Below, in pieces: positions 1-64,000 of a stretch of 64,000 nt of DNA. The notes beneath the pieces were generated by a model, which saw only the letters and a list, made by a program, of their open reading frames with translations, was not told the DNA's origin and did no database searches. A program made the position numbers and the translations under genes. Positions within the stretch are counted from its first letter, which is position 1; every line of letters starts with the position of its first letter. The stretch comes from Aquabacterium sp. OR-4 (GTDB lineage Bacteria; Pseudomonadota; Gammaproteobacteria; Burkholderiales; Burkholderiaceae_C). The DNA lies in the NCBI RefSeq assembly GCF_025290835.2, contig NZ_JAOCQD020000002.1:682001-746000 (forward strand). Direction: 5' to 3'.

Positions 1-185
1 ATGTCCACCGGCGCCAACGCGGCCCAGGTGATGGCTGCCACCAGCGCGGCCATCATCAGGTAGATCGACCAGACCGCGGCGCGCGCCGGCTCGAGGTGCA
101 GCGCGGCCTGGGTGGGGGTGAGGTATTGCGCATCGCCGGCACGCAAGGTGCCCGCGCCGTCGCGGAATGGGGCCTGGCCGGACAT
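1..185 (-). CDS. HlyD/LapC-family T1SS membrane fusion protein, N-terminal part
   Basis: The gene runs off the window edge, so only about 61 N-terminal residues are visible. They form a short polar cytoplasmic leader and then a hydrophobic segment (about residues 39-58) ending in APVD, which is typical of the start of HlyD/LapC-type periplasmic adaptors. These proteins bridge an inner-membrane ABC exporter to a TolC-like outer-membrane channel. The ATG at 185 lies 23 bp downstream of the ABC transporter stop on the same strand, so the two are very probably cotranscribed. The Shine-Dalgarno is weak. Identification rests on the anchor pattern and on context; the coiled-coil hairpin and beta domain lie outside the window. 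Confidence 0.75.
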   Translation of the reverse strand, partial: MSGQAPFRDGAGTLRAGDAQYLTPTQAALHLEPARAAVWSIYLMMAALVAAITWAALAPVD

Positions 186-208
186 CGTGGCGCCCTGGGT
201 TGGGTGGG

Positions 209-2497
209 TCAGACGGCAGCGCGGCGCTCGGCCGGCTGCGTGCTGGGGTGGCGGTGCACATTGCCGGGCGGCTGGGCGCTGCCGCTGGGCGGCGCGGCCT
301 GGGCCGCCGGCCGCGCACCCGACAGGGCCGCCAGCACCGCGGCCTTGGGGCCGTCCATCACCACCTTGCCGGCATCGACCACGATGATGCGCTGCACCAG
401 CTCGAGCACGGCCGGGCGGTGGGTCACCATCACCAGGGTGCAGCCGGCGGCGGCGTCCTTGAGCTGGCGCAGAAACACCAGCTCGCTCTGGGCGTCCATC
501 GAGCTGGTGGGTTCGTCCATCAGCAGCACCTTGGGCCGGGTGATCAGGCTGCGGGTCAGGGCCACCAGCTGGCGCTGGCCGCCCGAGAGCAGCGAGCCCG
601 ATTCGCCGACCTGCATGTCCCAGCCCAGCGGGTGGCCGTCAACCACGCGCTGCAGGCCGGTGAGCCGGGCCACCGCGCCCAGCTGCGAGATGTCGGCGCT
701 GGCGCGGCCCAGCAGCACGTTGTCGCGCAGCGTGCCGTTGAACAGGCGCGAGTCCTGCGGCACATAGCCCACCGCCACGCGGAAATCATTGGGGTCGATC
801 TGGCGCAGGTCGATGCCGTCCACCTCGACCATGCCGTCGCCCGGCCGGTACAGGCCGGCCACCAGGCGCAGCACGGTGCTCTTGCCGCTGCCGATGCGGC
901 CCAGGATGGCCACGCGCTCGCCCGGCTCGAAGGCCAGGTTCACGCCCTTGAGCACCGTGGGCGCCTGCTGGTCGGGTGCCGAGGGGTAGGCAAAGCTCAC
1001 GTCGTGCAGTGCGATGCGGCCGCTCAATCCGCGCAGCGGAACGTAGGCACGGCCCTCCTCGCGGTCGGTGGGCTGCGACATCACGCGGTTGAGCGCGATC
1101 ATCGCGGCCCGCGCGCCCTGCCAGCGGTTGGCCAGCATCACGATCGAGGTCAGCGGGGCGATGGCGCGCATGGCAAACATCACGCCGCCCATCAGTGCGC
1201 CGCCGGTGATGACCTTGGACTCGATCAGGTACACGCCCCACACCAGCATCACCAGGGTGATCAGCTGCTGCGAGAGCATCGACACGTTCATCGACAGGTT
1301 GGTCACCGAGCGCGACTTGATCTGGCTGTGCACCGCCGCGGCGGTGCTTTGCTCGTAGCGGTGCAGAAAACGGCCCTGCGCGCCGGTGGCCTTGACGTCC
1401 TCGATGCCTTCCACCGCCTCGACCAGCAGGCCGTGCAGATCAGCCTGCTGCTGCATGTGGGCGGTGCTGGCGCGGCGCATGGTGCCCTGCACCAGGGCCA
1501 GGCCGATCAGGATGATGGGCACCGCCAGCAGCGGCACCCAGCCCAGCGGGCCGGCGATGACGAAGGTCATCGCGATGAAGATGAAGATGAACGGCAGGTC
1601 GCTCACCGCCGACATCGTGGCCGACGAGAAGAACTCGCGCACCAGCTCGATCTGGCCCACGATGTGCGAGTAGGCGCCGGCCGATTCGGGCCGGTGCTCC
1701 ATGCGCACGGCCAGGCTCTGGCGGAACAGCTGCGTGCCCACCAGCAGGTCGGCCTTCTTGCCGGCCAGGTCGATCAGGTAGGTGCGCAGCTGGCGCGCGG
1801 CCAGGTCGAACACCAAGGCCAGGCCACCCGCCACGGCCAGGGCCCACAGCGTGGCAAAGGCCTGGTGCGGGATCACCTTGTCATAGATCACCGAGGTCAG
1901 CGTGCCGGTGGCCAGCATCAGCGTGTTGCTGAGCAGGGCCGCCAGCATCGACGCCCGGTAGTACGGCGTGAAACGGCGCAGCGTGCCCCACAGCCAGTGG
2001 CGGTTGGGGTCGCGCAGGGCGTCCTGGATCTCGGGTGAGGATTGCGCCGAGGCGCGCGGCTCCACCGGCCGCGGCGTGGCCACCAGGGTCACGCCGGCGT
2101 ACTCGGGGCGCAGCTCGTCCAGCGTGGCCTGCAGCGGCTCGTCCACCGGGCCGGGCATCACCAGCTCGCACTGCAGGCTGCCGTCGGCCATGGGCCGGCG
2201 CGCGGCCAGGATGCAGGCGTCGCCGTTGCGCAGCAGCAGCACCACCGGCAGCAGCTCGTCGGGGATGTCGGCCAGGTCGCGCTGCATCAGGCCGGCGTTG
2301 AAGCCGGCCTCGCGCATCGCGCGCACGGCCTGGTCGGGGCCGAGGGCGCCGCTCACCTCCTGGCCGTTGAGCAGCGAGCTCACCGACCGTTCCTGCCCGT
2401 GATGCCGCGTCAGCCACAGCAGCGCATGGGCGAGCGGATCCTCGGCCAGGCTGCGCTGGCCGTTGTCGTCGGCATCGTGGGAGTGGCTTGGGCTCAC
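209..2497 (-). CDS. Type I secretion ABC transporter with C39-like domain (LapB/HlyB type)
   Basis: Inner-membrane ATPase/permease of a type I secretion system, 762 residues. Residues about 20-118 form a C39-peptidase-like fold without a catalytic cysteine, as in LapB/HlyB-type exporters, where this domain docks the substrate rather than cutting a leader. A six-helix transmembrane region spans about 175-455. The nucleotide-binding domain has Walker A GRIGSGKST (about 533-541), signature LSGGQRQ (about 637-643) and Walker B VLLMDE (about 657-662). The chosen start is a GTG with a weak upstream GGAT. It lies 77 bp downstream of the GT41 glycosyltransferase and just upstream of the HlyD-type partner, so all three look like one operon. 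No RTX or adhesin substrate and no TolC gene are in the window. Confidence 0.93.
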   Translation of the reverse strand: MSPSHSHDADDNGQRSLAEDPLAHALLWLTRHHGQERSVSSLLNGQEVSGALGPDQAVRAMREAGFNAGLMQRDLADIPDELLPVVLLLRNGDACILAARRPMADGSLQCELVMPGPVDEPLQATLDELRPEYAGVTLVATPRPVEPRASAQSSPEIQDALRDPNRHWLWGTLRRFTPYYRASMLAALLSNTLMLATGTLTSVIYDKVIPHQAFATLWALAVAGGLALVFDLAARQLRTYLIDLAGKKADLLVGTQLFRQSLAVRMEHRPESAGAYSHIVGQIELVREFFSSATMSAVSDLPFIFIFIAMTFVIAGPLGWVPLLAVPIILIGLALVQGTMRRASTAHMQQQADLHGLLVEAVEGIEDVKATGAQGRFLHRYEQSTAAAVHSQIKSRSVTNLSMNVSMLSQQLITLVMLVWGVYLIESKVITGGALMGGVMFAMRAIAPLTSIVMLANRWQGARAAMIALNRVMSQPTDREEGRAYVPLRGLSGRIALHDVSFAYPSAPDQQAPTVLKGVNLAFEPGERVAILGRIGSGKSTVLRLVAGLYRPGDGMVEVDGIDLRQIDPNDFRVAVGYVPQDSRLFNGTLRDNVLLGRASADISQLGAVARLTGLQRVVDGHPLGWDMQVGESGSLLSGGQRQLVALTRSLITRPKVLLMDEPTSSMDAQSELVFLRQLKDAAAGCTLVMVTHRPAVLELVQRIIVVDAGKVVMDGPKAAVLAALSGARPAAQAAPPSGSAQPPGNVHRHPSTQPAERRAAV

Positions 2498-2574
2498 GGG
2501 ATCCAGGCGTTGTGATGCGGCCAGCCACGGGCCGCCCGAATGCAGAAATCAGGCGATGGGCTTGAACCGGCCGA

Positions 2575-4410
2575 TCAAAGGCGATGCGCCAGCGCCAGGC
2601 GCTCGAACTCGTTCTCGATGTCGCGCACCAGGCGCGGCATGTCGAACAAGGGCGAACTTCGGCCGTGCTCGTCCAGGTAGCGGCGGTACGAGGCGGCACG
2701 CGCCGGCTCGCGGCCGATGCGCACCGCCAGCTTCTCGTACTCGGCCAGCGAATCGGTCACCAGGTCGGGCAGGCCCACGGCGTGCAGCAGGCTGCCGGCC
2801 ATGCGCGAGATGTAACTTCGCCCCGACCAGGTGACGATGGGCAGGCCCATCCACAGCGCATCGCTGGCCGTGGTGCCGGCGTTGTACGGGAAGGTGTCGA
2901 GCATCAGATCCGCACAGCGGAACCGGGCCAGGTAATCGGGCGGCGCCGCACGGGGCGCAAAGAGTATTCGCTCGCGCGCCACGCCATGCGCGTCGGCGCA
3001 GCGCAGCATGTTTTCCTGCGCGGTGTCGTTGTCGGCCAGCAGCCACAGCACGCTGTCGGGCACGCCCGCCAGGATGCGCATCCACGAGGCAAAGACGTTC
3101 TCGGTGAACTTGTGGTTGTTGTTGAACGAGCAGTACACGAACTTGCCTGGCGGCAGGCCCAGTTCGGCCCGTGTCGGCGTTCGGCCTACCTCGCGCTGCC
3201 GGTCGCTCACCTGGTAGCAGTGCGGCAGGCGGATCGGTTTCTCGGTGCAATACGGCTCCAGCTCGGGCGGCATCACGAAATGGTCGGCCAGGATCCAGTC
3301 GACCCCCGGCAGGCCCGAGGTGCCCGGCAAACCCAGGTAGCTCACCTGGATGGGCGCCGCGCGGTAGCCCAGGATGGCGGGCCGCGCACCGTTGGTCAGG
3401 CCCTGCAGGTCAACCAGCACGTCGATGCCGGCTTCGGCGATCAGGCGGGCCGCGGCGGCGTCGTCGACCGCGTCGATGCGCACCACATGGTCCATGGCGC
3501 GCAGGATGCGCTGGCGCTGCGGCATCGCGCTCTCGGGTGTCCAGCAGAAGGCCCAGGTTTCGACCCGGGATCGGTCGTGCAGCTCGAACAGCTCGGGCGT
3601 CAGCAGGCCCACCGCATGCATGTGCAGGTCGCCCGACAGGTAGCCGATGCGTATCTTGCCGGTGCGCGGCGGCTGCAGCGAGTGCAGCGGCACCGGCTGG
3701 GCCTTGGGCACCCGCTCGTTGGCAAAGCGCACGGCGGCCAGCAGCTGCATGGCGGGGTCGTCCGACAGGCCCATCATGGCCAGCAGCGAGGTGCCCATCA
3801 GCAGGCGGTTGTGCGTGACCTCGCCCACCGGCTGCCAGGCCGGCCATTCGCACTGCTTCTGGCGCAGGTGCACGTAGTGCTGCACCACGTTGGGCTGTTC
3901 GGGGTTGAGCTCGAGGCTGCGCTTGAGCTCGGCCTCGGCATCGGGGTAGCGGCGCAGCTGCTCGAGCAGGCGGCCGCGGTTGTTCAGGGCATGCACGCGC
4001 AGCTCGGGCTGGGCGGTGCCGTCGAGCACCTGCTGCCATTCGGCCAGGGCCTCGTCGTGCTGGCCACGGCGCTCGAGCAGGTGCCCGAGGTTGAGCCGGG
4101 CATGCGGAAAGTCGGGCTGCAGGGCCACGGCCTGACGGTAGGCCTGCTCGGCCTCGGCATGGCGCTGCTGGGCACCCAGCAGGGTGCCCAGGTTGAAGCA
4201 GGCCACATGGGCCATCGGGGCGGGGCCGGCCTCGATCCAGTCGCGGTAGGCCTGAACTGCGCCGTCCAGATCGCCGCTCGACTGCAGCCGCTGCGCTTCA
4301 TGCACCAGCTCGACAAGCGAGCGCTGGGTCACGACGGGGTGGCTGGATTCGACGGGTTTCTGGGGGGTGGACATGGTCAAGGTCGGCGAAGACAGGGTGT
4401 CGGCGAACAT
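2575..4410 (-). CDS. TPR-containing GT41 (OGT/SPINDLY-like) protein glycosyltransferase
   Basis: A cytoplasmic protein O-glycosyltransferase of the GT41 family, which moves sugar from a UDP-sugar to Ser/Thr of proteins. Residues about 30-190 hold TPR units (for example around 72-105, 106-139 and 140-172). Residues about 250-611 are the GT-B catalytic region. His263/His265 sit in the GDLHMH segment that aligns with the catalytic-region histidine of human OGT. Lys434 in the CSFNNNHK segment aligns with the UDP-binding lysine. The MLDTFPYNAGTTASDALW and SSPLF segments are classic family signatures. The ATG at 4410 has a good GGAG six bases upstream; an internal ATG at 4374 has none. It heads the operon with the type I secretion genes, so the exported protein is a candidate acceptor. 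Flagellin is the alternative acceptor. Acceptor and sugar are unknown. Confidence 0.88.
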   Translation of the reverse strand: MFADTLSSPTLTMSTPQKPVESSHPVVTQRSLVELVHEAQRLQSSGDLDGAVQAYRDWIEAGPAPMAHVACFNLGTLLGAQQRHAEAEQAYRQAVALQPDFPHARLNLGHLLERRGQHDEALAEWQQVLDGTAQPELRVHALNNRGRLLEQLRRYPDAEAELKRSLELNPEQPNVVQHYVHLRQKQCEWPAWQPVGEVTHNRLLMGTSLLAMMGLSDDPAMQLLAAVRFANERVPKAQPVPLHSLQPPRTGKIRIGYLSGDLHMHAVGLLTPELFELHDRSRVETWAFCWTPESAMPQRQRILRAMDHVVRIDAVDDAAAARLIAEAGIDVLVDLQGLTNGARPAILGYRAAPIQVSYLGLPGTSGLPGVDWILADHFVMPPELEPYCTEKPIRLPHCYQVSDRQREVGRTPTRAELGLPPGKFVYCSFNNNHKFTENVFASWMRILAGVPDSVLWLLADNDTAQENMLRCADAHGVARERILFAPRAAPPDYLARFRCADLMLDTFPYNAGTTASDALWMGLPIVTWSGRSYISRMAGSLLHAVGLPDLVTDSLAEYEKLAVRIGREPARAASYRRYLDEHGRSSPLFDMPRLVRDIENEFERLALAHRL

Positions 4411-4762
4411 GGTGGCTCCGTCATGACCTGGTTGAGAAGGGCTCCATTCTTGAAGCCGCCTGCCGCGGCTTTAGCGCCGATAAGACCGGCATTCCGCCGG
4501 CAAACGCCGCCCTCACCACCGCCCCGACCGAGCCGCCGCGCCGCCCACCCCGTGCGGCGCCGGCCCAAGCGCAAAAGGCGACCCGAGGGTCGCCTTGCGT
4601 GGACGAAAAATCGTCCGTCTTGCTGTCTGTCCTTGGCCGACTGTCCTTGGCCGTTTGCCGTCGGCCTTCAGCCGTTCACCGGCCTGCTGCTTCCAGCCGG
4701 AGGGCGCGGGGCCTGGGCGCAACCCGCCAGTGCGGGCTGGACGCAGGCCGGCGCCGCGGCAG
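4411..4762. other. Intergenic region between cheZ and the GT41 operon
   Basis: No credible gene lies here. It holds the cheZ terminator (4573-4596) and presumably the promoter of the GT41/T1SS operon. There is a plus-strand GCCGATAA at 4476-4483, but it lacks a -35 element at the right distance and points away from both neighbours, so I do not call it a promoter. Confidence 0.6.
4573..4596 (-). terminator. Rho-independent terminator after cheZ
   Basis: Perfect inverted repeat GGCGACCC-GA-GGGTCGCC (4577-4594), followed on the minus strand by TTTT. It lies about 165 bp downstream of the cheZ stop and ahead of the GT41 gene, so it separates the cheYZ unit from the secretion operon. Confidence 0.75.
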
Positions 4763-5401
4763 CTAGAAGCCCAGGCTGGCCAGCAGGTCGTCGACCTCGC
4801 CCTGGTCCTGCACGATGTCGGTGCGGCCTTCGGCGTTGACCACCGGGCCGGGCAGCACATTGCTGTCGACCTTCTCGCGCTGCTCGGCCGGCACCACCTG
4901 CACCAGCAGCTTGACCAGGCTGTCTTCGAGGTTGTTGGCCAGCTTGACCACCTTCTGCACCACCTGGCCGGTCAGGTCGTGGAAGTCCTGCGCCATCATG
5001 ATGTCGGTGAGGTGCGAATCGACCGCGCTGGTGCGCTTCTCGACGTCGCTGACGAAGTTCATCACCGCGCCGCTGGCGATGGCGCGCACCGGGTCGGCGG
5101 TGAGCTGATCGGCCAGCAGACGGGTCTGCCGGGCAATCTCGCCCTGCTCGGCCTTGGCCATGTCGACCGAGTTGAGCACCTTCTCGGCCGCCGCGGCGGT
5201 TTTCGAGGCGATGTAGGTCAGGCGGTCGCGCGCGTCGGGAATGCCGTCCGCGGCCACCTGCAGTTGCGGCATCACGCCCAGCTGGCGCAGCGTGTCGTGC
5301 AGCAGCCGGGTGATTTCGCCAATCTTCTGCACCACTTCGGGTGCAGCCATCGGACCGGTTGCGCCTGCCGGCACCATGGCGCCCACGTCTTCCATTTTCA
5401 T
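4763..5401 (-). CDS. cheZ: CheZ, CheY-P phosphatase
   Basis: Dephosphorylates CheY-P to end the motor-switching signal. The 212 residues match the usual CheZ length. The catalytic helix reads DFHDLTGQ at residues 139-146, giving Asp142 and Gln146 in place of E. coli Asp143 and Gln147. The last residues (GEVDDLLASLGF) form the amphipathic CheY-binding helix at the C-terminus. The start is an ATG 17 bp after the cheY stop, so cheY and cheZ form a two-gene operon. It is probably read from the sigma-28 promoter at 5862-5888. A second, shorter CheZ-like protein is encoded at 44351. Confidence 0.97.
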   Translation of the reverse strand: MKMEDVGAMVPAGATGPMAAPEVVQKIGEITRLLHDTLRQLGVMPQLQVAADGIPDARDRLTYIASKTAAAAEKVLNSVDMAKAEQGEIARQTRLLADQLTADPVRAIASGAVMNFVSDVEKRTSAVDSHLTDIMMAQDFHDLTGQVVQKVVKLANNLEDSLVKLLVQVVPAEQREKVDSNVLPGPVVNAEGRTDIVQDQGEVDDLLASLGF

Positions 5402-5418
5402 GACATGTGCTCCCGGCG

Positions 5419-5817
5419 TCAGGCGGCAGTGGCCTGGAGTTTCTGCATGATCTTGGTCACCTTCTCTTCCAGCGTCGCCTTGGTGAAGGGTTTGACCACG
5501 TAGCCGGCGGCGCCGCTCTGGGCGGCCAGCAGGATGTCTTCCTTGCGCGCCTCGGCGGTGACCATCAGCACCGGGATGTGCTTGAGCGAGGCGTCGGCCT
5601 TGACCGCCTTGAGCAGGTCAAAGCCGTTCATGTTGGGCATGTTGATGTCGCTGACGACGAAGTCGTAGCGCGCGTTCTTCAGCATCTGCAGCGCCACGGC
5701 GCCGTCCTCGGCTTCGTCGGCGTTGTTGGCGCCCATTTCCTTGAGCAGGCCCCGCACGATGCGACGCATCGTGTTGAAGTCGTCGACGATCAGGAATTTC
5801 AGGTCGGCGGGATTCAT
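5419..5817 (-). CDS. cheY: CheY, chemotaxis response regulator
   Basis: Single-domain receiver of 132 residues that binds FliM when phosphorylated by CheA. Acidic pocket Asp12/Asp13, phospho-acceptor Asp57, Thr87 and Lys109 are all in place, and the [12 protein letters not shown] segment after Asp57 is typical of the E. coli CheY subtype paired with CheZ. The start has AGGA a few bases upstream. It is the first gene of cheY-cheZ, with a sigma-28 promoter about 45 bp upstream. A second CheY (44873) belongs to the cheA operon. Confidence 0.97.
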
Positions 5818-5861
5818 CGCATTCCTCAGTTCAGGTGTTTCCGGTCACGAGCATCTGTCGG

Positions 5862-5888
5862 TTATCGGTGCGCGTGCCGCGAACTTGA
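5862..5888 (-). promoter_or_regulatory. Sigma-28 promoter of cheYZ
   Basis: Read on the minus strand: TCAA (5888-5885), 15 bp, ACCGATAA (5869-5862). It has the same architecture as the other FliA-type promoters in this window and ends about 45 bp before the cheY start. Confidence 0.75.
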
Positions 5889-5994
5889 AGCCGGCCGTGG
5901 CGGGCTGTCTGCGGCCACGCGCCGACGGGCGTGACGGAATCGGCAGTCGTGTCGTTGGGTCTCGGGCGGCGATCAGGCGGTGATCGGGCGGTGA

Positions 5995-8900
5995 TCAGGC
6001 CGCCATCAGGCGCGGGCCCGCCGTGGTGTCGCTGCGCTGCGCCGGGCGCGGCCGGGGCGGTCCCGACACCTCGTTTTCGCTGCGCTGGCGCAGCGCCGAG
6101 GCGAAATCGAGCGCGTAGACGCGGCTTGAATGGGCCGGCCGCCCGGCACCCGCGCCAGCAGCCGCACTGGCGGCCGCGGCAAGTGCCGGGTTCAGTGCCG
6201 GGTTCAGCGCGGGATTCAGCGCGGGGTTGGGCCCGGCACCGCCGGCCAGGGCCGGCACGGGCCCAGCGGCCTGCGCCGGCATGCCCGGCCGGCCAGGCAC
6301 GCCAGCGGCAGGCCGGCGCGCCTGGCCCGGCAGCGGACGCCGGCCGGGCGGGCCGGCGGCCCGGCGCGGGCGGGTCAGCTCATGCCGCAGCGGCCGCCAC
6401 AGCGTGTCGACCGCCAGCGCGCGGCCCCAGGCCAGCGGCAGGCCCTGGGCCAGGCACACCGCGGCCACCCCGGCCTCGATGGCGCCATCCATCAGCCACC
6501 AGGGCGAGGTGCGCAGGCGTGCGCGCAGTTCAGCCACCGGCACCGCCACCAGCCAGGGCGCCCAGGCCGGCGGCCAGCCGGCCGGGCGGGCACCCGGCCC
6601 CCCCGCCCTGCCCGGCGCCTGACCGGCCTGGCCGGCCGACGGCGGCGCCGAGAACAGCGACAACGCGGACAGCGTGGGCAGCGCAGGCAGCCGCTGCCAC
6701 GCCCAGCGCCAGGCGCGCCGCAGCGGCCGGCTGCCGGCCAGGTGCGGCGAAACCGGCCGCGAGGGCACGGCATCGGCGCCAGGCAGGGTGTCGGGTTCGG
6801 TCATGCTCAGGATTCGGGAGGAGGTTGCGGCCGTGTCTGGAGGGGAGCGACGGGTCGGGTCCAGGGCGGTATGTCGGGCGGTGTGTTGGGCGGTGTGTCG
6901 GGCAAAGTCACGGTCGGTGTGACGGTCGGTTCGAAGCTCGGCTTGCCGGTCGGCGCGGAAGTCGTGGCCCAGGCCGGCGGGTGTGTCGGCCCCCGGCGGC
7001 CGGCCGCGGCCTGGCAGCCGGCGCGTCAGCCACCCGAACCAGCCGTTGCCGGTGGTGCCAGTGCTGGTGCCGGTGGTGCCGGTGCCTGGCTCGCCGGCCT
7101 GACCGGCGCTCGGGCCCCTGCCCAGCCGCCGCAGCGCGCCGGCCAGCAGGCCGGGCAGCCGGGCCAGCGCGGGCCGGTCCGGCGGCGGTCGGCCGGGCGG
7201 CAGGCCTGGCTGGCTGGCCATGGCCGGCAAGGGCAGCACCGTGCGCCGTCGCGGGCGTGGCGCCGGCCCGGCCAGCGTGGGCTCGGCGGGGTCGAAGAGC
7301 AGTGAACGGTCGATCGGCGTGTCGCGCCAGCGCAGCGGGTCGGCGCGCGACAGCGCCGCACGGCCCGCCGGCGCCGCAGACGGCGGCCAGGCATCGCCCA
7401 GCTGCGGTTCGCGGCGCGCGGATGGCCAGGCGTCGACGGAATGCTGGAGGCTGCCGGCGGCCGGGCCCATGCCGGCGCCAGGGGCGTCGTGCGCAGGCCG
7501 GTCGGTGGCGAAAACGCTGCCGCCGGTCACCGTGTCGGCCTCTGGCTCGGGCCATTGCCAGGCCTGCGGCCCGGCGGGCGCCAGCGGCTCACGCCGCAAC
7601 CCGCCAGCGCCTTCGCCGGCGCTGGCCTGCCTGCCCTGCGGTGGGCCTGCAGAAACCTGCGCCGGTGGCGCCAGATCGGGCACCCAGCCAGCGTCCAGAC
7701 CAGGCCCGTACGGCGGCTCCAGCACCGGATCGTGCCGTTGTCGCAGGGTCGGGTCAGGCCCGGGCGTTCGCACGCCGGGCGAGATGGGCGTTCGAAACAC
7801 CCGATCCGGCGCGGGCTCGCGCCAGGCCTCGGCCGGCCGCTGGCCAGACGCCGCAGCCACCGCAGGCCACGCTGCCGGAGGCGCGTGGCCGTCCGGTGGT
7901 CGTGACCGCGATGGCGGCTCTTTCCGTAAATTCTGCGGATTTGGCGTGTCTTGCATGGTTTGCGCTATTCGCGCTTTTGGCGCATTGAGCACCTCGGGCG
8001 CGTTCAGCACATCCAGCGCGTGGGGCGCGTTGGGCGTGTTGGGCGCATTCGGTGCGGCACGCGCATGGCCGGCGGGTTTCAGCCGCTGTCCACGCGCCAC
8101 CAGGCCGTCCCAGGCGCGCAAGGTGGCGTGTTGCAGCCCGGCGAGCGCCGGTGCGGTGCCACGGCCCATCCAGGCACTGACCTGGCCCAGGCGGCCGAGC
8201 ATGTGGCGGCGCAATTGCGCAGTGCCGCTGTGACGGTCCAGAAATCCCAGGTCGAGCACGACATCTGGCGGGGCGCCAGGGGGGGCGGGCCGGTCGCTGT
8301 CCGCGTTCAGCACCGGTGGACGACGCGCCCCGACGGTGCTGGCGTCGGGCGCGGCCACGCCTTTTGCCAGCACAAGCTGTCGGGGCACGGCACCGGCGGT
8401 GTCGTGCTGGTCAGGTACCGGTCCCTGGTCGGGCTGCCGGGTTGGAACCGCATCGGCGATGCGCGTTGGCGCCGACGGCATGGCGTCGGCCAGATCGGGC
8501 ACAGGGTCGGCCGCCATCTCGGCGGGCCGGGTGACGGCGATGGGGGTATCGGGCTGGGGCGCGGCAGCCTGCGTTGCGGCAGGCGGCGCCAGCGCGTGAT
8601 CGGCCGCCGCCCGCGGGGGCGGCTGCAGGTCGACCACGTCGTCCAGCAGGGGAAGGTTTTGCAGCGCACCGCGCGGCGCCTGATGCGTTGCCGCAGCGGC
8701 AGCGGGTGCGGGTGCGGCAATGCGCCAGGGTGCAGATGCAGGTGGGGCTACCGCTGCCGGTACGGCTGCAGCGGCTGCAGCGGCTGGCGCTGGCGCCGGT
8801 GCCGGCGCCGGTGCGGCGGCGGGTGCCGACGCAGCAGCGCGCTGCATCAGCGTGGCGCGCGCCGCAGCGCTGGCCGTGTGGCCGCGTGGCGGCGGCGGCG

Positions 8901-9669
8901 CCGGCATCGGCATCGGCCGGGGCTGTGCCGCGGCAGTTGCCGGCCCAGGCTGGCCTGGCGTGAGCGCCGGGTCGCGCGGTGTCGGGCCCACCGCCGGCTG
9001 GCGCGGCGCGGTTTGAGCGGGAAAGGCGGTCTGAACAGCCTCAGTGGCCTGAGGGGCCTGAGCGGGATGAGCGGAATGAGCGGCACGAGCGGCCGGAGCG
9101 GCCGGCGCGCGCTGCAGGGCCGGCGCTGCCGGTGTGGCAAGCGCCTGGCGTGCTGGCGCCGGCATCTGGCGCGGCGCGGGCATGGCCAGGTCGGGCACCG
9201 GCTGGCGCTGGCTGCGCACCCGGCGCATGCGCAGGGCCGGGCCGCTGCATTCGCGTGCCAGTTCGGCGTCGCTCACGGCAAAGGCCATCGGTTCGGGGGC
9301 CAGCACCACCACCTCGCAGCGGCGGTGCGTGCCCGGGCGGCCCTGCACCGCGGTCACCACGCAGGTGTCGCCGGTGGCCAGGGTCAGCACGGCCGGCAGG
9401 TCATGGGGCAGCAGCTGCAGCGGGCTCACGGGCCCCAGGCTGGTGTCATAGCCCAGCTGCTGCATGGCCTGCAGCGTGCGGCCGGGGTCGTCGGCGAAGC
9501 GGTGGTGATCCAGTCCACTGAGCTGGGCCACCGCGGCGCGCAGGCCCAGGTGGTCGATCAGCCAGGGCAGCACCTGTGCAATCGGGTCGCCCGCAGGCAG
9601 TGCCGGGGCGTCGGCAAGCCAGATCGCGGACGGATCGGACAGGAGATTTCTCGAATCGAATGCAAGCAT
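5995..9669 (-). CDS. Standalone C39-like domain protein with ~1100-residue Pro/Ala/Arg-rich tail
   Basis: Unrecognised as a whole, 1224 residues. Residues about 27-126 align with the C39-like domain of the ABC exporter at 209-2497 over its full length (DP-A--L-WL--H-G at the start, LP-VL-L--GD-C in the middle, CE-V at the end), again without a catalytic cysteine. There is no ABC or transmembrane exporter domain. The rest is low-complexity, rich in Pro, Ala, Arg and Gly, with short tandem units (NAP-type, HTA-type, GTT-type). A weakly hydrophobic stretch lies near the end, followed by a less biased C-terminus (VYALDFASALRQRSENEVSG). The ATG at 9669 has GAGGGG upstream; an open frame extends 49 codons further but lacks a site. 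Codon third positions I checked near the C-terminus are mostly G/C, which supports real coding. It sits between cheYZ and motAB. A substrate-docking or scaffold role is inference. Confidence 0.65.
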   Translation of the reverse strand: MLAFDSRNLLSDPSAIWLADAPALPAGDPIAQVLPWLIDHLGLRAAVAQLSGLDHHRFADDPGRTLQAMQQLGYDTSLGPVSPLQLLPHDLPAVLTLATGDTCVVTAVQGRPGTHRRCEVVVLAPEPMAFAVSDAELARECSGPALRMRRVRSQRQPVPDLAMPAPRQMPAPARQALATPAAPALQRAPAAPAARAAHSAHPAQAPQATEAVQTAFPAQTAPRQPAVGPTPRDPALTPGQPGPATAAAQPRPMPMPAPPPPRGHTASAAARATLMQRAAASAPAAAPAPAPAPAPAAAAAAAVPAAVAPPASAPWRIAAPAPAAAAATHQAPRGALQNLPLLDDVVDLQPPPRAAADHALAPPAATQAAAPQPDTPIAVTRPAEMAADPVPDLADAMPSAPTRIADAVPTRQPDQGPVPDQHDTAGAVPRQLVLAKGVAAPDASTVGARRPPVLNADSDRPAPPGAPPDVVLDLGFLDRHSGTAQLRRHMLGRLGQVSAWMGRGTAPALAGLQHATLRAWDGLVARGQRLKPAGHARAAPNAPNTPNAPHALDVLNAPEVLNAPKARIAQTMQDTPNPQNLRKEPPSRSRPPDGHAPPAAWPAVAAASGQRPAEAWREPAPDRVFRTPISPGVRTPGPDPTLRQRHDPVLEPPYGPGLDAGWVPDLAPPAQVSAGPPQGRQASAGEGAGGLRREPLAPAGPQAWQWPEPEADTVTGGSVFATDRPAHDAPGAGMGPAAGSLQHSVDAWPSARREPQLGDAWPPSAAPAGRAALSRADPLRWRDTPIDRSLLFDPAEPTLAGPAPRPRRRTVLPLPAMASQPGLPPGRPPPDRPALARLPGLLAGALRRLGRGPSAGQAGEPGTGTTGTSTGTTGNGWFGWLTRRLPGRGRPPGADTPAGLGHDFRADRQAELRTDRHTDRDFARHTAQHTARHTALDPTRRSPPDTAATSSRILSMTEPDTLPGADAVPSRPVSPHLAGSRPLRRAWRWAWQRLPALPTLSALSLFSAPPSAGQAGQAPGRAGGPGARPAGWPPAWAPWLVAVPVAELRARLRTSPWWLMDGAIEAGVAAVCLAQGLPLAWGRALAVDTLWRPLRHELTRPRRAAGPPGRRPLPGQARRPAAGVPGRPGMPAQAAGPVPALAGGAGPNPALNPALNPALNPALAAAASAAAGAGAGRPAHSSRVYALDFASALRQRSENEVSGPPRPRPAQRSDTTAGPRLMAA

Positions 9670-9885
9670 GGCGCTTTCCCCTCGTGTGAGCGGAGGTGTG
9701 CCAGCATGGTAGGCAGCCGATCGGAAATCATGAGCCCGATGAGGGCGGCAATTGCCGGCCTGATCGTCGGTGGCCGGGCCCGCGAAAGACGGGCCAGAAG
9801 ATGTGCGCCGGGGCACGGCGGCCGCGGCGCGACGGCACGCGAACGGCCGCTGAAAAACGGCGCCGCGGCAGGCCAGGCCGGCACA

Positions 9886-9914
9886 GCGCCAGGCCGGCGC
9901 CGCCCGCCTGGCGC
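9886..9914 (-). terminator. Hairpin after motB
   Basis: GCGCCAGGC and GCCTGGCGC form a nine-bp stem that starts at the motB stop codon. No U-run follows directly, although a T5 run lies about 30 bp further on. It is a possible terminator or 3' stabilising hairpin. Confidence 0.4.
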
Positions 9915-10861
9915 TAGCGCGACGCGGCGGGCCGTGGCGGCGTGGCGGCGGCGCCCGGCGCGTCGTCGGCGCCCTCGCCTTCCGGGCCGCCGGGGCGCAG
10001 GAAGCGGTCGAGGGCGTCGCTGTTCATCACGATGATGCTGATGCGCCGGTTCTGCGGATCGTTGGGGTCGTTGCGGTTGTAGGGCTGGCTCGAGGCCAGG
10101 CCCAGCACGCGCAGCACCCGGTCTTCGCCCAGGCCGCCGCCGATCAGCTCGCGCCGCGCGGCGTTGGCGCGGTCGGAGGCCAGCTCCCAGTTGCCGTAGC
10201 CCTTGTCGCCACCCGGAAACACCATCGCGTCGGTGTGCCCCTCGAGCGTGATGCCGTTGGGCACCTCGGCCAGCACGCTGCCGATGGCCCGCAGCAGCTC
10301 GCGCATGTGCGGTTTGACCAGCGGGCTGCCCGAATCGAACATCGGCCGGTTCTGCTCGTCGGCGATCTGGATGCGCAGGCCGTCGCGGGTCATCTCGACC
10401 TTGATCTGCGACGTGAACTGCGCCAGCTTGGGGCTGTTCTTCAGCTCGGTCTGCACGCGTTCCTGCAGTTCCTCGAGCATCTGCGCCTCGGCGCGGCGCT
10501 GCTCGGCCTTCAGGGCCTGCAGGTTGATGGTCTTGCGCGGGGCCGGCACGTCGCCGTTGCGCACCTGGCCGTGGGTGCGGCTGAGGTCGGTGCCGCCGCC
10601 CTTGAGCACGCTGGACGAATCGCCCGAGCCCGAGCCCCCGTGCAGCAGCGCCACCTTCAGCGGCGAGTTGAAGAAATCGGCAATGCCCTTCTTGTCGCCT
10701 TCGGAGGTGCTGCCCAGCAGCCACATCAGCAGGAAGAAGGCCATCATCGCGGTCACGAAGTCGGCGTAGGCGATCTTCCAGGCGCCCCCGTGGGCCGCAT
10801 GGCCGCCCTTCTTCACCCGCTTGATGATGATGGGCTGGAGCTTCTTGGCGTCACCCGACAT
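9914..10861 (-). CDS. motB: MotB, flagellar stator peptidoglycan anchor
   Basis: Stator subunit that carries the proton-binding aspartate and anchors the stator to peptidoglycan. A single transmembrane helix spans about residues 31-50, with Asp34 in the ADFVTAMMAFFLLMW segment as the expected proton site. The OmpA-like peptidoglycan-binding domain occupies about 150-280 (GHTDAM, then NWELASDRANAARREL). Its 315 residues are the usual length. The start ATG has GGAGG five bases upstream. It follows motA by about 130 bp. The C-terminal 30 residues are a Pro/Ala-rich tail. Confidence 0.97.
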   Translation of the reverse strand: MSGDAKKLQPIIIKRVKKGGHAAHGGAWKIAYADFVTAMMAFFLLMWLLGSTSEGDKKGIADFFNSPLKVALLHGGSGSGDSSSVLKGGGTDLSRTHGQVRNGDVPAPRKTINLQALKAEQRRAEAQMLEELQERVQTELKNSPKLAQFTSQIKVEMTRDGLRIQIADEQNRPMFDSGSPLVKPHMRELLRAIGSVLAEVPNGITLEGHTDAMVFPGGDKGYGNWELASDRANAARRELIGGGLGEDRVLRVLGLASSQPYNRNDPNDPQNRRISIIVMNSDALDRFLRPGGPEGEGADDAPGAAATPPRPAASR

Positions 10862-10993
10862 CGGTGCCTCCGGTGCGCCACAGCGCCATCAAGCGGCCCG
10901 CCCGGCCGGCCGGCCGCCTGGCATCCAGCCTGGCCGGATCACGGGCGGCGCGCCGCCGGGGCCACGCGCCAAAGGCGTTGCGGAGGCCGGCCA

Positions 10994-11851
10994 TCACTTC
11001 TTCTTCACGTGCTGTTCGAGCTCGCTGAAGGTCGGGCGCACCGGCGACAGCAGCACCTTGCGACCGAACTCCACCGCCACCTGCGGGGCATAGCCCTGCA
11101 TGCTGGCCAGCAGCGTGGTCTTGATGCACTGCAGTTCCTTGGCGCTTTCCTCGAGCTTTTGCTCCAGCAGGCCGGCCAGCGGCTCGGCAAAGGCATAGGC
11201 CAGCAAGATGCCCAGGAAGGTACCCACCAGGGCCGAGCCGATCATCGCGCCCAGCACCGCCGGGGGCTGACCCACCGAGCCCATGGTCTTCACCACACCC
11301 AGCACGGCGGCCACGATGCCGAAGGCCGGCAGGCCGCCCGCGATGCGCTGGATCGCGCCCACTGGGGCATGCGCCTCCTGGTGGTGGGTCTCGATCTCGC
11401 TGTCCATCAGGCTCTCGATCTCGTGGGCATTGAGGTTGCCCGAGACCATCATGCGCAGGTAGTCGGTGACGAACTCGGTGACATGGTGGTCGTTGCCGAC
11501 GTTCGGGTACTTCTGGAAGATCGGCGAGTTGTGCGGGTCCTCGACGTCCTTTTCAATGGACATCAGGCCTTCCTTGCGCGCCTTCTGCAGGATGTCGTAC
11601 ATGAGCGCCAGCAGCTCCATGTAGCGGTCCTTGGTGTACTTGCTGCCCTTGAAGCACATGCCCACGCCAGCCATGGTGGACTTGATGACCACCATCTGGT
11701 TGTTGACGATGAAGGCGCCCAGCGTGGCGCCGCCGATCATGCCCATTTCCCAGGGCAGGGCCTTCAGGATCGGACCCATGTTGCCGCCGTGGGCCACGAA
11801 GATGCCGAACACGCAGCCCAGGCAGACGAGCCAACCGATGATGACGAACAT
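10994..11851 (-). CDS. motA: MotA, flagellar stator proton-channel subunit
   Basis: Forms the A subunits of the MotA5B2 stator that drives the rotor through FliG. It has four transmembrane helices, with the large cytoplasmic loop between helices 2 and 3, and the IAGGLPAFGIVAAVLGVVKTM segment characteristic of MotA helix 3. The start at 11851 gives 285 residues beginning MFVIIGWLV, the usual length and N-terminus in betaproteobacteria. An upstream in-frame ATG at 11878 is possible. A sigma-28 promoter lies at 11913-11939. Neither start has a clear Shine-Dalgarno. Confidence 0.96.
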   Translation of the reverse strand: MFVIIGWLVCLGCVFGIFVAHGGNMGPILKALPWEMGMIGGATLGAFIVNNQMVVIKSTMAGVGMCFKGSKYTKDRYMELLALMYDILQKARKEGLMSIEKDVEDPHNSPIFQKYPNVGNDHHVTEFVTDYLRMMVSGNLNAHEIESLMDSEIETHHQEAHAPVGAIQRIAGGLPAFGIVAAVLGVVKTMGSVGQPPAVLGAMIGSALVGTFLGILLAYAFAEPLAGLLEQKLEESAKELQCIKTTLLASMQGYAPQVAVEFGRKVLLSPVRPTFSELEQHVKKK

Positions 11852-11912
11852 GGTGCGTTGTGCGGAGGTAAGACCCATGGGCGCGCCCGGCTGGGCGCAC
11901 CGCTTGGCAGGG

Positions 11913-11939
11913 TTATCGGCGGCGTGGCGGGGGCATTGA
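11913..11939 (-). promoter_or_regulatory. Sigma-28 promoter of motAB
   Basis: Minus-strand TCAA (11939-11936), 15 bp, GCCGATAA (11920-11913). The final TAA of the -10 element is also the stop codon of the upstream methyltransferase gene. Confidence 0.8.
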
Positions 11940-12770
11940 GCCGGAACTGGCGGCCACGGGGCGCCTGTTCTCGATGCGGTAGACCCACACCGGCTGTGCG
12001 GCGTCGCGGCGCAGCACGCCCGCCGGGGCCACACCGGGCACGGGGAAATCCAGGCTCACCAGCCAGCTGCCGGGCGCCATCTCGGCGCAGGCCTTGGCCC
12101 AGGCGCGGGCCATCGATTCGGGGCGCTGGAACAGGTACACCAGGCGCAGGCCCGACCAGTCGTCGGCCCACAGGTCGCCGCGGCGCACCTGGGCAAAGCC
12201 GCAGCGCCAGCGCGCGGCCAGGGCCAGGGGCCAGCTCCATTCGGTGCCGCGCAGCGCGGCTTGCGGAAACTCGCCATGCAGGGCCTGCAGGCCCTGGCCC
12301 AGGCCGCAGCCGGCGTCCAGCATGGCGGCGCCCTCGCCGCCGGCGGGCAGCGGCACCAGCCGGGCCAGGCCGTGCAGCGCGTCGGGCGGCGTCGGAAACA
12401 GCGGCGCATCGCGCCAGGCCTTCAGCGGATAGGCCAGCATCAGCAGGCCCAGCGGCAGCAGCCAGGCCCAGGCCGGCACGCCTTGCGCCAGCCCGCTGCC
12501 CAGCATGGCCACCGGAAAGCCGGCGCCCAGGATCATGCGCCGCCAGGTGCTCAGGCCCGGCCAGGCCATGGCCAGGGCCCCGGCGCACACCATGCCGGTG
12601 GCCAGCGACAGCCAGGGGCTGGCGCCCAGGCCGCGCAGGCCGGCGGTGAGCAGCCAGGCGCTCAACCAGCTCAGCAGCGCCGGGGCCGGCCAGCGCAGGC
12701 GCTGCAGGCCGTGCGGTGGCGCACCGGCGGGCGTGGCCAGGGGCGGCGAGAACGTGGCATGGGCCGGCAT
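11913..12770 (-). CDS. Membrane-linked class I SAM-dependent methyltransferase
   Basis: About 285 residues from the ATG at 12770. Residues about 20-110 are strongly hydrophobic, with three or four probable transmembrane segments. The C-terminal half is a Rossmann-type methyltransferase domain with the SAM-binding loop LDAGCGLGQGLQAL. The substrate is unknown. The open frame extends upstream to 13016, but that part crosses an A+T-richer palindromic stretch that looks intergenic, so the shorter start is preferred. It lies directly before motA; its stop codon is embedded in the motA -10 element. Confidence 0.75.
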   Translation of the reverse strand: MPAHATFSPPLATPAGAPPHGLQRLRWPAPALLSWLSAWLLTAGLRGLGASPWLSLATGMVCAGALAMAWPGLSTWRRMILGAGFPVAMLGSGLAQGVPAWAWLLPLGLLMLAYPLKAWRDAPLFPTPPDALHGLARLVPLPAGGEGAAMLDAGCGLGQGLQALHGEFPQAALRGTEWSWPLALAARWRCGFAQVRRGDLWADDWSGLRLVYLFQRPESMARAWAKACAEMAPGSWLVSLDFPVPGVAPAGVLRRDAAQPVWVYRIENRRPVAASSGSMPPPRRR

Positions 12771-12879
12771 GGCGCCGAGTGTGGAATCGGCATCGCGGCG
12801 GCAGTCGGCCGAAAAGGGCCCGGTTCCACCGGCCGGCGTCCCGTCTGGCGCATCGGCTTGCGGCGAATTCTTCGTCGAA

Positions 12880-12936
12880 CTTGCCGGTAAATACGGCAAA
12901 TTCGACTGAATCAGCGCATTCGGCAAATTTGCCGAT
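12880..12936. promoter_or_regulatory. Paired CGGCAA/TTGCCG palindromes upstream of the methyltransferase-motAB unit
   Basis: Two palindromes built from the same half-site: TTGCCG-7 bp-CGGCAA at 12881-12899 and TCGGCAAATTTGCCGA at 12920-12935, with centres about 37 bp apart. The stretch is clearly A+T-richer than its surroundings and lies 110-170 bp upstream of the methyltransferase start. It looks like a double operator; the binding protein is unknown. Confidence 0.45.
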
Positions 12937-13060
12937 GGTTTTGATGGTGTGGCCGGTGCGGTGGCACGGCCTTGCCGCCGGGTGGCGCGGGGCGGGGTGG
13001 CCAGCGGCATGGGCACACGCTCCGGCAGGCTTGACGGCGGGGCCGGCGGCGCCGCCGCGC

Positions 13061-14113
13061 TCAGCGCAGCTGCAGCAGCTGGGCGTGCGACACCACCAGC
13101 GGCAGCGGTGAATCGTCGGCATCGAGGCTGCCGCGCACCGCGTAGTCGGGCTCGCCGGTGTCGCGCAGCTGCGGCTGCAGCAGTGCCGAGCCCTGGGCAT
13201 CCACCACCACCGCCACGCGCGGCAGATTGGCGCGCAGGCCGCGGCCCACCACCACGCCGCGCTCGCCACTGGCCAGCCGCACCGGGCTGCCGGGCGGGTA
13301 CAGGCCCAGCGCACCGATCATGGCGTGGCCGATCTCGTCGACCGTGCCGTCGGCGCCGCGGCAGGCGGTGCGGGCGGCCAGCACCGGCGACAGCGGCGGC
13401 CGATCGGCGCGGCAGGCCAGCGCGGCGGCAAAACGGTCGACCCGGCGCAGCAGGCGCGCGGCGGCCGCCTCGGGCGGCAGGCGCATCAGGGGCAGCGCAT
13501 CGGGCGCCTCGTCATGGTGGTGGCGCACGATGGCCAGCCACAGCGCATCGCCCACGCCGGCGGCGGCCAGGGTGTGGGCCGCGGCCACCGCATGGGTGTC
13601 GATGCGCGCCTGCTCGGCCACGCTGGGCGGGGTGTCGTTCTGCGCCAGCCGGTCCTGCAGCGTGCGCAGCGTGCAGTTCATGGTCAGCGCGGCCAGCGCC
13701 AGGGCCTCGCCCTGGGCCGGGCTGCCGCCCAGGCGGGCAAAGGTTTCGCGCGCCACCCACCAGCACAGCCAGGCATGGCGGTCGCTGTAGTTGGCGGGCT
13801 CGTGGCTGGCGCGCAGGATCAGCCAGTACAGGGCCGCGTCGGCCTGCTCGTCGAGCAGGGTGGCGGCACGCTGGTGCAGGCTGCGCAGGCGGCCTTCGAC
13901 GCCCGAGTCGGGGCCCACGGCATGCGGCAGCGCGGCCAGTTCGTCAGCCAGTTCGGCCAGCAGCGGCGGCCAGGGGTCGGTGGCCGGGCGCACGGCGCCT
14001 GCCAGGATCGGCTGGCTGGATTCGGGCGGCGCCGGCAGGGCGGCGGCCGCGGGGTCGGCGCCGGCCGGGCGATGGGCGGCGTCCGGGGGCGAAGGCGGCA
14101 TCGTCATGGTCAT
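13061..14113 (-). CDS. Degenerate HD-GYP-like domain protein
   Basis: About 350 residues from the ATG cluster at 14101/14107/14113. The C-terminal two thirds follow the layout of HD-GYP output domains: MNCTLRTLQDRLA, then an HH-D motif (IVRHHHDEAPD), then LLRRVDRFAAALACR, then LGLYPPGSPVRLASGERGVVV. The GYP signature after HH is replaced by DALPLM, and the first His-Asp pair is not seen, so cyclic-di-GMP hydrolysis is doubtful. A non-catalytic signalling role is inference. A strong terminator for flhDC ends only about 16 bp upstream of the start, so expression depends on read-through or on an unrecognised promoter. Confidence 0.65.
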   Translation of the reverse strand: MTMTMPPSPPDAAHRPAGADPAAAALPAPPESSQPILAGAVRPATDPWPPLLAELADELAALPHAVGPDSGVEGRLRSLHQRAATLLDEQADAALYWLILRASHEPANYSDRHAWLCWWVARETFARLGGSPAQGEALALAALTMNCTLRTLQDRLAQNDTPPSVAEQARIDTHAVAAAHTLAAAGVGDALWLAIVRHHHDEAPDALPLMRLPPEAAAARLLRRVDRFAAALACRADRPPLSPVLAARTACRGADGTVDEIGHAMIGALGLYPPGSPVRLASGERGVVVGRGLRANLPRVAVVVDAQGSALLQPQLRDTGEPDYAVRGSLDADDSPLPLVVSHAQLLQLR

Positions 14114-14128
14114 CAGGCGGCAGCAGAG

Positions 14129-14161
14129 AAAAAAATAGGCGGCTTCCGTGAGGAACCCGCC
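14129..14161 (-). terminator. Rho-independent terminator after flhDC
   Basis: On the minus strand the stem GGCGG-G-TTCC / GGAA-G-CCGCC with a four-base loop is followed by TATTTTTTT. It sits about 120 bp after the flhC stop and immediately before the HD-GYP-like gene. A second small hairpin (GGCACAG/CTGTGCC) lies at about 14167-14183. Confidence 0.8.
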
Positions 14162-14282
14162 CGCAAGGCACAGGGACTGTGCCAGGAGGAGACAAGCAGA
14201 AAAACTGTCGTTGCTGGGTTCGCTTATCGGCCGTCCGGCGCCGGGGCTCGAGTCCGGTGCCGGCCAACCGGGGGCGACAGGC

Positions 14283-14846
14283 TCAGTCGGCCATGCATTC
14301 CTGCACGCTGGGCAGGCGGATGGCGCCGGCATTGCGGCCCTTGCCGGCCCGGGCGGGCGGATTGCACAGGCCGCACACGTAATGGCGGGCGATTTCGTGC
14401 GGATGGGTCACGAAGTGGCCGGCGCACTTGCTGCACTTGGTCATCGTGAGCATGCCGTTGTCGACGAACTTCACCAGGCGCCAGGCCCGGGTGACCGAGA
14501 GCTGCGGCTCGAGATCCTGCGCGCCCACCTGCTCGAGGTAGAGCTTGTAGGCCTTGATCACGGTGTCGATCTCGTCGAGCGCGGCCACCTTGTTGAGGTA
14601 TTCGTGGATGTTCAGGAAGAGGCTGGCATGGATGTTGGGCTGCCAGGTCATGAACCAGTCGGTGGAGAACGGCAGCTGGCCCTTGCTGGGGCTCTTGCCG
14701 GCGACCTCCTTGTACAGGCGCAGCAGGCGCTCGTAGCTGAGGTCGGTTTCGCTCTCCAGCACCTGCAGACGCGCGCCGAGCTTGATCAGCTCCACAGCGG
14801 TGTCGATCTGCTTGGCTTCGGTCAGGATGCTCTTGGTGCGCGACAT
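14283..14846 (-). CDS. flhC: FlhC, flagellar master transcription activator subunit
   Basis: With FlhD forms the FlhD4C2 activator of class II flagellar genes. 187 residues. The zinc site is present as Cys138-x2-Cys141 and Cys158-x2-Cys161 near the C-terminus. The ATG at 14846 has GGAGAG six bases upstream; the open frame extends ten codons further without a ribosome site. It lies 172 bp after flhD. That gap holds small hairpins (for example GATTGCC/GGCAATC) and no gene. Confidence 0.97.
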   Translation of the reverse strand: MSRTKSILTEAKQIDTAVELIKLGARLQVLESETDLSYERLLRLYKEVAGKSPSKGQLPFSTDWFMTWQPNIHASLFLNIHEYLNKVAALDEIDTVIKAYKLYLEQVGAQDLEPQLSVTRAWRLVKFVDNGMLTMTKCSKCAGHFVTHPHEIARHYVCGLCNPPARAGKGRNAGAIRLPSVQECMAD

Positions 14847-15018
14847 GGTTCTCTCTCCAGAATTTGTAAGTAGCACGCAGCCACCTGAGTCCCTCTGGGA
14901 CAGATTGCCGAAGGCAATCAGGGGCGGTCTCGTCGGAAGGGCGAAGCCGGATCCGGGTTTCCCGGGCCGGTTTCGTCAGCCCCTCGGGGGCGGCCGCCAG
15001 GCGGCCGGGGCCTACAAG

Positions 15019-15342
15019 TTAAGCGGCTTCCTGGTGGCGGCCGGCCATCAGGATGCTGGCGTGCAGGCGGCTGACGGCATCGTTGGCGGCCGACTTGCCG
15101 TGGCTGGTGAGCAGGCCCCAGACCATGTCGTCGTCGCAGCGCATCTTGCACAGCAGGGTGTTGCTGGAGGCCACCTTCATCATCTGGGCCGGGGTCAGCG
15201 CGGCGATCAGGTCGGCGGTGCCCTCGTTGATGCCCAGGCGGAACAGGGCCTGGTCGCGGTCGATGCGCACCAGCGATTGCGCCAGCATCAGGTAGGAGAG
15301 GTTGGCTTCGCGGATCTCGGCAAGGATCTGGTCGGTGGTCAT
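15019..15342 (-). CDS. flhD: FlhD, flagellar master transcription activator subunit
   Basis: 107-residue helical partner of FlhC. The sequence is typical of the family throughout (IREANLSYLMLAQSLVR; LGINEGTADLIAALTPAQM). GGAGAG lies eight bases before the ATG. It starts the flhDC unit, divergent from the gene at 15648. The approximately 300-bp upstream region is A+T-richer than average. A possible -10 TACAGT near 15383-15388 (minus strand) is visible, but no convincing -35, so I do not call the promoter. Confidence 0.97.
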   Translation of the reverse strand: MTTDQILAEIREANLSYLMLAQSLVRIDRDQALFRLGINEGTADLIAALTPAQMMKVASSNTLLCKMRCDDDMVWGLLTSHGKSAANDAVSRLHASILMAGRHQEAA

Positions 15343-15647
15343 GCGGTGCTCTCCGGTGCGGTGGCGGGTTGGTATGGGATGTACTGTAGGCAGCAGAACT
15401 GGGCCGGAACATCGGCCCGTCTCCGCTTCTGGAGTCCCGTTTCTTCCAAAGCTTTGTCAGGCAAATTCCTACAAGCGCGCGCGGCGGCATCGACTTGTCA
15501 TCCATGGGGCCCAGCATGCGAGGGCCGCCGCAGGAGCGGCTGGCACAATGAATCGACACCCGCTGCACCCTGCGGCGGCCTGCGCCGCACAGCGGCCCGC
15601 GCCCGCGCCGCCCGCCCGCGCACGGGGTGTCTGTACGAGGTGAGCCG
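15343..15647. other. Divergent intergenic region between flhD and the membrane receiver gene
   Basis: No gene. An A+T-richer patch at about 15425-15470 and a GGGCCG/CGGCCC hairpin near 15400-15417 may belong to the flhDC control region. Confidence 0.5.
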
Positions 15648-16415
<768 letters not shown>

Positions 16416-16624
16416 TCACCGATCTGGAGATGCCCAACATGAATGGCGCCGAGCTGATCGCCGCGGCGCACCAGCGCCCCGATCTGTCGCGGCTGCCGAT
16501 GCTGGCCATCACCGGGCACGACGAGATGCAGGCGCACCTGCAGTCGTATGCGCGCCTGCACGGTGTGCTGCGCAAGCCCTGGAACGACGCCGAGCTGCTG
16601 CAGCGGGTGCAGTCGCTGATCTAG

Positions 16625-16938
16625 GCAGGCATCCGCCCGCCCCGCTGCGCCGCGGTATCCCGGCGGCCTCGCGGCGGCCACGCGGCGGCGGTCTGGCCGG
16701 CTTTTGGCGGGCTTTTCGGGCTTTGGCCGCGTTGGCGGCTGCCTAGACTGCGATCCAGCGTCTAGTCAACCTCGCGCCATGATCCCGACCCCCAAGTCCC
16801 TCCCCGACCAGCGTCCGCTCCGGCCAGAGCGCGCGTCCGATGTCGGGGCCGGTGATCCAGGGTCCGGCGGGCGGTGGTCACCGAATTCGCTGTCGTTCCT
16901 GCCCCTAGTACCGAGCCCCAACGCCCCCGGAGCCCACC
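16625..16938. other. Intergenic region
   Basis: No gene seen. It presumably holds the promoter of the 443-residue protein. A TAGACT at about 16743-16748 could be a -10 element, but no clear partner is visible. Confidence 0.4.
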
Positions 16939-18270
16939 ATGCACGTCAGCTCGATCGTCTGCCTTGACGACCTCGTCCGCGAGGACACCTGGCCCGCCAG
17001 CGAGTTCGTGCTCGATCTGGTGCGCCTGCCGATCTTCCATGCCAGCGGGTTGCGGGTCGGCAAGACACCGCACCGCCCCGATGGCCACGGCCTGAAACCC
17101 GGCTTCTGCCTGACCCAGTTCCGCGCGCTGTGCCAGACCGATGGCCAGATGCCCACCTGGCATGCGCTGCACCACACGGTGCCGGCCGCTGCCGCCGACT
17201 ACCTGCTGCGTCACCTGCCTGACGACGCGCTGGTGCTCGGTCACGAGATGGCACCCTGGCTGATCCAACTGCTCGACAACGCCGACCTGGCCTGGATTGA
17301 TCTGCGGGTATCACCGTTGCGCTTCGGCAGCGACCTGATCATGGGCTTGCGCACCAACCGCGCCGAGATCCACGCGGCCGTTGCGCCGCTGGCCCTGGGC
17401 ACCACCGAGCTGGTGGCCGAGGCCTCCCAGATGGCCGCCCGCACCCGCCTGCGGCGTCGCGGCGAGGCGCAGCTGCGCCTGCCGGCCGACCCGGTGGTGT
17501 ATGTGGGCCAACCCGAATGCGAACCCAGCCTGGTCGACACCGATGGCCGCATCGTGCGGGCCAGCGACCACGCCGACACCCTGTACCGCCTGGCACGGAC
17601 CGGACCGATGCTGTACCTGGCCGATCCGCGTGCCGGCGACTTTGCGCGCATCGAGCGCGAGATGCTCGAGCGCGTCACCGGCCACCGCGTGCAGCTGTGC
17701 GAGATGGACGCCTACGAACTGCTGGCCTGCGACGACGAGATCACCCTGGTGGGCCTGTCGTCGGCCGTGCTGCAGGAGGCGCAATGGTTTGCCCGCAAGG
17801 CCTATGCGCTGCACGGCAGCTTTGCGGTGCCGAGCTTCGAGCCCATGCCCACGCCCGACGGCTACCTGCAGATCGCCTCGCATGTACTGCTGGGCGAGGC
17901 GCTGTGGAGCGCGGCCCTGCTGCAGCCACCGCGTGGTGCACTGATCAGCGCCCCGCCGCGCGCCAACCTGCTGCGCGAGCTGCGCAACGACTGGGCCGGC
18001 TACGCCGAGGCCACCTTGCGCGGCAGCACGCTGGTGCGTGAAGCCTTTGTGCAGGCCGGTGGCCTGCGCCAGGCCGATGCCCTGCGCCGCACCGAAAACG
18101 AACTGGCCCACACCCGCGACGAACTGCGCCAGCTGCGCACCGAGCTCGACCAGCTGCGCCGCGTGCTCGACGAAACCGCCCGCATTGCCGCCAACGCGGC
18201 CGCGCTGGCCCGCCCGGCGCCGCCGCCACGCGCCAAGCACGGCGCCACGGCGCGCAACGCCGCGGCCTGA
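16939..18270 (+). CDS. Unrecognised 443-residue protein upstream of the flagellins, capsule-synthesis-like core
   Basis: I do not recognise the family with confidence. Residues about 180-330 (DPVVYVGQPECEPSLVDTDG; then YELLACDDEITLVGLSSAVLQEAQWF) resemble the GT-B-like core of KpsC-type capsule transferases, in which a Kdo-type sugar transferase ends in a similar SS-VL-EA pattern. Residues about 380-422 form a charged coiled coil (TENELAHTRDELRQLRTELDQLRR). There are no transmembrane segments or signal peptide. The C-terminal residues RNAAA are part of a 24-bp tandem repeat that runs past the stop codon. It lies about 1 kb upstream of three flagellin genes, so a role in flagellin glycosylation is a reasonable guess only. 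Confidence 0.6.
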   Translation: MHVSSIVCLDDLVREDTWPASEFVLDLVRLPIFHASGLRVGKTPHRPDGHGLKPGFCLTQFRALCQTDGQMPTWHALHHTVPAAAADYLLRHLPDDALVLGHEMAPWLIQLLDNADLAWIDLRVSPLRFGSDLIMGLRTNRAEIHAAVAPLALGTTELVAEASQMAARTRLRRRGEAQLRLPADPVVYVGQPECEPSLVDTDGRIVRASDHADTLYRLARTGPMLYLADPRAGDFARIEREMLERVTGHRVQLCEMDAYELLACDDEITLVGLSSAVLQEAQWFARKAYALHGSFAVPSFEPMPTPDGYLQIASHVLLGEALWSAALLQPPRGALISAPPRANLLRELRNDWAGYAEATLRGSTLVREAFVQAGGLRQADALRRTENELAHTRDELRQLRTELDQLRRVLDETARIAANAAALARPAPPPRAKHGATARNAAA

Positions 18271-18347
18271 TACCTGCGCAACGCCGCAGCCGGATACACG
18301 CGCAACGCCGCGGCCTGATACCTGCGCAACGCCGCGGCCTGATACCC
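18252..18347 (+). repeat. Four-copy 24-bp tandem repeat spanning the stop codon of the upstream gene
   Basis: Units at 18252, 18276, 18300 and 18324, each beginning GCGCAACGCCGC. The stop codon (18268-18270) lies in unit 1. In the same frame unit 2 reads GGA where units 1, 3 and 4 read TGA. 24 bp equals eight codons, so copy-number or point changes would lengthen or shorten the C-terminus. Confidence 0.9.
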
Positions 18348-19343
18348 GCACCCGGGTGGCGGCCGCCTCGCGCCGCACCACCCGCCAGGCCACCCGCCTG
18401 ACCCGCCATCGCCCGCGCCGCCGCGCCGCGATGTGCCACTGTGATTGCCCATGCTCGCGGCGGCGATGCGTGTGCCCCTCCCCCTTCTGCTGCTGCCCCG
18501 GCCCGACATGGCCGGCGGCGGCTTCGGCGTTTCTGGCGCGCCGCCGAGGCCCGCTGCGCCTGCCGGCGCCCCACGCGGCCCGCCGCAATGGCGGCCGTGA
18601 TGGTGGCCGTGCCGGATACCAGCCAGCCAGCCACGGCGCCGCCCTGCCAGGCCGGCCGTGCTACTGACCGGTAGCACACGGCACGAGCGCCGCCAGCACC
18701 GCCAGCCTGACCAGCTCGACCGGCCCCACCGGCCTGGCCAGCCGCGGGCACCTGGCACCTGGCACCTGGCACACCCCCCAGCCCGCCCCGGCCCACTCTC
18801 GTGATCTGTGCAGCGCGCGCCAACGCGCCTGCGCCCTGGCAAGCGTTCGCCCGCCTGCGCGCGGCCTTCTGCCCCCGCCCTACCGGCCAGGCCGCCTGCC
18901 GGTCTGCCAAAGCCGGTGCCGGCCCCTGCCGATCTGGCGCCCCAAGGCCCCGAAATGCGGGGCGATTCGGCCCTAAACCCGCTGCCAAACCCAACTTGAG
19001 TGCGATTTGGCCAGTTCGGCGTGACGAACTCCGCATCAATGGCCCAAAGGCGTATTGACAGCTCAGAAAAAAAGGGAGCGATCCAGCCCTTAAGTTGAGA
19101 TTCCGCCGGGCCGATACCCAACCCAACGGGCAGACAACAACATCTGACCGGGGTCCGGTTAGCCGGCCGATGGACGCAAGCCTCCCCTCGGGGGCTCGTC
19201 ACACCAGAGGCGACTAGCGCGGGCGTGCCGACCACCAGCAATGGTGATCGGCGGCAAAGGTGGTGAAGACCGCAAGGAACCCCACCACTGGCGAAAACGC
19301 CGGCGCTTCCGCCGGGAATTATGGAAACGGAAAGGAAACCATC
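18348..19343. other. Long gene-poor region before the flagellins
   Basis: About 1 kb with no credible gene; the open frames found here are short and compositionally odd. It includes a short GGCACCT repeat (about 18747-18773), then a distinctly A+T-richer stretch from about 18990 that holds the fliC1 promoter and a leader of more than 200 bases. Part of it may be non-coding RNA or decayed sequence; nothing more can be supported. Confidence 0.5.
19091..19117 (+). promoter_or_regulatory. Sigma-28 promoter of flagellin gene 1
   Basis: TAAG (19091-19094), 15 bp, GCCGATAC (19110-19117). The start codon is 227 bp downstream, so the mRNA would have a long leader. Confidence 0.75.
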
Positions 19344-20207
19344 GTGCCTCAGACCATCAACACCAACATGTCCTCGCTGAACGCTCAGCGCAACCTGAAC
19401 ACCAACCAGATGTCGCTGGCCACGTCCATGCAGCGTCTGTCGTCGGGCTTGCGTGTCAATTCGGCCAAGGACGACGCCGCCGGCCTGGCGATTGCCGAGC
19501 GCATGAACGCCCAGGTGCGTGGCATGAACGTGGCGATCCGCAACTCCAACGACGGCATCTCGATGGCGCAGACCGCTGAAGGCGCCCTCGGCAAGGTGAC
19601 CGACTCGCTGCAGCGCATGCGTGAACTGGCGGTGCAAGCCTCCAACGCCACCGCCAGCGGCAGCGACAAGGACTCGCTGGACAAGGAATTCGGCGAGCTG
19701 TCCAAGGAAATCCAGCGTGTGCTGGGTGCCACCAACTTCAACGGCAAGCACATCCTGTCCGGCGATGCGGGTGCGCAGACCTTCCAGGTCGGCGCCAACA
19801 CGGCCTCGGACGACACCATCGACATCAACACCGTCAACCTGACCCAGGACGCCACCGTCACCGTGGTGGCCGGCACCGACAACACCGGTGCAGGCCGGGC
19901 GGTGATCGACAACACCGCGGCCCTGGCCGACATCCACACGGTGATCGACAACATCGACGTGGCCATCGACACCATCAGCAGCGAGCGCGCCACGCTGGGT
20001 GCGTCGCAGAACCGCTTCGAGTCGGTGGTGTCGAACCTGCAGGTGTCGGTGGAGAACCAGAGCGCCGCCCGCGGTCGCATCATGGACACCGACTTCGCCT
20101 CGGAAACGGCCAACATGAGCCGCGCCAACATCCTGGGACAGGCCGGCACGGCGATGGTGGCGCAAGCCAACCAGTTGCCGCAGCAGGTTCTGTCGTTGCT
20201 TCGATGA
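19344..20207 (+). CDS. fliC: Flagellin 1 (FliC family)
   Basis: Filament subunit, 287 residues from a GTG start (19344) preceded by AAGGAAA. The conserved N-terminal D0/D1 (PQTINTNMSSLNAQRNL, LSSGLRVNSAKDDAAGLAIAERM, QRMRELAVQASN) and C-terminal D1/D0 (SRANILGQAGTAMVAQANQL, then PQQVLSLLR) flank a short variable centre (about residues 130-200), so the outer D2/D3 domains are essentially missing. An upstream ATG at 19260 would add an atypical N-terminus and is rejected. It is the first of three tandem flagellin genes. Confidence 0.97.
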   Translation: MPQTINTNMSSLNAQRNLNTNQMSLATSMQRLSSGLRVNSAKDDAAGLAIAERMNAQVRGMNVAIRNSNDGISMAQTAEGALGKVTDSLQRMRELAVQASNATASGSDKDSLDKEFGELSKEIQRVLGATNFNGKHILSGDAGAQTFQVGANTASDDTIDINTVNLTQDATVTVVAGTDNTGAGRAVIDNTAALADIHTVIDNIDVAIDTISSERATLGASQNRFESVVSNLQVSVENQSAARGRIMDTDFASETANMSRANILGQAGTAMVAQANQLPQQVLSLLR

Positions 20208-20273
20208 ATTCGGCCCGGCCCTGATGGAGGACTAGGCGGCGGTGGCCACACCGTCCGCCGGCGCCTCCGGATG

Positions 20274-20319
20274 ACGACGCGCCGCACCTGCGCCCCGGGG
20301 TTCGGCGCGTTGTCTTTTT
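20274..20319 (+). terminator. Rho-independent terminator after flagellin 1
   Basis: ACGCGCCG (20277-20284) pairs with CGGCGCGT (20303-20310), followed by TGTCTTTTT. It lies 70 bp after the fliC1 stop. Confidence 0.75.
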
Positions 20320-20341
20320 CACAGCATGCCGGCACTGCCAT

Positions 20342-20368
20342 TCAAGCCGGCGGGTGATGCGTCGATAA
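20342..20368 (+). promoter_or_regulatory. Sigma-28 promoter of flagellin gene 2
   Basis: TCAA (20342-20345), 15 bp, GTCGATAA (20361-20368), about 106 bp before the GTG start of fliC2. Confidence 0.75.
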
Positions 20369-20474
20369 GTGGGGCAGCAGCCTCGCTTTTCGGGCCATTG
20401 CCCGACGCGGATTGCCGCAGCAGCCGCGGCCCGCACCGTGACTGCCGCATGTTTCTTGAGCGAAGGAGCCGTTC

Positions 20475-21338
20475 GTGCCTCAGACCATCAACACCAACAT
20501 CGTGTCGTTGAATGCCCAGCGCAGCCTCAACGGATCGCAAACCTCCCTGGCCACCTCGATGCAGCGCCTGTCCTCCGGCCTGCGCGTGAACACCGCCAAG
20601 GACGATGCGGCCGGCCTGGCCATCGCCGAGCGCATGAACGCCCAGGTACGCGGCATGAACGTGGCCATGCGCAATGCCAACGACGGCATCTCGCTGTCGC
20701 AGACGGCCGAAGGCGCGCTCGGCAAGGTGGCCGACGCCTTTCAGCGCATGCGTGAGCTGGCGGTGCAGTCGGCCAACGCCACCAACTCCGACAGCGACCA
20801 GGATTCGCTGGACAAGGAGTTCGGCGAGCTGGCCAAGGAAGTCCAGCGCGTGCTGGGTGGCACCAGCTTCAACGGCCTGAAGGTGCTGGCCGGCGATGCC
20901 GGCACCAAGAGCTTCCAGGTGGGTGCCAACACCACCAGCAACGACGCGATCTCGATCACCACCACCAACATGACCACCGACGGTGACATCACCACGGTGG
21001 CCGGTACCGACAACACCGGCTCGGGCCGCGCCGACATCTCGTCGGCCGCCTCCACGGCCGACATCCAGGGCGTGATCGACGACATCGACACCGCCCTCGA
21101 CAAGGTGAGCACCGAGCGCGGCACGCTGGGCGCCTCGCAGAACCGCTTCGAGTCGGTGGTGTCGAACCTGCAGGTCTCGATCGAGAACCAGACCGCCGCG
21201 CGCAGCCGCATCATGGATGCCGACTTCGCCACCGAAACCGCCAACATGAGCCGCGCCAAGATCCTGCAGGAGGCCGGCGTGGCCATGGTGGCGCAGGCCA
21301 ACCAGATTCCGCAGTCGGTGCTGAGCTTGCTGCGGTGA
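20475..21338 (+). CDS. fliC: Flagellin 2 (FliC family)
   Basis: 287 residues from a GTG start at 20475, with GAAGGAG nine bases upstream. It is the same length as flagellin 1 and nearly identical in the terminal D0/D1 parts; differences cluster in the centre (about residues 140-200) and in the final helix (PQSVLSLLR). It has its own sigma-28 promoter and is separated from flagellin 1 by a terminator, so each flagellin is a single-gene unit. Which of the three forms the main filament cannot be told from sequence. Confidence 0.97.
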   Translation: MPQTINTNIVSLNAQRSLNGSQTSLATSMQRLSSGLRVNTAKDDAAGLAIAERMNAQVRGMNVAMRNANDGISLSQTAEGALGKVADAFQRMRELAVQSANATNSDSDQDSLDKEFGELAKEVQRVLGGTSFNGLKVLAGDAGTKSFQVGANTTSNDAISITTTNMTTDGDITTVAGTDNTGSGRADISSAASTADIQGVIDDIDTALDKVSTERGTLGASQNRFESVVSNLQVSIENQTAARSRIMDADFATETANMSRAKILQEAGVAMVAQANQIPQSVLSLLR

Positions 21339-21340
21339 TG

Positions 21341-21632
21341 GGGCACCCGGCGCCGCGGGTACGCGGCGCCACCCGCCGGGCGGGTTGGCGGGCCGGCTTG
21401 GGAGCGGCCCGGCGCTCGGCCCGCATCGGGCACCCGGCGCCGCAGGTACGCGGCGCCACCCGCCGGGCGGGTTGGCGAGCCGGCTTGGGAGCGGCCCGGC
21501 GCTCGGCCCGCATGGGGCACCCGGCGCCGCAGGTACGCGGCGCCACCCGCCGGGCGGGTTGGCGGGCCGGCTTGGGAGCGGCCCGGCGCTCGGCCCGCAT
21601 GGGGCACCCAGCACCGCGCTGACGCGGCGCCA
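21341..21632 (+). repeat. 87-bp tandem repeat array (three full copies plus a partial fourth)
   Basis: GGGCACCCGG recurs at 21341, 21428 and 21515, and GGGCACCCAG at 21602, all exactly 87 bp apart. The first three units are almost identical; the fourth decays after about 30 bp. Each full unit holds a 37-bp core (for example 21388-21424) that recurs in reverse orientation between fliP and fliQ (39403-39439). The array starts three bases after the fliC2 stop. 87 is a multiple of three, and both strands stay open in it, but no gene is supported. Confidence 0.9.
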
Positions 21633-21652
21633 ACCGCCTCGACAACTCATCC

Positions 21653-21691
21653 ACAACGCCCCGCCGGCTCCAGCAGCCGGCGGGGCGTTGT
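21653..21691 (+). terminator. Strong hairpin after flagellin 2 and the repeat array
   Basis: A perfect 17-bp stem (ACAACGCCCCGCCGGCT and its complement) with a five-base loop. There is no U-run, so it may end transcription weakly or protect the 3' end. Confidence 0.6.
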
Positions 21692-21945
21692 CGTCTGTGC
21701 CTCGGGGGCGAACTGAGGCTTCTTTGTTGCGCATTTCGGGCTAATGCCACAGCCCTGCCGTTCTCACAATTCGACCAACGCCTGAGCTCTGCCGCACAGG
21801 CGCCGTCCGGAAGCACTGACGACCGAATCGCCAGTGGAACCAGCCGGTCTCGAAAGCGGCAGGCGGCAATTTGCAGTACGCCGCTTGTGCTTTCGGAATA
21901 CCGGCCAATTCCCGCCGGGTGTCGTCGAATCTCGAGGAGTGGCAA
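21692..21945. other. Leader region of flagellin 3 without a recognisable sigma-28 promoter
   Basis: No gene and no match to TMAR-N15-GCCGATAA on the plus strand, unlike the regions before fliC1, fliC2 and fliD. A TAATGC near 21744 could be a sigma-70 -10, but its -35 is unclear. Confidence 0.45.
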
Positions 21946-22812
21946 ATGCCCCAGACGATCAACACGAATATCTCTTCGCTGAACGCGCAGCGAAACCTCA
22001 ACACGTCGCAGTCTTCGCTGGCCATCTCGATGCAGCGCCTGTCGTCGGGCATGCGCGTCAACTCGGCCAAGGACGATGCGGCCGGCCTGGCCATCGCCGA
22101 ACGCATGACCGCACAGATACGCGGCATGAACGCCGCGGTGCGCAACGCCAACGACGGCATCTCGCTGGCGCAGACGGCAGAAGGCGCGCTGGGCAAGGTG
22201 GCCGACTCGATGCAGCGCATGCGTGAGCTGGCGGTGCAGTCGGCCAACGCCACCAACTCCGCGGGCGACAAGGATTCGCTGGACAAGGAGTTCGGCGAGC
22301 TGGCCAAGGAAGTGCAGCGGGTGCTTGCCGCCACCACCTTCAACGGCTCGCACATCCTGGGCAGCGAGGCACGCGAGCTGGTGTTCCAGGTCGGCGCCGG
22401 CACCAGCAGCGAAGACACGATCAACATCTCGACCTCGGACCTCACCTCCGATGCGCTGATCACGGTGGTGGCCGGCACCGATGCCGCCGGCACCGGCCGC
22501 GGCTCGATCGCCTCGACCGCCGCGCTGGCCGACATCCACACGGTCATCGACAACATCGACAATGCGCTCGACATGCTCAACAACCAGCGTGCCACGCTGG
22601 GTGCCTCGCAGTCGCGCTTCGAATCGGTGATCTCGAACCTGCAGGTCTCGGTAGAAAACCAGAGCGCCGCGCGCAGCCGCATCATGGATGCCGACTTCGC
22701 GGCGGAAACCGCCAACATGAGCCGCGCGCAGATCCTGCAGCAGGCCGGCAATGCGATGGTGGCCCAGGCCAACCAGCTGCCGCAGCAGGTGCTGCGTCTG
22801 CTGGGTCAGTGA
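21946..22812 (+). CDS. fliC: Flagellin 3 (FliC family)
   Basis: 288 residues from the ATG at 21946 (GAGGAG upstream). It has the same short two-domain layout as flagellins 1 and 2 but is more divergent: MTAQIRGMNAAVRN instead of MNAQVRGMNVA, a different variable centre, and the ending VLRLLGQ. It is the only one of the three with an ATG start and without a visible sigma-28 promoter, which suggests separate control. An upstream in-frame ATG at 21871 lacks a ribosome site. Confidence 0.96.
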   Translation: MPQTINTNISSLNAQRNLNTSQSSLAISMQRLSSGMRVNSAKDDAAGLAIAERMTAQIRGMNAAVRNANDGISLAQTAEGALGKVADSMQRMRELAVQSANATNSAGDKDSLDKEFGELAKEVQRVLAATTFNGSHILGSEARELVFQVGAGTSSEDTINISTSDLTSDALITVVAGTDAAGTGRGSIASTAALADIHTVIDNIDNALDMLNNQRATLGASQSRFESVISNLQVSVENQSAARSRIMDADFAAETANMSRAQILQQAGNAMVAQANQLPQQVLRLLGQ

Positions 22813-22865
22813 CCGCGCCGGGCGCGGCCCGCGGTCAGCGATTTCTTGCTACTCCTCCTCCAAGG

Positions 22866-22885
22866 CGGCCCGGACATCCGGGCCG
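22866..22885 (+). terminator. Hairpin after flagellin 3
   Basis: CGGCCCGGA-CA-TCCGGGCCG, 53 bp after the stop, followed by a T-containing but not uniform tail (TCGTCGTTTC). Confidence 0.6.
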
Positions 22886-22930
22886 TCGTCGTTTCTGGCG
22901 TCCCAACATCATTTGTGAGCGTGCTGCGTC

Positions 22931-22957
22931 TCAAGCGTGGCCGCCGCGGGCCGAAAA
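22931..22957 (+). promoter_or_regulatory. Sigma-28 promoter of fliD
   Basis: TCAA (22931-22934), 15 bp, GCCGAAAA (22950-22957). The fliD ATG follows 24 bp later, so the leader would be short. The same GCCGAAAA variant occurs in the promoter at 44265. Confidence 0.7.
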
Positions 22958-22981
22958 CCCGTGCATCCAGGAGTCACCAGC

Positions 22982-24478
22982 ATGGCCACCTCATCCGTCA
23001 GCAGCAGTGCCACCCTCAGCTCGGCCGGCATCGGCAGCGGGCTGGACGTCGAGTCCATCATCAGCAAGCTGATGACGGTGGAGTCGGCGCAGCTCAACCT
23101 GCTGCAGGAGCAGTCGACCAGCCTGAACGCCAAGCTGTCGAGCTTTGGCAAGCTGCAGAGCAACTTCTCGACGCTGCGCGACAAGGCCAATGCGCTGACC
23201 TCCACCACGCTGTGGAACGGCACCACCGGCACCTCCAGCGACACCAGCGTGGTCAAGGCCAGCACCAGCGCCAGCACGGCCGCGGCGGCCGGCAACTACG
23301 CCGTCACGGTGAACCGCCTGGCCACCGGCCAGACCCTGACCAGCAGCGCCCTGCCCGCTGGCAGCACGCTGTCCGCGGGCAGCCTGACCATCGAGCTGGG
23401 CAGCTGGACCGGCGGCACGCCGGCCTCGGGCAGCACGCCGGCCACGCCGCCCACGGGCTTTGAGCCCAAGAGCGGCAGCTCGGCCATCACGGTGAACATC
23501 GCCGACGGTGAAACCAGCCTCAGCGCGGTGCGCGACAAGATCAATGCCGCCGGCGCCGGCGTGGTGGCCACCATCGTCACCGACAGCAGCGGCTCGCGCC
23601 TGTCGCTGCGATCACGCGAGACCGGGGCCGAGAACGCCTTTCGCATCAGCGCCTCGGAGACGGTGGACGACGGCAACAGCGCCAGCGGCCTGTCGGCACT
23701 GGCCTTCGACGCCACCGCCGCCAGCTCGCCGATGAGCCGCACCACCGAGGCCGCCAATGCCGATGCCAGCATCAACGGCATCGCCATCAGCTCGGCCAGC
23801 AACACCCTCGACAACGTGGTCGACGGCCTCACGCTCACGCTGCAGAAGGTGAGCAGCACGCCGGTCTCGGTGGACGTGGCCGCCGACACCTCGGCCATCA
23901 AGACCGCGATCAGCGACTTCGTCACCGCCTTCAACGCGGTGGCCAGCTTCATCCGCACCCAGACCGCCTACAACGCCGATTCAAAGACCGGCGGCGACCT
24001 GCAGGGCGACTCGGGCGCGCTGGCCATCCAGGCCCAGCTGCGCGCGGTGATCAACCAGGGCAGCAGCGCCTCGTCGGTGTTCGGCCGCCTGTCCGACGTG
24101 GGCATCGCGATGAAGGCCGACGGCACGCTGGAGACCAGCGCCAGCAAGCTCGACAACGCACTGGGCAACCTCGAGGAGCTGAAGAAGGTGCTGGTCACCG
24201 ACGGCGCCAACTCGGCCGAGTCGGGCTTCGTGCGCCGCTTCAAGAACCTCAGCGACGCGGCCCTCGGCAGCGACGGCGTGTTCGACAGCCGCACCGCCGG
24301 CCTGCGCACCAGCGTCACGCGCAACAGCAAGTCGCAGGAAGCCATGCAGAGCCGCCTGGAGCTCACCGAGGCGCGGCTGCGCCGCCAGTACTCGGCGCTC
24401 GACACCACGATGGCGCAGATGTCCACGCTGAGCTCCTACCTCACGCAGCAGATCAGCGCGTTCAACAGCGGCAGCTGA
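22982..24478 (+). CDS. fliD: FliD, flagellar filament cap (hook-associated protein 2)
   Basis: 498 residues; forms the cap under which exported flagellin folds. The N-terminus (AGIGSGLDVESIISKLMTVES) and the C-terminus (QMSTLSSYLTQQISAFNS, with a coiled-coil RLRRQYSALDTTMAQM) are hallmarks of FliD. The centre is Ser/Thr/Ala-rich. The ATG at 22982 has CAGGAG upstream; the 15 upstream codons lack a site. It follows the flagellins and precedes fliS/fliT, the usual order. Confidence 0.97.
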   Translation: MATSSVSSSATLSSAGIGSGLDVESIISKLMTVESAQLNLLQEQSTSLNAKLSSFGKLQSNFSTLRDKANALTSTTLWNGTTGTSSDTSVVKASTSASTAAAAGNYAVTVNRLATGQTLTSSALPAGSTLSAGSLTIELGSWTGGTPASGSTPATPPTGFEPKSGSSAITVNIADGETSLSAVRDKINAAGAGVVATIVTDSSGSRLSLRSRETGAENAFRISASETVDDGNSASGLSALAFDATAASSPMSRTTEAANADASINGIAISSASNTLDNVVDGLTLTLQKVSSTPVSVDVAADTSAIKTAISDFVTAFNAVASFIRTQTAYNADSKTGGDLQGDSGALAIQAQLRAVINQGSSASSVFGRLSDVGIAMKADGTLETSASKLDNALGNLEELKKVLVTDGANSAESGFVRRFKNLSDAALGSDGVFDSRTAGLRTSVTRNSKSQEAMQSRLELTEARLRRQYSALDTTMAQMSTLSSYLTQQISAFNSGS

Positions 24479-24522
24479 GCCGCGCCAGCGTGAAGCTGGC
24501 GACAGTCCGGGTCATTACCGGC

Positions 24523-24549
24523 TCAAGTCAAGCCAGGGCCGACCGATAA
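24523..24549 (+). promoter_or_regulatory. Sigma-28 promoter of fliST
   Basis: TCAA (24523-24526), 15 bp, ACCGATAA (24542-24549). The -10 is identical to that of cheYZ. The fliS start is 37 bp downstream. Confidence 0.75.
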
Positions 24550-24585
24550 AACTGACAGGACAAACGACCCGACACACGGCCCACC

Positions 24586-25020
24586 ATGTACAGCGTCTCG
24601 TCAGCCGCAAGCCCCCGCATCCGCCACCTCGCTGGTGCCTACCACCACGTCGGCATCCAGACCATGGTTGCCACCGCCACACCCCACCAGCTGGTGGCCA
24701 TGCTGTTCGATGGTTTCGTGGTCGCGGTCAACCGTGCCCGTGGCGCGATCCGCGGCGGTGATGTGGCGCTCAAGGGCGAGTCGATCGGCCATGCCCTGCG
24801 CATCGTCGACGAAGGCCTCAAGTCGGCCCTGAACCTCAAGGAAGGCGGCAAGCTCGCCAGCGACCTGTCGGACCTGTACGCCTACATCTGCGTGCGGCTC
24901 GCCCAGGCCAACATCGGCAGCGACGAAGCAGCACTCGAAGAGTGCCTGTCGCTGATCCAGCCGCTGCGCGAAGCCTGGACCGCGATCGCCGGCCAGGTGG
25001 ACGCCGGCGCGCGCTCCTGA
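24586..25020 (+). CDS. fliS: FliS, flagellin export chaperone
   Basis: 144-residue helical chaperone that holds flagellin C-termini in the cytoplasm before export. Family features: AYHHVGIQTMVATATPHQLVAMLFDGFV near the N-terminus, followed by ARGAIRGGDVALKGESIGHALRIVDEGLKSALN. It lies between fliD and fliT. Confidence 0.96.
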   Translation: MYSVSSAASPRIRHLAGAYHHVGIQTMVATATPHQLVAMLFDGFVVAVNRARGAIRGGDVALKGESIGHALRIVDEGLKSALNLKEGGKLASDLSDLYAYICVRLAQANIGSDEAALEECLSLIQPLREAWTAIAGQVDAGARS

Positions 25021-25046
25021 ACGGCCCGATGGGATCGGTGAACACC

Positions 25047-25346
25047 ATGAACAGCAGTCTCATCACGTTCTACGAAGCCATCGAGCGCGCCAGCGCCGAC
25101 ATGCTGGAGGCCGCCCGTGCCGGCAACTGGGACCATGTGATCAAGCTCGAAGGCGCCTGCGTGCTGCTGATCAGCCAGCTCAAGAACGCCGCCCGCAGCA
25201 ACGCGCTCAGCGCCGAGGAAAGCCAGCTCAAGTCGCGCATCATGAAGCGCGTGCTGGTCAACGACGCCGAGATCCGCCACCTGGCCGAACCCTGGCTGGA
25301 CGACATCGACGACATGATGCACGGGCGTCGCAAGACGCTGCACTGA
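25047..25346 (+). CDS. fliT: FliT-like flagellar chaperone
   Basis: 99-residue helical protein starting MNSSLITFYEAIERAS, the usual FliT opening; expected to chaperone FliD and, in enterics, to restrain FlhDC. The ATG at 25047 has GGTGA upstream; an alternative ATG at 25029 is weaker. It sits between fliS and the PilZ gene with small gaps, so fliS-fliT-ycgR probably share one transcript. FliT sequences diverge widely, so the call also uses position. Confidence 0.85.
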   Translation: MNSSLITFYEAIERASADMLEAARAGNWDHVIKLEGACVLLISQLKNAARSNALSAEESQLKSRIMKRVLVNDAEIRHLAEPWLDDIDDMMHGRRKTLH

Positions 25347-25351
25347 GCATC

Positions 25352-26122
25352 ATGAGCGGCTTCCAGGACACGCAGCCCACGCCGATCGGCGCTGACGACG
25401 CGGGCCTGGCCGACTTTCGCTGCGAACGGCCGGGCGAGGTGCTGGCCCTGCTGCGCCAGGTGCGCGATGCCGAGGCCCCGGTGGCCTTGTCCACGCCCTC
25501 GGGTGCCAGCTTCAGCGCCAGCCTGTGGAGCATCGACGCCGAGCGCGGCGCGCTGTCCCTCGAGGTCGAGCGCGCCGATCCGGCGCTGGCCGGCGTGGTG
25601 GACGGCAACGAAGCCACCGCGGTGACCTACCTCGACGCCATCAAGCTGCAGTTCGACCTGGACGGCCTGGTGCTGGTGCGCGGCCCGCGCGCCACCGCCC
25701 TGCAGTGCCGGCTGCCACGCTGGATCTACCGCTTCCAGCGCCGCACCGCCTTTCGCGTGCGCACGCCCGAGCGCGCCGGCCCCTCGGCCGCGCTGCGCCA
25801 CCCGGCCATGCCCGAGATGCGCCTGGCGCTGCGCGTCTGCGACATCAGCCTGGGTGGCTGCGGCCTGCTGCTGCCGGCCGACGTGCCGCCGCTGCCGCTG
25901 GGCATCGTGATGCAGGGCGTGGCGCTGACGCTGGACGACGCGACGCGCCTGGATGTCTCGCTGCGCCTGCAGCACGCCAGCTCGCTGCAGGCGGCCGATG
26001 GCAGCCATGCCGGCCTGCGCCTGGGTTGCGAGCTGCTGGCCCTGAGCCCCGACGACCTGCGCCGCCTGCAGCGCTACATCGACCTGACCCAGCGCCGCCG
26101 CCGGCTGCTGTCGCTGGACTGA
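25352..26122 (+). CDS. YcgR/FlgZ-type flagellar brake, PilZ domain
   Basis: 256 residues: an N-terminal YcgR-N domain (about 25-120) and a C-terminal PilZ domain. The cyclic-di-GMP motifs are complete: RTAFR at 131-135 and D164-I-S166-L-G-G169. When it binds cyclic-di-GMP this family slows the motor by contacting FliG/MotA. It starts five bases after the fliT stop. The downstream pseudopilin gene starts on its last base. Confidence 0.9.
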   Translation: MSGFQDTQPTPIGADDAGLADFRCERPGEVLALLRQVRDAEAPVALSTPSGASFSASLWSIDAERGALSLEVERADPALAGVVDGNEATAVTYLDAIKLQFDLDGLVLVRGPRATALQCRLPRWIYRFQRRTAFRVRTPERAGPSAALRHPAMPEMRLALRVCDISLGGCGLLLPADVPPLPLGIVMQGVALTLDDATRLDVSLRLQHASSLQAADGSHAGLRLGCELLALSPDDLRRLQRYIDLTQRRRRLLSLD

Positions 26123-26682
26123 TGCGCGCGCCCGCCCAGCGTGCCGGCGCAGCCCCTGGCGGCGCCCGGCCGGCGCGTGCCGGCTTCACGCTGGTTGAGC
26201 TGGCCATCGTGCTGGTGGTGCTGGCCCTGCTGCTGGTGGCCGGCGTGCCATCGCTGGGTGCGGCACTGGCGCGCCACCGGCTGCAGGCCACCGCCCGTGC
26301 GCTGCAGGCCGATGTGGCGCTGGCCCGCCAGCTGGCCGTGGCCCGTGGCCTGGTGGCCCACATCACGCTGCAGCCCGGCCCCCACTGGTGCTGGGCACTG
26401 AGCCTGGACACGCCGGTCGACTGCCGCGTCGCGCGCCAGGGCGGGCCGGTGATCAAGGTGGTGCATGCCGAGGCGCATCCGAACATCACGCTCGACGAGG
26501 CCGCCGCGATGGCGCTGGACGGCCGCAGCGGCACGCGCCTGTCGCCACCGGGCCAGTCGCTGTTTGTCTCGCGCCATGGCGACCGGCTGTCGCTGCGGCT
26601 CAACACCCTGGGCCGCGCCAACCTGTGCACCACCGCGGGCGCCCTGCCCGGCGTGCAAGCCTGCAGCGACCCCGGCGGCTGA
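26122..26682 (+). CDS. GspH/FimT-type pseudopilin
   Basis: 186 residues with a class III prepilin leader: RARAG^FTLVELAIVLVVLALLLVAG, cleavage after Gly21, Glu at position +5 and one hydrophobic helix. The rest matches the minor-pseudopilin GspH/FimT layout (RHRLQATARALQADVALARQLAV, then a beta-rich C-terminus with a Cys pair). The ATG overlaps the PilZ stop by one base (TGATG), so translation is probably coupled. It is odd here: no other type II secretion or type IV pilus gene is nearby. Confidence 0.85.
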   Translation: MRAPAQRAGAAPGGARPARAGFTLVELAIVLVVLALLLVAGVPSLGAALARHRLQATARALQADVALARQLAVARGLVAHITLQPGPHWCWALSLDTPVDCRVARQGGPVIKVVHAEAHPNITLDEAAAMALDGRSGTRLSPPGQSLFVSRHGDRLSLRLNTLGRANLCTTAGALPGVQACSDPGG

Positions 26683-26729
26683 GCCGGCGCGCTGAAGCGG
26701 CGGCCCAGCCCCCTGGCGGACCGGCGCGG

Positions 26730-27071
26730 CTACACCTGCATGTTCATGATGTCGGTGTAGGCCTGCACCAGCCGGTTGCGCACCGACAGCGCGGCCGAGA
26801 AGCCGAGCTGCGACTTCTGCATCGCGATCATGGTCTGCTCCAGGCTCACCTCGGGGTTGTCGAGCTGCATTTCCTGCTGCAGGTGGCTGGACTGGTTCTG
26901 CGCCTCGCTCACCGCGCGCAAGGCCTGGGCGATCGCCACCTGGAAGCTGGCCGCGTCATCGGCCGCCGGCTTGGCCGCCGCGTTCGGGCCGGCCAGCGGC
27001 TGACCGTCGGTGCGCAAACCGGCCCGCGCCGCCACCTGGGCGAAGTCGAAAGGCTTGAGCTCGAGTTTCAT
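26730..27071 (-). CDS. fliE: FliE, MS-ring/rod junction protein
   Basis: 113-residue basal-body protein joining the MS ring to the rod. The C-terminal half is typical (VSLEQTMIAMQKSQLGFSAALSVRNRLVQAYTDIMNMQV). It is divergent from fliF, so it shares the intergenic control region at 27072-27313. Its stop faces the pseudopilin stop 47 bp away. Confidence 0.95.
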   Translation of the reverse strand: MKLELKPFDFAQVAARAGLRTDGQPLAGPNAAAKPAADDAASFQVAIAQALRAVSEAQNQSSHLQQEMQLDNPEVSLEQTMIAMQKSQLGFSAALSVRNRLVQAYTDIMNMQV

Positions 27072-27210
27072 GGCCGTGGGTGGATGGATGCGCAGGCGCG
27101 TGGGGCAACGCCCCGGCGCTGGGCCCGCCCTGCCGGGCCGGCCATGAGGGGCTGTCGCATGCCAGCACTCTAGGGGCCGGGCCTCGGCCGCAATGGCGCG
27201 AACTGAAGCC

Positions 27211-27262
27211 CGAATTGCGGGCTGTTTGCCCCATGGCAGCGGGCTTCGGCGCCGAACAATCG
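27211..27262 (+). promoter_or_regulatory. Candidate class II (FlhDC-type) promoter block of fliF
   Basis: A 52-bp block from CGAATTG to AACAATCG that is closely matched, with the same total length, upstream of fliL (35930-35981). AACAAT would serve as -10, with no obvious -35, as expected for an activator-dependent sigma-70 promoter. The pseudo-palindromic AATGGCGCGAACTG stretch just upstream may also serve fliE. Confidence 0.5.
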
Positions 27263-27313
27263 CCTTCGATCGGGGCCTGCCGTATGGGCCCTGCAGGTTC
27301 CCCCCAACGCCTC

Positions 27314-29017
27314 ATGGACGCCACCGTCACACCGCTGACCCCTACCAATGCAGCCGCTGAGCTGGCCGAGCGCGATCTGGCGCAGGCCCCTCAGACGCCG
27401 CTGCAACGGCTGAAGGAACTGCCCGTCCGCAAGAAGTGGATGGCCGGCCTGGGGCTGGTGGGCCTGCTGCTGGCCATGCTGCTGCTGGGCCAGGCGAACA
27501 AGCCCGAATCGATGGCGCCGCTGTTCACCGGCAGCGTCTCCGACAAGGACGCCGGCGCCGCCGTGGCCCAGCTCAACCAGCTGCAGGTGCCCTACAAGAT
27601 CCAGGACGGCGGCACGATCCTGGTGCCGGCCGACAAGGCCGGCGAGCTGCGCATGAAGCTGGCCGCCCAGGGCCTGCCCAAGGGCACCGTGTCGGGCTTC
27701 GAGCTGCTTGACACCCAGCGCTTCGGCCAGAGCTCGCTGCAGGAGCGCACCAGCCTGCAGCGCGCACTGGAAGGCGAGCTTTCGCGCTCGATCGGCTCGC
27801 TGGCCGCCGTGCAGGCCGCGCGCGTGCACCTGGCCATGCCGGCGCAAACCTCCTTCTACCGCGAGAACGCCAAGCCCAGCGCCTCGGTGGTGCTGACGCT
27901 GCACGCCGGGCGCGTGCTCGACAAGTCGCAGGTGGCCGGCATCATCCACCTGGTGAGCTCGTCGGTGCCCGACCTGAGCCCCAAGGCCGTGAGCGTGATC
28001 GACCAGGACGGCTCGCTGCTGTCGCAGACGCCCGATGGCGAGCGCCAGGACCTCACGCTGCAGCAGCGCGCCCATGTGCAGTACGTGGAGAAGAAGCTGC
28101 TCGAGCGGGTCAACGAGATCCTCGAGCCGGCGCTGGGCCGCGACAACCTGCGCGCCACCGTCACCACCGACATCGACTTCAACCAGGTGGAGAGCACCGC
28201 CGAGGCCTACCGCCCGAACCAGACGCCCGACTCGGCCGCCATCCGCAGCCAGAGCAACCTCGAGACCTCGGGCCCGGGCCAGATCCTGCCCACCGGCGTG
28301 CCCGGCGCGGCCAGCAACCAGCCGCCCACCAGCGCCGCCGCACCGATCACCGGCGCCTCGGCGCCGCTGCAGGCCGCGCAGGCCGGCACCAGCGGCGGCG
28401 GCACCAAGCGTCACAGCCAGATCAACTACGAGGTCGACCGCCGCGTCGATGTCACGCGCGGCTCGGTGGGCAACGTCAAGCGCGTCAACGTGGCCGTGGT
28501 GGTCAACCACCGCATGGTCACCGACGCCAAGGGCAAGAGCACCGCGCAGCCCATGCCACAGGAGGAGCTGGACAAGCTCACCGCGCTGGTGCAGGAGGCC
28601 GTGGGCTTCAACAAGGACCGCGGCGACTCGGTCAAGGTGGTCAGCGTGCCCTTCCGCGAGGTGCCCAAGCCCGAGGAGCCGCCGATCTGGAAGCAGGCCT
28701 GGGCGCTGGACCTGATGCGCACCGCCGCCGCCCCCACCGCCATGCTGCTGGTGGCCACGCTGCTGATCTTCATGGTCATCCGCCCGGCGCTGGCCAAGGA
28801 GAAGCCGCCCGAGCCCGAGCCCGAACCCGGCCTCGACGCCATGGTCGACGACGCCGAGGCCCTGCCCGCGCCCGAGGACGAAGAGGACAAGCACGACCCC
28901 GAGTCGCCCGAGAAGCTGCGCATCCTGGCCGATGCCCGCCTGATGGCCAAGCAGAACCCGCTGGGCGTGGCCAACATCCTGCGCGCCTGGATGAACCCCG
29001 AGGAAGCCAAGAAGTGA
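27314..29017 (+). CDS. fliF: FliF, flagellar MS-ring protein
   Basis: 567 residues. Two transmembrane helices (about 42-60 and about 474-493) flank the periplasmic ring-building domains. The C-terminus (EKLRILADARLMAKQNPLGVANILRAWM) is the FliG-binding tail. The ATG at 27314 gives the usual N-terminus; the open frame continues upstream across the promoter. It heads the fliFGHIJK operon. Confidence 0.97.
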   Translation: MDATVTPLTPTNAAAELAERDLAQAPQTPLQRLKELPVRKKWMAGLGLVGLLLAMLLLGQANKPESMAPLFTGSVSDKDAGAAVAQLNQLQVPYKIQDGGTILVPADKAGELRMKLAAQGLPKGTVSGFELLDTQRFGQSSLQERTSLQRALEGELSRSIGSLAAVQAARVHLAMPAQTSFYRENAKPSASVVLTLHAGRVLDKSQVAGIIHLVSSSVPDLSPKAVSVIDQDGSLLSQTPDGERQDLTLQQRAHVQYVEKKLLERVNEILEPALGRDNLRATVTTDIDFNQVESTAEAYRPNQTPDSAAIRSQSNLETSGPGQILPTGVPGAASNQPPTSAAAPITGASAPLQAAQAGTSGGGTKRHSQINYEVDRRVDVTRGSVGNVKRVNVAVVVNHRMVTDAKGKSTAQPMPQEELDKLTALVQEAVGFNKDRGDSVKVVSVPFREVPKPEEPPIWKQAWALDLMRTAAAPTAMLLVATLLIFMVIRPALAKEKPPEPEPEPGLDAMVDDAEALPAPEDEEDKHDPESPEKLRILADARLMAKQNPLGVANILRAWMNPEEAKK

Positions 29018-29118
29018 CCCGTGCCCCGGGCGCCGCCAGCGCGGCAGCCGCCGCGCGGGGCCGGCGCAGCGCCACGGCCCCTGTCTTCAACGTTCAGCAC
29101 TGAGCTCGAGAAACCACC

Positions 29119-30114
29119 ATGGACGACAAGGGCGTCGAAGACGCAGCCATCCTGCTGATGACCCTCGGCGCGGAGGAAGCCGCCGAGGTGTTCAAGCACC
29201 TGGCCCCCAAGGAGGTGCAGAAGCTGGGCGAGACCATCGCGCGGCTCAAGATCGTGCCGCGCGAGCGCCTGAGCGCCGTGCTGGGCCGCTTCGGGGCCGA
29301 GGCGGTGGAGTCGCAGGTGCTGGTGGCCGACACCGACGAATACGTCAAGAGCGTGCTGCGCAAGGCGCTGGGCGACGACAAGGCCAACCTGCTGATCGAC
29401 CGCATCCTGCAAGGCAACGATGTCACCGGCATCGAGGGCCTGAAGTGGATGGACCCGCAGACCGTGGCCGAGCTGCTGCGCAACGAGCATCCGCAGATCG
29501 TGGCCGCCATCCTGGTGCACCTGGAGTCCGACCACGCCGGCAGCATCCTCAAGTGCTTCAGCGAGCGCCAGCGCAACGAGGTGCTGATCCGCATCGCCAC
29601 GCTCGACGGCATCCAGCCGATCGCGCTGCGCGACCTGAACGACGTGATGGGCACCGTGCTGGCCGGCGGCGAACGCACGCGCAAGGCCACGCTGGGCGGC
29701 GTGAAGCCGGCCGCCGAGATCATCAACCTGCTGGGCAATGCCTACGAGACCTCGGTGCTCGACTTCGTGCGCGAGTCCGACGCCGATCTGGCGCAGAAGC
29801 TGATGGACAACATGTTCGGCTTCGACGACCTGATCAAGCTCGACGACAAGGGCTTCCAGGCGGTGCTCAAGGAAGTGCAGAGCGAATCGCTGGTGCTGGC
29901 GCTCAAGGGCGCCGCGCCCGAGCTGCGCGACAAGGTGCTCAAGAACATGTCCAGCCGTGCCGCCGAGACGCTCAAGGAAGACCTCGACGGCCGCGGCCCG
30001 GTGCGCGTGGCCGATGTCGAGGCCGAGCAGAAGGAAATCCTGAAGATCGTGCGCCGCCTGGTCGACGAAGGCCAGATCGTGCTCGCCTCCGGAGGCGGCG
30101 ATGACTTCCTCTGA
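29119..30114 (+). CDS. fliG: FliG, rotor/switch protein
   Basis: 331 residues: FliG-N, -M (EHPQIVAAILVHLE; the EHPQ motif) and -C with the torque-helix charges (ELRDKVLKNMSSRAAETLKEDLDGRGPVR). It binds FliF and transmits MotA torque. The stop overlaps fliH by 14 bp. Confidence 0.98.
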   Translation: MDDKGVEDAAILLMTLGAEEAAEVFKHLAPKEVQKLGETIARLKIVPRERLSAVLGRFGAEAVESQVLVADTDEYVKSVLRKALGDDKANLLIDRILQGNDVTGIEGLKWMDPQTVAELLRNEHPQIVAAILVHLESDHAGSILKCFSERQRNEVLIRIATLDGIQPIALRDLNDVMGTVLAGGERTRKATLGGVKPAAEIINLLGNAYETSVLDFVRESDADLAQKLMDNMFGFDDLIKLDDKGFQAVLKEVQSESLVLALKGAAPELRDKVLKNMSSRAAETLKEDLDGRGPVRVADVEAEQKEILKIVRRLVDEGQIVLASGGGDDFL

Positions 30115-31144
30115 ACCCGGCAGCGGCGAGCGCGGTCGCGAGCGCAGCTTCACCCGCTTCATCCCGCGCGAAGAGCTCGAAGGCGTGCCGGTGTGGACGC
30201 CCGGCAGCCTGGGCGAATCCTTCGACGGCGGCGCCGCTGCGCCGGTGCAGCCCATGCCCTGGCATCCGCTGCCCGGCCAGCCCGCCGACACCGTGGCCAG
30301 CACCCCGCTGCAGGCCGCGGCCCGCGCCGCCGGCGTGACCCTCTATCCCGGCCAGGCGGCCAGGCCGGCCGCGGCGCCCGCCCCTGCCCCGCGTGCCGCC
30401 CCTGCCGCCCCTGCCGCTCCTGCCGCCGATGCCTGGCCAGACGCGGCCGCGGCCGAACCCGATCTGGTGCTCGACACCGACCTGCCCGCGGCCCATGGCA
30501 CGCCCGCCGCCGCCACCACGCCGCGCGCCGGCCAGGCCGATGCCGAGACCGAGGCCGCCCGCCAGCACGGCGAAGCCAGCCTGGCCGCGCTGCAGGCCCG
30601 CCTCGACACCGAGGTGGCTGCCGCGCGCCAGACCGGTTACCAGGATGGCTACCGCGACGGCCTGGTGGCACTGGACAGCTTCAAGAGCAGCTACGCCCAG
30701 CAGGTCACGGCCCAGGTCGGCCAGCTGCTGCAGACGCTGGACACCGAGCTGCGCCAGATCGAGCAGAGTGCGGCCGCCAGCGTGGCCCAGGTGGCCATTG
30801 CGCTGGCCCGCCAGGTGGTGCGCAACGAACTCAGCACCCACCCGGCACTGGTGGTGCAGGTGGCCCAGCAGGCCGTGGCCACGGTGATGACCGGCGCCCG
30901 CCAGATCACCGTCAAGGTGCACCCCGACGACCATGCCCTGGTGGCCCAGGGCTGTGCCGAGGCGCTGGCCGCCTGCAGCGCCCGCCTGGTGGCCGAGGCC
31001 GGCGTCGACCGCGGCGGCTGCCTGGTCGACACCGAGGCCGGCGGCGTCGATGCCCGCATCGCCAGCCGCTGGGCCGCGGTGATGCAGGCCATGGGCAGCA
31101 CCACGCCCTGGCTCAGCGACGACGAACCGGGAGCGGATGCATGA
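30101..31144 (+). CDS. fliH: FliH, export ATPase regulator
   Basis: 347 residues, longer than enteric FliH because of an Ala/Pro-rich insert (about 85-150). The N-terminal [11 protein letters not shown] segment and the C-terminal domain ([38 protein letters not shown]; then [20 protein letters not shown]) identify it. It overlaps fliG by 14 bp and fliI by 4 bp (ATGA), so translation of fliG, fliH and fliI is coupled. Confidence 0.94.
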
Positions 31145-32649
31145 CGCCGGCCCACGCAGTGCTCGACGCGGGGGCACCGCTGGCGAACGGGCTGGGCGGT
31201 GCGCCGGACGCTGGGCCAGGCAGTGCACCGGGCGAAGGCCCGGACAGCTCGCCGCGCCTGGCGCGCTGGGCGCACTGGCTGGCCGACCTGCAGGCCTGCG
31301 CCCAGGTGCGCGTGCCGCTGCAGACCCACGGCACCCTGGTGCGCGTGACCGGCCTGGTGCTCGAGGCCGCCGGTGTGCGCGCCCCGGTGGGCGCCGTGTG
31401 CGAGGTCTGCAGCGAGGGCCAGGCCCCGGTGCAGGCCGAGGTGGTGGGCTTCAACGGCGACCGCGCGTTCCTGATGCCCACCGGCGAGCTACACGGCCTG
31501 GCCAGCGGTGCGCATGTGGTGCCGCGCGTCACGCCCAACACCCTGCCCCAGCTGGGCCGCGACAACGCGCTGTGGCGCCGCAGCGAGGACCGCGGCCTGC
31601 ACCTGCCCATGGGCGACGGCCTGCTCGGCCGCGTGCTCGACGCGCATGGCCAGCCGATGGACCGAGGCGGCCCGCTGCAGCATGTGCGCAACGAGCCGCT
31701 GCAGCGCCGCCCGATCAATGCCATGCACCGCGACCCGGTGCGCACCCCGCTCGACACCGGCGTGCGCGCCATCAACAGCATGCTCACCGTGGGCCGCGGC
31801 CAGCGCCTGGGCCTGTTTGCCGGCACCGGCGTGGGCAAGAGCGTGCTGCTGGGCATGATGGCCCGCTACACCGCGGCCGATGTCATCGTGGTCGGCCTGA
31901 TTGGCGAGCGCGGCCGCGAGGTCAAGGAGTTCATCGAGGACATCCTGGGCGACGAGGGCCTGGCACGCAGCGTGGTGGTGGCCGCCCCGGCCGATGCGCC
32001 GCCGCTGGTGCGCATGCAGGGCGCCACCTATGCCACGGCGATTGCCGAGCACTTTCGCGACCAGGGCCGCCATGTGCTGCTGCTGATGGACAGCCTGACC
32101 CGCTTTGCCATGGCCCAGCGCGAGATCGCGCTGGCCATCGGCGAGCCGCCGGCCACCAAGGGCTACCCGCCCAGCTGCTTTGCCAAGCTGCCGCAGCTGG
32201 TCGAGCGCAGCGGCAACGGCCTGCACGGCGTGGGCTCGATCACCGCCTTCTACACCGTGCTGAGCGAGGGCGACGACCAGCAGGACCCGATTGCCGACGC
32301 CGCCCGCGGCATCCTCGACGGCCACATCGTGCTCTCGCGCGATCTGGCCGAGGCCGGCCACTACCCGGCCATCGACGTGGAGAAGTCGATCAGCCGGGTG
32401 ATGACCAGCGTGGCCCCGCGCGAACAGCTCGACGCCGCGCGGCGCGCACGCGCCCTGCTGGCCCGTCTGAGCAAGGCGCGCGACCTGATCCAGCTGGGCG
32501 CCTACCAGCCCGGCCACGACGCCGAACTCGACACCGCCGTGCAGCTGCAGCCCCAGCTGACCGGCCTGCTGCAGCAGGACATGCACGACCGCGCCACGCT
32601 GGAATCCAGCCGCGGGCAGCTGCTGCATGTGCTCAAGCGCGCCGGTTGA
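31141..32649 (+). CDS. fliI: FliI, flagellar export ATPase
   Basis: 502 residues; energises type III flagellar export. Walker A GTGVGKS at 228-234, Walker [17 protein letters not shown], and the substrate-type signature [19 protein letters not shown]. The start ATG overlaps the fliH stop (ATGA). The N-terminal 35 residues are Gly/Pro-rich and beyond the usual family start. Confidence 0.98.
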
Positions 32650-32683
32650 TCCGTCGCCCTCAACCCTGGCCACAACGCCCACC

Positions 32684-33142
32684 ATGGACTCGATCGCCCT
32701 GCTCAACACCCTGCTCGAGCGCGCCGAGGCCGAGCGCGACACCGCGCTGGCCGTGATGCGCCAGGCCGAGGCCCAGCTGCGCGCCGCCGAAGCCCAAAGC
32801 GAACAGCTGCGCAGCTACCGCAGCGAATACGACCAGCGCTGGACGCTGCGCTTTCGCCAAAGCGGCGGCGGCACGCGCGAGCTGCTGCAGCACCACCAGA
32901 CCTTCGGCCAGCGCCTGGACGAAGCCATCACCCACCAGGCCGGCAGCACCCAGCAGATGACCCAGCGCATGCAGCGCGCCCGCGACATGCTGCTGCAGCG
33001 CGAGCAGCGCGTGGCCGCCGTGCGCAAGCTGATCGAGCGCCGCCAGCACGAGGTGGCACGCATGGCCCAACGCCGCGAGCAGCGCGCCGACGACGAGATC
33101 GCCATGCGCCAACACCAGCGGCGCATCGCCATGCAGGGCTGA
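32684..33142 (+). CDS. fliJ: FliJ, export chaperone escort
   Basis: 152-residue, almost entirely coiled-coil protein rich in Arg/Gln/Glu, directly after fliI (34-bp gap). The ATG at 32684 begins MDSIALLNTLLERAEAERDTA, typical of betaproteobacterial FliJ. An open frame extends 19 codons upstream into fliI without support. Confidence 0.92.
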   Translation: MDSIALLNTLLERAEAERDTALAVMRQAEAQLRAAEAQSEQLRSYRSEYDQRWTLRFRQSGGGTRELLQHHQTFGQRLDEAITHQAGSTQQMTQRMQRARDMLLQREQRVAAVRKLIERRQHEVARMAQRREQRADDEIAMRQHQRRIAMQG

Positions 33143-33150
33143 TCGACCCG

Positions 33151-33192
33151 CCGCACGCCGCACGCCGCACGCCGCACGCCGCACGCCGCACG
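33151..33192 (+). repeat. Six-copy 7-bp tandem repeat (CCGCACG) between fliJ and fliK
   Basis: Perfect CCGCACG units followed by decayed copies to about 33217. It is intergenic, nine bases after the fliJ stop. Confidence 0.85.
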
Positions 33193-33292
33193 CCATACAC
33201 CACACGCCACACGCCGCCGCAGCGCCAACGCCCGCCTGCCGCACAGCCTGTCCTCCCACCGCTGTTATCCGAGACCGACCGAGACCGCTCCG

Positions 33293-35626
33293 ATGGCCCT
33301 CAGCCTCTCCAGCTTCCTGACCCCCGCGGGCACCGACGCCACCCGCCAGGCCACCCGCCAGGCCAGCCCCCAGATCAGCCCGACCCGCCCCAGCGAGACC
33401 GCTGCCGACTTTGCCGCCCTGCTGCGCGACACCCAGGCCCGCGCCGCGCGGCCGGCCAGCCTGGCTGCGCCGGTGATCGCCCAGGCGCCCACACCGGTTC
33501 CGGCCCCGGCCCCGTCAGCAGCCTCGACCGTGGCGGCGCCCGCACCGGCGACGGCGGCCACCAGCGGCGCCACCAGCGGCGCCACCAGCGCGACGGCCAG
33601 CACAGCCGCCAGCGCCAGCGCTGCCCGCGCCACCAACCTGGCCACCAGCGCCACGCTGCCCGCCACCAGCGCCACGCTGCCCGCCCGCACCGAGCCGGCC
33701 ACCGCCAGCCGCCCCGGCGCGCCCGAAGCCCAGCCCGCCGCCGAACCGGCTGAGCCAGGCGCCCGCGCCGGCGCCGCCGACGCGTCGGCCAACCCGGCCG
33801 CGACCAGTGGCAAAGCCGCCGGCACGCGCCGCGCCCAGGCCGGCACGCGCGGCGCCGCCGCCAGCAGCCCGGCGAAAGCAGCCACCGCAGACACCGCCAC
33901 GGCCCGGGCCACCGACACCGCCAGCACCGGCACCAGCACCAGCACCAGCGCTACCGCCACCACCACCGCCACCAGCGCCGCGCTGCAACGCCTGGCCGGC
34001 AAGCGTGCGGCGCAGGCCGGCGGCGACGCCGCGCTGGCCAGCGCTGGCGGCCCGCTGATGGCCCGCGCCGGGCAGGCCGACGCCGCCGCCGCCACGGCCG
34101 GCGCCGGCGGCGAATCCGCGGCCGCCGAGGGCAGCCTGAGCGAGCGCGCCGACACCCCGCAAGCCGCCACCCAGGCCGCCGCCGACCTGCTGCCCGGCGC
34201 CGCCAGCCTGCCGCCCCCGCTGGCCCAGGTGCCGCTGCCGCTGACCGAGGCCCAGGCCGGCGCGGCCAGCGCCATGGCAGCCGCCAGCGACAGCGCCACG
34301 CCGGCCGAGGCCGGCGCCGGCCGCAGCGCCACCTCCCCAGGCGGCAGCACCGACCCGCTGCTCGCCCCGTCCGGCACTGCCGGCACCCTCACCGGAACCG
34401 CCACCGGCACCACCGCCAGCAGCGCGGCCAGCGCCACGGCGGCCGCCAACGCCTTTGCCGCCGCCCGCACCGCGGCCGCCCTGGGCACCGGCAGCGCGGC
34501 CAGCGGCACGGCCGCGCCGGTGGGCCCGGCCGGCGCCCGGCGCGGCGCCGCCGCCGCGGCTGCCAGCGAACCCGACACGCTGGGCACCGAGGCCTCCGCG
34601 CCCGGCCGCCGCGAGCGCGCCGGCCGCCTCGGCGCAGCGGCCGATGCCGCCACCGACGCGGCCACGGCCGCCCTGGCCGGCGCGGGTGTCCCGGCCCAGC
34701 CCGTGGCCGAAGCCGCCCAGCGGCAGCTGGCCAGCGCCCAGCCGGCAGCCACCACCTCACCGCCCGCGGCCAGTGCCGATGCCGCCAGCACCCCGCACGG
34801 CGCGGCCCCCGGCGTGCTGAACCTGGCCGATGCCGCACTGGCCGGCAACGCGGCCAGCGCGCCGGCCAGCCCGCCAGCCATGGGCGCCGGCGCGGCGGCC
34901 CAGGCCACCGCAACCGCCACCGCAACCGCCACCACCACGGCCGCAGCCGGTGCCGCCACCGGCTTTGCCCAGGCCCTGGCCATGACCGGCCGCGACAGCG
35001 CCGCAGCCGCCGGCGCCGCCGCCCTGGCGGCCACCAGTGGCAACGAGCAGGCACCGGCCGCCGCGGCCGGCAACAGCGCCAACGGCGCCGACGCCGCCGC
35101 CTGGGCCGGCAGCCTGCAGGCCGCGGCGCAGGCCAGCGGCAACCCCGCCGGCCCGGCCACCGCCAATGGCGCGCCAGCGCAGGCGCGCATCCCGGTGCCG
35201 CTGGATTCACCGGCCTTTGCGCCCGCGCTGGGCACCCAGGTGGCGGTGTTCGTGCGCGACGGCGTGCACGAGGCGCGGCTTGAGCTGCACCCGGCCGAGA
35301 TGGGCCCGATCACGGTCAACATCACGGTCGACGGCCAGGCCGCACGGGTCGATTTCCAGGCCGAGCTGGCGCCCACGCGCGAGGCCATCGAAGCCTCGCT
35401 GCCGGCCCTGGCCGGCGCCTTGCAGGAGGCCGGCCTCACGCTGGCCGGTGGTGGCGTGTTCCAGCAGTCGCCCGGCCAGTCGGGCCAGCCCGGCCAGGGC
35501 CAGGCCGAGGGCCAGCCGGCCAGCGGCCGCCAGGCCACGGCCGATGGCCAGGCCAACGAGCCCGGCGGCCAGCCGGGCACGGCCCCGCCGGCGCGCAGCC
35601 GCGGCCTGGTCGACCTGGTGGCCTGA
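33293..35626 (+). CDS. fliK: FliK, hook-length control protein
   Basis: 777 residues, about twice the enteric length. The first roughly 640 residues are extreme Ala/Gly/Thr low complexity, as expected of a secreted molecular ruler but unusually long. The C-terminal Flg_hook domain is clear (about 645-715: LGTQVAVFVRDGVHEARLEL, HPAEMGPITVNITVDGQAAR, VDFQAELAPTREAIEASLPAL). A Gln/Gly tail ends in RGLVDLVA. It follows fliJ after a repeat-containing gap. Confidence 0.93.
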   Translation: MALSLSSFLTPAGTDATRQATRQASPQISPTRPSETAADFAALLRDTQARAARPASLAAPVIAQAPTPVPAPAPSAASTVAAPAPATAATSGATSGATSATASTAASASAARATNLATSATLPATSATLPARTEPATASRPGAPEAQPAAEPAEPGARAGAADASANPAATSGKAAGTRRAQAGTRGAAASSPAKAATADTATARATDTASTGTSTSTSATATTTATSAALQRLAGKRAAQAGGDAALASAGGPLMARAGQADAAAATAGAGGESAAAEGSLSERADTPQAATQAAADLLPGAASLPPPLAQVPLPLTEAQAGAASAMAAASDSATPAEAGAGRSATSPGGSTDPLLAPSGTAGTLTGTATGTTASSAASATAAANAFAAARTAAALGTGSAASGTAAPVGPAGARRGAAAAAASEPDTLGTEASAPGRRERAGRLGAAADAATDAATAALAGAGVPAQPVAEAAQRQLASAQPAATTSPPAASADAASTPHGAAPGVLNLADAALAGNAASAPASPPAMGAGAAAQATATATATATTTAAAGAATGFAQALAMTGRDSAAAAGAAALAATSGNEQAPAAAAGNSANGADAAAWAGSLQAAAQASGNPAGPATANGAPAQARIPVPLDSPAFAPALGTQVAVFVRDGVHEARLELHPAEMGPITVNITVDGQAARVDFQAELAPTREAIEASLPALAGALQEAGLTLAGGGVFQQSPGQSGQPGQGQAEGQPASGRQATADGQANEPGGQPGTAPPARSRGLVDLVA

Positions 35627-36044
35627 CCGGCATCGGGCCCGCCACGGCCCCAAGCCGGCACCCGGCGCCGGCTCCCACGCGCCAGCGGCGGGCGCCGGCA
35701 CCTGCTCTGCCAGCAGCCGTTGCGGCGCCAACGGTGGCAACAACGGTGGCAACAACGGCGGCACGCACGGTGGCAACAACGGCCGCACACACCGCCGCAC
35801 CCACCACGGCGGCACCACCCGCCGGCCCCGGTCAACGGCAGCCTTCACCGGGCCCCCCTGCCCTGGGCCGGCCACACCGGCCCGGGCCGCTGCCCCGGCC
35901 GGCGCGTGCCAGGGGCGCAAGACAGCCTGCGAATTGCCGGCCTTTTCGCCCCATGGCCGGGGCCGTGGCTCCGAATAATCGGTCGAAGAGCCTGAACGGG
36001 CGACGCCAGTCGTCCGCTCGGGTCTGCCGAGCCCTGGAGACCGC
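35627..36044. other. fliK-fliL intergenic region
   Basis: It starts with G+C-rich sequence, then an imperfect 12-bp repeat (CGGTGGCAACAA and variants, about 35731-35790). The fliL promoter block (35930-35981) follows. Short open frames here are repeat artefacts. Confidence 0.6.
35930..35981 (+). promoter_or_regulatory. Candidate class II (FlhDC-type) promoter block of fliL
   Basis: The counterpart of the fliF block: CGAATTG, a TTT run at the same offset, CCCCATGGC shifted by one base, and CCGAATAATCG at the end, all within the same 52-bp length. AATAAT would be the -10. The fliL start is 64 bp downstream. Confidence 0.5.
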
Positions 36045-36698
36045 ATGTCCGCCGCCCCCGCTGCCACCGCCGATACCGCTGCCGCCCCCGCCTCGGGCGG
36101 CAAGAAGAAGCTGATCATCATCATCGTGGCCGTCGTGCTGCTGCTCGTGCTGGGCGGCGGCGGCGCGTTCATGATGCTCAAGAAGAAGCCCGCCGACGAA
36201 GACGAGGAAGGCGGCGGCGACGGTCACGCCAAGACCAGCCAGGCCAAGTCCAAGGCCAAGGACGACCACGCCCCGCCGCCGCCGACGCTGCGCGACCCCA
36301 AGGTGCCGCCGGTGTTCGTGCCGCTCGACCCGTTCACGGTGAACCTGGCCGACAAGGACGTCGAGCGCTTCGCGCAGATCGGCGTGACCCTCGAGCTCGA
36401 AGACCCCAAGATCGGCGAGCAGCTCAAGACCTACATGCCGGCCATCCGCAACAACGTGCTGATGGTGCTGAGCAACAAGACCGCCGTGCAGCTGCTCAGC
36501 CGCGAAGGCAAGGAAAAGCTCGCCCGCAGCATCCTGCTGGCCTCGGTGCAGCCGCTGGGCTATCCGGTCGACTTCGAGGAAGACGAGGACGACGCCGAGC
36601 ATGCCGACGAGGCGCCGAAAAAGAAGAAGAAGAAAAAGCGCGTGGTCGTGCAGTACCCGGTGACGGCGGTGCACTTCTCCACCTTCATCGTGCAGTGA
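36045..36698 (+). CDS. fliL: FliL, stator-associated membrane protein
   Basis: 217 residues: one transmembrane helix (about 23-44), an acidic/Lys-rich linker, and the periplasmic SPFH-like domain (FVPLDPFTVNLADKDVERFAQIGVTLELEDPKI). It contains a Lys-rich insert (EAPKKKKKKKRVVVQYP) just before the conserved C-terminal strand ending in VHFSTFIVQ. It starts the fliLMNOPQR run. Confidence 0.95.
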   Translation: MSAAPAATADTAAAPASGGKKKLIIIIVAVVLLLVLGGGGAFMMLKKKPADEDEEGGGDGHAKTSQAKSKAKDDHAPPPPTLRDPKVPPVFVPLDPFTVNLADKDVERFAQIGVTLELEDPKIGEQLKTYMPAIRNNVLMVLSNKTAVQLLSREGKEKLARSILLASVQPLGYPVDFEEDEDDAEHADEAPKKKKKKKRVVVQYPVTAVHFSTFIVQ

Positions 36699-36738
36699 CC
36701 CCCCACGCCCAGGAACCCGCGGCCACGGAAGTACCGGC

Positions 36739-37746
36739 ATGAACCAGCAGATCCTGTCGCAAGACGAGGTCGATGCGCTGCTGCAAGGCATCACCGGCGA
36801 AAGCCAGAAGCTCGAGGCCCCGGTCGAGGTCAAGGCCGAGGGCGTGCGCAACTACGACCCGGCCAGCCAGGAACGCATCGTCCGCGGCCGCATGCCCACC
36901 ATGGAGGTGGTGGCCGAGCGCTTCGCCCGCAACATCCGCCTGGGCCTGTTCAAGCTCATCCGCAAGAGCCCCGAGGTGTCGATCTCGGGCATCAAGGTGG
37001 TGAAGTACAGCGCCTTCCTGCGCGAGATCGTGGTGCCCACCAACTTCAACATCATGGCCATCAAGCCGCTGCGCGGCCATGGCCTGCTGGTGTGCGAGCC
37101 GACCCTGGTGTTCGCGGTGATCGACGCGCTGTACGGCGGTGTGGGCAAGTACCACACCCGCATCGAGGGCCGTGACTTCTCGGCCACCGAGCAAAAGGTG
37201 ATCCGCCGCCTGGTCGACTGCATCAGCGACGAGTTTGCCAAGGCCTGGACCGGCATCTACCCGATCGAGCTGGAGTACCAGCGCTCGGAGATGCAGCCGC
37301 AGTTCGCGGCCATCGCCACGGCCAGCGAGGTGGTGGTGACCTGCTCGTACTCGCTGGAAATCGGCGACACGGTGGGCACGATCCACTTCTGCATTCCGTA
37401 CGCCACGATGGAGCCGATCCGCGACGTGCTCTACAGCACGATGCAGAGCGACGTGGCCGATCCCGACAGGCGCTGGGTCAAGCTGCTGCGCAACGAGATC
37501 CAGCTGGCCGAGGTGGAGCTGTGCGCCGAACTGGCCAATGCCGACGCCACGGTGGGCGAGCTGCTGTCATTCAAGCCCGGCGACTTTCTCGAGCTGGACC
37601 TGCTGCCGCAGATCCTGGCCAAGGTCGACGGGGTACCGGTTTTCAAATGCAACTACGGCACGTCGAGTGGCCGTTATGCGATCAAGGTCGACAAGCTGCT
37701 GACGGTGGACCACCGCGGCTGGCTGGGGGATGAGGACAATGGCTGA
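36739..37746 (+). CDS. fliM: FliM, switch protein
   Basis: 335 residues. The N-terminal CheY-P-binding peptide ILSQDEVDALL is intact, followed by the CheC-like middle domain (MPTMEVVAERFARNIRLGLF) and the C-terminal SpoA domain. It overlaps fliN by 8 bp. Confidence 0.98.
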   Translation: MNQQILSQDEVDALLQGITGESQKLEAPVEVKAEGVRNYDPASQERIVRGRMPTMEVVAERFARNIRLGLFKLIRKSPEVSISGIKVVKYSAFLREIVVPTNFNIMAIKPLRGHGLLVCEPTLVFAVIDALYGGVGKYHTRIEGRDFSATEQKVIRRLVDCISDEFAKAWTGIYPIELEYQRSEMQPQFAAIATASEVVVTCSYSLEIGDTVGTIHFCIPYATMEPIRDVLYSTMQSDVADPDRRWVKLLRNEIQLAEVELCAELANADATVGELLSFKPGDFLELDLLPQILAKVDGVPVFKCNYGTSSGRYAIKVDKLLTVDHRGWLGDEDNG

Positions 37747-38179
37747 CGACAACACGATGTCCGAAGAGGACCGCATGGCCGCCGAGTGGGCGGCCGCGCT
37801 GGAAGAGGCCGCGCCCACCGACCTGAGCGCCCCCAAGGCCATGGCCCCGGCCGCCGCCACCGCGCCGCAGTTCACCAACTTCAATGCCTCGTCTGGCGAC
37901 GGCGTGCCGCCGGCGCACGACCTGAACATGATCCTGGACATCCCGGTGCAGCTCACCGTGGAACTGGGTCGCACGCGCATTCCCATCAAGAACATCCTGC
38001 AGCTGGCGCAGGGCTCGGTGGTGGAGCTCGACACCATGGCCGGCGAGCCGATGGACGTGCTGGTCAACGGCTACCTGATCGCCCAGGGCGAGGTGGTGGT
38101 GGTCAACGAGAAGTTCGGCATCCGCCTGACCGACATCGTCACGCCCAGCGAGCGCATGCGCCGCCTGAGCCGGCTGTGA
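37739..38179 (+). CDS. fliN: FliN, switch protein
   Basis: 146 residues with the SpoA domain at the C-terminus (LNMILDIPVQLTVELGRTRI, then VNEKFGIRLTDIV). The ATG at 37739 overlaps the end of fliM. The Ala-rich N-terminal extension is common in betaproteobacteria. Confidence 0.97.
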   Translation: MADDNTMSEEDRMAAEWAAALEEAAPTDLSAPKAMAPAAATAPQFTNFNASSGDGVPPAHDLNMILDIPVQLTVELGRTRIPIKNILQLAQGSVVELDTMAGEPMDVLVNGYLIAQGEVVVVNEKFGIRLTDIVTPSERMRRLSRL

Positions 38180-38195
38180 ATCCGGGGCCGCCCAC

Positions 38196-38591
38196 ATGAG
38201 CTCGACCGCGTTTCCGCTGCTCGGCCCGCTGCTGGCCTTTGTGCTGATCGTCGCGCTGATCCCGCTGTCGCTGTGGCTGGTCAAGCGTTCGCCGCTGGGC
38301 GCGCGCCTGGGCGTGGGCACCGGCCCCCTGCCCGCGGCGGCGGCCGGCCAGCAGCCACGCCTGCTGGGCGCGCTGGCGCTGGCCCCGGGCCAGCGCGTGG
38401 TCACGGTCGAGGTGGGCGCCGGCGACGAGCGCCGCTGGCTGGTGCTGGGCGTCAGCGCCGCGGGCATCCACACGCTGCACACCCTGCCGCCCGGCGCACC
38501 GCCGGCCAGCGACCCGACCGCCGCCACCGGCATGGCCGGCAGCTTTGCCCAGCTGCTGGCCCGCCAGCCCGGGGGCCGTGATGCGCGCTGA
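38196..38591 (+). CDS. fliO: FliO, flagellar export assembly factor
   Basis: 131 residues: one N-terminal transmembrane helix (about 9-29) and a small FliO domain ([36 protein letters not shown]). It lies between fliN and fliP and overlaps the fliP start by 11 bp. Confidence 0.88.
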
Positions 38592-39381
38592 GAACCGCGG
38601 TGTTTTTTCGGCCCGCTGCCGGCGCGCCGCGCGTGTGCTGGGCTTGTCGGTGTTATCGGCCGTTCCTGCAGCGGCTTTAGCGCAAACGCAGGCAGCTGCG
38701 GCCGCGGCCGGCCCGGGACTGCCGCTGGTCATCGGCTCGGCCGGCGGCACCAGCTACTCGGTGCCGGTGCAGACGCTGCTGTTCTTCACCGCGCTGAGCT
38801 TTCTGCCCGCCGTGCTGCTGATGATGACCGGCTTCACCCGCATCGTCATCGTGCTGTCGCTGCTGCGCCAGGCGCTGGGCACGCCGGCCGCGCCGCCCAA
38901 CCAGGTGATCGTGGGCCTGAGCCTGTTTCTCACCTTCTTCGTGATGTCGCCCACGCTGGACAAGGTGTACACCGAGGCCTGGCTGCCCTACTCGCAGCAG
39001 AAGATCGACTTCACCGAGGCCGTCTCGCGCGGCGGCCTGCCGGTGCGCGCCTTCATGATGAAGCAGACCCGCCAGGGCGACCTGCAGCTGTTTCGCAAGA
39101 TGGCCAAGGTGCCCGACACCGTGGCCGCCAACGAGGTGCCCTTCACCGTGCTGGTGCCGGCCTTCGTGACCAGCGAGCTCAAGAGCGCCTTCCAGATCGG
39201 CTTCCTGATCTTCATCCCGTTCCTGATCATCGACATGATCGTCGCCAGCGTGCTGATGAGCCTGGGCATGATGATGCTCAGCCCGGTGCTGGTGAGCCTG
39301 CCGTTCAAGCTGATGCTGTTCGTGCTGGCCGATGGCTGGAACCTGCTGCTGGGCTCGCTGGCCGCGAGCTTCGCCCAATGA
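38581..39381 (+). CDS. fliP: FliP, export gate protein
   Basis: 266 residues. An N-terminal signal peptide (about 1-34, ending in AALA) precedes the conserved core ([33 protein letters not shown]; then [19 protein letters not shown]). The ATG lies within the fliO end. A perfect sigma-28 consensus lies on the opposite strand near its 5' end. Confidence 0.97.
38653..38679 (-). promoter_or_regulatory. Antisense sigma-28 consensus inside fliP
   Basis: Minus-strand TAAA (38679-38676), 15 bp, GCCGATAA (38660-38653): the best consensus match in the window, yet it points against the fliO/fliP reading direction with no minus-strand gene in front of it. It may drive an antisense RNA or be non-functional. 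Confidence 0.5.
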
Positions 39382-39402
39382 ACACACCTTACCTAGACGC
39401 GA

Positions 39403-39466
39403 GCGGGCCGAGCGCCGGGCCGCTCCCAAGCCGGCCCGCATCCCCCCGGGGGATCGGGCGACGTAC
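39403..39466. repeat. Dispersed repeat between fliP and fliQ sharing the 37-bp core of the fliC2 array
   Basis: 39403-39439 is the reverse complement of the core at 21388-21424. It is followed by a G/C palindrome (ATCCCCC/GGGGGAT) and then GGGCGACGTAC, which parallels the palindrome and CGCGTAC end of the array units. It fills the 107-bp gap between fliP and fliQ. Confidence 0.8.
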
Positions 39467-39488
39467 CCATCGACCGAGGGGCTGACAC

Positions 39489-39758
39489 ATGGACAGTCAA
39501 CAAGCCTTCCACCTCGGCCAGCAGGGCCTGTACATGCTGCTGCTGGTGTCGGCGCCGCTGCTCATCACGGTGCTGCTGGTGGGCCTGGTGATCAGCGTGT
39601 TCCAGGCCGCCACGCAGATCAACGAGGCCACGCTGAGCTTCGTGCCCAAGGTGGTGGCCGCCGTGGTGGTGCTGGCCGTGGCCGGCCCGTGGATGCTGAC
39701 CATGCTCACCGAATACATCCAGCAGACCCTGCTGGCCATTCCCAGCGCGGTGGGCTGA
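39489..39758 (+). CDS. fliQ: FliQ, export gate protein
   Basis: 89 residues, two transmembrane helices, with the family segment ISVFQAATQINEATLSFVPK between them. Length and sequence are typical. Confidence 0.98.
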   Translation: MDSQQAFHLGQQGLYMLLLVSAPLLITVLLVGLVISVFQAATQINEATLSFVPKVVAAVVVLAVAGPWMLTMLTEYIQQTLLAIPSAVG

Positions 39759-39846
39759 ACGTGCCCCCACGTTGCTGCGCACCGGCCCCCCGAGGGGGCG
39801 CCCAGCCCCCTGTATCGGCCCGGCGCGGCCGCGCGCCCGCTGCGGC

Positions 39847-40608
39847 ATGATCACCTTCACCGAGGCCCAGCTGCTGGCCTGGCTCACGCCGGTGTTCTGG
39901 CCCTTCGTGCGCGCGCTGGCGCTGCTGGCCAGCCTGCCGGTGTTCAGCCAGCGCGCGGTGCCGGCGCGGGTCAAGGTCGGCCTGGCGCTGTTCATCGCGC
40001 TGGCGGCCCAGCCCACGCTGCCGCCGATCACGCCGGTGCCGCTCGATTCCCTGGCGGCCTTCACCCGCCTGGCCCAGCAGCTGCTGGTGGGGCTGACGCT
40101 GGGATTTGCGGTGCGCGTGGTGTTCGCGGCCATGGAGCTGGGCGGCGAGCTGATCGGCCTGCAGATGGGCCTGAACTTCGCCGGCTTCTTCGACCCGGTG
40201 AGCGCCTCGCAGGGCACGGCCAGCTCGCGCTTCATGGGCACCATCGTGGCCTTCCTGTTCGTGCTGATCGGCGGCCACCTGGCGATCATGGGCGCGCTGG
40301 TGCACAGCTTCACGCTGTTTCCGGTAGGCGACGAGCCCTTCGCCTTCCTGCGCGCCACGCAGCCGCAGCTGTGGGGCCGCGAGCTGTTTGCGCTGGGCCT
40401 GTGGATCGCCCTGCCGCTGGTGGGCATGCTGCTGTTCGTGAACCTGGTGCTGGGCGTGATCGCCCGCGTGGCGCCGCAGATCAGCATCTTCTCGGTGGGT
40501 TTTCCGCTCACCCTGTCGGTGGGCCTGATCGGCATGCTGGTCACGCTGCCGATGATGGAGCAGCCGTTCACGATGGCCCTCGAGGACATGCTGGCGCACT
40601 TTCGCTGA
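39847..40608 (+). CDS. fliR: FliR, export gate protein
   Basis: 253 residues, mostly hydrophobic with several transmembrane helices; the ELGGELIGLQMGLNFAGFFDP segment is characteristic. The ATG at 39847 gives the usual N-terminus (MITFTEAQLLAWL). The fliQ-fliR gap contains a CCCCCGAGGGGG palindrome. It is the last gene of the fli run. Confidence 0.97.
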   Translation: MITFTEAQLLAWLTPVFWPFVRALALLASLPVFSQRAVPARVKVGLALFIALAAQPTLPPITPVPLDSLAAFTRLAQQLLVGLTLGFAVRVVFAAMELGGELIGLQMGLNFAGFFDPVSASQGTASSRFMGTIVAFLFVLIGGHLAIMGALVHSFTLFPVGDEPFAFLRATQPQLWGRELFALGLWIALPLVGMLLFVNLVLGVIARVAPQISIFSVGFPLTLSVGLIGMLVTLPMMEQPFTMALEDMLAHFR

Positions 40609-40644
40609 CGGCCGCTGCGCCCTGCAGGGCCAGCCGGCGGCGGC

Positions 40645-40671
40645 TCAAGTCGCGCGGCGTGCGGTCGATAA
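40645..40671 (+). promoter_or_regulatory. Sigma-28 promoter of the HDOD gene
   Basis: TCAA (40645-40648), 15 bp, GTCGATAA (40664-40671), the same pair as at fliC2. The start codon is 85 bp downstream. Confidence 0.7.
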
Positions 40672-40755
40672 AGAAGGCCATCACCGGGCTGCCGTAACGG
40701 CCCGGCCCGACCCAACCCCAGCCTGGGGCGGCCTTTGACACCGGGTGTCCCACGC

Positions 40756-41583
40756 ATGTCGCCTGTCCTCAGCTTCTTCCGGCCGCCGGTGGTGCTGCCG
40801 TCCATGCCCGAGGTGGCGCGCCGGCTGTTGAACACCTTCGGACGCGACAACGTCAGCATCGACGAGCTGGCCACGGTGATCGGCACCGACGGCGCGCTGT
40901 CGGCCCGCCTGCTGCGCCTGGCCAACAGCCCGCGCTACGCACCCAGCCGGCCCATCATGCGTCTGAACGACGCGGCGCAGATCATCGGCCTGGGCGCGCT
41001 GCGCGGCCTGGCGCTGGGGGCCAGCCTGGCCGACTGCTTTCCGCACCCGCCGGGCTTCGACCGCCTGCGCTTCTGGCGCCAGAACCTGGCCACCGCCGGC
41101 CATGCACGCTGGCTGGCGCAGGCCGCCCATGTGGATGCCGACACCGCCGAGACCGCCGGCCTGATGCTGCGCAGCGGCCAGCTGCTGATGCTGATGCACG
41201 AGCCCGGCCTGCTGTCGCTGGTGGAGGCCCTCACCGGCCCGCCCGACAGCGTGTTCGAGCTCGAGCGCCTGCACTTCGGCTGCACCCATGCCGAGGTGAG
41301 CGCCGAGCTGGCGGTGCGCTGGCGCTTCCCCAGTGCGCTGGTCGACGCGCTGCACAGCGCCGGTGATCCGCTGGCGGTGCGCCCGTTCCAGCGCATGGGC
41401 GCGGTGCTGCGCCTGGCCAGCGTCCTGGCCGACGCGGGCGACTCAGGGCTCGACCCCGTGGCCTCGGTCGACCTGGCCCAACCCGAGCTGAGCCTGGCCC
41501 TGGGGCTGGATCTGGCCAACATGCCGGACCTGTGCCCGCACCATGCGAGGCTGACGCTGGCGGTGGACGCGTTCGTGTCCTGA
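40756..41583 (+). CDS. HDOD-domain signalling protein
   Basis: 275 residues, a single HDOD domain (LPSMPEVARRLLNTFGRDN, then GALSARLLRLANSPRYAPSRPI and LNDAAQIIGLGALRGLALGASL). HDOD proteins lack the catalytic His-Asp residues of HD hydrolases and act as signalling scaffolds. The sigma-28 promoter upstream places it in the motility regulon. The ATG at 40756 is preferred over a TTG at 40735. Confidence 0.9.
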   Translation: MSPVLSFFRPPVVLPSMPEVARRLLNTFGRDNVSIDELATVIGTDGALSARLLRLANSPRYAPSRPIMRLNDAAQIIGLGALRGLALGASLADCFPHPPGFDRLRFWRQNLATAGHARWLAQAAHVDADTAETAGLMLRSGQLLMLMHEPGLLSLVEALTGPPDSVFELERLHFGCTHAEVSAELAVRWRFPSALVDALHSAGDPLAVRPFQRMGAVLRLASVLADAGDSGLDPVASVDLAQPELSLALGLDLANMPDLCPHHARLTLAVDAFVS

Positions 41584-42362
41584 ACCTTGGGGCTGGGCTG
41601 GGCTGGCCTGGCCTGGCCTGGCCTGGCCTGGCCTGGCCTGGCTGCTGGCTGCTGGCTGCTGGCTGCTGGCTGCTGGCTGCTGGCAGGTGGCTTTCCGGCG
41701 GGGTTGCCGATGGCTCTTTGCAGCGCGCCGGGTGTTCGCCCCGGCGGGCGACCTACTTTCTTTTTGCGAAAAGAAAGTAGGCAAAGAAAGCGCATCCCAA
41801 CTTTCCGACACCACCGAGCATTTTGTTTGGTGCATCGCGGCGGGCGCCTCGCCCGCCCCGCGGGCTCGAACATAGCCAGCCGGAGAGGCATGTAGCCGGT
41901 CCACGCGCGCGGGCCCCCCGATCAAGACTTGCGGGCGCAGCGTGGTGTGGGCTGGACTTGGTCCATGCCATGGACTTGACCTCGGTTCTGCCCTTGAGCG
42001 AGGCGCGCGGTCAATGGCATGGCACGTCCGCTGCCAGAGCCTTCACAGTTGAGCGGCCATGCCATCGGCGGCGATGTGTCCGTCACCAAGCCGTTTGTCG
42101 GCAGCCTGTTCGAGCCCGCCGGGCGGGCGAGGCGCCCGCCCCGATGTGGGACAAGCGGCACGGCGGTGTCGGAAAGTTGGGATGCGCTTTCTTTGCCTAC
42201 TATCTTTTCGCGAAAAGAAAGTAGGTCGCCCGCCGGGGCGAAACCCCGGCGCGCTGCAGCGAGCCATGGGAAAGCCCAACCGCAAGACCAACCCAAGCCA
42301 AGCCAGTCAAAGCCAGGCCAAGCCAAGTCAGTGCCAGCAAAGACAACTGGCCAGGTCGGGCC
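41584..42362. repeat. Repeat island: simple tandem repeats plus a large inverted repeat
   Basis: No real gene. In order: seven CCTGG units (41607-41641), six CTGCTGG units (41642-41683), a left arm (about 41700-41877), a unique spacer of about 225 bp, and an inverted right arm (about 42103-42281). A TTGG/TTGGC-rich flank follows that mirrors the left tandem repeats. Each arm carries an internal palindrome CTACTTTCTTTT-4 bp-AAAAGAAAGTAG (41753-41780; one mismatch in the right copy near 42200-42227). The short open frames it creates are of the spurious kind often annotated from such A/G-rich repeats in beta- and gammaproteobacteria. It separates two convergent genes and may end transcription from both sides. 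Confidence 0.8.
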
Positions 42363-43031
42363 TCAGTCGCCCACCAGGCCGTTGCGGATGGCGTACACCG
42401 TCAGCTCGGCGTTGTTTTGCAGGCCCAGCTTCTCGAGCACCCGGGCGCGGTACACGCTCACCGTCTTGGGGCTCAGCGTCAGCTCCTCGGCAATGTCGGC
42501 CAGGCGCTTGCCCGAGGCGATCATCACCAGCGTCTGCAGCTCGCGGTCCGACAGCTTGTCGTGCGCGTTCTCGGGCGCCGGCGTGGTGAGGCTTTCCACC
42601 AGCATCTGGGCGATCTCGGGCGTCACGTACTTGCGCCCCTGGGCCACGGTGCGCACCGCCTGCACCAGGCTCTGCGGATCGCCGCCCTTGTTCACGTAGC
42701 CATAGGCGCCGGCGCGCAGCGCGCGGATGGCGTACTGGTCTTCGGGGTACATGCTGACCACCAGCACCTTCACCGCCGAGCCCTCGTCCTTGAGCGCATG
42801 CATCACGTCGAGGCCGCTGCGGCCGGGCAGGTTGATGTCGAGCACCAGCACGTCGCAGCCGCGGACATCGCCATGCTCGCGGGCCTGGGTCGCAAGCGTG
42901 CGCATCAGCGCGCGCAGCTCGCCGTAGTCGCCGGCCTCGCCCACCACCTCGATGTCGGCAGCGTCGGACAAGGTGTCGCGGATGCCGCGGCGGATCAGCG
43001 CATGGTCGTCGCAGAGGATGACTTTGATCAT
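42363..43031 (-). CDS. NarL/FixJ-type response regulator
   Basis: 222 residues: receiver domain (acidic pair Asp8/Asp9, phospho-acceptor Asp65, VVSMYPED, GYVNKG with the Lys) and a C-terminal LuxR-type helix-turn-helix (LSDREL, LTLSPKTVSVYRARVLEKLG). It is a transcription factor activated by the adjacent kinase; the ATG overlaps the kinase stop (ATGA). The insert QAREHGDVRGCD before the phospho-Asp is slightly longer than usual. Targets are unknown. Confidence 0.94.
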   Translation of the reverse strand: MIKVILCDDHALIRRGIRDTLSDAADIEVVGEAGDYGELRALMRTLATQAREHGDVRGCDVLVLDINLPGRSGLDVMHALKDEGSAVKVLVVSMYPEDQYAIRALRAGAYGYVNKGGDPQSLVQAVRTVAQGRKYVTPEIAQMLVESLTTPAPENAHDKLSDRELQTLVMIASGKRLADIAEELTLSPKTVSVYRARVLEKLGLQNNAELTVYAIRNGLVGD

Positions 43032-44179
43032 GAGTTGTCGTCCCAGCCCAGGGTGTCCGGGTCGTCGAAACAGGAGTCTTCGGCGCCGGCCGAGCCCGGG
43101 ATGGGCACCGACAGCATCAGCACCGTGCCGCTGCCGCTGCTCGAGACGTCGACCCAGCCACCCACGGTGCCGGCGCGCTCGTGCAGGCCGCGCAGGCCGA
43201 AGCTGCGGGCCTTGGCCAGATCGGCCTTGGCCAGGCCGCGGCCGTTGTCGCTGACCTCGAGCGACAGCACGCCGCGCGCCAGCGAGAGGTCGATCAGCAC
43301 CTTGCCGGCCTGGGCGTGCTTGGTCACATTGGTCAGCGCCTCCTGGGCGAAGCGATAGGCCACCAGCGGCACGCCCACCGGCAGCTGCATGCTGTCGTGG
43401 CTGGTCTGGCACAGGCAGGTGATGCCGTGGCGCTTCTCGAAGGCCTGGGCCATCCACTGCAGCGCCGGCACCAGGCCCTGCTCGAGGATGGCCGGGCGCA
43501 GGTTGAGCATGATGCGCTGGCTGGCCTCGACCGCATGGGCCACGGTGTCGAGCGCGGTGGCCACGCGCTGCTGCACCTCGGGCGATTCAACATGGCGAGC
43601 AATCCAGGCCAGGTCGAACTTGATGGCCGTCAGGCTGCCGCCCACGTCGTCGTGGATCTCGCGCGCGATGGCCGCACGCTCCATCTCGACGCTGGTCTGC
43701 AGGTGCTGGGCCAGCTCGCTCAGGCGCTGGCGGCTGGCGGCCAGCTCGCGGTCGGCCTGCTGGCGCGCCAGGCGCTCGTGGTGGGCCTCGATGGCGTGCT
43801 CCACCGCCGGGGCCAGGCGCGCCAGGTTGTTCTTCAGCAGGTAGTCGGAGGCGCCGTTGCGCATGGCGGCCACCGCGGTGTCCTCGCCGATCTCGCCCGA
43901 CACCAGGATGAAGGGCAGATCGCAGCCGCTGTCCTTCAGGATCTGCTGCGCGCGCAGGCCGGTAAAGCCGGGCAGCTTGAAGTCCGACAACACCACATGC
44001 CAGGCCTGGCCATCGCGGCCGTCGGCCAGGCAGCGGGCAAATTCGGCCTCGGTGTCCACGCGCAGCGCGTCCAGCCGGTGGCCGGCGCGCGCCAGGTGGG
44101 CCATGGCCAGATCGTGGTCGAGTGGGGAATCCTCGACGTGCAAAACACGCAGCACCCGGTCGGGGGTCGAAATCGGCAT
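43028..44179 (-). CDS. Hybrid REC-HisKA_3 sensor kinase (NarX/UhpB-like)
   Basis: 383 residues. It has an N-terminal receiver domain (Asp66, Lys116), a HisKA_3 dimerisation helix with His176 in IAREIHDDVGGSLTAIKF, and a HATPase_c domain (N-box ALTNVTKHA, G-box SDNGRGL, then GLRGLHERAGTVGG). There is no transmembrane segment, so it is a soluble kinase that may take phosphate or signals through its own receiver. It is translationally coupled to the LuxR-type regulator and divergent from the CheZ-like gene. Confidence 0.93.
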   Translation of the reverse strand: MPISTPDRVLRVLHVEDSPLDHDLAMAHLARAGHRLDALRVDTEAEFARCLADGRDGQAWHVVLSDFKLPGFTGLRAQQILKDSGCDLPFILVSGEIGEDTAVAAMRNGASDYLLKNNLARLAPAVEHAIEAHHERLARQQADRELAASRQRLSELAQHLQTSVEMERAAIAREIHDDVGGSLTAIKFDLAWIARHVESPEVQQRVATALDTVAHAVEASQRIMLNLRPAILEQGLVPALQWMAQAFEKRHGITCLCQTSHDSMQLPVGVPLVAYRFAQEALTNVTKHAQAGKVLIDLSLARGVLSLEVSDNGRGLAKADLAKARSFGLRGLHERAGTVGGWVDVSSSGSGTVLMLSVPIPGSAGAEDSCFDDPDTLGWDDNS

Positions 44180-44264
44180 GGCTGGAGTATGGCAAAGGCC
44201 ACGCCTGCCGACCGCCCTGCCCGCACGGTGTGCAAATGCACCGTGTTGACGGTGGTGTTCAAGC

Positions 44265-44291
44265 TAATGTTTCCGGTCGCTGGGCCGAAAA
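44265..44291 (+). promoter_or_regulatory. Sigma-28 promoter of the CheZ-like/cheY/cheA operon
   Basis: TAAT (44265-44268), 15 bp, GCCGAAAA (44284-44291). The extended -35 TAATGTTT differs from the enteric TAAAGTTT at one base. The first start codon is 59 bp downstream. Confidence 0.7.
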
Positions 44292-44350
44292 ATCGCGAAG
44301 CCCTTGCTGTCCGGAAATCCCGGCAGGGTGGCCGCGAACGTGGAGTGACG

Positions 44351-44812
44351 ATGCCCGACGATGAACTGACACCGCAGGTACCCAGTGCCGAGGTAAGCCT
44401 GACCGTGGCGGCCGACCTGCAGGACAGCCTGATGGTGGCCCAGAACGACCTGGACCGACTGCAGCGCCTGTTGGCCGACGCCACGGAGACCTTGATGGGC
44501 CATTTTTATGGCGCATCGGCCCAGGTCACACGCCTGGCGCGTGCTGCCGCCAAACACCCCGAACTGCAGTCCGAGGGACTGCACGAGGCCATGCAGCACC
44601 TGGGCGGCGCCGTCACGGCGATGCAGTTCCAGGACATGGCATGGCAGCTGATCGGTCACACCCAGCGCCGCCTGCGCAGCTGTGCCGACCGCCTGGCCAA
44701 CGATGTGATGGGGGACGACGACATGGGCTCCGCCGTGGTGGAAGAAGCACCGCTGCGGCCCAATCCCGTGACCCAGGACGAGATGGACGCCGGATCAATC
44801 GAGTTGTTCTAG
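44351..44812 (+). CDS. Compact CheZ-like chemotaxis protein
   Basis: 153 residues, mainly helical. Residues 86-110 (GAVTAMQFQDMAWQLIGHTQR) resemble the CheZ catalytic helix; Asp95 and Gln99 keep the Asp-x3-Gln spacing of CheZ Asp143/Gln147. The acidic C-terminal end (QDEMDAGSIELF) resembles a short CheY-binding tail. It is shorter than CheZ (212 residues here) and is not obviously full-length homologous. It is the first gene of the unit with cheY2, cheA and an MCP, behind a sigma-28 promoter. A phosphatase role is inferred from the motif and position. Confidence 0.65.
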   Translation: MPDDELTPQVPSAEVSLTVAADLQDSLMVAQNDLDRLQRLLADATETLMGHFYGASAQVTRLARAAAKHPELQSEGLHEAMQHLGGAVTAMQFQDMAWQLIGHTQRRLRSCADRLANDVMGDDDMGSAVVEEAPLRPNPVTQDEMDAGSIELF

Positions 44813-44872
44813 TTCCACCGCCCATCCCAGTAACGCCCCCCAATCAAGCCCTCAGATTTCCCGGAGAAAACC

Positions 44873-45235
44873 ATGCACTCGATCCTCGCTGTCGACGATT
44901 CCGCCTCCATGCGCCAGATGGTGTCCTTCACGCTGAAGAACGCCGGTTTCAACGTCGTCGAGGCCGTGGACGGCCAGGACGCCTGGGAAAAGGCCGGCCA
45001 GCGCGATTTCAGCCTGGTGCTGACCGATCAGAACATGCCCCGCATGGACGGCATCTCGCTGACCAAGAAGCTGCGCGAGAGCCCCAAGTTCAAGGCCACG
45101 CCGATCCTGATCCTGACCACCGAGTCGAGCGATCAGATGAAGATGGCCGGCCGCGCCGCCGGCGCCACCGGCTGGCTGGTCAAGCCCTTCGATCCCGCCA
45201 AGCTGATCGAGGTGATCGGCAAGGTCATTCGCTGA
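44873..45235 (+). CDS. cheY: CheY-like response regulator of the cheA operon
   Basis: 120-residue single receiver domain. Acidic pair Asp8/Asp9, phospho-acceptor Asp52 (LVLTDQNMPRMDG), TTESS and VKPFD are all present. This subtype (TDQNMPxMDG) is usual next to cheA in betaproteobacteria and differs from the CheY at 5419. The pair may give a signalling CheY and a phosphate-sink CheY; which is which is not shown by sequence. Confidence 0.95.
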   Translation: MHSILAVDDSASMRQMVSFTLKNAGFNVVEAVDGQDAWEKAGQRDFSLVLTDQNMPRMDGISLTKKLRESPKFKATPILILTTESSDQMKMAGRAAGATGWLVKPFDPAKLIEVIGKVIR

Positions 45236-45290
45236 TCACACGCATCTGCCACGACCTTGCCCCTCGCATCAATTTCGGGAGACCCCAGTC

Positions 45291-47432
45291 ATGGGTGACA
45301 TGAGCAACGAAGGCGCACACCTGTCCGCCGGTATCGATCTGAGCCAGTTCTTCCAGGTCTTCTTCGAAGAAGCCGGTGAGAACCTGGACACGATGGAGCG
45401 GATGCTGCTCGAACTCGACGTCAGCGCTGCCGACGACGAAGAGCTGAACGCCATCTTCCGCTGCGCGCACTCGGTCAAGGGTGGCGCCGCCACCTTCGGC
45501 TTCAGCGACGTGGCCGAACTGACCCACCAGATGGAGGCCCTGCTCGACAAGCTGCGCCGCCACGAGCTGACCCCCACCGCACAGATGGTGGACGTGCTGC
45601 TGGCCGCGGGCGACGCGCTCAAGGCCCTGCTGGCCCGCCACCAGGGCACCGGCCAGGACGTGCCCGACACCACCGAGCTGCTGTCGACCATCCGCACGCT
45701 GTGTGCCGGTGGCACGCCGGCACCGGCGGCCGCCCCGGCCCACGCGGCCGCCGCGCCCGCCCCGGCGCCGGCCCCGGTGGCCGCCAGCGCGCCAGTTGCC
45801 GACGGCCTGCGCACGCTGGAGCTGCGCGTGGGCGTGCTGGACGACCCGGCGATCGCCGACAACCTGGCCGAGCTGTTCAAGGAGATCGACGGCCTGGGCA
45901 CCATCGAGCCGCTGGACGCCGGCCGCCCGGCCGACGGCATGCGCCGCTTCAAGGTGGTCACCTCGTCGGCCGACAACGATCTGCTGGACCTGTTCACCTT
46001 CCACGTGCCGCGCGAGGCCGTGACCCTGCTGCCGCTGGGCGCGGGCTACGGCTTCCATGAAGGCGCGCCGGGCGCCCCGGCGAATGCCGCCGCCGCGCCG
46101 CCGGCGGGCTACGGCTTCTTCGACAACGCGCCGGGCGCCCCCGGCGACGCACCCGCCGGTGCCGCGCCGGCGGCCGAAGCCGCGCAGGCCGCCCCGGCCG
46201 CCGCCGAGGCGCCCAAGCCCGCCGCCAAGCCGGCCGCACCGCGCGCCGAGGCCAAGCCGCAGGCCGCCGACGCCGCCACGCTGCGTGTGGCGGTGGAGAA
46301 GGTCGATCAGCTGATCAACCTGGTGGGCGAACTGGTGATCACCCAGGCCATGCTGGCGCAAAACAGCAAGAACCTCGACGCCGCGCTGCACCAGCAGCTG
46401 GGCGCCGGCCTGGCCGATCTGGAGCGCAATACGCGGGATCTGCAGGAAGCGGTGATGTCGATCCGCATGATCCCGATGAGCATGGTGTTCAACCGCTTCC
46501 CGCGCATGCTGCGCGACCTGGCGGCCAAGCTCGGCAAGAAGGTCGACCTGCTGACGCAGGGCGAAGCCACCGAGCTCGACAAGGGCATGGTCGAGAAGAT
46601 CACCGACCCGCTGACCCACCTGGTGCGCAACAGCTGCGACCACGGCATCGAGAGCCCGGCCGACCGTGCCGCCAGGGGCAAGCCCGAGAACGGCACCATC
46701 ACCCTGGTTGCCAGCCACCAGGGCGGCAGCATCGTGATCGAGGTGCGCGACGACGGCAAGGGCCTGAACCGCAACAAGCTCATCACCAAGGCGCGCGAGA
46801 AAGGCATCGACGCGCCCGACACGATGACCGACAACGAGGTCTGGAACCTGATCTTCGCGCCGGGCTTCTCCACCGCCGACGTGGTGACCGACGTGTCGGG
46901 CCGCGGCGTGGGCATGGACGTGGTGAAGAAGAACATCACCGCGCTGGGCGGCTCGGTCGACATCGACTCCGCCGAGGGCTACGGCATGAGCGTCAAGGTG
47001 CGCCTGCCGCTCACCCTGGCCATCATGGACGGCATGAGCGTGGGCGTGGGCGAGGAGTGCTACATCCTGCCGCTGGGCTCGGTGGTCGAGTCGTTCCAGG
47101 TGCAGGACAACATGGTCAAGACCATCGGCACCACCGGCCGCGTGGTCGAGGTGCGCGGCGAGTACATGCCGGTGATCGACCTCGAGAAGGTGTTCGAGGT
47201 GCCGCGTTTCGACTTCGAGCATGTCAGCAACATCATGGTGGTGGTCGAGAGCGAGGGCACGCGCGTGGCGCTGCTCGTCGACGAGCTGCTCGGCCAGCAG
47301 CAGGTGGTGGTGAAGAACCTCGAGGCCAACTACCGCAAGGTGCCCGATGTGTCGGGCGCCACGATCATGGGTGACGGCCGCGTGGCGCTGATCCTGGACA
47401 TCCTGTCGCTGGTGCGCCGCACCCGCACCTGA
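45291..47432 (+). CDS. cheA: CheA, chemotaxis histidine kinase
   Basis: 713 residues with all five parts. Hpt has His60 in RCAHSVKGGAATFG. A CheY-binding region lies at about 180-250. Dimerisation begins at LRVAVEKVDQLINLVGELVI. The ATPase has HLVRNSCDHGIES, VRDDGKGLN and GRGVGMDVVKKNI. CheW-like P5 is at the end. The linker before dimerisation holds two copies of a GYGF-x3-APGAP motif (about residues 252 and 275). It lies 55 bp after cheY. Confidence 0.98.
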   Translation: MGDMSNEGAHLSAGIDLSQFFQVFFEEAGENLDTMERMLLELDVSAADDEELNAIFRCAHSVKGGAATFGFSDVAELTHQMEALLDKLRRHELTPTAQMVDVLLAAGDALKALLARHQGTGQDVPDTTELLSTIRTLCAGGTPAPAAAPAHAAAAPAPAPAPVAASAPVADGLRTLELRVGVLDDPAIADNLAELFKEIDGLGTIEPLDAGRPADGMRRFKVVTSSADNDLLDLFTFHVPREAVTLLPLGAGYGFHEGAPGAPANAAAAPPAGYGFFDNAPGAPGDAPAGAAPAAEAAQAAPAAAEAPKPAAKPAAPRAEAKPQAADAATLRVAVEKVDQLINLVGELVITQAMLAQNSKNLDAALHQQLGAGLADLERNTRDLQEAVMSIRMIPMSMVFNRFPRMLRDLAAKLGKKVDLLTQGEATELDKGMVEKITDPLTHLVRNSCDHGIESPADRAARGKPENGTITLVASHQGGSIVIEVRDDGKGLNRNKLITKAREKGIDAPDTMTDNEVWNLIFAPGFSTADVVTDVSGRGVGMDVVKKNITALGGSVDIDSAEGYGMSVKVRLPLTLAIMDGMSVGVGEECYILPLGSVVESFQVQDNMVKTIGTTGRVVEVRGEYMPVIDLEKVFEVPRFDFEHVSNIMVVVESEGTRVALLVDELLGQQQVVVKNLEANYRKVPDVSGATIMGDGRVALILDILSLVRRTRT

Positions 47433-47496
47433 GCCTCACGGGCCGCCGCCGGCCAACGCCGGACCGGCGGCCCGCCCCCTGACGAGATTGCATCCC

Positions 47497-49269
47497 ATGA
47501 ACCTGCAGAACCTGCGCATTGCCGCCAAGCTGTGGCTGGTGGTCGGCCTGTTCATCGCCGCCCTGCTGGCCTTGATCGGCTTTGCCGCCCTTCGATCGGC
47601 CAGTTCGCAGGCCGAGGCCGACCGCGCGCTGAGCGAGGTCGAGCACAAGATCCGCATGGCCGGCCAGTGGTCGGGCCTGACCGATGGCGCGGTCAACCGT
47701 GCCATCGCCGGCGCCATCAGCCCCGACGAGGCCGTGACCAAGGCCTTCAAGGACACCAACGACAAGGCCATCGCGCGCATCACCGAGATCCAGAAGCAGT
47801 TCAAGGCCATGCCGCTGAGCGACGCCGAGCGCGCCCAGATGGACAAGATCGGCCAGCTGCGCCAGAGCGTGCTTGACGCCAACGGCCGTGTGGTCGCGCT
47901 GCGCAAGGACGGCAAGCTCGACGAGGCCCGCGCCGAGGCCACCGGCAGCTTCAGCAACCAGGCCAACACCTACCTGCAGGCGCTGCGCGACTTCGTCACG
48001 CTGCAGGAAGACGCCGCCAAGGCCACCCGCGAGCGCGTGGCCGCCGACCGCCGCCAGACGGTGGTGATCGCCGCCGTGGCCGTGGGCCTGATCATCGCCG
48101 GCATGATGGCCGGCACGCTGGCCCTGATCCGCAGCATCCGCACCCCGGTGCGCGAGGCCGTGGCCCTGGCCGACCGCATTGCCGGTGGTGACCTCGGCGC
48201 CCAGGGCAGCGTGCACCGCCACGACGAGTTCGGCGAGCTGATGACCGCGCTGGCCCGCATGGCCGCGTCGCTGTCGAGCACCATCGTGCAGGTGCGCCAT
48301 GCCAGCGACTCGATCCGCACCGCCAGCGCCGAGATCGCCGCCGGCAACCAGGACTTGAGCCAGCGCACCGAGCAGACCGCCAGCAACCTGCAGCAGACCG
48401 CCAGCTCGATCGTGCAGCTCACCGGCACCGTGCGCCAGAGCGCCGACTCGGCCGCCCAGGCCAACCAGCTGGCCGCCAGCGCCCAAAACGTGGCCCAGCG
48501 CGGTGGCGACGTGGTGCGCCAGGTGGTCAGCACCATGGACGAGATCAACAGCGCCTCCAAGCGCATTGCCGACATCATCGGCACCATCGACGGCATCGCC
48601 TTCCAGACCAACATCCTGGCGCTGAACGCGGCGGTGGAAGCCGCCCGTGCCGGCGAGCAGGGCCGCGGCTTCGCGGTGGTGGCCGGCGAGGTGCGCAGCC
48701 TGGCCCAGCGCTCGGCCGAAGCCGCGCGCGAGATCAAGGGCCTGATCGGCGCCTCGGTCGAGAAGGTCGAATCGGGCTCGCGCCTGGTGCAGGACGCCGG
48801 CAGCACGATGGACGAGATCGTCAGCAGCGTCTCGCGCGTCACCGACATCATCGGCGAGATCAGCGCCGCGGCCACCGAGCAGAGCTCGGGCATCAACATG
48901 GTCAACGGCGCCGTCACCGGCCTCGACCAGATGACCCAGCAGAACGCCGCGCTGGTGGAAGAAAGCGCCGCCGCCGCCGAGAGCCTGAAGTCGCAGGCCG
49001 ACCGCCTGGCCTCGATGGTGGCCACCTTCCGTGCCGACGCCTCGCCGGCCACGGCCAGCGCGCCGCCGGCCGCACCGGTGCGCGCCGCCGCGGCAACGGT
49101 GAGCCACCGCCCGGCCCCGGCCCCCGCTCCCGCCCGTGCAGCGGCGGCATCGCCGGCACCGCGCGCGGCGGCTGCGGCCGCCCCGGCGGCCCCGCGCCCC
49201 GCCGCCAAGCCGGCCGCGGCGCCAGCCACGGCCACCGCCAACGGCGACACCGACTGGGAAACCTTCTGA
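47497..49269 (+). CDS. Methyl-accepting chemotaxis protein 1 (4HB type)
   Basis: 590 residues: transmembrane helix about 12-32, periplasmic four-helix-bundle-type sensor, second helix about 187-207, HAMP, and a signalling domain with the hairpin tip [20 protein letters not shown]. The C-terminus is an Ala/Pro linker ending in DWETF, the CheR/CheB-tethering pentapeptide (NWETF in E. coli). The ATG at 47497 is preferred over a TTG nine bases upstream. The signalling domain is nearly identical at DNA level to the MCPs at 50454 and 52316. Confidence 0.96.
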   Translation: MNLQNLRIAAKLWLVVGLFIAALLALIGFAALRSASSQAEADRALSEVEHKIRMAGQWSGLTDGAVNRAIAGAISPDEAVTKAFKDTNDKAIARITEIQKQFKAMPLSDAERAQMDKIGQLRQSVLDANGRVVALRKDGKLDEARAEATGSFSNQANTYLQALRDFVTLQEDAAKATRERVAADRRQTVVIAAVAVGLIIAGMMAGTLALIRSIRTPVREAVALADRIAGGDLGAQGSVHRHDEFGELMTALARMAASLSSTIVQVRHASDSIRTASAEIAAGNQDLSQRTEQTASNLQQTASSIVQLTGTVRQSADSAAQANQLAASAQNVAQRGGDVVRQVVSTMDEINSASKRIADIIGTIDGIAFQTNILALNAAVEAARAGEQGRGFAVVAGEVRSLAQRSAEAAREIKGLIGASVEKVESGSRLVQDAGSTMDEIVSSVSRVTDIIGEISAAATEQSSGINMVNGAVTGLDQMTQQNAALVEESAAAAESLKSQADRLASMVATFRADASPATASAPPAAPVRAAAATVSHRPAPAPAPARAAAASPAPRAAAAAAPAAPRPAAKPAAAPATATANGDTDWETF

Positions 49270-49809
49270 TCGAACGGGCGGCGCACGCGCCCCGGCGCGC
49301 CCGTCGCCCGCACGTCGCCCGCCCGCCAGGCCCGCCACCGACAGCGGCGCTCCGGCCGCCCGCATCCGGCCCGACCCCGGCGCCCGCCAGACCGGCGCCG
49401 GCTCGAACCGGTCTCCTGATTGCAGTACCCGCCCTGTGGAGCCCCCCCATGTCCGCGGCCATGCATTGGAAGCCAGGCGTCTCGATCCGCTCCAGTACGC
49501 ACCCGGCCATCAGCCTGGTGACGGGCCGGTGCGCCCCGGCTGCCGAGGCTGCCACGGCTGCCACGGCGGCCACGGCTGCCGCCGCGAGCCTGACGGCGCC
49601 GGCCAGGCCGCCCACCGGCAACGGGGCCGCTGCAGGCTGGCGCAAGCCCACACCGTGCACTGATTCACGCCGCCACTGCATGCAAGCCTGCGCCGCAAGT
49701 CCGCCCGCTGCCAGCGCCTCAAACCCGCCAGCGCCGCGCCGATAACAGCGACAGGCCTACGCCCCGTCAGCCCATCCACCGCCCCGTATCCCACTGGAGA
49801 CCTCCCGCC
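49270..49809. other. MCP1-cheW intergenic region
   Basis: About 540 bp, G+C-rich, without a supportable gene. It includes imperfect CTGCCACGG-type repeats (about 49545-49590) and ends with the cheW promoter. Possible GC hairpins follow the MCP1 stop (about 49274-49300). Confidence 0.5.
49719..49745 (+). promoter_or_regulatory. Sigma-28 promoter of cheW
   Basis: TCAA (49719-49722), 15 bp, GCCGATAA (49738-49745), identical in both elements to the motAB promoter. The start codon is 65 bp downstream. Confidence 0.8.
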
Positions 49810-50355
49810 ATGGACATGATCACCGACGCCGCAGCCGTCGCCCGCCACGAGGCCCAGCGCGCCATCGAGGCCGCCGGCAAGCGCGCCCCCTCGCTGCAGG
49901 CACACAACGGCGAATACCTCACCTTCCGCCTGGGCGCCGAGGAGTACGGCATCGACATCCTGCGCGTGCAGGAAATCCGCTCCTACGAGCAACCCACGCG
50001 CATCGCCAACGCACCGTCGTTCCTGAAGGGCGTGGTCAACCTGCGCGGCGTCATCGTGCCCATCGTCGACCTGCGCCTGAAGCTGGGTTGCGACAGCGCC
50101 GACTACACGCCCTTCACGGTGGTCATCGTGCTGAACCTGCGCGGTCGCGTGGTGGGTGCGGTGGTCGATTCGGTGTCCGACGTGCTGGAGCTGGCCGGCG
50201 ACAGCATCCGCCCGGCGCCGGCCATGGGCACCACGGTGGAAGCCGACTTCATCACCGGCATCGCCAGCGTCAGCGAACGCATGCTGATCCTGATGGACAT
50301 CGAAGCGCTGATGGGCAGCGCCGACATGGGTCTGCTGGACCAGGTGGGCACCTGA
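49810..50355 (+). CDS. cheW: CheW, receptor-kinase coupling protein
   Basis: 181 residues; a CheW domain at about 34-170 (YLTFRLGAEEYGIDILRVQEI, then FLKGVVNLRGVIVPIVDLRLKL and VVDSVSDVLEL). An extra N-terminal helix of about 30 residues precedes it. It couples MCPs to CheA and is followed 98 bp later by MCP2, with a CT-dinucleotide run (about 50389-50402) between. Confidence 0.97.
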   Translation: MDMITDAAAVARHEAQRAIEAAGKRAPSLQAHNGEYLTFRLGAEEYGIDILRVQEIRSYEQPTRIANAPSFLKGVVNLRGVIVPIVDLRLKLGCDSADYTPFTVVIVLNLRGRVVGAVVDSVSDVLELAGDSIRPAPAMGTTVEADFITGIASVSERMLILMDIEALMGSADMGLLDQVGT

Positions 50356-50453
50356 TCCAGCGGCGCCTCGCCACTCGGGCGCACCCGTTCTCTCTCTCTC
50401 TCCAAATCATTTCCTAGCGACGTAAACGCCTTCATCGCGCCCGGGAGTCAAAG

Positions 50454-52241
50454 ATGCAGATGAAACTTTCCACGCGGCTGTGGCTGCCCACCATCGTCCA
50501 GCTCACCATCGTGGCCGCGCTGGCCACGGTCATGGCGGTGCAGATCCGCGGCAGCATTGCCGCGTCCTCGGCCAGCCAGGAAGCCCAGCTCAACAAGCTG
50601 CAGGACGCCACCAACTGGCAGGGCCTGACGGCCGCCAACGCCGCGCGCACCATCGCCGGCGTGGTCGGCAGCGACCCCAAGGTGGCCAGCACGCTGAAGC
50701 CGCAGATCGAGGCCACCTCGGCCCAGATCTCCGAGCTGCAAAAGCGCATCGAATCGATGGCCGAAACGCCCGAGGAGAAGGCTGCGCTGGCCAAGGTGGC
50801 CGACACCCGCAAGACCTACATCGCTGCGCGCGACACGGTGCGCAAGCTCAAGGGCGAAGGCAAGGACGACGAAGCCGCCGCCGCGCTCGACGGCCAGATG
50901 AAGCCCAAGATGGAGGCCTACACGGCCGCCCAGGCCGAGTTCGTGAAGCTGCAGCGCGAGCGTGGCGAAGCCCTGCTCGAGGCCGTGGGCCGCGAGCGCA
51001 TGAAGACGGTGTGGGCCGTGGTCGGCGTGATGCTGCTGGTGGTGGTGGGCATGGCCGTGGGCGCGGTGCTCACCGTGCGCTCGATCAGCGCACCGATGAC
51101 CCAGCTGGCCGCCACCGCGCGCCGCATCGGCGAAGGCGATCTCACGGTCGACATCGACACCACCCGCAAGGACGAGATCGGCGAGGTGCTCAGCTCGCTG
51201 GCCCACATGCGTGACTCGCTGCGCCGTGTGGTCAGCCAGGTGCAGCAGGCGGCTGAGTCGATCCAGGTGGCCAGCTCCGAGGTGGCCAGCGGCAACCAGG
51301 ATCTGAGCCAGCGCACCGAGCAGGCCGCCAGCAATCTGCAGCAGACCGCCAGCTCGATCGAGCAGCTCACCGGCACCGTGCGCCAGAGCGCCGACTCGGC
51401 CGCCCAGGCCAACCAGCTGGCCGCCAGCGCGCAAAGCGTGGCCCAGCGTGGTGGCGACGTGGTGAGCCAGGTGGTCAGCACCATGGACGCGATCAACCAG
51501 TCGTCCAAGAAGATCTCCGACATCATCGGCACCATCGACGGCATCGCCTTCCAGACCAACATCCTGGCGCTGAACGCGGCGGTGGAAGCCGCCCGTGCCG
51601 GCGAGCAGGGCCGCGGCTTCGCGGTGGTGGCCGGCGAGGTGCGCAGCCTGGCCCAGCGCTCGGCCGAGGCCGCGCGCGAGATCAAGGGCCTGATCGGCGC
51701 CTCGGTCGAGAAGGTCGAGTCGGGCTCGCGCCTGGTGCAGGACGCCGGCAGCACGATGAGCGAGATCGTCAGCAGCGTCTCGCGCGTCACCGACATCATC
51801 GGCGAGATCAGCGCCGCCTCCACCGAGCAGAGCTCGGGCATCGGCCTGGTCAACGGCGCCATCGGCAGCCTCGACCAGATGACCCAGCAGAACGCCGCGC
51901 TGGTGGAAGAAAGCGCCGCCGCCGCCGAGAGCCTGCGCGAGCAGGCCAAGCGCCTGGCCGAGGTGGTGAGCACTTTCAAGGTCAATGCGGGCAGCCAGGC
52001 GGCTGGCGCCGTGGCCCACCGCCCGGCGCCCAGCGTGGCACGGGCGCCCGCCGCCCCCACGGCGGCCCGTGCCCCGAGCACGGCCGCTGCCCGCCCCGCC
52101 GCGCCCCGACCGGCCGCCGCCGCAGCGCCGCGACCGGCCGAGGTGGCCCAGTCGGCCATCGGCCAGGCGCGTGACAGCAGTGCACGCTCGGCCGTGCCAA
52201 CCGGCAAGTCCGGCGGCGACGACGACTGGGAAACCTTCTGA
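50454..52241 (+). CDS. Methyl-accepting chemotaxis protein 2 (4HB type)
   Basis: 595 residues: first transmembrane helix near the N-terminus (about 10-32), four-helix-bundle periplasmic sensor with a strongly charged centre ([21 protein letters not shown]), second helix about 187-207, HAMP and signalling domain. The C-terminal Ala/Pro linker ends in DDDWETF, again a CheR-type tether. From about 51290 to 51940 the DNA is nearly identical to MCP1 and MCP3. Confidence 0.96.
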
Positions 52242-52315
52242 TCCCGGGCACGGCAGGCTCGTGGCCTGCCGTGCCGCTTGTGCCCCCCGCTTTCTTCGAC
52301 CAAGGAAACGCCTCG

Positions 52316-54265
52316 ATGTCCTCCGCCATTCCAGTCCCCGGCAACGCCGCCGCCCCCGGTTCCCTGGCCCGCCGCATCGCGCTCAGCGGTGCCGGCGCCG
52401 TGGCCGTGGTGATGCTGGGCATTTGCGGCGTCATGGCCTGGGCCACGGCCAACGAAACCCGCGGCCATGTGCAGCGTCTGGCCACCGAGCGCGCGCACTC
52501 CGCCGCCCAGTCACTCGACGCCTTCGACGAGGCCGCCCGCCAGGTGGCCGAGCGCTTCTACACCAGCTTTGCCGACAGCTTCGGCAAGGACTTCGTGCTC
52601 GACGCCGCCAGCGGCGAGCTGCGCAACAAGGGTGAGCTGCTCAACGGCAGCTTCACGCTGGTGGACAGGTTTGCCGCCAGCACCGGTGGCGTGGCCACCA
52701 TCTTTGCGCGCAAGGGCGATGACTTCCAGCGCGTCACCACCTCGCTGAAGAAGGAAAACGGCGACCGCGCCATGGGCACCCTGCTCGGCAGCGGCCATCC
52801 GGCCTACAAGAAGATGATGGCCGGCGAAAGCTATGTCGGCCGCGCCTTCCTGTTCGGCAAGCACTACATGACCCGCTACCAGGCGGTGAAGGACGCTGCC
52901 GGCCAGGTGGTGGGCATCCAGTTCATCGGCTTCGACCTGTCGGCGTTCCAGACCACGCTGGACAAGATGGTGGCCGAGGGCAAGCTCTACGAGACCGGCG
53001 GCCTGGCCATCATCGACCCCAAGAAGTCGCCCGCCGATGCGGTGTTCGTGGCCCACCCGACGCTGCGCGGCAAGAAGGTCAGCGAAGCCTGGCCCGGCGC
53101 CGAGAAGTCGCTGGCCATGCTGGCCGATGCCGGCGCCGACAGCGGCCCGCAGGCCCTGCCGGTGCCGCTGCTGGCCGCCGGTGACGGCCGCTGGGCCGTG
53201 GTGCGCAAGGCCCAGGGCTCGGGCTGGTGGCTGGTGGCCGAGGTGAGCGACGCCGAGGCCATGCGCCCGCACTACGCGGCCATGCTGCCCTTCGTGGCAC
53301 TGTTTGTCAGTGCCTCGCTGGTGCTGGGCCTGGGCCTGGCCTGGATGCTGCGCCGCGGTGTCTCGCAGCCGCTGGCCGTGCTGGGCCAGAGCCTCGAGGC
53401 CGTGGCCCAGGGCGACCTGAGCCATGCCGTGCACGTGGACCGCAGCGACGAGATCGGCCGCCTGATGCAGCAGGTGGAAACCATGCGCGGCACGCTGGCC
53501 AGCACCATGCAGGGCGTGCGCCAGGCGGCCGAGTCGATCGGCACCGCCAGCGCCGAGGTGGCCAGTGGCAACCAGGACCTGAGCCAGCGCACCGAGCAGG
53601 CCGCCAGCAACCTGCAGCAGACCGCCAGCTCGATCGAGCAGCTCACCGGCACCGTGCGCCAGAGCGCCGACTCGGCCGCCCAGGCCAACCAGCTGGCCGC
53701 CAGCGCGCAAAGCGTGGCACGCCGCGGCGGCGAGGTGGTGAGCCAGGTGGTCAGCACCATGGACGCGATCAACCAGTCGTCCAAGAAGATCTCCGACATC
53801 ATCGGCACCATCGACGGCATCGCCTTCCAGACCAACATCCTGGCGCTGAACGCGGCGGTCGAAGCCGCTCGTGCCGGCGAGCAGGGCCGCGGCTTCGCGG
53901 TGGTGGCCGGCGAGGTGCGCAGCCTGGCCCAGCGCTCGGCCGAGGCCGCGCGCGAGATCAAGAGCCTGATCGGCGCCTCGGTCGAGAAGGTCGAGTCGGG
54001 CTCGCGCCTGGTGCAGGACGCCGGCAGCACGATGAGCGAGATCGTCAGCAGCGTCTCGCGCGTCACCGACATCATCGGCGAGATCAGTGCCGCGGCCACC
54101 GAGCAGAGCTCGGGCATCGGCCTGGTCAACGGCGCCATCGGCAGCCTCGACCAGATGACCCAGCAGAACGCCGCACTGGTGGAAGAAAGCGCTGCAGCCG
54201 CCGAGAGCCTGCGCGAGCAGGCCACGCGCCTGACCTCGGTGGTGAGCGGCTTCCGCCTGGCCTGA
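52316..54265 (+). CDS. Methyl-accepting chemotaxis protein 3 (Cache type), no tether
   Basis: 649 residues: transmembrane helix about 22-42, a large periplasmic Cache 3/Cache 2-type sensor (about 45-315, with [20 protein letters not shown] and [17 protein letters not shown]), second helix about 325-345, HAMP and signalling domain. It stops straight after the signalling domain (SVVSGFRLA) and lacks the linker and WETF pentapeptide of MCP1/2. The ATG at 52316 is preferred; the 15 upstream codons have no ribosome site. Confidence 0.95.
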
Positions 54266-54306
54266 GGGCCCTGCTCCTCCCTGCCCCGGGCCTCACCCGG
54301 GGCCTG

Positions 54307-54341
54307 CAACGCCCGCCGCGTGAATCACGCCGCGGGCGTTG
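54307..54341. terminator. Bidirectional terminator between MCP3 and the ABC permease
   Basis: A 17-bp stem with one mismatch (CAACGCCCGC and its complement outermost) and a one-base centre, between two convergent genes. No U-run on either side. Confidence 0.6.
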
Positions 54342-54393
54342 CCGCTGGTGGCGCAGGCCGCATTGGCCACTGCAGCCTCAGTTGCAGGCCGCG

Positions 54394-57018
54394 CTACTGC
54401 GCCGCCTGGCGCAAGGTCTCCATCACCGGGCGGCGCAGCACCTCGCGCAGGCCCCACCAGCCGGCCGCCCAGGCCAGCAGCGCACCGGCCACCAGGCCCG
54501 CCAGTGGCACCCACGGTGCCGGCGCCCAGCTGAACTCGAACACCCGCTGCGCCAGCAGCCCGCCCAGCACCACCGCCGCCACCGAGGCCAGCAAGCCGGC
54601 CAGCGCGCCCACACCCAGCAGCTCGGCGCGCTGCACGCGGCGCAGCAGCAGGCTGCCGGCGCCCACGGCGCGCATCACCGCGTATTCGCGCGCACGGTTC
54701 TCGCGCGTGGCCGTCACCGCGGCAAACAGCACCACCACGCCGGCAGCCAGCGTGAAGCCGAACAGCACCTCGACCGCGCGGATGACCTGGTCGAGCACCT
54801 GCTGCACCTGTGCGATCGAGGCGCTGAGGTCGACATTGGTGAGGTTGGGAAACTGCCGCACCAGCGCGCGGTCGAAGCCCGGCACCTTGGACGCGTCGGG
54901 TGCGCGGTAGGCACTGATGTAGGTGGCGGGCACGCCGTCCAGCCGCGCCTGCGGAAACATCACGAAGAAGTTGACCCGCATCGAGCCCCAGTCGACCTTG
55001 CGCAGGCTGGTGATGCGGCCTTCGTGCGTCTGCCCGGCGATGTCGAAGCTCAGGCTGTCGCCCAGCTTCAGGCCCAGGCTCTGGGCCAGGCCCTGCTCCA
55101 CGCTGAGGCCGTTGCGCTCGTCGGGCGTCCAGCGGCCGCCGACGACCTGGTTGTGATCGGGCAGCGCCGCGGCATGGCTGAGGTTGAACTCGCGCTCGAC
55201 CAGGCGCTGCGCCCGCTCGTCGGTGAACTGCGCGGGCTGCACCGCGCGGCCGTTGATGGCCACCAGCCGGCCGCGGATCATCGGATACCAGTCGAAGCGG
55301 CTCACACCGGCGGCCTGCAGCGCGGCGCGAAAGGCGTCGCCCTGCTCGGGCTGCAGGTTGATGACGAAGCGGTTGGGTGCGTCCACCGGCGTGGCCTTGC
55401 GCCAGGCGCCGATCAGGTCGGTGCGCAGCAGCACCAGCAGCACCAGCGCCAGCAGGCCCACCGACAGCGCCGAGACCTGCAGCACCACGAAACCCGGCCG
55501 CGCCGAGAGCTGGCGCGTGGCCAGCACCAGCCAGCGTGGTGCGCTGTCGGGCACCACGCGGCGCAGCAGCAGCACCGCGGCCCAGGCCAGCAGCGCAAAC
55601 ACCGCCACCGCCACGGCAAAGCCGCCCACGGCCATGGCCCCCATGCGCAGATCACTCGAGGCGGCCAGCAGCAGGCCGGCAAAGCCGGCGGTGCCGGCCA
55701 GCAGCACGCCCACCGAGGCCACACGCAGGCCGCCCACGTCGCGCCGGATCACGCGCAGCGGCGGCACCCGCGCCAGCTGCAGCACCGGCGGCAGGCCAAA
55801 GGCGGCCAGCAGCGTGAGCCCCACCCCCAGGCCAAACAGCGCCGGCAGCGGCCCGGCCGGCGGCAGCTGGGTGTCAAACAGGCCGGCCAGCAGGCGCACG
55901 AAGATGAAGTGCGCGGCAAAACCCAGCGCCACGCCGGCGCCGCTGGCCACCAGGCCCACCGCGCCGAACTCGAGCGCATAGGCGCCGGCAATGGCGCGCT
56001 GCGGTGCGCCCAGCACGCGCAGCATGGCGCAGTCATCCAGATGGCGCTGCGCGAAGTCGCGGGCGGCAATCGCCACCGCCACTGCCGCCAGCAGCGCGGC
56101 CAGCAGCGCCACCAGGTTCAGGAAGCGCTGCGCGCGGTCGAGTGTCTGGCGCATCGCCGGCTGGCCGGCGTCGATCGATTCCACCCGCACGCCGCGCAGC
56201 CCGGCCGTGGCCACCTGGGTTTCGGCCCAGCGCACGAACTCGCGCACACCGGGGTCGGCCACGCCGCGGTCGCTGCCCTCGCGAACCGGCGCGGCCACCG
56301 CCATGCGCCAGGTCACGCGGCTGGCCGGCTGCACCAGGCCGGTGGCGGCCAGATCGTCGGCATGCATCATCAGCCGCGGCGCAAAGCTCGAGAAGCCGCC
56401 ACCGCGGTCGGGCTCGCGCGCCACCGTGCGCTCGATGCGCAGGCGCTGCTCGCCCAGCCACAGGGTCTCGCCGATGTCGAGCTGCAGCACATCAAGCAGG
56501 GCCGCATCCACCCACACCATGCCGCGCGCCGGGCCACGCTGCAGCACCTGCTCGGGGCCGTCGCTGCGCTCGCGCACGCGCAGGCTGCCGCGCAGCGGAT
56601 AGCCGTCGCTCACCGCCTTCAGCGCCACCAGGCGGGCATCGCCGCCGCGTTCATCGGGGGCCCGCGCCATGCTGGGAAAACTGGCGTGGCTGGCCACGCG
56701 CAGGCCGAGTGCGCGTGCCCGGGCGGCAAACTCGGGCGGCAGCGGCTGGTCACTGGCCAGTACCGCATCGCCACCCAGCAGCTGCATCGCGTCGCGCGCC
56801 AGCGCGGCGTCCAGCCGACCGGCAAAAAAGCCCACCGCGCTGAGCGCGGCCACGGCCAGCATCACCGCCACCATCAGCAGGCGCAGCTCGCCGGCGCGGG
56901 CGTCACGCCAAGTCTGGCGCCAGGCCATCGCCCAGACCGACACCGGCAGGCGTTTCAGCGGAGGAACAGCCGGCAGCACGGGGGCAGCCGGGGCGGAGGA
57001 TGCAGCGTCGGTCGACAT
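54394..57018 (-). CDS. YbbP/FtsX-type ABC transporter permease
   Basis: 874 residues with about ten transmembrane helices and two FtsX-like repeats, the layout of YbbP permeases, which work with YbbA-type ATPases in lysophospholipid or fatty-acid-related functions. No ATPase gene is adjacent in the window. The ATG at 57018 begins MSTDAASSAP; the frame is open further upstream but is compositionally unlike the protein. It is divergent from the dioxygenase gene. Confidence 0.88.
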   Translation of the reverse strand: MSTDAASSAPAAPVLPAVPPLKRLPVSVWAMAWRQTWRDARAGELRLLMVAVMLAVAALSAVGFFAGRLDAALARDAMQLLGGDAVLASDQPLPPEFAARARALGLRVASHASFPSMARAPDERGGDARLVALKAVSDGYPLRGSLRVRERSDGPEQVLQRGPARGMVWVDAALLDVLQLDIGETLWLGEQRLRIERTVAREPDRGGGFSSFAPRLMMHADDLAATGLVQPASRVTWRMAVAAPVREGSDRGVADPGVREFVRWAETQVATAGLRGVRVESIDAGQPAMRQTLDRAQRFLNLVALLAALLAAVAVAIAARDFAQRHLDDCAMLRVLGAPQRAIAGAYALEFGAVGLVASGAGVALGFAAHFIFVRLLAGLFDTQLPPAGPLPALFGLGVGLTLLAAFGLPPVLQLARVPPLRVIRRDVGGLRVASVGVLLAGTAGFAGLLLAASSDLRMGAMAVGGFAVAVAVFALLAWAAVLLLRRVVPDSAPRWLVLATRQLSARPGFVVLQVSALSVGLLALVLLVLLRTDLIGAWRKATPVDAPNRFVINLQPEQGDAFRAALQAAGVSRFDWYPMIRGRLVAINGRAVQPAQFTDERAQRLVEREFNLSHAAALPDHNQVVGGRWTPDERNGLSVEQGLAQSLGLKLGDSLSFDIAGQTHEGRITSLRKVDWGSMRVNFFVMFPQARLDGVPATYISAYRAPDASKVPGFDRALVRQFPNLTNVDLSASIAQVQQVLDQVIRAVEVLFGFTLAAGVVVLFAAVTATRENRAREYAVMRAVGAGSLLLRRVQRAELLGVGALAGLLASVAAVVLGGLLAQRVFEFSWAPAPWVPLAGLVAGALLAWAAGWWGLREVLRRPVMETLRQAAQ

Positions 57019-57147
57019 GGGGCCGCACGGTACACGATGCGCGCGACGCCTGCGGCCTGCAGGGCCGGCGGCGCCTTGCGGCGCGATTGAACGCCGCATG
57101 CAGCGCCGCTCAACGCCGCGCCGGGCGACCGCTGCTGTAATGCCGCC

Positions 57148-58020
57148 ATGCATCCCACTCCCCGCCCCGCCGCGGCCACTGCCGCACCGCTTGCGCCGAT
57201 CTATCTGTCGCATGGCTCGCCGATGACGGCGCTGGAACCTGGCGCGGCCGGCCCGTTCTGGCAGACGCTGGGCCGGCAGATCGACGCCCAGGGCGGGCCG
57301 CCGCGCGCCATCCTCGCGATCTCGGCGCACACGCTGACCCGCGAGCCGGTGCTCATGGCGGCGGCCCGGCACAGCACGATCCACGACTTTTCAGGCTTTC
57401 CCGAGGCGCTGTACCGGCTGCGTTACGACGCCCCGGGCGCCCCGGCGCTGGCCCAGCGCGTGGCCGCGCTGCTGCAGGGTGCGGGCCTGCCGGCCCATGT
57501 GCTGCCCGAAGGCGGGCTCGACCACGGCATCTGGAGCCCGCTGCGCTTTGCCTGGCCCGAGGCCGACATCCCGGTGCTGCCGCTGGGCTTTCCGCCCGAC
57601 TGGAGCCCGGCGCGGCTGTTTGCGCTGGGCCAGGCGCTGGCGCCGCTGGCCGCCGAAGGCGTGCTGATCTACGGCAGCGGCAGCCTCACCCACAACCTGC
57701 GCCTGGTGTTCGGTGCCCGCGCCGGCGGCATGCCGGCCCTCGACGCGCCCGAGATCGCCGAGAGCGCGGCCTTTCGCCACTGGTTTGCCGAGCGCAGCGC
57801 GGCCGGCACCGACAGCGACTGGGACGCCCTGCTCGACTACCGCCGCCAGGCGCCCCATGCGGCGCTGATGCACCCCACCGACGAGCACCTGCTGCCCTTC
57901 TACGTGGCCGCGGGCGCCGCCGGCCGTGTGCCGGCACGGCGCCTGCACGACAGCCTCACCTACGGCTGCCTGGGCATGGACGCCTACGCCTTCGGGCCGC
58001 AGGCGGAGCGGCTGGCCTGA
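57148..58020 (+). CDS. DODA-type (class III) extradiol dioxygenase, YgiD-like
   Basis: 290 residues. The metal-binding histidines of the DODA/LigB fold are visible: His22 (LSHGSP), His61 (ISAHT), and later GSGSLTHN and HPTDEHLLPF. The DHGIWSPLRF segment is family-specific. It opens catechol-type rings such as DOPA; the physiological substrate is unknown. The stop faces the BMP-family gene stop 19 bp away. Confidence 0.93.
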   Translation: MHPTPRPAAATAAPLAPIYLSHGSPMTALEPGAAGPFWQTLGRQIDAQGGPPRAILAISAHTLTREPVLMAAARHSTIHDFSGFPEALYRLRYDAPGAPALAQRVAALLQGAGLPAHVLPEGGLDHGIWSPLRFAWPEADIPVLPLGFPPDWSPARLFALGQALAPLAAEGVLIYGSGSLTHNLRLVFGARAGGMPALDAPEIAESAAFRHWFAERSAAGTDSDWDALLDYRRQAPHAALMHPTDEHLLPFYVAAGAAGRVPARRLHDSLTYGCLGMDAYAFGPQAERLA

Positions 58021-58039
58021 CGGCCGGCCGCCGGCCCGC

Positions 58040-59137
58040 TCAGCGTGCCGGCACGCTGCCGGTCACGCCCTGCACAAACCAGTCCATCTGCGCGATCTGC
58101 GCATCGGGCAGTGCGCCCTTGTCCAGGCGCACGCGGCCGGCGTTGTCGACCAGCGGGGCGGCAAAGGGCAGCAGGCGGCCGGCCACGATGTCGGCGCGCT
58201 TGCGTTCCAGCTCGCTGCGCACCGCAGCGGGCAGGGCCTCGCTCACCGCGGCCAGTTGCACGCCGCCGTCCTTGAGGCCGCCCCACACCGGCTGCGGCTT
58301 CCACTGGCCGGCAATCGCGGCCTTGGCCACCTGGGTGTAGTACGGCCCCCAGTGCTGCACCACCGAGGCCAGCTGGGACTTGGGCGCAAAGCGGCGCATG
58401 TCGCTCTGGTAGGCCAGCAGCAGCACGCCCTTGTCCTCGGCAGCCTGCGGCACGGCCGGCGAGCCCGAGTGGTTGGTCAGCACGTCGGCGCCCTGGGCCA
58501 CCAGGCTCAGCGCCGCCTCGCGCTCACGCGTGGGGTCGAACCAGGCATTGAGCCACACCACCTTGACCTCGGCCTTGGGGTTGGCCGCGCGCATGCCCTG
58601 CGTGAAGGCATTGATGCCCTGCACCACCTCGGGCACCGGAAAGCCGGCCACGTAGCCCGCCACGCCGCTCTTGCTCTGCTTGCCGGCCAGCCAGCCGGCC
58701 AGCCAGCGGCCCTCGTACCAGCGCGCGTTGTAGGTGTTGAGGTTGGCCGCGGTCTTGTAGCCGCCGGCGTGCTCGAACTTCACGCCCGGAAACTCGGCCG
58801 CCACACGCAGCGCCGGCTCGAGGTAGCCGAAGCTGGTGGCAAAGATCAGGCCGCAGCCGTCGCGCGCCATGTCGCGCATCACGCGCTCACTGTCGGCGCC
58901 TTCGGGCACCGCCTCGACGAAGCGGCTCTTCACCGCCGCGCCCAGCGCCTGCTGCATGGCCTGGCGGCCCTGCTCGTGCTGGTAGGTCCAGCCCGCCTGG
59001 CCGACCGGGCTGACATAGACGAAACAGGCCTGCAGGGGCGCCGTGGGTGCCGCGGGTGCCGGCTGCGCGCCGGCGTGCAGGGGGTGGGCGACACAGAACG
59101 CCGCAGCCATGGCTGCGCGCCTGAGGTTTTTGTGCAT
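58040..59137 (-). CDS. BMP-family (PnrA/Med-like) ABC substrate-binding protein
   Basis: 365 residues. A signal peptide (about 1-25, ending HAGA) precedes a two-lobed periplasmic binding fold of the basic membrane protein family (CFVYVSPVGQAGWTYQHEQG, then ATSFGYLEPALRVAAEFPGVKFEHAGGY). The family usually binds nucleosides or purines. There is no lipobox cysteine at the signal end. The ATG at 59137 is chosen; one at 59152 is also possible. No permease or ATPase follows in the window. A strong hairpin lies in the leader. Confidence 0.9.
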   Translation of the reverse strand: MHKNLRRAAMAAAFCVAHPLHAGAQPAPAAPTAPLQACFVYVSPVGQAGWTYQHEQGRQAMQQALGAAVKSRFVEAVPEGADSERVMRDMARDGCGLIFATSFGYLEPALRVAAEFPGVKFEHAGGYKTAANLNTYNARWYEGRWLAGWLAGKQSKSGVAGYVAGFPVPEVVQGINAFTQGMRAANPKAEVKVVWLNAWFDPTREREAALSLVAQGADVLTNHSGSPAVPQAAEDKGVLLLAYQSDMRRFAPKSQLASVVQHWGPYYTQVAKAAIAGQWKPQPVWGGLKDGGVQLAAVSEALPAAVRSELERKRADIVAGRLLPFAAPLVDNAGRVRLDKGALPDAQIAQMDWFVQGVTGSVPAR

Positions 59138-59157
59138 GGTTGTCCTCGACATGACCC

Positions 59158-59202
59158 CGTGAAAATGACAACGCCGGCTTCGGGGGCACGAAGCCGGCGC
59201 GT
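59158..59202 (-). terminator. Terminator-like hairpin in the leader of the BMP-family gene
   Basis: On the minus strand CGCCGGCTTCG-6 bp-CGAAGCCGGCG is a perfect 11-bp stem followed by TTGTCATTTTC, ending about 20 bp before the start codon. It could be an attenuator or the end of an upstream leader RNA. Confidence 0.45.
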
Positions 59203-59361
59203 TGGAGCGGCGATTGTCGCCGATCAATGCCGCGCCTGAAGTGGATCGCAATTGGTCATATACCGACGCCAAAGCCTGGGCCACCCGTGCACGGCCTCCT
59301 CGCCCCCAGGTTTTCACACCCTGGTCTGAACCGTCAAGGCGGCCCGAGCCAGCGCACCGGC

Positions 59362-59400
59362 GTTGACTGCCTTGTCTATTTGGTATTACATTGGTACTAG
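59362..59400 (+). promoter_or_regulatory. Promoter and direct-repeat operator of the GlcNAc operon
   Basis: TTGACT (59362-59367) with TATTAC or TTACAT as -10, overlapped by two direct repeats TTGGTATTA (59380-59388) and TTGGTACTA (59391-59399). The repeats end one base before the ATG at 59401, so the transcript is probably leaderless. TGGTAT-type direct repeats resemble the GntR-type NagQ sites described for Xanthomonas nag genes; the assignment is by resemblance only. Confidence 0.5.
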
Positions 59401-60318
59401 ATGAACCCAAGCCCTCACCTCAGCGCGCCAGCCCCGCGCCACCTGATCGGCATCGATGGCGGCGGCAGCGGCACCCGCGCCCGCCTGGCCGATGCGCAAG
59501 GGCGCACGCTGGCGCTGGGCGAGGCCGGGCCCTCGGGCCTGGCGCAGGGCGTGCCGCAGGCCTGGCGGCATGTGCGCCAGGCCATTGACGCGGCCTTTGC
59601 CGCCGCCGGCCTGCCCGGCGTGGCGCCACAGCACTGCGCGCTGGGCCTGGGCCTGGCCGGCGTGCATGCGCCGGCCCTGGCCGCGGCCTTTCGCGCGGCC
59701 GATCCCGGCTTCCAGAGCACCCTGCTCGACACCGACGCCGGCGTGCTGCTGCTGGGCGCCCATGGTGGCCAGCCGGGCGTCATCGTGGCCGCCGGCACCG
59801 GCAGCGTCGGCGAGGCCCTGCGCCGCGATGGCCGGCGCCTGTCGGTCGGCGGCTGGGGCTTTCCGGTCGGTGACGAGGGCAGCGGCGCCTGGCTCGGGCT
59901 GCGTGCCATGCAGCTGTCGCAGCAGGCGATGGACGGCCGCGGCCCGGTGGGCGCGCTGGCACGCGCCGTGTGGGAGCGCGTGGGCGGCCAGCGCGACCAG
60001 CTGATCGACTGGTGCGCCGGCGCCGGCCAGCAGGCCTACGCCTCGCTGGCACCGCTGGTGTTCGAGCTGGCGCATGCCGATCCGGTGGCCTGGTCGCTGC
60101 TGGACGAAGCCGCCCAGGCCCTGGCCCGCCTGGTGGATGCGATGGACCCGCTGGGCGAGCTGCCCATCGTGGTGGGCGGCAGCGTGGGCCAGCGCCTGGC
60201 GCCGCGCCTGCCAGCGCGCCTGCACACCCGCAGCGTGCCGGCCCAGGCCGACGCCACCGAGGGCGCGCTGCACCTGCTGCGCAGCGCGCTGGGCCAGGCC
60301 ACGGTGGAGGCGCCATGA
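59401..60318 (+). CDS. N-acetylglucosamine kinase, BadF/BadG ATPase family
   Basis: 305 residues. The ATP/sugar-binding motifs of the family are clear: GIDGGGSGTRARLAD near the N-terminus, TDAGVLLLGA, AGTGSVGEAL and GGWGFPVGDEGSGAWLG. It phosphorylates GlcNAc (or a related amino sugar) entering the cell. No Shine-Dalgarno is possible because the promoter abuts the ATG. Its stop overlaps the nagA start (ATGA). Confidence 0.88.
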   Translation: MNPSPHLSAPAPRHLIGIDGGGSGTRARLADAQGRTLALGEAGPSGLAQGVPQAWRHVRQAIDAAFAAAGLPGVAPQHCALGLGLAGVHAPALAAAFRAADPGFQSTLLDTDAGVLLLGAHGGQPGVIVAAGTGSVGEALRRDGRRLSVGGWGFPVGDEGSGAWLGLRAMQLSQQAMDGRGPVGALARAVWERVGGQRDQLIDWCAGAGQQAYASLAPLVFELAHADPVAWSLLDEAAQALARLVDAMDPLGELPIVVGGSVGQRLAPRLPARLHTRSVPAQADATEGALHLLRSALGQATVEAP

Positions 60319-61559
60319 GCCCGCGCAGCGCAAGCCCCGACCCCGCCGGCCACGGCAGCGGCCACGCGCCCGGCCACCACACCGGCCACCACACCGACCA
60401 CCCCACCCACCCACACACCGCCCGCCACGCCCACGTGGCCGCCGGCGAGGTTCACGGCCACCTGCTCACCCCCGGCGGCTGGCTGCGCGGCCGCCTGCAC
60501 TGGGGCGCCGATGGCCGCATCAGCGCCATCGACGGCGAGCCGGTCAGCGAGCCCGAGGTGCGCCACGGCCGCCTGCCGCTGGTGCTGCCCGGCTTTGTCG
60601 ACCTGCACGTGCATGGCGGCGGCGGGCGCGACACCATGGAGGCCGGCGACGCCCTGCCCACCATCGCCCGCACCCACGCCCGCCACGGCACCACCGCGCT
60701 GCTGGCCACCACCATGACCGCCCCGCCCGACGAGCTGCAGGCGGCGATGGCGGCCATGGGCCCGGCCTGCCAGCAACGCCAGCCGGGCATGGCGCGGGTG
60801 CTGGGCGTGCACCTCGAAGGCCCGTACATCAACCCCGGCCGCCTGGGCGCCCAGCCCGACCATGCGCGCCCGGCCAGCACCGACGAGCTGCAGCGCCTGC
60901 ATGCGCTGGCGCCGATCCGCCTGATCACGCTGGCGCCCGAGATCCCCGGCAACCTCGAATGGATCGCACGCCTGCGCGCCGCGGGTTTTGTGGTGCAGAT
61001 CGGCCACAGCGCCGGCAGCTACGAGGACGGCGTGGCCGCGCTGCGCCAGGGCGCGGCCGGCTTCACCCACCTGTTCAACGCCATGAGCGGCCTGCACCAC
61101 CGCGCGCCGGGCATGGTGGGCGCGGCGCTGGCGCATGCCACGCATGCCGAGATCATTCCCGACCTGCTGCATGTGCACCCGGGCGCCATCCGCGCCGCGC
61201 TGCGCGCCATTCCCTGCCTGTACTGCGTGAGCGATTCCACCGCTGCCACCGGCATGCCCGATGGCGAATACCAGCTCGGCAGCCACCGCGTGCGCAAGTG
61301 CCTGGGCGGCGTGCGCCTGGAAGACGGCACGCTGGCCGGCAGCACGCTCACGCTCGACCAGGCCCTGCGCAACCTGGTGTTCGAGCTGGGGCTGGAGATC
61401 GACGAGGCCTCGCGCCGCGTGTCCACCCACGCGGCCGACTTCATCGGCGCGGCTGACCGCGGGCGCCTGGCCCCCGGCGCCTGGGCCGACCTGGTGGTGC
61501 TCGATACCGCGCTGCAGCTGCAGCGTGTGCTTGTGGAAGGAGAAACGATTGAGTCCTGA
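60315..61559 (+). CDS. nagA: NagA, N-acetylglucosamine-6-phosphate deacetylase
   Basis: 414 residues. Amidohydrolase fold with metal/substrate motifs GFVDLHVHGGGGRDTMEA, GVHLEGPYINP, IGHSAGSYED, FTHLFNAMSGLHHR and SDSTAATGMPDGEY. It converts GlcNAc-6-P to GlcN-6-P. The first 40 residues form an unusual extension with about eleven histidines between residues 13 and 39. It overlaps the kinase stop by 4 bp, and the SIS gene starts within its end. Confidence 0.95.
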   Translation: MSPRSASPDPAGHGSGHAPGHHTGHHTDHPTHPHTARHAHVAAGEVHGHLLTPGGWLRGRLHWGADGRISAIDGEPVSEPEVRHGRLPLVLPGFVDLHVHGGGGRDTMEAGDALPTIARTHARHGTTALLATTMTAPPDELQAAMAAMGPACQQRQPGMARVLGVHLEGPYINPGRLGAQPDHARPASTDELQRLHALAPIRLITLAPEIPGNLEWIARLRAAGFVVQIGHSAGSYEDGVAALRQGAAGFTHLFNAMSGLHHRAPGMVGAALAHATHAEIIPDLLHVHPGAIRAALRAIPCLYCVSDSTAATGMPDGEYQLGSHRVRKCLGGVRLEDGTLAGSTLTLDQALRNLVFELGLEIDEASRRVSTHAADFIGAADRGRLAPGAWADLVVLDTALQLQRVLVEGETIES

Positions 61560-62613
61560 CGCCACGACCTGCGCCAACACCGTGCCGCCCTCGCGCATGC
61601 GCCTGGAGGCGCTGGAAGCCCCGGCCGCGGTGGCCCGCGCCCTGGCCGCCGCCGGCCCCACGCTGGCCGCGCTGGGCGCCAGCCTGCGCGCCGCGCCGCC
61701 GCAGTCCATCCTCACCGTGGCGCGTGGCAGCAGCGACCATGCCGCGCACCACATGGCCTACCTGGTGATGGCCCGCCTGGGCCGCCTGGTGACTTCGCTG
61801 CCGATGTCGCTGATCACCCTGTACCAGTCGCGCCTGCACTGCGAGGGCCTGCTGGCACTGGCCTTCTCGCAATCGGGCCAGAGCCCCGACCTGGTGGCGC
61901 CGATGCGCTATGTGCGCGCCCACGGCGGGCGCAGCGTGGCCCTGGTCAACGACGCCGCCTCGCCGCTGGCCCAGGCCGATGCCGCGCAATGGCTGCTGCC
62001 GCTGTCGGCCGGCCCCGAGACCAGCGTGGCCGCCACCAAGAGCTACCTGGCCCAGCTGGCCCTGGGCGCCGCGCTGGTGGCGCACTGGCAGGACGACGCC
62101 GCGCTGCTGGCCGCGCTCGCGCAGCTGCCCGCCGCACTGGCCGAGGCCGCGGCGCTCGACTGGCAGCCGATGGTCGAGGCCCTGGCCAGCGCGCGCCAGC
62201 TGTACGTCATCGGCCGCGGCACCGGCCTGGCCATCGCGATGGAGGCCGCGCTCAAGTTCAAGGAGGTGGCCGGCATCCACGCCGAGGCCTTCTCGGGCGC
62301 CGAGGTGCAGCACGGCCCGATGGCGCTGATCGACGAAGGCTGGCCGCTGCTGGTGATCGCCCCGCGCGGCCCGGCCCAGGCCGGCCTGATCGAGCTGGCG
62401 CAGCAGATGCGCCAGCGCGGCGCACGCGTGCTGCTGGCCGCGCCGGCCGGCGTGGCGGGTGCCGAGCTGCCGCTGGCCACCACCGGCCATGTCGACCTCG
62501 ACGCGATCACCGCGGCGCAAAGCTTCTACCCGACCGTCGAGGCCCTGGCCCGCGCCCGCGGCCTCGACCCCGACCAGCCGCGCCACCTGGCCAAGGTCAC
62601 GCGCACGCGCTGA
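61549..62613 (+). CDS. SIS-domain glucosamine-6-phosphate deaminase/isomerase (NagB-II/GlmS-C type)
   Basis: 354 residues, two SIS domains (LTVARGSSDHAAHHMAYLVM; LAFSQSGQSPDLVAPM; LYVIGRGTGLAIAMEAALKF; EVAGIHAEAFSGAEVQHGPM), the layout of the isomerase half of GlmS and of NagB-II enzymes. In this operon it should turn GlcN-6-P into Fru-6-P. The TTG at 61549 is chosen because AAGGAGA lies five bases upstream; a GTG at 61582 and an ATG at 61597 are alternatives. Confidence 0.88.
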   Translation: MSPDATTCANTVPPSRMRLEALEAPAAVARALAAAGPTLAALGASLRAAPPQSILTVARGSSDHAAHHMAYLVMARLGRLVTSLPMSLITLYQSRLHCEGLLALAFSQSGQSPDLVAPMRYVRAHGGRSVALVNDAASPLAQADAAQWLLPLSAGPETSVAATKSYLAQLALGAALVAHWQDDAALLAALAQLPAALAEAAALDWQPMVEALASARQLYVIGRGTGLAIAMEAALKFKEVAGIHAEAFSGAEVQHGPMALIDEGWPLLVIAPRGPAQAGLIELAQQMRQRGARVLLAAPAGVAGAELPLATTGHVDLDAITAAQSFYPTVEALARARGLDPDQPRHLAKVTRTR

Positions 62614-62645
62614 ACCCCGCGCCCACCGAACACCCAGTGCAGTAC

Positions 62646-64000
62646 ATGAGCGACACCGATTTCCACCCCGGCCGCCTGGTGATGGTCGACATCCCCGGCC
62701 GCCACCTCGACGCCGACACCGCAGCCTTCCTGCGCGAACACCGCATCCGCGCGGTGTGCCTGTTCCGCAAGAACCTGGGCGACGAGGCCGAGGTGCGCGA
62801 GCTGCTGGCCGACCTGCACCGCGTGCTGGGCCCGCAGGCGCTGATCGCGCTCGACCAGGAAGGCGGCTCGGTGCTGCGTGCCACCTTCGTGCCGCAGGCG
62901 CCCTCGGCCATGGCCCTGGGCGCCGCCGGCAGCGACGGCGCCGCCTGCGCCCAGGCCGAGGCCGTGGGCGCGGCGGTGGCGCGCGCGCTGCGGGCACTGG
63001 GCATCAACTGGAATTTCGCACCGGTGCTCGATGTCAACAGCAACCCGGCCAATCCGGTGATCGGCGAGCGCAGCTTCGGTGCCGAGCCCGACGCGGTGGC
63101 CCGCCTGGCCGGCGCCTGGATGCGCGGCAGCCTGCGCGAGGGCGTGGCCTGCTGCGTGAAACACTTTCCCGGCCATGGCGACACCCACGAAGACTCGCAC
63201 CACGCCCTGCCCACGGTGAACAAGTCGCTGGCCGAGCTGCTGGCGCTGGAGCTTCGGCCCTTTGCCGCGCTGGCCGGCCAGGCACCGGCGGTGATGAGCG
63301 CGCACATCGTCTACCCGCAGCTCGACCCCGAACACCCCGCCACGCTGAGCCGCCCGCTGCTGCATGGCCTGCTGCGCGAGCGCCTGGGCTACCAGGGCGT
63401 GGTGATCACCGATGCGCTGATGATGCAGGCCGTGCACGCCCGCTGGGGCCATGCCCGCGCCGCGGTGCTGGCGCTGCAGGCCGGCGCCGACATGCCGCTG
63501 GCCCAGGGCAGCCGCGCCGAGCAGGCGGCCACGCTGCAGGCCATCGGCGAGGCCCTGGCCGATGGCCGGCTCGAGCGGGCCGCGCTGCAGCGCTCGGCCG
63601 CGCGCCTGGACGCGCTGGCCACCACCTACCCGGTGCGCCCCGGCCCCTACGACACGCCCACCCGCGCCGCCGACGACCGCCGCATGCACGCCGCCTGGGC
63701 CCGCGGCCTGAGCGCGCTGCGCGACCCGCAGCCGCCAGCGCCTGGCGCCCGCCTGCGCGTGCTCACCCAGGCCGATGTGGCCAGCGACGGCGTGGCCGAG
63801 GCCGGCCTGCCGGCCAGCGCGGTGCGCGGGCTGTTCGAGGGCTGGGCCGATGTCGAGTGGTGCACCGTGCCCGACCTGGCCCGCGCCACCCCGGCCGATC
63901 TGGGCCCGGCCGATGGCCGCGTGCGCGTGCTGGTGTCCAACCACCGGCAGCGTTATGCACCCGGCCATGGCCTGCGCCCCGATCTGCACCTGGCGCTGTG
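62646..64000 (+). CDS. Glycoside hydrolase family 3 beta-N-acetylhexosaminidase (NagZ-like), cut by window end
   Basis: About 451 residues are visible and no stop is reached. GH3 motifs: LIALDQEGGSVLR, NWNFAPVLDVNSNPANPVIG and the NagZ loop KHFPGHGDTHEDSHHALP carrying the catalytic His/Asp pair. VITDALMMQA carries the nucleophilic Asp. It would release GlcNAc from muropeptides or chitin fragments and so feed the three upstream enzymes. It is longer than classic NagZ (about 340 residues), with a C-terminal domain after about residue 350. Confidence 0.92.
   Translation, partial: MSDTDFHPGRLVMVDIPGRHLDADTAAFLREHRIRAVCLFRKNLGDEAEVRELLADLHRVLGPQALIALDQEGGSVLRATFVPQAPSAMALGAAGSDGAACAQAEAVGAAVARALRALGINWNFAPVLDVNSNPANPVIGERSFGAEPDAVARLAGAWMRGSLREGVACCVKHFPGHGDTHEDSHHALPTVNKSLAELLALELRPFAALAGQAPAVMSAHIVYPQLDPEHPATLSRPLLHGLLRERLGYQGVVITDALMMQAVHARWGHARAAVLALQAGADMPLAQGSRAEQAATLQAIGEALADGRLERAALQRSAARLDALATTYPVRPGPYDTPTRAADDRRMHAAWARGLSALRDPQPPAPGARLRVLTQADVASDGVAEAGLPASAVRGLFEGWADVEWCTVPDLARATPADLGPADGRVRVLVSNHRQRYAPGHGLRPDLHLAL

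Follow-up and report, generated by a model that had tools for sequence, protein, structure and literature searches.

CLDs (C39-like domains) have been described as parts of exporters, and the present locus raises the question of what such a domain does when it is encoded on its own, on a long tail, among motility genes. The gene lies in a window of 64,000 nucleotides (the whole stretch analysed) from the 6.6-Mb genome of Aquabacterium sp. OR-4. Its frame (5995–9669, minus strand) runs from an ATG at 9669, with the purine-rich stretch GAGGGGAAAGCGCC immediately 5′ of it, through 1224 codons to a stop ending at 5995. It is flanked, with gaps of 244 and 177 bp, by motB (9914–10861; PF13677 and PF00691) and cheY (5419–5817; PF00072, E = 3.7e-29; 80–94% identity in relatives), with motA (11000–11881; PF20560, E = 2.3e-33) on the one side and cheZ (4763–5401; PF04344, E = 5.1e-59) farther on at the other, all on the minus strand. 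A previous reading made from the letters of the window (the sequence-only reading) had placed the gene in this way among cheYZ and motAB and held that no described component was known there; none was found in the literature that we searched.

Homologues of the orphan formed 22 clusters in all, nine of 760–1080 aa and 13 of 493–670 aa, of which some are near-copies (P0018–P0022; P0010 is 97% identical to the protein of a second genome of the genus, G004). The 13 shorter homologues were found with the G004 orthologue as the query, among the best 7994 candidates scored. The nearest named relative was a protein of Ideonella sp. DXS22W (P0001, 784 aa), which is 70% identical to the orphan across the domain (E = 6.1e-59). 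The start and the C-terminus of the orphan align with those of the nine long homologues, i.e. in 10/10 long members. Since this architecture is common to 22 protein clusters, a chance frame was ruled out and the family is judged to be real from its conservation, which bears out the frame proposed earlier. The third-position G+C of the gene was 0.81 compared with 0.90–0.95 for its neighbours, a difference that may be explained by an Ala/Pro-rich make-up (20.7% Ala, 16.2% Pro and 9.6% Arg over the whole protein). A Pfam search with the full-length protein matched no family even at E values as high as 10, no promoter was found in a scan over 5300–12100, and the Rfam scan of the window returned zero matches.

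Sequence, profile and model matches placed the CLD at about residues 25–153 (9211–9597, minus strand). In a whole-genome search, residues 26–125 matched the CLD of the type I exporter at 209–2497 with 30% identity (E = 1.3e-8), nearly the same segment (27–126) as had been aligned in the sequence-only reading, and the next match had an E value of only 0.2. Profile comparison of the family CLDs with exporter CLDs using hhalign gave a probability of 99.8 and an E value of 5.4e-28 over residues 25–149. The N-terminal part of TIGR03375, the profile of LssB-type exporters, matched 16/16 family CLDs (best E = 2e-11; E = 0.0097 for the orphan of the window), with scores far under the full-length cut-off because only the N-terminal domain is present. 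The predicted structure of the domain, the check suggested by the sequence-only reading, was a confident model with a C39-like fold, and its best PDB match was an exporter CLD (3b79). The first-helix catalytic cysteine of an active C39 peptidase was lacking, with no cysteine at residues 25–45 in any of the 16 family CLD rows. Walker A and ABC signature patterns were absent from 23/23 family proteins and, with no Pfam match in the orphan either, the TMD/ATPase part of a type I secretion ABC exporter (LssB) was not found. Thus the domain is free-standing, with no exporter domains following it, and both its sequence and its model indicate a homologue of the exporter CLD that has the same fold and has lost the first-helix cysteine.

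In a tree of 16 orphan CLDs and 42 exporter CLDs, the two groups fell on opposite sides of a long 100/100 branch, with the reservations that the alignment has only 153 columns and that the tool warned of long branches joining within the orphan group. Five repeat loci (L078, L079, L080, L095 and L098) and P0010 were dropped before the tree was built, and P0014–P0016 and P0019–P0022 were left out. A recent copying of the neighbouring exporter's CLD is therefore not supported. Nor was the exporter CLD seen to evolve faster in the genomes with an orphan, as the ratio of CLD identity to TMD+NBD identity was 0.77 and 0.82 in those two compared with 0.69–0.82 over 16.

The family is narrow and its presence patchy. 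Within the genus, the orphan was found in 2/21 genomes, that of the window and G004; all other matches but a chance match in G014 were exporters extending into the membrane domain, and the exporter is therefore present in 20/21 genomes. A CLD match at E = 1e-15 was obtained in 63/399 genomes of the family sample, with the orphan in the same two genomes only; 28 of the non-orphan loci were confirmed as exporters and the remainder were judged by frame length. Sampling a broader set of 399 relatives (E = 1e-24) yielded no further orphan, and the single match among 399 genomes of the order sample at 1e-12 was the window's own. In the class sample, where the best 10 candidates or fewer per genome were scored with an exporter-CLD profile, 65 matches were obtained in 60/369 genomes, of which one was the orphan and 64 look like exporters. 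Those with short frames (G863, G888, G892 and G898) were truncated exporters, interrupted by a stop or by the edge of the contig. In the other 60 the frame is 658 aa or longer; nine of these were confirmed to continue into the exporter membrane domain, and 51 were assigned by length alone. A search of plasmids returned zero matches.

The tail comprises 1070 residues past residue 154. The full-length model of a homologue (P0018, 563 aa) was confident for the CLD, and most of the remainder had pLDDT values below 50 with predicted helices, suggesting that the tail of the orphan is largely disordered. The length and the Pro/Ala/Arg-rich composition given in the sequence-only reading thus hold, but the tail is not featureless. 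An N-terminal motif, LLSDPxxIWL (residues 9–20; 9610–9645, minus strand), precedes the CLD in the family alignment; its tryptophan (Trp17 in P0018 numbering) is invariant in 23 rows, and the modelled motif has a pLDDT below 50. Within the tail, the island VLDLGFLDR (residues 471–479; 8233–8259, minus strand) has one column invariant in 23 rows, and the expression VLDLxFLD matched 16/23 family proteins and near 0 shuffled sequences. Two further islands, RHDPVL (residues 645–650; 7720–7737, minus strand) and RREPQL (residues 752–757; 7399–7416, minus strand), fit R[RHQVK][ED]PxL, which occurs in the tails of 15/23 family proteins and at near zero in shuffles. The order of the islands varies between subfamilies. 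A hydrophobic helix with CLAQGLPLAWGR (residues 1062–1085; 6415–6486, minus strand) lies in a C-terminal block with a C, a G, a P and a W that do not vary across 23 rows, and the most hydrophobic 19-residue window falls in this block in 22/23 family proteins; for the orphan of the window the mean hydrophobicity of the helix is 1.46, borderline for a membrane span. The protein ends in the conserved RVYALDFASALRQRSE...GPPRP...LMAA (residues 1183–1224; 5998–6123, minus strand; 10/10 long-member rows), the last 40 residues aligning to the very end in ten long members. No paralogue of this C-terminus was found in the host genome (best E = 0.099), and a search for the C-terminal part in CLD-less proteins recovered only six family members among 7989 candidates scored.

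Beyond cheZ lie a TPR plus glycosyltransferase family 41 (GT41) gene (SPINDLY/OGT-like; 2575–4410, minus strand; PF13844, E = 1.4e-68) and the exporter with its N-terminal CLD (LssB/TIGR03375; 209–2497, minus strand; 735.7 bits, cut-off 693.1), which is of the same CLD type as the orphan 3.5 kb upstream. In the window's genome, the exporter is followed by HlyD and a TolC-type protein, then by glycosyltransferases. The motB–cheY junction was visible in 16/17 stretches fetched from genus-mates, with the orphan there in one (G004), and the order motB–cheY–cheZ–GT41–exporter was kept in 15/15 stretches fetched far enough. The orphan gene is thus an insertion into a conserved motAB–cheYZ–GT41–exporter order. 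In seven of the loci fetched from relatives, cheZ and GT41 lie 0.9–6.2 kb apart; among the frames listed there, three of these loci had one for a methyl-accepting protein and the others had unrelated ones. As for the co-occurrence raised in the sequence-only reading, both orphan-bearing genomes of the genus carry the exporter and have the orphan between motB and cheY; conversely, the exporter is far more widespread than the orphan, and these two are the only genomes in which the position was seen. The GT41 glycosyltransferase adjoining the exporter, kept in 15/15 readable relatives, could glycosylate flagellin or a Ser/Thr-rich giant protein. One such giant, a 5206-aa ALTTAQ-repeat protein with 23% Ser+Thr and an EF-hand-like C-terminus, is encoded outside the window (G000:C2:650561–666181; L111, L110 and L033), 13 kb from type I secretion genes; its EF-hand matches are below the family cut-off. 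ALTTAQ repeats were found in 19/21 genus genomes, and giants lie on the exporter's contig in G008, G012, G015, G016 and G020.

According to two articles, the CLD of HlyB is a domain without peptidase activity that binds HlyA in its unfolded state and on which specificity mainly depends (PMC11026475; PMC8277102). The closeness of a free CLD to an exporter with an HlyB-like CLD suggests cargo capture, and we tentatively favour, at somewhat less than even chances, the view that the orphan is an accessory capturing or queuing unfolded export cargo near the membrane for the neighbouring type I system. The orphan CLD, as a non-catalytic relative of the cargo-gripping domain of the exporter, would bind an unfolded segment of some type I substrate in the cytoplasm; the best local candidate is the giant ALTTAQ-repeat protein, a putative cargo of the neighbouring exporter. 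The long disordered tail, which bears short motifs and, near the C-terminus, the hydrophobic helix, may then tether the orphan at the membrane or attach it to other components, and the tethered protein would hold or queue cargo beside the exporter. This reading is consistent with the homology and fold of the CLD, the loss of the first-helix cysteine, the nearby exporter, and the conserved islands and C-terminal helix. Against it, the exporter (20/21) and ALTTAQ repeats (19/21) occur mostly without the orphan (2/21), which is therefore not required for export; G008 has a giant, a repeat frame of 6123 aa, but lacks the orphan, and in G004 the giant and the exporter are on separate contigs. The borderline hydrophobicity of the helix and the lack of any match to the TIGR03661 cargo signal in the host genome also count against it. 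A more elaborate form, which we regard as doubtful, is a two-part recognition of cargo. In addition to the CLD built into the exporter, a second CLD, carried on a flexible tail that bears motifs and is tethered to the membrane, would capture unfolded surface proteins of giant size, and its expression together with motAB–cheYZ would tie their export to motility.

Alternatively, the free CLD may be a decoy or brake that competes with the exporter CLD for cargo or HlyD and lowers export, e.g. during swimming. Its fold, shared with the exporter CLD, and its insertion between motB and cheY, amid genes for the motor and for chemotaxis, would suit this role, but the long, fully supported branch shows that the orphan CLDs are not close copies of the 42 exporter CLDs; mimicry is therefore not evident, and we consider this role unlikely. 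It is similarly improbable that the domain serves a task outside type I secretion and shares the fold alone: the separate branch, the narrow and patchy family and the commonness of the fold among papain-like proteins point that way, whereas the best sequence-profile and fold matches were to exporter C39 or C39-like domains and the gene is near such an exporter. Slightly less probable still is a scaffold, in which motifs of the tail would bring the exporter together with flagellar or chemotaxis proteins at a single place in the cell, with the CLD as the exporter-side contact. Several short islands in a variable tail, in an order differing between subfamilies as for linear motifs, and the motB–cheY position in both orphan-bearing genomes are in keeping with it; however, none of the islands was traced to a known partner, and only two genomes show the position. 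Both the decoy and the scaffold are thus weaker explanations than cargo capture. That there is no real protein, the frame being open by chance in DNA of 72% G+C or a decaying remnant of an exporter, is highly improbable, as the low third-position G+C and the long open frames on the opposite strand are outweighed by the same architecture in 22 clusters, the aligned ends of the long members and the wrong codon-position pattern of the reverse-strand frames.

Type I secretion is usually described as three proteins, which a stand-alone CLD would supplement with an accessory, either soluble or tethered. The domain itself is of a known kind. It resembles the CLD of LssB/HlyB-type exporters (TIGR03375; 3b79 and 3zua) in its fold, its sequence profile over 25–150 and the absent first-helix cysteine, but differs in standing alone on a long tail, without transmembrane and ATPase domains. 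The C39 peptidase domains of PCAT1, LahT and ComA share the fold; unlike the orphan CLD, which is without the first-helix cysteine, they are catalytic and are parts of transporters. No description of a free-standing CLD was found in the literature searched (coverage mostly without subscription journals); within it the free-standing, tailed form is new, and the family seems to be undescribed. A stand-alone CLD would let cargo recognition be studied separately from transport and, if linked to motility, would be relevant to the switching of cells between a swimming and an attached state. Its general importance is limited by the narrow distribution of the family.

Elsewhere in the window, on the plus strand at 15645–16700, a membrane segment and a very Pro-rich stretch occur in one frame, with a CheY-like receiver domain directly after them in another. 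The change of frame may be due to a frameshift within the Pro-rich run or to an error of assembly, or the receiver domain may belong to a gene of its own.
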